Source: a virus. From it: 22,583 nucleotides of DNA. The first letter of the stretch is position 1; every line of letters begins with the position of its first letter. Positions 1 through 22,583 of the stretch are shown here, piece by piece. The notes below the pieces were generated by a model that saw only the letters and a list, made by a program, of their open reading frames with translations, was not told where the DNA came from and ran no database searches. The stretch lies in the IMG/VR virus record IMGVR_UViG_3300017725_000082, positions 1-22,583 of that record, one strand, 5' to 3'. The translations under genes were made by a program, and so were the position numbers.

Positions 1-1
1 G

Positions 2-631
2 TGGGATCTTAGAGCTTTTTTCTTTGGTGGAAGCACTTTGATTAGTTCTTCTTCTGATTTAAATGATATACACGCACCCACTACAGGTTGGAGCAATAGT
101 TTAATACTTAATTATAATTTTGTTGCTCCATCTATTTTAACATTTGAGTTCATTTATAATGAGGTAACAGAGCTTGGTCATATTCAAGGTAAAACTGTTC
201 AGGTTTTGGGTGATGACTCATTTATAGGAAATAAGACTGTTGATATTAATGGTAAAATTACATTGGATAATTATTACAATAAAATATTAACAGGATTAAA
301 TTATACATCTTTAGTGTCTCCTATGCCTATAGAGCCATCTTTAGTTGGTAGAATATCTCAAGGTCGTGTTAAAGCTATTTCTAAAATATTTGTTAAATTA
401 TTTAATACTATTGCTGGTAAGGTTGGAGAGTCTGGTAGACAACTGAGTAATTTTTCAGCTGCTTCTACAGAAGATAGTGTAGGTAAAGCATTAACCCTAA
501 GAGCTGGCGAGCAAAGGTTTTTTGTTGCTACGGATTTTGAACGAGAAAAATTAATTGAAGTTAAACAAGATCTGCCGTATCCTATGACAGTTTTAAGTAT
601 TACTTCTAATGTTGATGTGGAGGGAGCGTAA
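2..631 (+). CDS. Tail tubular protein B (T7 gp12-like), C-terminal part
   Basis: The reading frame is open to the left edge of the window, so the gene starts upstream; an in-frame TTG at 38 is not a credible start because coding-like sequence (WDLRAFFFGGST) precedes it. The final ~60 residues have the ending I associate with T7 gp12 and P22 gp10-type tail/stabilisation proteins: a basic GRVKAISKIFVKL strand, then charged segments and LPYPMTVLSITSNVDVEG just before the stop. In that family the protein forms the tail nozzle below the portal. Its place directly before internal-virion-type genes matches T7 gene order (12-14-15-16). The stop overlaps the next start by one base (TAATG), implying translational coupling. 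Family assignment is by remembered motif and synteny; no alignment was run. Confidence 0.7.
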   Translation, partial: WDLRAFFFGGSTLISSSSDLNDIHAPTTGWSNSLILNYNFVAPSILTFEFIYNEVTELGHIQGKTVQVLGDDSFIGNKTVDINGKITLDNYYNKILTGLNYTSLVSPMPIEPSLVGRISQGRVKAISKIFVKLFNTIAGKVGESGRQLSNFSAASTEDSVGKALTLRAGEQRFFVATDFEREKLIEVKQDLPYPMTVLSITSNVDVEGA

Positions 632-1170
632 TGGCTAGGGAAATAGCAGGTGGTGTTGCTAGTGGTGCTACTACAGGTGCAATGGTTGGTGGACCAGTGG
701 GTGGAATTGTTGGTGGAATTTTAGGCGGATTGTCTGGCTACTTTGATAGCAAGGCTAGAAAAAAAGAAGAAAAGATAATTAAGTCTATTCGTGATTATAA
801 TTTAGCAATCAATAAATATAATCGAGACGCAGCAGAGGAGACTGCTTCTTATTTAACTACAGCAGTTAATACCGAAGCAAGGTATAAAAATCAACTGGAT
901 GAAATGAATGTGTACGCTCGTGGAGCTAGAGACCCACAATCTGGTGGTGATTTAAAACAACTAATTGCAAATGCAACAATGAGGCAAATGAATAACAACT
1001 TGGTTATTCGTGATCGTGATATTCAGTCTGCTAGGTCAGAGCAAGAAAGAGAGTTTATTAACTTAAAATCTCAGGCACAATTAGCTGGTGTAGACGCACA
1101 GGCTACAGCTTCTTTGTATTCGGGTATAGCTTCTGCAGGATTAGCACTAGCTAAAGGAGGGACAACATAA
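631..1170 (+). CDS. Internal virion protein A-like (T7 gp14 position)
   Basis: A 179-residue protein. Residues ~6-37 are a Gly/Ala-rich glycine-zipper-like hydrophobic stretch (GGxVGGPVGGIVGGILGG) able to insert in a membrane. The rest (~40-160) is charged and helical with many Gln, Asn, Arg and Glu residues. T7 gp14 is an ejected protein of about this size that forms an outer-membrane pore during DNA delivery; position between gp12-like and large helical proteins gives the same role here by synteny. The start ATG is fixed by TAATG overlap with the preceding stop. Sequence identity to gp14 is not claimed. Confidence 0.6.
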   Translation: MAREIAGGVASGATTGAMVGGPVGGIVGGILGGLSGYFDSKARKKEEKIIKSIRDYNLAINKYNRDAAEETASYLTTAVNTEARYKNQLDEMNVYARGARDPQSGGDLKQLIANATMRQMNNNLVIRDRDIQSARSEQEREFINLKSQAQLAGVDAQATASLYSGIASAGLALAKGGTT

Positions 1171-2906
1171 TGGCTATACAACTAAAAAGAGTTCAACAGG
1201 ACACTAGACTAAGATCACCAGAGTTATCTCAAATGCCATCTGGGTTAGAGTCTGCTATGATTCAAACAGCTGGTGCTGAGGACAGAGCTGCGGCTGAGTT
1301 GTTTTCTTCTTTGGGTGAGTCTGCTAATGTAGCCTTCCAAGAATATACAGATCGTCGTGATGAAGGTGAGTTAATTAGACTTAATAGAGAAAATGCTAAT
1401 GCACAACAAACCTACTTATCTGCAATCGAAAACGAAACGAATGCAGATGTTATTCAACGACTGCAAGAAAATTACATAGGGGAAAGAAGGCAATCCTTTG
1501 AAACCTCTAAGTTAAGCAAGGGTTCAAGGAGAAAAGTTAATCCTACCTTTGAAAAGGGTTTAAATGATACTAATGTTCTTACTCTAAAAAGAATCACTGA
1601 TATTAGCAGGGAAGAATCTGATCGGCAATTTGTAGACCTAGCGGCATCAGCTGAGTTAAATAACTTAACTACAGATCCTAGAAGTCAAAAGGCTGAAGCT
1701 TTTACATCTGCTATTGAGCAGTATAACTATGCACAAGATCAAAGGGTTAAAAATGGAACAATTGATTATGGAACTGCTGCTAAGTTAAAAGTTGGATTTA
1801 AACAATCAGAAGATCTGCGTCTGTTTAAATTAGAAAAAGAACGACTAGAACAAGAAGAGCTTCAAAAGATGGAAATATATAGAACTGATGCTGCTCGTGA
1901 TGTTCAGGGAACATTAAATAATATTGCTGTTCAGAGAAAAAACCAAGCGTATTTAGCTAAAATAATTCCAAGTCTTGAAAAGGATTACGGAGCTGAGTGG
2001 AAAAGCAAAGCACCTAGTGATGTTGTGAAAAGGGTTAATCTTGCTGAAGATAGTATTAAGTTTAATTTAACTTCAAAAGATTTAAAAGAGTTTGAAACAT
2101 TTGTAAAGGGTATGCAAACTCAAGAGCGTAACAATTTTGTTGATAACTTTTACAATACTAATTCTGATTATAATGCAAAAACACCAAATGGAAAGTTAAC
2201 AGATCTTCAGTCAGCTTTAGATAAAGGCACAATTAATGGAACTACTTTTAAAACTTTAAAGAATGATTTACTTAATCCTCCTAATATAGAGCAAGCAACT
2301 CCAAGAATGGTAAGCGACTTTGTTAGCTTGCATGGTCAGATAACAGCAGCTAAGGGGAATCCTAATTTAATTGCAGATGTTAGAACTAAACTATTAACAA
2401 CGCCAATGCCAAAATCTCTTAAAGATACCTTGGTAAGAGTAAGTGATCAGGCTTTGCTAGATGGTCCCTCTGTTGGAGGTAAGACTGGAATAGGCTACGC
2501 ATCTGACAGAATTAGTAGTTTTATTAGTGTTAATGCATCTACTATTGGTGAAGATTTTAAACCAAGGCTACTAGGTAGTATGGGTTTGCAAGAGTTTACA
2601 CTAGAAGCTCAAAAGGATGTTGTTAACCAAGTAAAAGCTGAAATGATTACTTATATAAATAATTGGTACAGTGGCGAAAGAGCTGCCGGAAGAACACCAA
2701 CTCCAAAAGAAATAGATTCAAAGTTATTTGAGTTTATGAATATTAATTATATTAATTCAAATATAGAACTTGTAAACGCAACTGATGGTATGGTAGACAT
2801 TGATTTGAACTTTGGTTTAGAAGATGCTGAGGTTACACCAGCATTAACAGTACCTCAAACGATGACAGAAATTAATGAAGTTTTTGATAGATTAGAGGCT
2901 AAGTAG
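1170..2906 (+). CDS. Internal virion protein B-like (T7 gp15 position)
   Basis: A 578-residue soluble, mostly helical protein with strongly charged stretches (about 215-245 is a KLEKERLEQEEL-type coiled coil) and no signal peptide or membrane span. T7 gp15 is an ejected core protein with similar size range and helical character, encoded in the same slot. GGAGG about 9 bases upstream and the TAATG overlap support the start. I see no catalytic motif, and in particular no transglycosylase-like active-site region. Role in the DNA-ejection apparatus is inferred from location and composition. Confidence 0.55.
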   Translation: MAIQLKRVQQDTRLRSPELSQMPSGLESAMIQTAGAEDRAAAELFSSLGESANVAFQEYTDRRDEGELIRLNRENANAQQTYLSAIENETNADVIQRLQENYIGERRQSFETSKLSKGSRRKVNPTFEKGLNDTNVLTLKRITDISREESDRQFVDLAASAELNNLTTDPRSQKAEAFTSAIEQYNYAQDQRVKNGTIDYGTAAKLKVGFKQSEDLRLFKLEKERLEQEELQKMEIYRTDAARDVQGTLNNIAVQRKNQAYLAKIIPSLEKDYGAEWKSKAPSDVVKRVNLAEDSIKFNLTSKDLKEFETFVKGMQTQERNNFVDNFYNTNSDYNAKTPNGKLTDLQSALDKGTINGTTFKTLKNDLLNPPNIEQATPRMVSDFVSLHGQITAAKGNPNLIADVRTKLLTTPMPKSLKDTLVRVSDQALLDGPSVGGKTGIGYASDRISSFISVNASTIGEDFKPRLLGSMGLQEFTLEAQKDVVNQVKAEMITYINNWYSGERAAGRTPTPKEIDSKLFEFMNINYINSNIELVNATDGMVDIDLNFGLEDAEVTPALTVPQTMTEINEVFDRLEAK

Positions 2907-2907
2907 T

Positions 2908-5900
2908 ATGGCAATTAGTTTTGAAGAGTTTGCAAAGGTAGGTCTTGAGCGTGGTTTTTCAAGAGAAGAAATTACTTCAGCATACGAAAAAGAATTTAAT
3001 GTTAAGTTTCAACCAACTCCTAAGCAAGAGGATGTTGATACTTTGTTGCCTCCTGATGAGAGTAAAGAGGTTAAGCCTCCTATTGTAATAGGCGGACAAC
3101 TAATCAGCAAGCCTCAACAGTACCCATCTATAACTACTCCTATGCTTCGTCCTTTGGATGAGGTTCAGTCTGCGATTAATCCTGACTCTCTTGAGATGGC
3201 AGAGGCTGGAGGAGAAAGCAAAGATAACTATCTAGCGAGTGTAGCAGTCTCTAAGTTTTTTAGTGATAGAACAGGCATTGCCCCACAAGATGTATTAAGA
3301 GTTGGTAGGGCTACATTTGATTTACCAGAGGGTAGTCATAAAGATATATATGATCAATTAAACTCTTTATTGAATCATCCTACTTATTTAAATGGTGATC
3401 AAGAAATTGGTTATCACGAGTACCTTTCTTTACAGCAAGAAATAGCTAAACAGCAACTAGGTCAAAAGGCTACTACCATTTACCCTGCACCATCTTTTAC
3501 CTTACAACAAAGACCCCCTACAAAAGAAGAGAGTTTATCAAGATTTGATGGGCTAATGGAAAGAGCTAAGTGGAGACAGTACGATATTCCTGATACAGTT
3601 GCCAAACAATTAGAAGTGCTTTATAAAAATGATGCTATAGATACTGCTATATATTATGGGGGAATGGCTCCTAGGTCGTTAACAAAAGCTGTAGGTAATT
3701 TTGTTGTTAACATAGGAGATAAAGTAAATATTCCTACTCCGTGGACAGAAGGTTTAATTGAAGATATGACTTCTTTCGAGCGTGAGTACATGAATGATTA
3801 TTTTTTAGCTGGTCAAATAAATCCTTTTTTGTGGGCTAAACATACTCAAGGTGTAACCGATTTAGCAGGAAACATTTGGCTAATGGCTCAAGGAGTGAAA
3901 TCATTTAGTGCAGCTACAGGAAAGCAATTTAGTTTTTTAAAGATGCCAGCTACTACCGCTGCTGAATATCAAAAAGGAATATTTGGTAGGAGTTTATTTT
4001 TAGCAACCGCTGGGGCTTTAAACACTCCGGATGGGTTTGAAAAAACAACTGTAGGTGGTGTTCCTGTGTATGTTCCTACTGATGAGCAAATGAATACATT
4101 TGGTTTAATACTAAGCTATGCTAACACTGGTATTGTTTCTTCAAGAGCTCCTGCTCAAGCATTAACATACTTAACTGATTTAGCAATGAATGCTAGTATA
4201 ACAGCTACTTGGTCGACAGAAGAACAGCAGTATAAAGCAGGCGGTCAATATGCTGATGCGTTTGAAACGGGTGCAATGTATGCTGATGAGCTAGGGTTAA
4301 CTAAACCAGAAGTCTCTTTAGAGGAAAGTTTAAAAAATCTTTTTGGTCAATATGGCACTTCAATACAAAGGCAAGCACAAAGAGATGTTGCTCGATACGC
4401 AGAAAGATTTATGATTCAAATGAGCCAAACAATACCAATAGCTACAGCAGATGCTTTCTTTTCAGCAATGGTAAGGAGCACTAGTGGTTCTGGTCAACGA
4501 GCTTTTTTTGAAGCTCAGTCAAAACCAATTCAATTCTTTAGGGAGACTGATAAAGTAGATAAGGGAGCATCTGCAAGATATGTAGAAACATTACGATCAG
4601 CCTATGGTGATTTGTGGCGTGACTCAATGACTAGAGGTGAAGGCATAAAGCTATCTAACATAATGTTTATGGAGCAAGGGATATATGCGAAACCTGTTGA
4701 CCCTGCAATAAAATCAAGATATCCTGTACTAAAAGCATATCAGCCCGCTACGGGTTCTTTAAGAGATGTCAAGAGCAACAATCCAGTAACAATTAATAAT
4801 TTACCCCCCAAGGGTACTGCAGAGCAAAATGAAAAGTTGTTAGAAAAAATCAATGTTAGGGTAAGACGTGATAATAAGTTACAACTAACACACTTCTCTC
4901 CCAAGGAGGGATTAGAAGTAATTGACCCAGAGCTTGCTGGTACTGGTCCACTTATGGGTCGTGAAAGATTTAGAGGCGGTGTTAACAAGTCATACTTTGG
5001 GATTGAGGGTTACAATAAAGAAAGTGGCTTAGGTGATAATAGATATATTACTTCTGTTGAGTTAGATAAACTTTATCCTGCTTATGATAACCCACTTAAT
5101 TTTCCAAGAGGAGATATTTCAGAATATGAAACTGCAATAAAGGATGCAGGGTTTCAGGGTTATATAGTTGAAGGTGATCCTAGGTTTGGACCAGCGGTTA
5201 TAATGTTTGATTCGCTACCAGTAGAATCTTCCTTTAAAGATAATGTAACAGTTGCAACTAGTGGTAATTTTACTTCTACAAAACTAGACGATTTTGTTGC
5301 CACTAATACTGAAGAAGTTAAAGCACTTCCGTTAAGCGTAGAGGGTGGCGAAACATATAACCTTGATGGTACTAGATATAACGATGGCGGTGTTACTATT
5401 CCCTTTGCTTCTTTTAAAGTAAATAATGAATCTATGATTTCTAAAGATAATTTAACTGCTGACAATGTTCTTAAATTTATTCAAAGTAATGATGGTGCTA
5501 TTGTTTCTGATTTAGTTAAAGCTGGTATATACAAACCTGAAACAACGGAGGGCGAGCAAAAATATTCTATAGATCTTAACATAGTAGTACCCAAGCAATA
5601 CAAAGATCTTGGAGTAAGGTTTGCTAAAAAAGCTGGTCAAAAATCTTTGTATGACTTAGATAAAAATGAAGAAATATTAACTGGTGAAGATGGTACTAAT
5701 GTAAGAGATTTTTCTGTTGATGAATTAAAAACTATACAAACCTCTCTTTCTAAGGGCAAGATGCCACCTGTGTTTGTAGAAGAGATTAAGCCTTCCTCGA
5801 TGCAAATTAAAGCAGAGCAGATATCTAAGGCTATGGAAAACCTAGAGCGGATTATGCGTAGTGATAAACGTACTGAGGTTATTACCACAGACGCAGAGCT

Positions 5901-8709
5901 AAAAGAGTTTGCACCAGACAAAGGCAAGACGAAGGCTAAGAAGGGTGATATAATACCCAGAAAGCCAAAGGTATCTCAAGTTGTTACTGAGTATGCAGAG
6001 CTTAAGAAATCACTTCAGTATCTTGCGGCATCTTCTAAAAAGAGTGCTAAGACTATTAAGGAAGAAACAAAGGTTGCTGAAAAAATTAAAGCTGATATTC
6101 GTGTAGAAAAACAAAAGGATAGGCTAGACGCTTTAAAGATTAAACAGCGTAAACTTAAAGAGCAACAGAAGAAAAAAGAAAAGGCTAGGAAAGAAGAGAC
6201 CCAAAGAATTAAGGTCGAAGCAAAAGATCGTGCAATGAATATCGTTAAGGGGTTAACAACAAATACACAAATTATTAGAGAGTATGAAAAACAATCTAAA
6301 GCTATAGGAACTAGTGATAAAAAATTCTTAAAGTTTATTAATAAAGCATATACAGAAATACCTAAGTTATTAGATCAACAAGTAAGAGAGCAGGCTTCTG
6401 CTATTATTACTAAGAATGTTCCCAATATTGATTTTGAATATAGAAAAGCAGCTGATGAGATTAAAAGCTCTATTAGTATGAATACATCAGATAAAATGAT
6501 TGCTAGGTATGAAGCAAGTTTGCGTTATATGGAAGAACACCCAGATGCACAACTTCCGCAAAGTTATATTAAAAAATTACGCAAGACTCCTGTGCAGAAC
6601 TTATCAACAAAAGATTTAGTTGCATTTGCAAACGAAAAAGAAAGACTTATTCAGTTAGGTAAAACAAAACTTCGTTTAAGAAATAAAGAGTTTAATAATC
6701 AAGTTAATGAGCGATTGCTTGAAATAAAAGAAAACTATGAGTTCCTTAGCGAAACGATTAGAGGTGCTAATCCTAGTGATCCTTTTGTAAAAGAATTTTT
6801 TACATTTGAGGAGAGCATTGTAAAAGGAACCAAGGTAAGAAAGCCTACGCTTAAGTTAGAAGCAATAAGACCGCAAAGATTTTTTGATATGTTGGATGGA
6901 GGTAGGGCTAAGTTTGATGGTCCTATGTATAACACATTTGTTGTGGAGCCAAATAGAGCTTACGCTGATATGGTTGAAATGAGATCAGCTAGATACGAAA
7001 GCTATAATTTACTATTACAGGATTTAAACGAGTCATCTAAAACTCTAGGAGCACCTGTTACTATTGATGGTATTAAGTATGAGCGTAGAGAATTAGCTGG
7101 TGCTTATGCAATATCTAAAAATAGAATAGGAAGAGCTGCACTTATAAACGGCAACTTTAAAAATATATCTGACGCAGAATCGCATTTAGCTAAGATTCTT
7201 AATCATGTAGAAACAGACATTCATTTAAAGCAAATAGCAGAATACTTTTTATATGACTTCCAATACAATCAAGGCAGAGTAGAAAAAACATTAGGTCTTA
7301 CTGAAAATAAAATATTAACAATAGAAGAAAATTATTTCTCATTAGAGCGTAGGGATGTGCCGATGGAATCTTCTAAAGATTTTATGGACATGCTTGTTAA
7401 AACTTCTGACTACACAGAAAAGCTTCCTAATGACAAGTTTGTTTTAGATCGTAAGGAGAATGATGGGTTCCAGTCACCAGTTAATCTTAATATTGATTAT
7501 GTTTGGACTAGACAGACAGCCATGCAGGAGCACTACATCGCTCACGCTGGACTAGCAAAATCGTTAAACAAAATAAAATCTGATCGTGTATTAAGAGGCA
7601 CTATTGAATCTGAATTTGGCGATAAGGCTCTTCGGTATTTAGATAGACAGGTAGAATTAATTAATAACCCGAACTCGGTGTACAAAGCTCAAAGCGACTT
7701 AGAGTTAATATCAAGACAGTTAAGAGGTAACTTTGCAGGAAGTGCTCTTGGTTTAAACTTTAAAACCATATTGAAACAGATGCCTTCTGTTAATTATTAT
7801 TTAGGAGAAACAACTCCAGCTCATTTGATTGCTGCTATTGATCAAGCAACTCTTGCGTTTAGAAAGGATGGGTCGAATGCAGTCTTAGATTTTGTAGCTA
7901 AGAAAGATCCTATCATTCTTGAAAGCGTTATTTCTCGTGAGCTTATCGAAATGAAAAAGACATCTCCTGATAAATACAATCGCTATATAAATAAAATAGG
8001 TGAGCTTGGTTTTAAAGGTATTGTTGAGGTCGATAGATTTGTAAGAAGCACTGGGTGGATGGCTGTGTACAATAAAAAGATTGAGGATGGCTTCTCTGAG
8101 CAAGCGGCTATTGATGCTGCTAGAAACGCTACACTTAGAACACAGCCTACTGCTAGAGCTGCAGACCTTCCTTTGATGTACACTACTGATGAGTTTCTTA
8201 ACTGGTCTTTAATGTTCTCGAACCAGTTAAATCAAATGTGGAATATGCAAACATACGATATACCAAGACGGCTTGGGAATGTGAGTACATTTATACCAGC
8301 TATACAGCAACAAACAGGTTTAGCTTTATCTGCTATGACTATGTGGCAAATCAATAATGGTCGTGTGTTGCCCGACGAGAAAGAAGATTTACTGAAAGAA
8401 GTTTTTGCTGATCAGTTCTTTGCACAAATACCTTTAATCGGTGGTCCTATATTGCAAGGCTATAAGGGTTACAGCTTTGATCAGCCCATTGTTTCAACCT
8501 TTGAGGATGCTGGTAAGATAATGTTTAAGCTGGTGGATGGTCAGGAGGTAACCTCTGAAGAATATTTTAATGCATTCTTATTTGGTGTTGCACCATTTAC
8601 TGGATTGCCTACTGTTTTTGGAAGAAGAGCTTATAATGTAATTATGGAATCTTCAGGTGTATTAGAAGGTATTAAAGAAATTACAGGCATTAAGGAACCT
8701 AAAAAATAA
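2908..8709 (+). CDS. Giant internal virion protein / large polyvalent-type protein (T7 gp16 position)
   Basis: A 1933-residue, multi-part protein in the slot of the T7 ejection protein gp16. Residues ~1-40 form a short helical start. Residues ~655-775 contain LTHFSPKEGLEVIDPELAG, a GTGP/GRERFRGG segment and a YFG motif, a module I recognise from phage large polyvalent proteins and associate with ADP-ribosyltransferase-like folds. Residues ~820-957 (DGGVTIPF ... SIDLNIVVPKQYKDL ... LYDLDKNEEILTGEDG) resemble another module seen in such proteins. About 1005-1115 is a very Lys-rich coiled coil. About 1525-1933 looks like the helical C-terminal region common in polyvalent proteins (RGNFAGSALGLNFKTILKQ; RNATLRTQPTARAADLP). 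I found no transglycosylase motif. Probable role: packaged in the particle and injected with the DNA, possibly carrying an effector activity. Architecture is from memory of the families. Confidence 0.6.
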   Translation: MAISFEEFAKVGLERGFSREEITSAYEKEFNVKFQPTPKQEDVDTLLPPDESKEVKPPIVIGGQLISKPQQYPSITTPMLRPLDEVQSAINPDSLEMAEAGGESKDNYLASVAVSKFFSDRTGIAPQDVLRVGRATFDLPEGSHKDIYDQLNSLLNHPTYLNGDQEIGYHEYLSLQQEIAKQQLGQKATTIYPAPSFTLQQRPPTKEESLSRFDGLMERAKWRQYDIPDTVAKQLEVLYKNDAIDTAIYYGGMAPRSLTKAVGNFVVNIGDKVNIPTPWTEGLIEDMTSFEREYMNDYFLAGQINPFLWAKHTQGVTDLAGNIWLMAQGVKSFSAATGKQFSFLKMPATTAAEYQKGIFGRSLFLATAGALNTPDGFEKTTVGGVPVYVPTDEQMNTFGLILSYANTGIVSSRAPAQALTYLTDLAMNASITATWSTEEQQYKAGGQYADAFETGAMYADELGLTKPEVSLEESLKNLFGQYGTSIQRQAQRDVARYAERFMIQMSQTIPIATADAFFSAMVRSTSGSGQRAFFEAQSKPIQFFRETDKVDKGASARYVETLRSAYGDLWRDSMTRGEGIKLSNIMFMEQGIYAKPVDPAIKSRYPVLKAYQPATGSLRDVKSNNPVTINNLPPKGTAEQNEKLLEKINVRVRRDNKLQLTHFSPKEGLEVIDPELAGTGPLMGRERFRGGVNKSYFGIEGYNKESGLGDNRYITSVELDKLYPAYDNPLNFPRGDISEYETAIKDAGFQGYIVEGDPRFGPAVIMFDSLPVESSFKDNVTVATSGNFTSTKLDDFVATNTEEVKALPLSVEGGETYNLDGTRYNDGGVTIPFASFKVNNESMISKDNLTADNVLKFIQSNDGAIVSDLVKAGIYKPETTEGEQKYSIDLNIVVPKQYKDLGVRFAKKAGQKSLYDLDKNEEILTGEDGTNVRDFSVDELKTIQTSLSKGKMPPVFVEEIKPSSMQIKAEQISKAMENLERIMRSDKRTEVITTDAELKEFAPDKGKTKAKKGDIIPRKPKVSQVVTEYAELKKSLQYLAASSKKSAKTIKEETKVAEKIKADIRVEKQKDRLDALKIKQRKLKEQQKKKEKARKEETQRIKVEAKDRAMNIVKGLTTNTQIIREYEKQSKAIGTSDKKFLKFINKAYTEIPKLLDQQVREQASAIITKNVPNIDFEYRKAADEIKSSISMNTSDKMIARYEASLRYMEEHPDAQLPQSYIKKLRKTPVQNLSTKDLVAFANEKERLIQLGKTKLRLRNKEFNNQVNERLLEIKENYEFLSETIRGANPSDPFVKEFFTFEESIVKGTKVRKPTLKLEAIRPQRFFDMLDGGRAKFDGPMYNTFVVEPNRAYADMVEMRSARYESYNLLLQDLNESSKTLGAPVTIDGIKYERRELAGAYAISKNRIGRAALINGNFKNISDAESHLAKILNHVETDIHLKQIAEYFLYDFQYNQGRVEKTLGLTENKILTIEENYFSLERRDVPMESSKDFMDMLVKTSDYTEKLPNDKFVLDRKENDGFQSPVNLNIDYVWTRQTAMQEHYIAHAGLAKSLNKIKSDRVLRGTIESEFGDKALRYLDRQVELINNPNSVYKAQSDLELISRQLRGNFAGSALGLNFKTILKQMPSVNYYLGETTPAHLIAAIDQATLAFRKDGSNAVLDFVAKKDPIILESVISRELIEMKKTSPDKYNRYINKIGELGFKGIVEVDRFVRSTGWMAVYNKKIEDGFSEQAAIDAARNATLRTQPTARAADLPLMYTTDEFLNWSLMFSNQLNQMWNMQTYDIPRRLGNVSTFIPAIQQQTGLALSAMTMWQINNGRVLPDEKEDLLKEVFADQFFAQIPLIGGPILQGYKGYSFDQPIVSTFEDAGKIMFKLVDGQEVTSEEYFNAFLFGVAPFTGLPTVFGRRAYNVIMESSGVLEGIKEITGIKEPKK

Positions 8710-8719
8710 AGATAAGTGT

Positions 8720-8747
8720 TTGACAAATAATGCAGTATTTATATACA
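8720..8747 (+). promoter_or_regulatory. Sigma70-like promoter for tail fibre operon
   Basis: TTGACA (8720-8725), a 16-base spacer and TATACA (8742-8747), lying in the only sizeable gap (57 bases) among the late genes. The first 26 bases match the promoter at 15531 in 21 positions, including spacer bases. Transcription would start near 8754, just ahead of the tail fibre Shine-Dalgarno GAGG at 8757-8760. Confidence 0.7.
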
Positions 8748-8766
8748 ACAACTAGCGAGGGACAAC

Positions 8767-10095
8767 ATGGCGTTATCAACAACTAATAATAAAGTTTCAT
8801 ATTCACCGACAACTGCGACAACCAGTTATCAGTTTAATATTCCATATTTTAATAATGAGGATATATCTGTTTCTGTGTCTGGATATAATGCATCTGGAAA
8901 TGTAGACGTAACAGCAGTTACTACTTTAGTTTACAATTCATCTCCAACTGCTGCTAATGAATTTAATATTACACCAACCAATGGAGACCCAGCACAGGGT
9001 GCAGTAATTACCACTGTTACTGGATATGCTAGTGGCACTGTTACTATCAGCAGGATCGTTGCTTACACACAAGAATATGATTTACAAGAGGGTTCAACTA
9101 TTGATCCTACAGCGTTAAACAAAGCATTGGATAGAGTGGTTGCACAAAACCAACAACAGAATGAGGAAGTAACAAGACAAATTATTCATCCAGTAACAGA
9201 CCCAAATGGATTAAGTTACACTGTTGGTAATGTAAATTCTCGTAAGAATAAAGCATTGGGTTATGATGCATCAGGAAATGTATCAACTATTGACTTAGTA
9301 TCATCTGGAGTTGTAGCAGGCGGAGCTGGCATTAGTGTAGAAAGCAATCAGATTTCGGCTAATGTTGATAACACCTCTATAGAAATAGATGGTAATAGCA
9401 AATTGTCAGTTAAGGATGATGGCATAACGAACGCTATGCTTGCTGATAACTCCGTGCAGTCCGCACAAATAGCTAACAACGCTGTACAAACATCGAGAAT
9501 ACAGGACGATCAGGTTACTTATGCAAAGCTGCAAGATGTAACAACTAACCTTAGAGCACTAGGTGCGATCACAGCTGGTACAGTGGGAGAGATTCCTATT
9601 GATACGGACTTAACTTCTATTACAGATACTCACAGTGAATTAGCTACAGCTAAAGCTATTAAAGCGTATGTAGACGCAATACAACCTACGTTTGTAGCTA
9701 TTAATGGTACTAATGGAAGCACACCCTTAACATTTACGGCAGATGTTAGATCATCATTTGGCAATGAAACAACTTGGAATCTTAGTGATTTTACATCTAC
9801 AGGTGCAGGAAATACTCCTACATTAGATATTAACAAATGTACTGAAATACATATAAACATTACTATAATTGTAAGTGTTGGGGCAACAGGATTTTCTGCT
9901 GAATATCCAGATGGAACATATAGAGAAATAGCTATTGATAATGCTGGAGGTAGTGGTGATTCTGGTAGAATGGATTTTGTTGCAAGAGTTCCAATTAATC
10001 CATCATTAGGACAAACAACTTTTAAAATGAAATGTTTAAGAAATCACTCTAGTGATTCTGGGGTAGCAGTTATAACAGGTGCAACACAATTTTAA
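8767..10095 (+). CDS. Tail fibre protein with T7 gp17-like N-terminus
   Basis: A 442-residue fibre. The N-terminal ~150 residues have the pattern of the T7 tail-fibre attachment domain: TSYQFNIPYFNNEDISV, beta-rich strands, then YTQEYDLQEGSTIDPTALNKALDRV. Residues ~218-260 carry the repeating AMLADNSVQSAQIANNAVQ / RIQDDQVTYAKL pattern typical of trimeric phage fibre shafts. Residues ~300-442 are a beta-rich C-terminal domain (NETTWNLSDF, GTYREIAIDN), probably the receptor-binding tip. There is no obvious self-cleaving chaperone or glycan-hydrolase motif. It begins a separate transcription unit driven by the promoter at 8720, with GAGG six bases before the ATG. Attachment to the tail is inferred from the T7-like N-terminus. 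Confidence 0.82.
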   Translation: MALSTTNNKVSYSPTTATTSYQFNIPYFNNEDISVSVSGYNASGNVDVTAVTTLVYNSSPTAANEFNITPTNGDPAQGAVITTVTGYASGTVTISRIVAYTQEYDLQEGSTIDPTALNKALDRVVAQNQQQNEEVTRQIIHPVTDPNGLSYTVGNVNSRKNKALGYDASGNVSTIDLVSSGVVAGGAGISVESNQISANVDNTSIEIDGNSKLSVKDDGITNAMLADNSVQSAQIANNAVQTSRIQDDQVTYAKLQDVTTNLRALGAITAGTVGEIPIDTDLTSITDTHSELATAKAIKAYVDAIQPTFVAINGTNGSTPLTFTADVRSSFGNETTWNLSDFTSTGAGNTPTLDINKCTEIHINITIIVSVGATGFSAEYPDGTYREIAIDNAGGSGDSGRMDFVARVPINPSLGQTTFKMKCLRNHSSDSGVAVITGATQF

Positions 10096-10118
10096 TTAAC
10101 ATAAAGGTAAGGTAAGGT

Positions 10119-10445
10119 ATGAGCGTACAAATAGCAGAAGATAAATATAAAAATAAATTACAGTTTGCACATTTAAAGGTGTCAACTGCAAAGAACTTAG
10201 CGGCAGCGTCTACAACTGTATGGGATACAACTGGTGATCGTCATGTTGTAATCACACCAACAGCGGCAGATGCGTATGTGTCAGTAACACCTAATGGAAC
10301 ATCTACTGTTCCTAACGGAAGTGGCACTGGATACAGCTTAGGTAAGCTGGTTACATTCGGGAGTTCTTACACTACTATTGTTCGTGCAGGTGAGCGTATT
10401 GCTACCTCTGCGATTATTAATGTGGTGTCACTCGGAGAAGTGTAA
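10119..10445 (+). CDS. Hypothetical structural protein between fibre and adhesin
   Basis: A 108-residue protein, rich in Thr, Ser, Val and Ala, with predicted beta character (HVVITPTAADAYVSVTPNG; GSGTGYSLGKLVTFGSS) and no membrane span. I do not recognise the family. The repeated AAGGTAAGGT just upstream acts as a Shine-Dalgarno region, and the stop overlaps the adhesin ATG (TAATG). Location between two surface proteins suggests a virion or tail-tip component such as an adaptor, but nothing in the sequence proves this. Confidence 0.6.
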   Translation: MSVQIAEDKYKNKLQFAHLKVSTAKNLAAASTTVWDTTGDRHVVITPTAADAYVSVTPNGTSTVPNGSGTGYSLGKLVTFGSSYTTIVRAGERIATSAIINVVSLGEV

Positions 10446-12634
10446 TGAGCTTTGGTTCGTTTGGAGCGGGCTTCGGTTCATTCGGTGCTGGTGTTGGAGG
10501 GTTGCTACCCGTTATAAATGACAACTTAAAGTCATGGCTTCGTATTCCTACAGCAGATGGCAAAACACTCGCTAACTCTCAGGGTGCAAGTGTTAACCTA
10601 AAAAATACTAACTGTATTAAAACCGACAACAGTTCTAGTCATACTGCCACAATGTCTACTGGACAAATATTTACAACTGGTTCGGTTTTCTCAGCTGATA
10701 TATTAGTTCACGGAAGTACAGGTGGAAGTAATCGTCACGCTTTATTAGGTAGTTCGAGTGTAAATGGTTGTTTTGTTATTCTTGGAAATGTTCCTAAATT
10801 CCGAACCAATGGACTAGTAAACGATTTAACATTTTCTACTTTAACAGTTTCTGACAATGTAAATTATAATATTAAATATGAACGGACATCCGCAGATACT
10901 TTAGTTTGCACATTAACAAACTTAGATACGGGTGCTGTTGCTTCAGAGACAGGAACTTTAACAACCCTAGCTCAAAATAGTTATATGAATAGTGTAACAC
11001 TTAACAGAATAGGAACTTCGGGATCTGTTTATAGTAAGATTAAATTTACTAATGTTGTTTATAATAACTGGAAATATCCATTGCAAGAAGGCTCTGGCAC
11101 AAGGTGTTTTGATATAGGAGGCGAAGGCAACCACATTACATTAGGTGCAGATATTTGGGATACAGAAAACTCAAGAGCTTCGCATAATCACGAGTATGGA
11201 TTTAGTGGTAATGCTGTATTTGATGGTATAGATGATTACATTGAAACTGGTGTAGTAGCAAACGATAACTATACGTTAGAATTTAGAGCTAAACTTGAAA
11301 ATGATAACGCTTATATGGGGTCGTTTAATTTAGTAGATAGATTTTTTATAGGAAGAAATACATCTAGCGTACTTCGCCTTGGTTATAAAAGTTTTAATAA
11401 TACTGCATCTGTAAGTTCTAGTATTTATTCAAAACTTACGACCTATAAAATACAAGGTGGTAAAGGGTTTGTTGATGGCGTAGAGGTTATTAATTCTGGG
11501 GTGTCACCTACAGGTGCTACTGTTGGCGAGTTATACGTTGGTGCTAGAAACTTGAATGGCACAGCAGACAGCTTCGTACAAGCAGATTTAGAATACTATA
11601 GAATTTATGACGATAGCGGTGTTCTTGTTAGAGATTTTGTTCCATCTTCAAATGGCTTATACGACAAAGTAAATGGCGTTTATTATTCCAATGATGGTAC
11701 TGGCACTACAACAGTAAAACGAATACCCGCACTCAACACCAAGACTACACAGGTTGCTACCTTTGATGGTACGGCTGACTTAGTTGATTTTGGAACACAC
11801 GCTATACCTGCATCTGATTCTATTGAGGTAGTGTTTACACCACAAGATGAAGCGGATAGCGGTATTGTGTATTCAATGGGTAGACCTTCAGGCGGGTCGG
11901 GATTTGGAATAAAGTGGGATGGTACAAACGACAGAATTTCATTTAGAACTGCCGATGTTCCTAGAAATAATATTTTAAATTTAGTAACATCTACTAACAG
12001 TTGTGTTGCGGATGGAACTACATACAAAGTAACTTATGATTATGATTCATCAGCAGGTACAGCTACACTTGTTCTTTTTAATGCTGATACAGGAGCTACT
12101 ATTGAAACCGAGTCAGCGACAGGCGTTGCTACAGCCGCATTTGATGTAGGCTCAAGTAGACCACTAAAAATTGGTGCAGACCAGTTTAACCTTGATGATT
12201 ATTTAGGTACTATTCATTCCGTTAAATCTTCTTTTATTGATGTAGATTTTCAAGCTAATATCGGAGCTACAACAGTAATAGACAACTCAGGAAACGGCAA
12301 CAACGGCACAGTTACAGTAGGCTCTGGTGGTACAGCAACATTCTGGGGTACTCGTGTAGCAGACACAGCAGGTTCGCTTGTGAGTGCAGACTACGCCACA
12401 GGTAACACAACTATTAGCAACCCCGCAGGGTTCGTTCATAACGGCTCTGAGTGCGGGTTTGAAACTGGATTACAAGAGCTTACTTCTACTCAAATATTTG
12501 CTATCGATAATAATGATTCAGGTTCTCAACAATTATTCATTCGTAAAGACAATGGAAATGTTACTCAGTTTCTTGAGTATGAAGCTAATTTAACAGGAAC
12601 AGATTTAACAAGGACTAGAGCTTATGTCGGATAA
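10445..12634 (+). CDS. Adhesin with tandem LamG/concanavalin A-like domains
   Basis: A 729-residue beta-rich protein. The N-terminus carries two copies of FGSFGAG (residues 3-9 and 10-16), a flexible Gly/Phe tag. Three related segments follow: ~60-215, ~259-410 (starting FDGIDDYIETG) and ~439-605 (starting FDGTADLVDFGTHAIPASDS). Segments 1 and 3 share the order YNIKYE / YKVTYD strand, then a DTGA turn, then an IGxxG or IGADQ strand near the end. GLYDKVNGVYY and DNSGNGNNGT are linkers I associate with phage LamG proteins. Such domains bind glycans or surface proteins, so a tail-tip or accessory adhesin role is likely. Base composition becomes clearly more GC-rich after about 12.28 kb, within the last ~120 codons. 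Confidence 0.7.
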   Translation: MSFGSFGAGFGSFGAGVGGLLPVINDNLKSWLRIPTADGKTLANSQGASVNLKNTNCIKTDNSSSHTATMSTGQIFTTGSVFSADILVHGSTGGSNRHALLGSSSVNGCFVILGNVPKFRTNGLVNDLTFSTLTVSDNVNYNIKYERTSADTLVCTLTNLDTGAVASETGTLTTLAQNSYMNSVTLNRIGTSGSVYSKIKFTNVVYNNWKYPLQEGSGTRCFDIGGEGNHITLGADIWDTENSRASHNHEYGFSGNAVFDGIDDYIETGVVANDNYTLEFRAKLENDNAYMGSFNLVDRFFIGRNTSSVLRLGYKSFNNTASVSSSIYSKLTTYKIQGGKGFVDGVEVINSGVSPTGATVGELYVGARNLNGTADSFVQADLEYYRIYDDSGVLVRDFVPSSNGLYDKVNGVYYSNDGTGTTTVKRIPALNTKTTQVATFDGTADLVDFGTHAIPASDSIEVVFTPQDEADSGIVYSMGRPSGGSGFGIKWDGTNDRISFRTADVPRNNILNLVTSTNSCVADGTTYKVTYDYDSSAGTATLVLFNADTGATIETESATGVATAAFDVGSSRPLKIGADQFNLDDYLGTIHSVKSSFIDVDFQANIGATTVIDNSGNGNNGTVTVGSGGTATFWGTRVADTAGSLVSADYATGNTTISNPAGFVHNGSECGFETGLQELTSTQIFAIDNNDSGSQQLFIRKDNGNVTQFLEYEANLTGTDLTRTRAYVG

Positions 12635-13043
12635 TTTAACAGACCTTGAACCACATAAGTACGATAAGTTTCTACACACTAATGGAGTAGCTTATGCGTT
12701 CTTGGAAGTACCTGTAGCGTTCCTTGATCAGCAAATGCCCGACTATGCTAACTGGGCTGTAGCCGAGGAAGATGAGGAAGGCAACCCAACCGAGTACAAG
12801 ACACTAGGCGAGTACACGATAGGTCAGGTTCTATCAATAGACGGCACTACAGTTGTTATCACACTAGCGGCAATGCAAGCGGCAACCTACCGCACACCCG
12901 CTATAACCTACGATGATATGCAGGATTGGGAAGACTGGCTCGGATTACACGGATATACTATTGATGACTGGTTAACCATAGAGGAACGGAATTCTTTGTT
13001 AGCTACTGAGGCTTATGGATTAGGGAATATTGGAGATGAATGA
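12624..13043 (+). CDS. Hypothetical acidic protein after the adhesin
   Basis: A 139-residue, strongly acidic, Trp-rich protein (ANWAVAEEDEEGNPTEY; DDMQDWEDWLGLHGYTIDDW). No signal peptide, membrane span or recognised motif. It overlaps the end of the adhesin by 11 bases and its own end overlaps the holin candidate. GC content is near 48% in the sampled line, against about 30% in the middle of the adhesin. Genes placed just after fibres are often fibre-assembly chaperones, and small acidic proteins fit this, but that is an inference from position only. Confidence 0.65.
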   Translation: MSDNLTDLEPHKYDKFLHTNGVAYAFLEVPVAFLDQQMPDYANWAVAEEDEEGNPTEYKTLGEYTIGQVLSIDGTTVVITLAAMQAATYRTPAITYDDMQDWEDWLGLHGYTIDDWLTIEERNSLLATEAYGLGNIGDE

Positions 13044-13188
13044 TATTATTGAAAAGGGATGTGTGGGTTCGGTTGGATTCATCTCAAGCGTTGGCTTGGT
13101 TAACGTCAACCAAGTGTTGTCTGCGATTGTGGCGATTCTTACTATTATTTACTTGGTTATTAGTATTTCCAAAAAACTCGGAGAGTAA
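13036..13188 (+). CDS. Holin candidate (50 aa, one strong membrane span)
   Basis: An ORF starting at the ATG at 13036 encodes MNDIIEKGCVGSVGF then a hydrophobic stretch at residues ~25-45 (VLSAIVAILTIIYLVISI) and a basic-acidic tail KKLGE. A weaker hydrophobic segment lies at ~9-23. Size, single strong span, charged tail and position immediately before the lysozyme fit a small phage holin, which would form membrane lesions to release the endolysin. Its end GGAGAG-TAA supplies the Shine-Dalgarno site of the lysozyme GTG at 13190. Its own ribosome site is less clear: AGGGA lies 9 bases upstream while GGAG directly abuts the ATG. It overlaps the previous gene by 8 bases. Confidence 0.65.
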   Translation: MNDIIEKGCVGSVGFISSVGLVNVNQVLSAIVAILTIIYLVISISKKLGE

Positions 13189-13189
13189 A

Positions 13190-13726
13190 GTGTACCAAAA
13201 AGAAGAAGTTACATCTATGCTAAAAGCCAATGAAGGCTCTAAGTATAACGATAGTGGACAAATGATTTCCTATGTTGATAGTCGTGGGTATTTAACCGCT
13301 GGCTACGGGCATAAAATATTAGATGGCGATCTCGATTTTAATGGAGACCCAATAACCAAGAAGGGTCAGGTTATTTCTACTAAACAGGCTGATGATTGGT
13401 TTGACTCTGATTCAAGTTTCGCTATGGAATTTGCTGAGTCTATACCTATGTTTGATAAGATGAGCAAGGCTAGACAAGAGGTTATGATTGATCTTACTTT
13501 CAATATGGGTAGAGGCTGGGTAAAAGAGTTTACTAATTTGTATATGCTGGCTACTAATGCTCCTAAGTATAGCGACTCTAGACAACATGATAACTTATGG
13601 AAAGCTGCGGCTGGTGAGTTAAGATACAAAGACCCCCGTTCTATTAATATGATCAACAGTGATTACTGGGGACAGGTTGGCAATCGTGCCGTGAGAAACT
13701 ATAACAAGCTGTTAAAGGGAGGTTAA
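13190..13726 (+). CDS. Endolysin, T4-type lysozyme (GH24)
   Basis: A 178-residue muramidase that cuts the glycan strands of peptidoglycan. With the GTG start, the catalytic triad is E15 (MLKANEG), D30 and T36 (YVDSRGYLTAGYGH), the Glu-Asp-Thr set of T4-type lysozymes; RQEVMIDLTFNMG at about 100-112 is the second conserved family region. The GTG is preferred over an in-frame ATG at 13040 because GGAGAG sits just before it and the 50 upstream codons are better explained by the holin frame. E and D are 15 residues apart, against 9 in T4 lysozyme, owing to a short insertion. No cleavable signal is visible with this start, so export depends on the holin. An alternative is that the upstream hydrophobic codons form a signal anchor. 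Confidence 0.85.
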   Translation: MYQKEEVTSMLKANEGSKYNDSGQMISYVDSRGYLTAGYGHKILDGDLDFNGDPITKKGQVISTKQADDWFDSDSSFAMEFAESIPMFDKMSKARQEVMIDLTFNMGRGWVKEFTNLYMLATNAPKYSDSRQHDNLWKAAAGELRYKDPRSINMINSDYWGQVGNRAVRNYNKLLKGG

Positions 13727-13727
13727 T

Positions 13728-13910
13728 ATGGCTAAGAAATACACATCCAAAGTTAATCAAGCTGGCAACTACACTAAGCCTACAATGCGTAAGCGTTTGT
13801 TTAATCAGATCAAAGCGGGAAGTAAAGGCGGTAGCTCAGGGCAGTGGTCTGCTCGCAAGGCACAAATGTTAGCTCGTATGTATAAGGCTAAAGGAGGAGG
13901 GTATCGATGA
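13728..13910 (+). CDS. Small basic protein, DUF5872-like N-terminal segment
   Basis: A 60-residue, strongly basic protein. It holds the stretch GSKGGSSGQWSARKAQMLAR and ends KAKGGGYR, which I recall as a conserved phage motif (QWSARKAQLLA...KGGGY) of the DUF5872 group. AAGGGAGG at the lysozyme end is its Shine-Dalgarno, and its own stop overlaps the next ATG (ATGA). Function unknown; high Lys/Arg suggests nucleic-acid binding or a packaged DNA-associated peptide, as an inference. Confidence 0.7.
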   Translation: MAKKYTSKVNQAGNYTKPTMRKRLFNQIKAGSKGGSSGQWSARKAQMLARMYKAKGGGYR

Positions 13911-14140
13911 AGCCATCACAGAAATCACTGAAGAAGTGGACAAAGCAAAAGTGGCGTACTAAATCTGGCAAGAAGTCTAGCGAGACTGGTGAGCGTTACC
14001 TACCCGAAGCTGCGATCAAAGCTCTTAGTTCTGCAGAGTATGCGGCAACAACCAAAGCCAAACGTGAGGGAAAGAAGAAGGGTAAACAGTTTGTTAAGCA
14101 ACCAAAATATATAGCCAAGAAAACATCGAGGTACAGATGA
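13907..14140 (+). CDS. Small basic protein, DUF5872-like C-terminal segment
   Basis: A 77-residue, very basic protein: SLKKWTKQKWRTKSGKKSS, GERYLPEAAIKALSSAEYAA, then a Lys-rich tail ending KKTSRYR. I recall this W(R/G)TKSGK...GERYLP...EYAATT pattern in phage proteins where it follows the QWSARKAQ motif within one polypeptide. Here the two parts are separate genes overlapping by four bases. Function unknown. Coupled translation with both neighbours suggests equal amounts of each product. Confidence 0.7.
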   Translation: MKPSQKSLKKWTKQKWRTKSGKKSSETGERYLPEAAIKALSSAEYAATTKAKREGKKKGKQFVKQPKYIAKKTSRYR

Positions 14141-14418
14141 GCCAGTCACTATTAAAGCGTATAGGTGTTAGTGGTTACAACAAACCAAAGCGTACATCTG
14201 GTCATCCCAAGAAGTCTCACGTTGTTGTAGCTAAGTCAGGTGGTAAGGTAAAGACAATTCGATTTGGAGAACAGGGAGCTTCTACAGCAGGTAAACCTAA
14301 AGCGGGTGAGTCAAAGCGTATGAAGATGAAACGTAAATCATTCAAGGCTCGGCATCGTAAGAACATTGCAAAGGGTGTAATGTCTGCTGCATACTGGGCA
14401 AACAAAGTAAAGTGGTAA
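14137..14418 (+). CDS. Small basic protein, DUF6321-like
   Basis: A 93-residue basic protein with the order GYNKPKRTSGHPKKSHVVVA, KVKTIRFGEQGASTAGK, then KRKSFKARHRKNIAKG and SAAYWANKVKW at the C-terminus. This is a well-conserved phage family, remembered as DUF6321, of unknown function. It overlaps the preceding stop by four bases. The IRFGEQG and SFKARH motifs are intact, so the gene appears functional. A role in nucleic-acid binding or late assembly is inferred only from charge and location. Confidence 0.75.
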   Translation: MSQSLLKRIGVSGYNKPKRTSGHPKKSHVVVAKSGGKVKTIRFGEQGASTAGKPKAGESKRMKMKRKSFKARHRKNIAKGVMSAAYWANKVKW

Positions 14419-14428
14419 GGAGATAGTT

Positions 14429-14566
14429 ATGCCAAAGGTGGGAAACAAACACTTCAAGTACACTAAAAAAGGAATGGCTCAGGCTAAAGCGTATGCTAAG
14501 TCTAGTGGTCAGGATGTTAGTTACGGCAAGAAGAAAAAGAAGATGACTAAACGCAAGAGTTATTAA
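14429..14566 (+). CDS. Small basic protein, 45 aa
   Basis: ATG at 14429 follows AAGGAG with a 6-base spacing. The 45-residue product begins MPKVGNKHFKYTKKGMAQAK, has YAKSSGQDVSYGK, and ends in a Lys-rich tail (KKKKKMTKRKSY). The stop overlaps the next ATG (TAATG). It is the fourth highly basic mini-protein in a row. The HFxYTKKGMAxAKAYAK pattern looks like a small phage family I have seen but cannot name. Confidence 0.7.
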   Translation: MPKVGNKHFKYTKKGMAQAKAYAKSSGQDVSYGKKKKKMTKRKSY

Positions 14567-14829
14567 TGCCAAAGATAGAAGAGAACACAGATATAACTAT
14601 TCCCCTAAGGAATCTTCTATCAATTATTGGCGGGGTTGCTATCGCAGTCGTTGGTTACTTTCATGTGGATGAGCGTATAATGCTACTGGAGCATGAGCAA
14701 GTAAGGATGATAGACGATATAAAAGCTAGTGAAAAATGGATTGATGAGTGGGAGTCTGGAGGTATGCTCCCATTGGATGCTGAACAAAATATTAGATTAG
14801 ATGTAATTGAACGGGAGTTGTATAAATGA
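14566..14829 (+). CDS. Membrane-anchored small protein with coiled coil
   Basis: An 87-residue protein with one N-terminal membrane span (residues ~14-32, LRNLLSIIGGVAIAVVGYF) followed by a charged helical segment (DERIMLLEHEQVRMIDDIKA) and an acidic tail. This inner-membrane anchor plus helical rod plan is seen in inner-membrane spanin subunits and also in other phage lysis-region proteins, so a lysis role is possible. No outer-membrane lipoprotein partner is visible next to it. Coupled to the next gene by ATGA overlap. Confidence 0.65.
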   Translation: MPKIEENTDITIPLRNLLSIIGGVAIAVVGYFHVDERIMLLEHEQVRMIDDIKASEKWIDEWESGGMLPLDAEQNIRLDVIERELYK

Positions 14830-15251
14830 GTATGGAGTTAATCGCAATGCTAGGTGGTTCGCTATCTGGATTTGTAATGAAGTTAATAGCTGCACAAACA
14901 CAGTCGCAAGCAGCTCAACTAGAGTCTATGCTTAAGAAGCAGGGAGTAGCTGATGACTCGGCTGATCGTGCGGCTAAACGAGATGGGGTAGCAGGACAAG
15001 TCGTCCGCAGAACTATTGCGTTGTGTACACTCTTCGCTGTTATATTTGCTCCGTTTATTCTTGCGTTCTTTAACGAGCCTGTTACTATTGAAGCCAATCC
15101 TACGGGCGGTATATTCGGATTTATTTTTGGTAATTTATTCTCCAAGGGAAATGGTTGGGTTGAACTGCAGGGTTATGTGTTACTGCCTGAAGTTCGTCAG
15201 ACTATGTTAGCACTTGTCGGGTTTTACTTCGGCAGCTCTCAAGTAAAATAA
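14826..15251 (+). CDS. Multi-span membrane protein, unknown function
   Basis: A 141-residue protein with hydrophobic segments at ~5-22, a strong span at ~62-83 (IALCTLFAVIFAPFILAFF), a Gly/Phe-rich stretch at ~94-106 and a final one at ~118-137 (VRQTMLALVGFYFG). A hydrophilic Gln/Lys/Asp loop lies between the first two. The RR-x20-APFILA plus VRQTxLAxVGFYFG pattern is one I recall from other phage membrane proteins of unknown role. Being co-translated with the 87-residue membrane protein and near holin and lysozyme genes, it may assist lysis. Confidence 0.65.
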   Translation: MSMELIAMLGGSLSGFVMKLIAAQTQSQAAQLESMLKKQGVADDSADRAAKRDGVAGQVVRRTIALCTLFAVIFAPFILAFFNEPVTIEANPTGGIFGFIFGNLFSKGNGWVELQGYVLLPEVRQTMLALVGFYFGSSQVK

Positions 15252-15277
15252 TTTGTTATTGGTTAGGTAGTTATCCT

Positions 15278-15296
15278 AGGGGTTACATTTCCCCCT
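15278..15296 (+). terminator. Weak hairpin after late genes
   Basis: AGGGG (15278-15282) pairs with CCCCT (15292-15296) across a 9-base loop, followed by TTTCTG rather than a long T run. It could slow or partly stop transcription at the end of the late operon; efficiency is doubtful. Confidence 0.35.
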
Positions 15297-15308
15297 TTCT
15301 GCGGTGGT

Positions 15309-15364
15309 GGAGCTCATCGTTAAAACTACTAACGCTCCATTTAATTCTTTTAATTTTAATGGAG
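15309..15364 (+). promoter_or_regulatory. Leader with two mutually exclusive hairpins over the Shine-Dalgarno
   Basis: CTCCATT at 15335-15341 can pair with AATGGAG at 15358-15364, which contains the Shine-Dalgarno of the 54-residue gene. The same CTCC (15335-15338) together with TAACG (15330-15334) can instead pair with GGAG at 15309-15312 and CGTTA at 15318-15322. The first fold hides the ribosome site, the second frees it. The pairing is seen directly; regulation is inferred. Confidence 0.35.
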
Positions 15365-15369
15365 GACGT

Positions 15370-15534
15370 ATGTCTATGTTTTTAGTTGTTGACTCGAAAG
15401 GTAATGAAACAGTTGTCGAAGTAGCTGAGTATAATAGAGGTACAGTTTTAGATAAGGCTTGTAAGCAGTTGTATGGTGAATCTACCATTGAGTTAATGAT
15501 AGGACACTTTAGAATAACTCCTTTAACTTCTTGA
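15370..15534 (+). CDS. Hypothetical 54-aa protein before the riboswitch unit
   Basis: The ATG at 15370 follows GGAGG at 15361-15365; the spacing of four is short, and a second ATG at 15376 (spacing ten) is equally possible. An upstream in-frame GTG at 15304 has no Shine-Dalgarno and would run through the leader hairpins. The product (MFLVVDSKGNETVVEVAEYN; LDKACKQLYGESTIELMIG) looks like a small alpha/beta protein; family not recognised. Its stop TGA is inside the TTGACA of the next promoter. Confidence 0.55.
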   Translation: MSMFLVVDSKGNETVVEVAEYNRGTVLDKACKQLYGESTIELMIGHFRITPLTS

Positions 15535-15558
15535 CAATGAATTTAGTTTTTATATATT
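15531..15558 (+). promoter_or_regulatory. Sigma70-like promoter for the riboswitch-peptide transcript
   Basis: TTGACA (15531-15536), a 16-base spacer and TATATT (15553-15558). It matches the promoter at 8720 in 21 of 26 positions. Transcription would begin around 15565, almost exactly at the first base of the riboswitch aptamer, which independently supports both calls. Confidence 0.78.
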
Positions 15559-15566
15559 GGCATTAA

Positions 15567-15619
15567 GATCGTTCAAGCTCTTGCTCGGAAGTAGTACATA
15601 GTGTACGAAGGAACGCACT
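15567..15619 (+). promoter_or_regulatory. Glutamine-II riboswitch aptamer (Downstream-peptide type)
   Basis: The order of conserved blocks is the one I know from the glnA/Downstream-peptide RNAs, which bind L-glutamine: ATCGTTCA (15568-15575), a small hairpin AGC-TCTT-GCT (15576-15585), CGGAAGTAG (15586-15594), a variable hairpin GTACA-TAG-TGTAC (15594-15606), then CGAAGGAACGCAC (15606-15618). Outer helix P1 is CGTTC (15570-15574) with GAACG (15611-15615). CACT (15616-15619) could also pair with AGTG (15600-15603) as a pseudoknot. The Shine-Dalgarno GGAGG begins seven bases after the aptamer, so control is probably at translation. Such RNAs are known mainly from cyanobacteria, marine metagenomes and phages. 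A covariance-model search would settle it. Confidence 0.8.
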
Positions 15620-15637
15620 AACATTGGAGGTATTACA

Positions 15638-15700
15638 ATGGAAGTGACTCTCAACTATCGAGGCTCGACTTACGTTAAAGTAATCAAGCTAGACAAATAA
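15638..15700 (+). CDS. Riboswitch-controlled 20-aa peptide (LxYRGxxY motif)
   Basis: A 20-codon ORF with ATG at 15638, preceded by GGAGG at 15626-15630 (spacing seven). The peptide contains LNYRGSTYVKV, close to the L-x-YRG-x-x-Y motif I associate with short cyanobacterial and phage peptides of the DUF4278 type, and ends with basic KLDK. Downstream-peptide RNAs are named for precisely this arrangement: an aptamer followed by a very short ORF. The peptide is the only gene on its transcript; its stop is followed within four bases by the hairpin. Function unknown. By analogy with glutamine-controlled small inhibitory proteins of cyanobacteria, it might bind a host nitrogen-metabolism protein; this is inference. 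Confidence 0.75.
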   Translation: MEVTLNYRGSTYVKVIKLDK

Positions 15701-15703
15701 AAA

Positions 15704-15720
15704 AGGGGCGACTAGCCCCT
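15704..15720 (-). terminator. Rho-independent terminator of the early (-) operon
   Basis: AGGGGC (15704-15709) and GCCCCT (15715-15720) form a perfect 6-bp stem with loop GACTA. Read on the - strand it is followed by TTTTTT-A-TTT, a strong terminator. On the + strand only CTTAG follows, so it is weaker for the riboswitch transcript. The stop codon of the last early gene (15712-15714) is in the loop. Confidence 0.85.
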
Positions 15721-15903
15721 CTTAGTTTCATGGTAAAAAGAACCGAGATAATCAACATGTGGTTCGTTCATAAATTTTATCGCTTCTACTTCTGTGTTTT
15801 TATCTATATGTAATCCACTTCCGTTTCTGCGTCCTTTAATTTCAAACCATTTACTTTCTTTTTTACCTGTATTTTTGTTTCTATATATTACTTTTTTGTA
15901 CAT
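15712..15903 (-). CDS. Hypothetical 63-aa protein, last gene of the early operon
   Basis: A 63-residue basic protein starting MYKKVIYRNKNTGKKESKW, with SKWFEIKGRRNGSGLHIDKN and a C-terminal YLGSFYHETKRG. Probably a small beta-rich protein; family not recognised. AAGGGAG ahead of the ATG is a good ribosome site lying inside the end of the upstream gene, with which it overlaps by 23 bases. The last codons and stop form part of the terminator stem-loop. Confidence 0.65.
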   Translation of the reverse strand: MYKKVIYRNKNTGKKESKWFEIKGRRNGSGLHIDKNTEVEAIKFMNEPHVDYLGSFYHETKRG

Positions 15904-16153
15904 CGCACTCCCTTTGAAGGTTAGCCATAGCTCTCCAAGCCACAGCCGCCCAGTCCCCTTCTAGTAGGTGACGCATTAGTGAATCTAATTCGTCTTTCGA
16001 TTTGCTTTTATCCCACCAAACTTTATCTCCGTGGTGTTGCCTACTGCCTTCTACTGATTGCTTGGTTACTTCAACAATAGCATCGGGAAAGTATTTAATA
16101 AACCCAGTATAGACTGGAATGCTCTTACGATGTTGTGCGTTTGTTGGTAGCAT
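15881..16153 (-). CDS. DUF5664-like protein (dATP/dGTP diphosphohydrolase N-terminal family)
   Basis: A 90-residue protein with the sequence order IPVYTGFIKYFPDAIVEVTK, HHGDKVWWDKSKSKDELDSL and RHLLEGDWAAVAWRAMANLQ. I recognise this as the family named DUF5664 or 'dATP/dGTP diphosphohydrolase, N-terminal', common in phages as a short protein. Charged and aromatic residues (W, D-K-S-K, D-E, R-H) would be the conserved core. If active, it would affect purine nucleotide pools during replication; the activity is taken from the family name and is not shown here. Starts by TAATG overlap with the upstream gene. Confidence 0.65.
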   Translation of the reverse strand: MLPTNAQHRKSIPVYTGFIKYFPDAIVEVTKQSVEGSRQHHGDKVWWDKSKSKDELDSLMRHLLEGDWAAVAWRAMANLQRECDVQKSNI

Positions 16154-16362
16154 TACATACCCTCGTGTTGAATGTTATCTCTAGGCGGATTCTTTTGTAT
16201 ATAAATGTTGTCATCCTCTTGTAGAAATGACAGCTCAATATCTTCTCCGAACTGAATACTCATTGCCCTTGATGTTAAGTCCACCGCATCCTCAATTGTA
16301 TAAGCATCGTTGTCTTTAATCATTATCTTCATGTCATCTGTTTCAACTGTAATACCTATCAT
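16153..16362 (-). CDS. Hypothetical 69-aa acidic protein
   Basis: A 69-residue, acidic protein (MIGITVETDDMKIMIKDNDA; LTSRAMSIQFGEDIELSFLQ; NIYIQKNPP) with probable alternating beta strands around a helix. No recognised motif. Coupled at both ends: ATGA overlap with the metallophosphoesterase gene and TAATG with the following gene. Confidence 0.65.
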   Translation of the reverse strand: MIGITVETDDMKIMIKDNDAYTIEDAVDLTSRAMSIQFGEDIELSFLQEDDNIYIQKNPPRDNIQHEGM

Positions 16363-17189
16363 AATTCCATCATCCTGTTAATTGCTACTTCACCATTAAT
16401 AATTACACCGCATCCGATAGCAGGTTTCTTACCCGCCTTGGCATACGCCATAGCATAACTACTGAAGTCAATGCCACAACCTACTTGCATACCAAATATT
16501 TTAAACTTCCTTCCAACCTGCCAATCAGTATAAGCCTGAGTATGTAGGTGACCCTGCACTGTGCTCATCATATCCATCTTGCATTTAGTTCTAGCTGTGC
16601 CCGCTTCTCCGTGTATGTACTGTACACCATCGATGTCTACCTTATCTGTAAAGTACCAGTCAGGGGTTTCAAGAACCTCGGAGTAACTCTTTATCCATCT
16701 CCTTGGTATGTGGCTAGTCTGGCTCTTACGCATAACCATACGATCATGGTTACCAATGGTAACGTAAGCGTTAGGAAACTTAGAGTACCAACGAGCTAAT
16801 CTTTCGATAGCTAAATCTAATTCATCCCTGCCGCCCATCCCATCGGGGTCAGTTTCGTGATAGCTTGCGTAGTGATTGTCAACAACATCGCCAATGAAAA
16901 CAACAACATCTGGCTTGTGAATATCCGCAATGTCACATACGAAATCGAAATAACTTTCAAGATCAAATGGGCAGTGCAAATCACCAATACAGAGTACAGT
17001 GTTACCCCCATTAATAATACAATCTCTTCTTTCTGTAATAGTTTCATCGTCTGATTTATCTTTCTTTAAATATCTTAGTGCTCTCTTTACACTGTCGGAT
17101 GATATAGCAAACTCTAAAGCTGTTTCATATATACCGACTTCATCTACTCTATCCCTGATCTTTCTACATTTATTTAAGCTGTATGCCAT
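16359..17189 (-). CDS. Metallophosphoesterase with N-terminal HTH-like region
   Basis: A 276-residue calcineurin-like phosphoesterase. All metal-site motifs are intact: GDLH (69-72), GDVVDNH (100-106), GNHDR (146-150), H193 in YIHGEAG and GHLH (213-216), which would bind two metal ions and hydrolyse a phosphate ester or nucleic-acid end. Residues ~1-45 (IRDRVDEVGIYETALEFAIS then SVKRALRYLKKD) look like a helix-turn-helix that could direct it to DNA. The gene follows the HNH nuclease and a tiny membrane peptide, so a role in DNA processing is plausible, though substrate cannot be read from sequence. GGAG lies seven bases before the ATG. Confidence 0.88.
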   Translation of the reverse strand: MAYSLNKCRKIRDRVDEVGIYETALEFAISSDSVKRALRYLKKDKSDDETITERRDCIINGGNTVLCIGDLHCPFDLESYFDFVCDIADIHKPDVVVFIGDVVDNHYASYHETDPDGMGGRDELDLAIERLARWYSKFPNAYVTIGNHDRMVMRKSQTSHIPRRWIKSYSEVLETPDWYFTDKVDIDGVQYIHGEAGTARTKCKMDMMSTVQGHLHTQAYTDWQVGRKFKIFGMQVGCGIDFSSYAMAYAKAGKKPAIGCGVIINGEVAINRMMEL

Positions 17190-17280
17190 TTGTTATCTCC
17201 ATTAATTCTAAGTATAAACAACCGAATAATATGCTCGTGAATAAAGCAATTACAATTGTAGATAAGAAGTAATCATTCAT
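17170..17280 (-). CDS. Hidden 36-aa single-span membrane peptide
   Basis: ATG at 17280 is preceded by AAGGAG with ideal seven-base spacing, within the end of the HNH gene. The peptide starts MNDYFLSTIVIALFTSILFG and continues CLYLELMEITN, giving one membrane span at about residues 5-25 with a short acidic-polar tail. It overlaps the HNH gene by 8 bases and the metallophosphoesterase by 20, so it fills what would otherwise be an 83-base gap in an operon without gaps. Family unknown; small early membrane peptides of phages often alter host membrane functions, but nothing specific supports that here. Confidence 0.6.
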   Translation of the reverse strand: MNDYFLSTIVIALFTSILFGCLYLELMEITNGIQLK

Positions 17281-17695
17281 TTACTATCTCCTTTATTATT
17301 TCATAATACGCTTGCCCATAGTCAGAACCATCAGCCTTAGTTGCATCGTGTAACTCAGCAAGGTCTGCTGTTGATATTTTAAATTTAAGTTTAGCCATAC
17401 GCATTAGGTATTCATAACGCTCTGGAAACTTATCTTTAAACCATTCGGTAGCGTGTAGTACATCCTTGTGCCACCAATGTAAGTGACAGTAGGAGCATAG
17501 AACCTTCATGTTAGTGGGGTCTAACTCCATATTCTTATGGGTTCCCACGTTCAGAACGTGGCTTGCGTGACAGTTACTACCTGATACTTCTTTGTTACAA
17601 CGTTGGCAGATATAATTATCACGCAACTTGACACACCGCTTCGCCTTCTCAACTAGCTTCTTGGTGTACCACGTTCTGTTGTGGGGTAATGCCAT
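17273..17695 (-). CDS. HNH endonuclease (NinG-like)
   Basis: A 140-residue nuclease. Zinc ligands C30-x2-C33 (CQRC) and C67-x2-C70 (CSYC) flank the HNH core: H46 in ASHVLNVG, N62 in DPTNMKVL and H71/H76 in CHLHWWH. The following HATEWFKDKFPERYEYL is typical of a phage HNH subgroup I associate with NinG/Rap-like recombination nucleases. It probably cuts or resolves branched DNA during replication or recombination. Placed after the SSB-like gene with TAATG overlap, it belongs to the replication module. It may instead be a free-standing nicking enzyme; the fit with the operon argues against a homing nuclease. Confidence 0.82.
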   Translation of the reverse strand: MALPHNRTWYTKKLVEKAKRCVKLRDNYICQRCNKEVSGSNCHASHVLNVGTHKNMELDPTNMKVLCSYCHLHWWHKDVLHATEWFKDKFPERYEYLMRMAKLKFKISTADLAELHDATKADGSDYGQAYYEIIKEIVNE

Positions 17696-18351
17696 TAGAA
17701 GGGTATCTCCTCTAGCTCTACATTCTTGCTAGGCTCGTCCTTCTTGTACTCACCATTGAAGTAATCTTGCAAAACCTCATCAGCTTCATTAGCCAACTGT
17801 GACTCATTATCCGAAAGCTCAAACACATTGAACTTTGGCTTCCAGAATTTAATCATCTTGTTAACTTCAACCATCTCAGGCTCTCCAATCTTAACACCAT
17901 CGGTAAGTAAGATCTTAGACTCTATCCATTCACTCATAGCCGCACCACCTAGGTCTAGCTTGATTGTATCCCCAAAAGAAAACTCCTCTAGGTCATCTAG
18001 CAGTGTAGCGTAGATAATCTTACGGAACTTAATCCCTTGAGATTTAAGATCACCCTTGATGTCGGCATACATACCAGATGCATAGACCGAACTCTTACCA
18101 TCTTTCCATAAGAGAACTTCGATAGGTTTATTTAAGTGATGAAGTTCACGGGTACGAGCCGTTCCCTTATCTTTAAGATACCCACCTATAACACACAGCT
18201 GATCAAGAGGTGCGAATGAAAAGTTATTTCCAATCTCGATCTTTTGTTTCTTTGCTGAGTGCCATGCTGTAAAGACACCACTAGATGCTGACCATTCAAA
18301 TGTAGCTACTGATGGATTGCTTGATGTTGTAACTGGTTTAGTTCTACTCAA
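17695..18351 (-). CDS. Single-stranded DNA-binding protein (SSB-like)
   Basis: A 218-residue protein ending VELEEIPF, the acidic tail with terminal P-F that SSB proteins use to recruit replication partners. Its body (IEIGNNFSFAPLDQLCVIGG; RELHHLNKPIEVLLWKDGKS; LKSQGIKFRKIIYATL; GGAAMSEWIESK) follows a phage SSB-like family I recall from other replication modules rather than bacterial Ssb. It would coat single strands made by the helicase. The start is TTG (18351), supported by AAGGAG six bases upstream; no suitable ATG exists nearby. An 'ssDNA-binding' call rests on the tail, family memory and position between helicase and HNH genes. Confidence 0.78.
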   Translation of the reverse strand: MSRTKPVTTSSNPSVATFEWSASSGVFTAWHSAKKQKIEIGNNFSFAPLDQLCVIGGYLKDKGTARTRELHHLNKPIEVLLWKDGKSSVYASGMYADIKGDLKSQGIKFRKIIYATLLDDLEEFSFGDTIKLDLGGAAMSEWIESKILLTDGVKIGEPEMVEVNKMIKFWKPKFNVFELSDNESQLANEADEVLQDYFNGEYKKDEPSKNVELEEIPF

Positions 18352-18352
18352 C

Positions 18353-18565
18353 TTATTCTCCTTGTTCGATTAGTGAAACAACCTTACTTAGTCTTGCCAA
18401 CCAAGCAACGTGCTCGTTGTACTGCTCGCCAACATCGGCATAAGATACCTCTGGATATTCTACTCCTAGCTTTTCCGATATAGACTTTAGGCTTTCAATG
18501 ATAGCTACCCTGTGAGGTGAGCTTGCGTTTGCATGTCTTTCTTCATCTGTAATTGCTACGTTCAT
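18353..18565 (-). CDS. Hypothetical 70-aa helical protein
   Basis: A 70-residue helical protein (HRVAIIESLKSISEKLG; VGEQYNEHVAWLARLSKVVS) with no membrane span. Family not recognised. Its last codons (GGA GAA) form the Shine-Dalgarno of the SSB-like gene, whose TTG start is one base beyond the stop. Sandwiched between helicase and SSB genes, it may be an accessory replication protein, inferred from place only. Confidence 0.6.
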   Translation of the reverse strand: MNVAITDEERHANASSPHRVAIIESLKSISEKLGVEYPEVSYADVGEQYNEHVAWLARLSKVVSLIEQGE

Positions 18566-18566
18566 A

Positions 18567-18842
18567 CTACTCCTTTATTAATTTTTCAAGTTTGATTATT
18601 AGTTCCTTGTAAGACTCAAGCCAAGACTTAAGATCTTGTGCTTGTCTGTTTGATACTTGCTTGGCAACATACTTAACACAAAACTCTATGTTACTAAAGT
18701 AACTGTACTTGTATGTCCTGCTGATTTCTTTTCCATTCTCTCCCCACCTAATGATGGGTTTATCTTTGTCGTAAACTCCATAGTTGTTAGAGTCTACAAT
18801 TACTATCGACAATCCCTTGTGATCAAATAATTCCTTATACAT
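18567..18842 (-). CDS. Hypothetical 91-aa protein downstream of helicase
   Basis: A 91-residue protein: N-terminal beta strands (LSIVIVDSNNYGVYDKDKP; RTYKYSYFSNIEFCVKYVAK) and a C-terminal helix rich in Lys and Glu. The 'xYFSNIExxVKYVAxxxV' segment is like one in small phage proteins of unknown function (DUF5405-like in form, low certainty). AAAGGGAAAT ahead of the ATG gives a ribosome site. Confidence 0.6.
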   Translation of the reverse strand: MYKELFDHKGLSIVIVDSNNYGVYDKDKPIIRWGENGKEISRTYKYSYFSNIEFCVKYVAKQVSNRQAQDLKSWLESYKELIIKLEKLIKE

Positions 18843-18869
18843 ATTTCCCTTTCGTCTGCGTTATTTGTC

Positions 18870-18935
18870 TCATTTTACTTTCAAGTAATCAAGATATTCT
18901 TGAGGATTTATACTAGTTACCCTCCCATCTAACAT
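18870..18935 (-). CDS. Micro-ORF overlapping the helicase 3' end (21 aa, doubtful)
   Basis: An ATG at 18935 in another frame of the helicase end encodes a 21-residue peptide with SINPQEYLDYLKVK at the C-terminus, filling most of the 70-base gap that follows the helicase. No Shine-Dalgarno is visible. It could be a real micro-protein, a frameshift-made helicase extension, or chance. Confidence 0.2.
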   Translation of the reverse strand: MLDGRVTSINPQEYLDYLKVK

Positions 18936-20190
18936 GTTCAAATGTTTGAGTGCCCCCGTAAAATCTAAGACTCGCCATTGGACTAATACCCTGCCTATTC
19001 TTTTGGAACTTGGCTAGTATGTGTTTACCTGAACCATCAATAGGTTCGACCCTTACTCCATTGATATCAGCACCAGTAGGCGGAACCTCTGCCATGTATA
19101 GAATAATATCAGCAAAGTTCTCAACATCCTTAGACCAAGCCACCTGCCCTTCAGCATTCGGATGTGCTAATATAATGATTGGTATCTTTAACTGATCTCG
19201 CAAGTCTCTAAACTTACGGATGAAGTCATCATACATAATAGTCTTGCTCTGATACTGCTTCCCTCCATCTGATATAGATAGTAGGTTGTCAATAAAGATA
19301 GCATCAATACCATTACGAGCCTCGGCTGTTGCCCACAGTATGATATCATCTATAGTCATAGCCTTATCCCTTATGCAAAGGTTAAGTGCCTTGATATTTT
19401 TAACGGCTTCTCTTGATCGTGACTCCTCATCGTTAGTGATATGACCCCTAGTTCTCATAGTAAAGGTAGTGACCTGACCTACATGAGCAATGAACCTAGG
19501 TGCTAACTCTTTCTTTAACATCTCAATAGATGCAAGAGGTGTACGCAACCCGCTTTGGTGTGATGCGGCTATCCACTGCAACATCATTGCCGTCTTACCA
19601 GTTGATCGTGGGGCGTGGAAGATCATAAGGTCTGAACTCATCTTACCTAGATGCCTAGTCCATTCATTACACCACCAACCGAAGTGACCAACCTTACCTT
19701 TGGCACAATCTTCGATGAAGTTATTAGCCAACTCATCAATCTCAAGCTCTTGGCTATCGCTAGACAAGCTCAACTCCATGCCTGTTAGGTCTTGTACAGT
19801 AGTTGTTAGAGAACTTTTGCCATCATAGGCAACTCGTAACCCATCCTCTAGGATAGATATCTCTCTACGCAAATCACTGGTACGCTTTACCTCACTTGCA
19901 TAATGCTGTGAGTGTGCTGATATTAGAGCCGCATCTTGAAGCTCGATTAGATAATCCTGTCCACCTATACGACCCATAAGATTATTCTTTTCTAGGTACT
20001 GGTAGATGGTGAGCGGGTCTATAACATCGCCCGCCTTGTACATATTAGAGAGTGATTCCCATAATAATTCATTCTTTCTATCATAGAAATCGGATGAGTA
20101 TAGGTCTACTCCGCTAAACACATTTGAGTCTAGCAGAACAGAACCTAACACACCCTTCTCACTCTCAATGGAATGAGGTACTGTTTTCAA
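18913..20190 (-). CDS. dnaB: Replicative DNA helicase, DnaB family
   Basis: A 425-residue hexameric helicase that unwinds the replication fork. The N-terminal DnaB domain (~1-100) starts PHSIESEKGVLGSVLLDS with DVIDPLTIYQYLE. The RecA-like core holds Walker A APRSTGKT (193-200), SIEM (221-224), Walker B IFID (298-301), LAHPN (341-345, where DnaB normally has a Gln-containing SQL motif) and the arginine-finger region KNRQG (397-401). Walker A differs from the usual RPSMGKT, so it is a divergent member, slightly short for the family. The start is TTG, overlapping the initiator stop by four bases (TTGA), with AAAGGA eight bases upstream. The initiator gene next to it probably loads it. Confidence 0.9.
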   Translation of the reverse strand: MKTVPHSIESEKGVLGSVLLDSNVFSGVDLYSSDFYDRKNELLWESLSNMYKAGDVIDPLTIYQYLEKNNLMGRIGGQDYLIELQDAALISAHSQHYASEVKRTSDLRREISILEDGLRVAYDGKSSLTTTVQDLTGMELSLSSDSQELEIDELANNFIEDCAKGKVGHFGWWCNEWTRHLGKMSSDLMIFHAPRSTGKTAMMLQWIAASHQSGLRTPLASIEMLKKELAPRFIAHVGQVTTFTMRTRGHITNDEESRSREAVKNIKALNLCIRDKAMTIDDIILWATAEARNGIDAIFIDNLLSISDGGKQYQSKTIMYDDFIRKFRDLRDQLKIPIIILAHPNAEGQVAWSKDVENFADIILYMAEVPPTGADINGVRVEPIDGSGKHILAKFQKNRQGISPMASLRFYGGTQTFEHVRWEGN

Positions 20191-20822
20191 TTTAAGAATC
20201 CTTTCATTTCTTTGGTTATCTCTTGTTTAACTTCTTCTACTATCACATCTTCCCATATACGATTGATAGGGTTGATCCAACCTTGGAAGTCTTTCCTATA
20301 CTTAGGCTCACGACTGGCTATGTAAGGAGGGATAGCTAACTGTATGTTAAACTTCTCCCCCTCGCTTAGTTTCTTCCAGTATCGTTTAGCTGTAGTCTTG
20401 TTACCTTTTCTGCCATACTGAATCCAACACTCTTCAAATAGAGTATCTGTTTTAGTATCTTCTTTAGTATCTTGTATAGGTTCAGCGTTCTTACGATCTC
20501 CATTTGGTGAATCTACAATATCGATATTCAAAGTGTACCACTTCGTTCTATCGTAACCAACCTTATTGTAGTTACCTGCCAATAGGATACCTTCCTGCTC
20601 CATACTCCTAAGTAATCGATGTAGCTTATGAGTAGACCAGTAGGGGTAATGCTTATGCATATCCTCTACGCTTTGAAACATCCACACATGCCCATCGTGA
20701 TAGCTATCCTTCTTGTTTGTATTCTGTTTACACCAGAATCTTATGTGCTGTATAAGTATCGCTCTATCTATACCATACTGCACCGCTTCGGCTACATTGA
20801 AAGCATGTGCTGATTTATCCAT
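20187..20822 (-). CDS. Replication initiation / helicase-loader protein (winged helix)
   Basis: A 211-residue protein. Residues ~1-100 are the winged-helix domain of phage replication proteins: YGIDRAILIQHIRFWCKQN, HVWMFQSVEDMHKHYPYWST, KLHRLLRSMEQEGIL, YDRTKWYTLN. A polar linker follows, then residues ~128-195 (FEECWIQYGRKGNKTTAKRYW; IPPYIASREP; WINPINRIWED), a C-terminal helical module found in such initiators. By analogy with lambda O or DnaD/DnaT-like proteins, it would bind the origin and bring in the helicase encoded immediately downstream. The start overlaps the previous stop by 8 bases. No repeat cluster resembling iterons is evident inside the gene. Confidence 0.83.
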   Translation of the reverse strand: MDKSAHAFNVAEAVQYGIDRAILIQHIRFWCKQNTNKKDSYHDGHVWMFQSVEDMHKHYPYWSTHKLHRLLRSMEQEGILLAGNYNKVGYDRTKWYTLNIDIVDSPNGDRKNAEPIQDTKEDTKTDTLFEECWIQYGRKGNKTTAKRYWKKLSEGEKFNIQLAIPPYIASREPKYRKDFQGWINPINRIWEDVIVEEVKQEITKEMKGFLN

Positions 20823-21045
20823 TAACCTCTGCCTCCTTGCCTACTGGTTTGCGTCTTACATAACATATATCTTCACCCTTATCGTTAGTAGTTTCTACTA
20901 CACTGAATCCCTCACCCATTCTATCTACCTCCTTGTAGCACCACTCAAGGTAGGTGTACACATGGTACTGGTTTGCACCAATCGGCTCAATGCTAGGGTG
21001 TTCGTAGGTCACAGCCCACACATCTTCTGTTTTTACATACGGCAT
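20815..21045 (-). CDS. Hypothetical 76-aa protein upstream of initiator
   Basis: A 76-residue protein (MPYVKTEDVWAVTYEHPSIE; NQYHVYTYLEWCYKEVDR; GFSVVETTNDKGEDICYVRR) with a mixed beta-alpha-beta look. GAAAGGAAATG gives a clear ribosome site. Not recognised; translationally coupled to the initiator gene by an 8-base overlap. Confidence 0.65.
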   Translation of the reverse strand: MPYVKTEDVWAVTYEHPSIEPIGANQYHVYTYLEWCYKEVDRMGEGFSVVETTNDKGEDICYVRRKPVGKEAEVNG

Positions 21046-21057
21046 AACATTTCCTTT

Positions 21058-21447
21058 CTACATATAGTCAAGTGATACAGTCACACTCAACACTTTTTCT
21101 TGATCATCATCTAATTGAACACGACCTATCTTACCAATCACTTCAGTGTGGTTTCTAAATAGATCACTTATGATATTGCTACGGATAAGATCAGTGATTG
21201 CATAACGCTCTCTCTGATTCTTGTATGCCCGTAGATCATTATCCTCCTCAGCTTTCTTTATGTACTTCTTAATGGTGTTAAGGCATGGGATGTATCCAAC
21301 CACCCCTTCCTCATGAACCACCATCAATGCGTACTCTTGCTGTTGATACTTGTTGTTTACATCGTGCACCACCCGCACTTCGTCCCCCACCTGAATAGTT
21401 AAGGGGACTACTATGCTTTGGATTCCTGATAGGTTAATACTAGTCAT
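21058..21447 (-). CDS. Hypothetical 129-aa protein, HIRAN-like (tentative)
   Basis: A 129-residue protein with an N-terminal barrel-like half (SIVVPLTIQVGDEVRVVHD; YALMVVHEEGVVGYIPCLNT) and a C-terminal helix plus strands (AITDLIRSNIISDLF; VIGKIGRVQL). 'ExxxVGYIP' followed by a helix and a V.G.I..V strand is the pattern of HIRAN domains, which bind DNA 3' ends, but the match is loose. GGAGG ten bases before the ATG; overlaps the upstream gene by 8 bases. Function otherwise unknown. Confidence 0.6.
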   Translation of the reverse strand: MTSINLSGIQSIVVPLTIQVGDEVRVVHDVNNKYQQQEYALMVVHEEGVVGYIPCLNTIKKYIKKAEEDNDLRAYKNQRERYAITDLIRSNIISDLFRNHTEVIGKIGRVQLDDDQEKVLSVTVSLDYM

Positions 21448-21637
21448 TGAATTTTAACCTCCACTCATCGTGACCAATCTCTGCATCGATCATCTCTTGC
21501 GTAGGGTGTTCGTCTTGTAGTTTAGTAACAACCCAGTCAGCAATATACATTGCCTCCTCGACTGTGTACTCTAAGCCCGATATGTTGAAGCCTCGGTCTG
21601 TTCGTTCGATCTCTAAGTTTGCTTTTGCTAGTGTCAT
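21440..21637 (-). CDS. Hypothetical 65-aa acidic protein
   Basis: A 65-residue, acidic protein (MTLAKANLEIERTDRGFNIS; EEAMYIADWVVTKLQDEHP; EIGHDEWRLKFND) with a beta-hairpin then two helices. Starts by ATGA overlap with a 42-residue gene. No family recognised. Confidence 0.65.
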   Translation of the reverse strand: MTLAKANLEIERTDRGFNISGLEYTVEEAMYIADWVVTKLQDEHPTQEMIDAEIGHDEWRLKFND

Positions 21638-21762
21638 TTTTCACCTTCTTTCATTTGCTTTAACGCTTTTAGTTGCATCTTTTTTGCTTCTAGTTGCTTG
21701 GCGTGAAACTCAATCGAGTATTCTAGGTCTTTAATCATTTCGTTTAGTGCATCATTATTCAT
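21634..21762 (-). CDS. Small helical protein, 42 aa
   Basis: ATG at 21762 with GGAAATGGA just upstream. The 42-residue product (MNNDALNEMIKDLEYSIEFH; KQLEAKKMQLKALKQMKEGE) is a single Lys/Glu-rich coiled-coil-like helix. Both ends use ATGA overlaps with neighbours, which strongly supports translation. Function unknown. Confidence 0.6.
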   Translation of the reverse strand: MNNDALNEMIKDLEYSIEFHAKQLEAKKMQLKALKQMKEGEK

Positions 21763-21869
21763 TCCATTTCCTTTTCTGTTTGTATTTTTGATAATTCAAG
21801 TGAGTAATCTTCTTCTTCTTCTTCATAACCCCAGTAAGAATCTGGTGGGTCGATGGGTGGGTCAATCAT
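21759..21869 (-). CDS. Small acidic protein, 36 aa
   Basis: ATG at 21869 after GAAAGGATAAAT. The peptide starts MIDPPIDPPDSYWGYEEEEE and is highly acidic with two Asp-Pro-Pro repeats. ATGA overlap with the next gene supports it. The acidic tract could mimic DNA or recruit a basic partner, but this is a guess. Confidence 0.55.
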   Translation of the reverse strand: MIDPPIDPPDSYWGYEEEEEDYSLELSKIQTEKEME

Positions 21870-21919
21870 ATTTATCCTTTCAATAACTATTTTTATTACA
21901 ATTCATTAGTGCCCGTCAA

Positions 21920-22036
21920 CTATATTCGTGCACCAGTTTCGTTGATAAGTTGTCTAAACTCCTTGTCATTGTACAAGTCCTCAAACATTCTCAACTCTTC
22001 CTCTCGCTCTGATATTTTATTTACTTCTTCTGGCAT
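21920..22036 (-). CDS. Small acidic helical protein, 38 aa
   Basis: ATG at 22036 preceded by GGAG (spacing six) that is part of the upstream gene's last codons. The 38-residue product (MPEEVNKISEREEELRMFED; YNDKEFRQLINETGARI) is helical and acidic. Not recognised. The 50 bases after it are the only real gap in this end of the operon. Confidence 0.55.
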   Translation of the reverse strand: MPEEVNKISEREEELRMFEDLYNDKEFRQLINETGARI

Positions 22037-22037
22037 T

Positions 22038-22151
22038 TTATTCTCCTTCTTCTTTAATAATTTCACACCATTCTTTACATGATGAACAGATGTAAAAGTC
22101 CCCTAACTCATGCGTAGATACTCCACAACATTCACTTAACTCTTCTTCCAT
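22038..22151 (-). CDS. Small Cys-rich, zinc-ribbon-like protein, 37 aa
   Basis: ATG at 22151 preceded by AAGGAG. The 37 residues include ECCGVSTHELGDFYICSSCK and EWCEII: a CC pair near the start and C-x2-C then a further Cys, a likely zinc-knuckle. Similar tiny CCG...CSxCxExC proteins occur in other phages (from memory). Likely a nucleic-acid or protein-binding adaptor made early. Confidence 0.65.
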   Translation of the reverse strand: MEEELSECCGVSTHELGDFYICSSCKEWCEIIKEEGE

Positions 22152-22163
22152 TTCATTCTCCTT

Positions 22164-22433
22164 CTAGGCTATGGGGTTATCCCAATCTGGGTTGATGATA
22201 CACTCGTCCGACATTCCAAGCGGTTCTGGAACGTGGTCATAATACTCGGTCTTGTATTTTACTGGATAATTCCATTTAATCTCCAAGTCGGACAACAAAC
22301 AATCTACAACATCCCACTCAGCTAAGGCGATTTTGGTTCGTATATCATCATCACCCCACTCAGCTTTGCATTTATAGAAGTAGTCTAATCTTTCGTCACA
22401 CTGTTTAATTATTAATAATTCTGCTTCATTCAT
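22164..22433 (-). CDS. Hypothetical 89-aa protein
   Basis: An 89-residue acidic protein (MNEAELLIIKQCDERLDYFY; KIALAEWDVVDCLLSDLEIK; YKTEYYDHVPEPLGMSDECI), helical in its first half, no membrane span. AGGAG is 7 bases before the ATG and lies in the last codons of the upstream gene. Family not recognised. Confidence 0.65.
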   Translation of the reverse strand: MNEAELLIIKQCDERLDYFYKCKAEWGDDDIRTKIALAEWDVVDCLLSDLEIKWNYPVKYKTEYYDHVPEPLGMSDECIINPDWDNPIA

Positions 22434-22434
22434 T

Positions 22435-22583
22435 TCATTCTCCTATCTCGTGGATTAAAACGTAACCACACTCGCCACAGGTAACTACGTTGAAACCCTT
22501 ACTTTGTATTTTGTGTAATAGTATAACTTGGTCGTGAAGATCGTAATTGTCACCCGTATCTTCACAGAATAAGTCTGGAAAGA
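22435..22583 (-). CDS. Partial Cys-motif protein, 5' end outside window
   Basis: The frame is open to the right edge and carries 48 residues: FPDLFCEDTGDNYDLHDQVI, then a VVTCGECGYVLIHEIGE ending. Four acidic/Cys residues and a C-x2-C pair suggest a small zinc-binding protein. The last codons GGA GAA TGA provide the Shine-Dalgarno of the next gene. The start lies beyond the window, so length is unknown. Confidence 0.6.
   Translation of the reverse strand, partial: FPDLFCEDTGDNYDLHDQVILLHKIQSKGFNVVTCGECGYVLIHEIGE

Follow-up and report, generated by a model that had tools for sequence, protein, structure and literature searches.

A marine phage gene for a likely holin may encode, in its +1 frame, an export leader of the neighbouring lysozyme

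In the phiKMV-like cassettes of SAR lysozyme and pinholin (JG068 gp47/gp42 and the KP34 group), the lysozyme begins with a charged and hydrophobic leader and the genome encodes a small membrane protein with a basic tail. The leader is described as needed for lysis in JG068 (PMC3765740), where gp47 alone is reported to bring about lysis or a fall in optical density, and the holin of SAR or signal-peptide lysozyme cassettes as one that opens the membrane or dissipates its potential (PMC4411677, PMC3765740). Two lysis proteins encoded on shared DNA in different frames are known from the nested Rz/Rz1 spanin genes (T7p55/T7p56 in T7, 48/49 in JG068). The class II holin of T7, gp17.5 (PF10746, phrog_920), is a small protein with a basic C-terminal tail that forms a two-span hairpin. 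Here we describe a phage locus that resembles these systems in part. In its long frame the lysozyme would carry a leader with a charged region and a hydrophobic helix, as in the JG068 and KP34 cassettes, but in those cassettes, as they are described in the sources cited, the leader is part of the lysozyme gene alone and the JG068 holin gene lies elsewhere, whereas the candidate leader found here lies inside the holin-like gene, in another frame. Two proteins would share DNA as in Rz/Rz1, but the pair consists of a candidate holin and an endolysin leader.

The sequence analysed (hereafter the window) comprises positions 1 to 22,583 of IMG/VR virus record IMGVR_UViG_3300017725_000082, from a marine phage, and its relevant features are collected in Table 1. 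A previous sequence-only reading had observed that the longest lysozyme frame opens at ATG 13040, that the same stretch hides a 50-aa frame opened by ATG 13036 (MNDIIEKGCVGSVGFISSVGLVNVNQVLSAIVAILTIIYLVISISKKLGE), and that the last codons of the latter hold the Shine-Dalgarno of a GTG start at 13190; it took the hidden frame for a holin and re-assigned the lysozyme start to the GTG. All elements of this layout were confirmed in the sequence. The two ATGs, noted then as lying four bases apart, share one initiation region, into which the stop of the upstream gene also falls, overlapping both. The 50-aa stop and the short lysozyme start are arranged as TAA-A-GTG. Of these three starts in the window, GTG 13190 has the best Shine-Dalgarno, by a slight margin (anti-Shine-Dalgarno duplex energies of -7.0 kcal/mol, vs -6.4 at ATG 13040 and -5.8 at ATG 13036).

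Table 1. Features of the lysis region of the window (positions in nt)
Feature	Position	Strand	Remarks
Upstream gene, 139 aa, tail-region protein	12624..13043	+	phrog_203 baseplate wedge match, at E 0.047 only
AGGG, possible Shine-Dalgarno of the 50-aa gene	13022..13025	+	10 nt 5' of ATG 13036
GGAG abutting ATG 13036	13032..13035	+	4 nt 5' of ATG 13040; present also in L003/L004
50-aa holin-like membrane protein	13036..13188	+	ATG 13036-13038, stop TAA 13186-13188
Long lysozyme frame, 228 aa	13040..13726	+	ATG 13040; frame +1 relative to the 50-aa gene; leader 13040-13189, then GH24 domain
Predicted hydrophobic helix of the leader	13109..13162	+	residues 24-41 of the long form; AlphaFold2
GGAG in the final codons of the 50-aa gene	13180..13183	+	6 nt 5' of GTG 13190; duplex energy -7.0 kcal/mol
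Short lysozyme, 178 aa, T4-lysozyme-like GH24 domain	13190..13726	+	GTG 13190, in frame with ATG 13040
87-aa protein, one N-terminal span	14566..14829	+	phrog_20984; possible spanin
141-aa membrane protein	14826..15251	+	phrog_38283; alternative or second holin candidate

The lysozyme belongs to the GH24 phage lysozymes (PF00959, E 1.2e-8, scoring 35.8 bits where the curated cut-off is 22.3), and T4 lysozyme is its top match both by sequence and by fold; fold and family are shared with T4 lysozyme, but identity is 22-25% and the leader is an addition at the N-terminus. Residues E15, D30 and T36, which we take from the roles of their counterparts in T4 lysozyme to be the catalytic E..D..T residues, are invariant in the lysozyme alignment (A2). 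Searching viral contigs with the lysozyme as query returned 20 loci. Two relatives, L006 and L007, encode lysozymes (46% identical) that have no leader and no 50-aa gene seen upstream, their frame being closed 7-8 codons upstream of the match, and they begin at the same place as the short form. This comparison of N-termini with relatives, suggested by the sequence-only reading, shows that the lysozyme domain is complete without the extension.

In the same scan data, a 50-aa ORF precedes the lysozyme in five viral loci (L001 to L005), and it is identical to that of the window in L001 and L002. Between the window and L005, 43 of the 153 bases of the ORF differ, 30 of them at its third codon positions, and only 7 amino acid differences result in the 50-aa frame. 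Random placement of the same substitutions gives an expectation of 25.7 +/- 2.3, with none of 5000 trials yielding 7 or fewer; in the lysozyme leader read from those bases, 32 of 50 positions are changed. Because amino acid changes are so few compared with expectation, and because the family occurs in many further loci, the 50-aa frame is a real gene under strong purifying selection, with homologues beyond close strains. The same two observations ruled out a chance ORF within a long lysozyme gene. No relative was encountered that conserves the lysozyme extension while breaking the 50-aa frame, the case named in advance as speaking against a hidden gene: the frame is broken in none of the five paired loci.

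The 50-aa family is widespread in marine phages, mostly without an adjoining lysozyme. One homologue is gp27 of the Verrucomicrobia phage P8625 (37% over 46 residues), annotated as hypothetical and free-standing, with no lysozyme behind it; the main text of the article describing P8625 (PMC4642752) uses none of the terms holin, lysis, endolysin or lysozyme. Used as a query, gp27 matched 23 viral loci, and further members were found adjoining homologues of the 141-aa gene. In a survey of neighbours that skipped eleven duplicate loci (L021-L026, L057-L060, L073), the gene following a family member encoded a lysozyme in some loci and elsewhere a basic protein of 61 aa, a protein with a single span, the membrane protein of 141 aa or the terminase small subunit. 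Since the downstream neighbour varies in this way, the 50-aa gene is free-standing, abutting the lysozyme here by circumstance. A tblastn search of phages with the 50-aa protein gave one chance match only (E 9), a scan of genome contigs found nothing, and no Pfam model matches the family. A broken copy, whose frame is lost after about 30 codons, occurs at L110:3341-3504.

The +1 frame over the same bases was then considered as a coding sequence in its own right. It had been proposed that both frames are hydrophobic because shifted reading of a membrane-span code stays hydrophobic, and this part is correct: hydrophobic NTN codons read one base later become TNN codons (F, L, S, C, W), and the W/C-rich look of the long frame stems from NTG codons read in +1. 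A hydrophobic leader would thus be nearly free once TAA, TAG and TGA had been purged from the +1 frame. What the proposal leaves unexplained is the absence of stops. In random synonymous recodings of the 50-aa protein that followed the codon usage of the genome, the +1 frame contained 8.6 stops on average and remained open over 49 codons with a probability of 5e-5 to 1e-4. These stops stem chiefly from NTA codons, and the window ORF uses NTA at none of its 22 I/V/L codons (9.4 expected, P 5e-6), with 0 of 22 in L003 and 1 of 22 in L004. Other A-ending codons are used normally in the window ORF (8 of 20; 7.3 expected), and every one of 698 sliding runs of 22 I/V/L codons drawn from 14 window genes has at least four NTA. 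Shuffling the ORF's own codons left the +1 frame open in 5% of trials, a figure that is this high because the avoidance of NTA is already conditioned on.

Family members with no lysozyme behind them served as controls. The +1 frame is open in none of 28 such members, which have 3-13 stops each; the last 30 codons are open by chance in two (L035 and L043). For codon usage, 26 members were compared, L082 (similar to L084) and L053 (similar to L033) being omitted: NTA accounts for 130 of 196 I/V/L codons in ten members with GC contents up to 0.37, and for 2-12 of 17-22 in each of the other 16 (GC 0.42-0.52). The dual frame was seen only where the 50-aa gene and the lysozyme meet, relatives of either without the partner lacking it. 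Because the synonymous choices of the 50-aa gene specifically avoid the codons that would create stops, the long lysozyme frame is, on this codon-level evidence, itself under selection to stay open and not a passive by-product. A codon bias brought in from a GC-rich donor was rejected as a source of the pattern, as T-ending codons are freely used, other A-ending codons occur at genome frequency, and the bias of L005 shifts in mid-gene.

This shift is informative. In L005, NTA is found at 6 of 8 I/V/L codons in the first 22 codons of the 50-aa ORF and at 1 of 13 in the last 28 (Fisher 0.003), and the switch is located at an ATG (position 2914) with AGGA 7 nt upstream, which opens a 29-aa hydrophobic leader (MLMQFCQRLLQYLLLFILVLASGKSWASN) ahead of the lysozyme domain. 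The probability of the last 29 codons being open is 0.0016 under genome usage and 7.5e-4 when the ORF's own codons are shuffled, and the first 20 codons of the leader frame contain stops. Synonymous sites differing from the window amount to 15 of 24 in the open stretch and 11 of 18 in the first part; given this equal divergence, openness has been maintained in L005 through many silent changes. Beyond openness, similarity between leaders at the amino acid level is weak (P 0.044 for L005/L003, P 0.26 for L005/window).

On the other hand, the paired loci do not all count separately. The 50-aa ORF and leader of L003 share 91% nucleotide identity with the window, and its lysozyme shares 92% amino acid identity with that of L005; the segment L003:2673-3357 is a mosaic of a window-type leader and 50-aa ORF with an L005-type lysozyme domain, with a border near the start of the domain. 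We interpret the L003 50-aa ORF as a recent module exchange with the window type, for which reason the five paired loci represent two effectively independent cases. The low synonymous divergence between the window and L003, once regarded as evidence of dual coding, was dropped, since it is contradicted by the lysozyme similarities and explained by recent exchange. No more close pairs of 50-aa gene and lysozyme were found in an additional lysozyme scan. The high nucleotide identity of the window and L003 in this stretch would also suit an explanation in which selection on the +1 frame acts on an RNA feature, or reflects unusual nucleotide usage, rather than translation. We regard this as very improbable, as NTA alone is avoided while other A-ending codons are normal, and as the avoidance in L005 is confined to the part downstream of the internal ATG despite equal synonymous divergence on both sides.

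Selection for an open frame bears on which lysozyme start is used. A conventional arrangement would have a canonical holin followed by a cytoplasmic lysozyme made from GTG 13190 by termination-reinitiation, the long frame being an accident of the shifted membrane code. The good Shine-Dalgarno 6 nt ahead of the GTG, the TAA-N-start spacing retained in the window and L003-L005, the leaderless L006 and L007 lysozymes that begin at the same place, and the stops in the first 20 leader codons of L005 all agree with it. It does not account for the selective avoidance of NTA that has purged lysozyme-frame stops in two independent cases, nor for L003 and L004, in which the short start lacks a useful Shine-Dalgarno and the long start is strongly favoured (-6.4 vs -0.1 kcal/mol), and we consider it rather unlikely. 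Conservation of the Shine-Dalgarno at the GTG was dropped as an argument on account of these two loci; in L005 both lysozyme starts are about equal (-4.0 and -4.2 kcal/mol). Re-assigning the start to 13190 alone is thus probably wrong, at least for L003/L004, because the long frame is selected to remain open and the short start of these loci is almost devoid of a Shine-Dalgarno. The either/or choice of the sequence-only reading is better replaced by both: the hidden holin-like gene was right, and the long lysozyme it discarded is probably right too. ATG 13040 and GTG 13190 may possibly both be used, giving an exported and a cytoplasmic form.

Only the long form has an N-terminal charged region and a hydrophobic helix ahead of the catalytic domain, the combination by which SAR and signal-peptide endolysins are recognised. 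In the AlphaFold2 model of the long form, the helix is followed by a linker of low confidence and then by the lysozyme domain, which is modelled with confidence, and the best 19-residue Kyte-Doolittle mean of the leader is 1.64 (residues 26-44). SAR endolysin anchors are weakly hydrophobic and rich in Gly and Ala. No Gly/Ala-rich anchor of this type is present in the leader, which is rich in L, F and W, and its composition is more that of a usual signal peptide or anchor than that of a SAR anchor; the S-x-A ending of the L003 and L005 leaders resembles a signal-peptidase site. From these properties we infer that the positive n-region and hydrophobic helix would direct or anchor the lysozyme via the Sec pathway, so that the catalytic domain of the long form would face the periplasm. 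The holin would release or activate the exported lysozyme by disturbing the membrane, either through loss of its potential or by opening it. We therefore favour, with somewhat better than even confidence, a lysis module with true dual coding, in which frame 0 would encode a holin-like protein and frame +1 a lysozyme export leader.

Holin function is our best guess for the 50-aa protein, and a likely one, because of its small size, its single strong span with a basic tail, its position next to the endolysin, a homologue in a T7-like slot in an Ayaqvirus, and weak profile matches. The clean span and charged tail seen earlier were borne out: a single strong span covers residues 27-45 (mean Kyte-Doolittle 2.64), followed by a KK..E tail, and the N-terminal segment is G/S-rich and weakly hydrophobic. 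The protein thus fits a small membrane protein with a charged C-terminal tail adjoining an endolysin. AlphaFold2 predicts one long helix and not a hairpin (pLDDT 82, pTM 0.42); the two spans of the T7 class II holin compare here with one strong span and a weak G/S-rich segment. The homologue in Ayaqvirus S45C18 (Autographiviridae) has a hypothetical protein of 355 aa before it and the small terminase after it; in the T7 annotation, the holin is placed between the tail fibre and the small terminase. Against phrog_920, which T7 gp17.5 matches at E 1e-30, the window protein gives a weak match (E 0.0048, residues 27-47 on profile positions 30-50). Among eight other family members, L102, L053 and L096 match at E 0.027-0.17 and L084, L048, L103, L127 and L031 do not match; P8625 gp27 gives E 0.37, and all four members of alignment A1 match, at E values up to 1. 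Comparison of the family with phrog_920 by hhalign gave a probability of 43% over 47 columns (E 2.5e-4 for this single comparison). Neither PF10746 nor any other Pfam holin model matched the 50-aa protein, which is also shorter than gp17.5 (50 vs 67 aa), and the holin evidence does not make it a member of PF10746. Of the earlier assignment, then, the gene has been substantiated and the holin function is probable.

A competing assignment makes the 141-aa protein the holin and the 50-aa protein an antiholin, a pinholin-like partner or another membrane protein, in which case dual coding may still hold. The 141-aa gene lies directly behind the leaderless lysozyme in L006 and L007, where no 50-aa gene was seen upstream, and the 50-aa family is absent from 30 of the 52 loci in which the 141-aa gene is preceded by 2.3 kb or more of sequence. 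However, it is the 50-aa gene that abuts the lysozyme in the window and in L001-L005, and the Ayaqvirus homologue occupies the position that the holin has in T7, while the 7 features shown for that locus include no evident 141-aa gene. In addition, phrog_38283 is a family of unknown function, and the 141-aa protein had no holin match in Pfam. We judge this assignment doubtful, and retain the 50-aa protein as the likely holin.

The leader would be the younger of the two layers, because members of the 50-aa family are common where no lysozyme adjoins them and the L006 and L007 lysozymes are leaderless. Most likely, it arose by overprinting of the older gene, that of the membrane protein, once this gene and the lysozyme had become neighbours: an old membrane-protein gene would have come first, a lysozyme would have been placed behind it, and a leader would then have been overprinted on the membrane code. 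In its fullest form, which we put forward only tentatively, one 150-nt segment would encode a holin in frame 0 and, in +1, the export leader of its own endolysin, arisen de novo by overprinting; nested starts would give exported (ATG 13040) and cytoplasmic (GTG 13190) lysozyme, and the levels of holin and exported lysozyme would be tied at one ribosome-binding region, competition at which would set the timing of lysis. In the literature we met on lysis genes that overlap, are nested or arose by overprinting, and on membrane codes read out of frame, as far as those sources were accessible, there was no described case of an endolysin leader lying out of frame inside a holin gene. If true, it would offer a simple general route to new signal sequences, in which NTN is read as TNN and only a purge of stops is needed, and would serve as a clean natural experiment in how export signals arise de novo. 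Gene callers that retain only the longest or non-overlapping frame would then lose one of the two proteins, and a family whose members in P8625 and other marine phages are labelled hypothetical would gain a likely lysis function.

Between the lysozyme and the 87-aa gene, four small K/R-rich proteins (60, 77, 93 and 45 aa) are encoded in a run (13728-14566), of which the 77-aa protein is conserved in Pelagibacter, Roseobacter, Methylophilales and HMO-2011 phages (17 records). The 87-aa protein is a possible spanin. Its homologue directly follows the 50-aa gene in L084, L099, L082 and L035. In L084 its position resembles that of T7 Rz: on one side is a gene of 82 aa similar to the L100 small terminase, on the other a terminase-like gene. 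Homologues of the 141-aa protein occur in 71 viral loci. In HMO-2011 (L028:5768-6363), an unrelated-looking 37-aa one-span ORF, perhaps an analogous holin, directly precedes the lysozyme (gp57/gp56), whose frame has no upstream extension. Finally, a 179-aa glycine-rich tail-region protein encoded at 631-1167 of the window weakly matches phrog_10341, labelled as endolysin (E 1e-6, residues 3-88).
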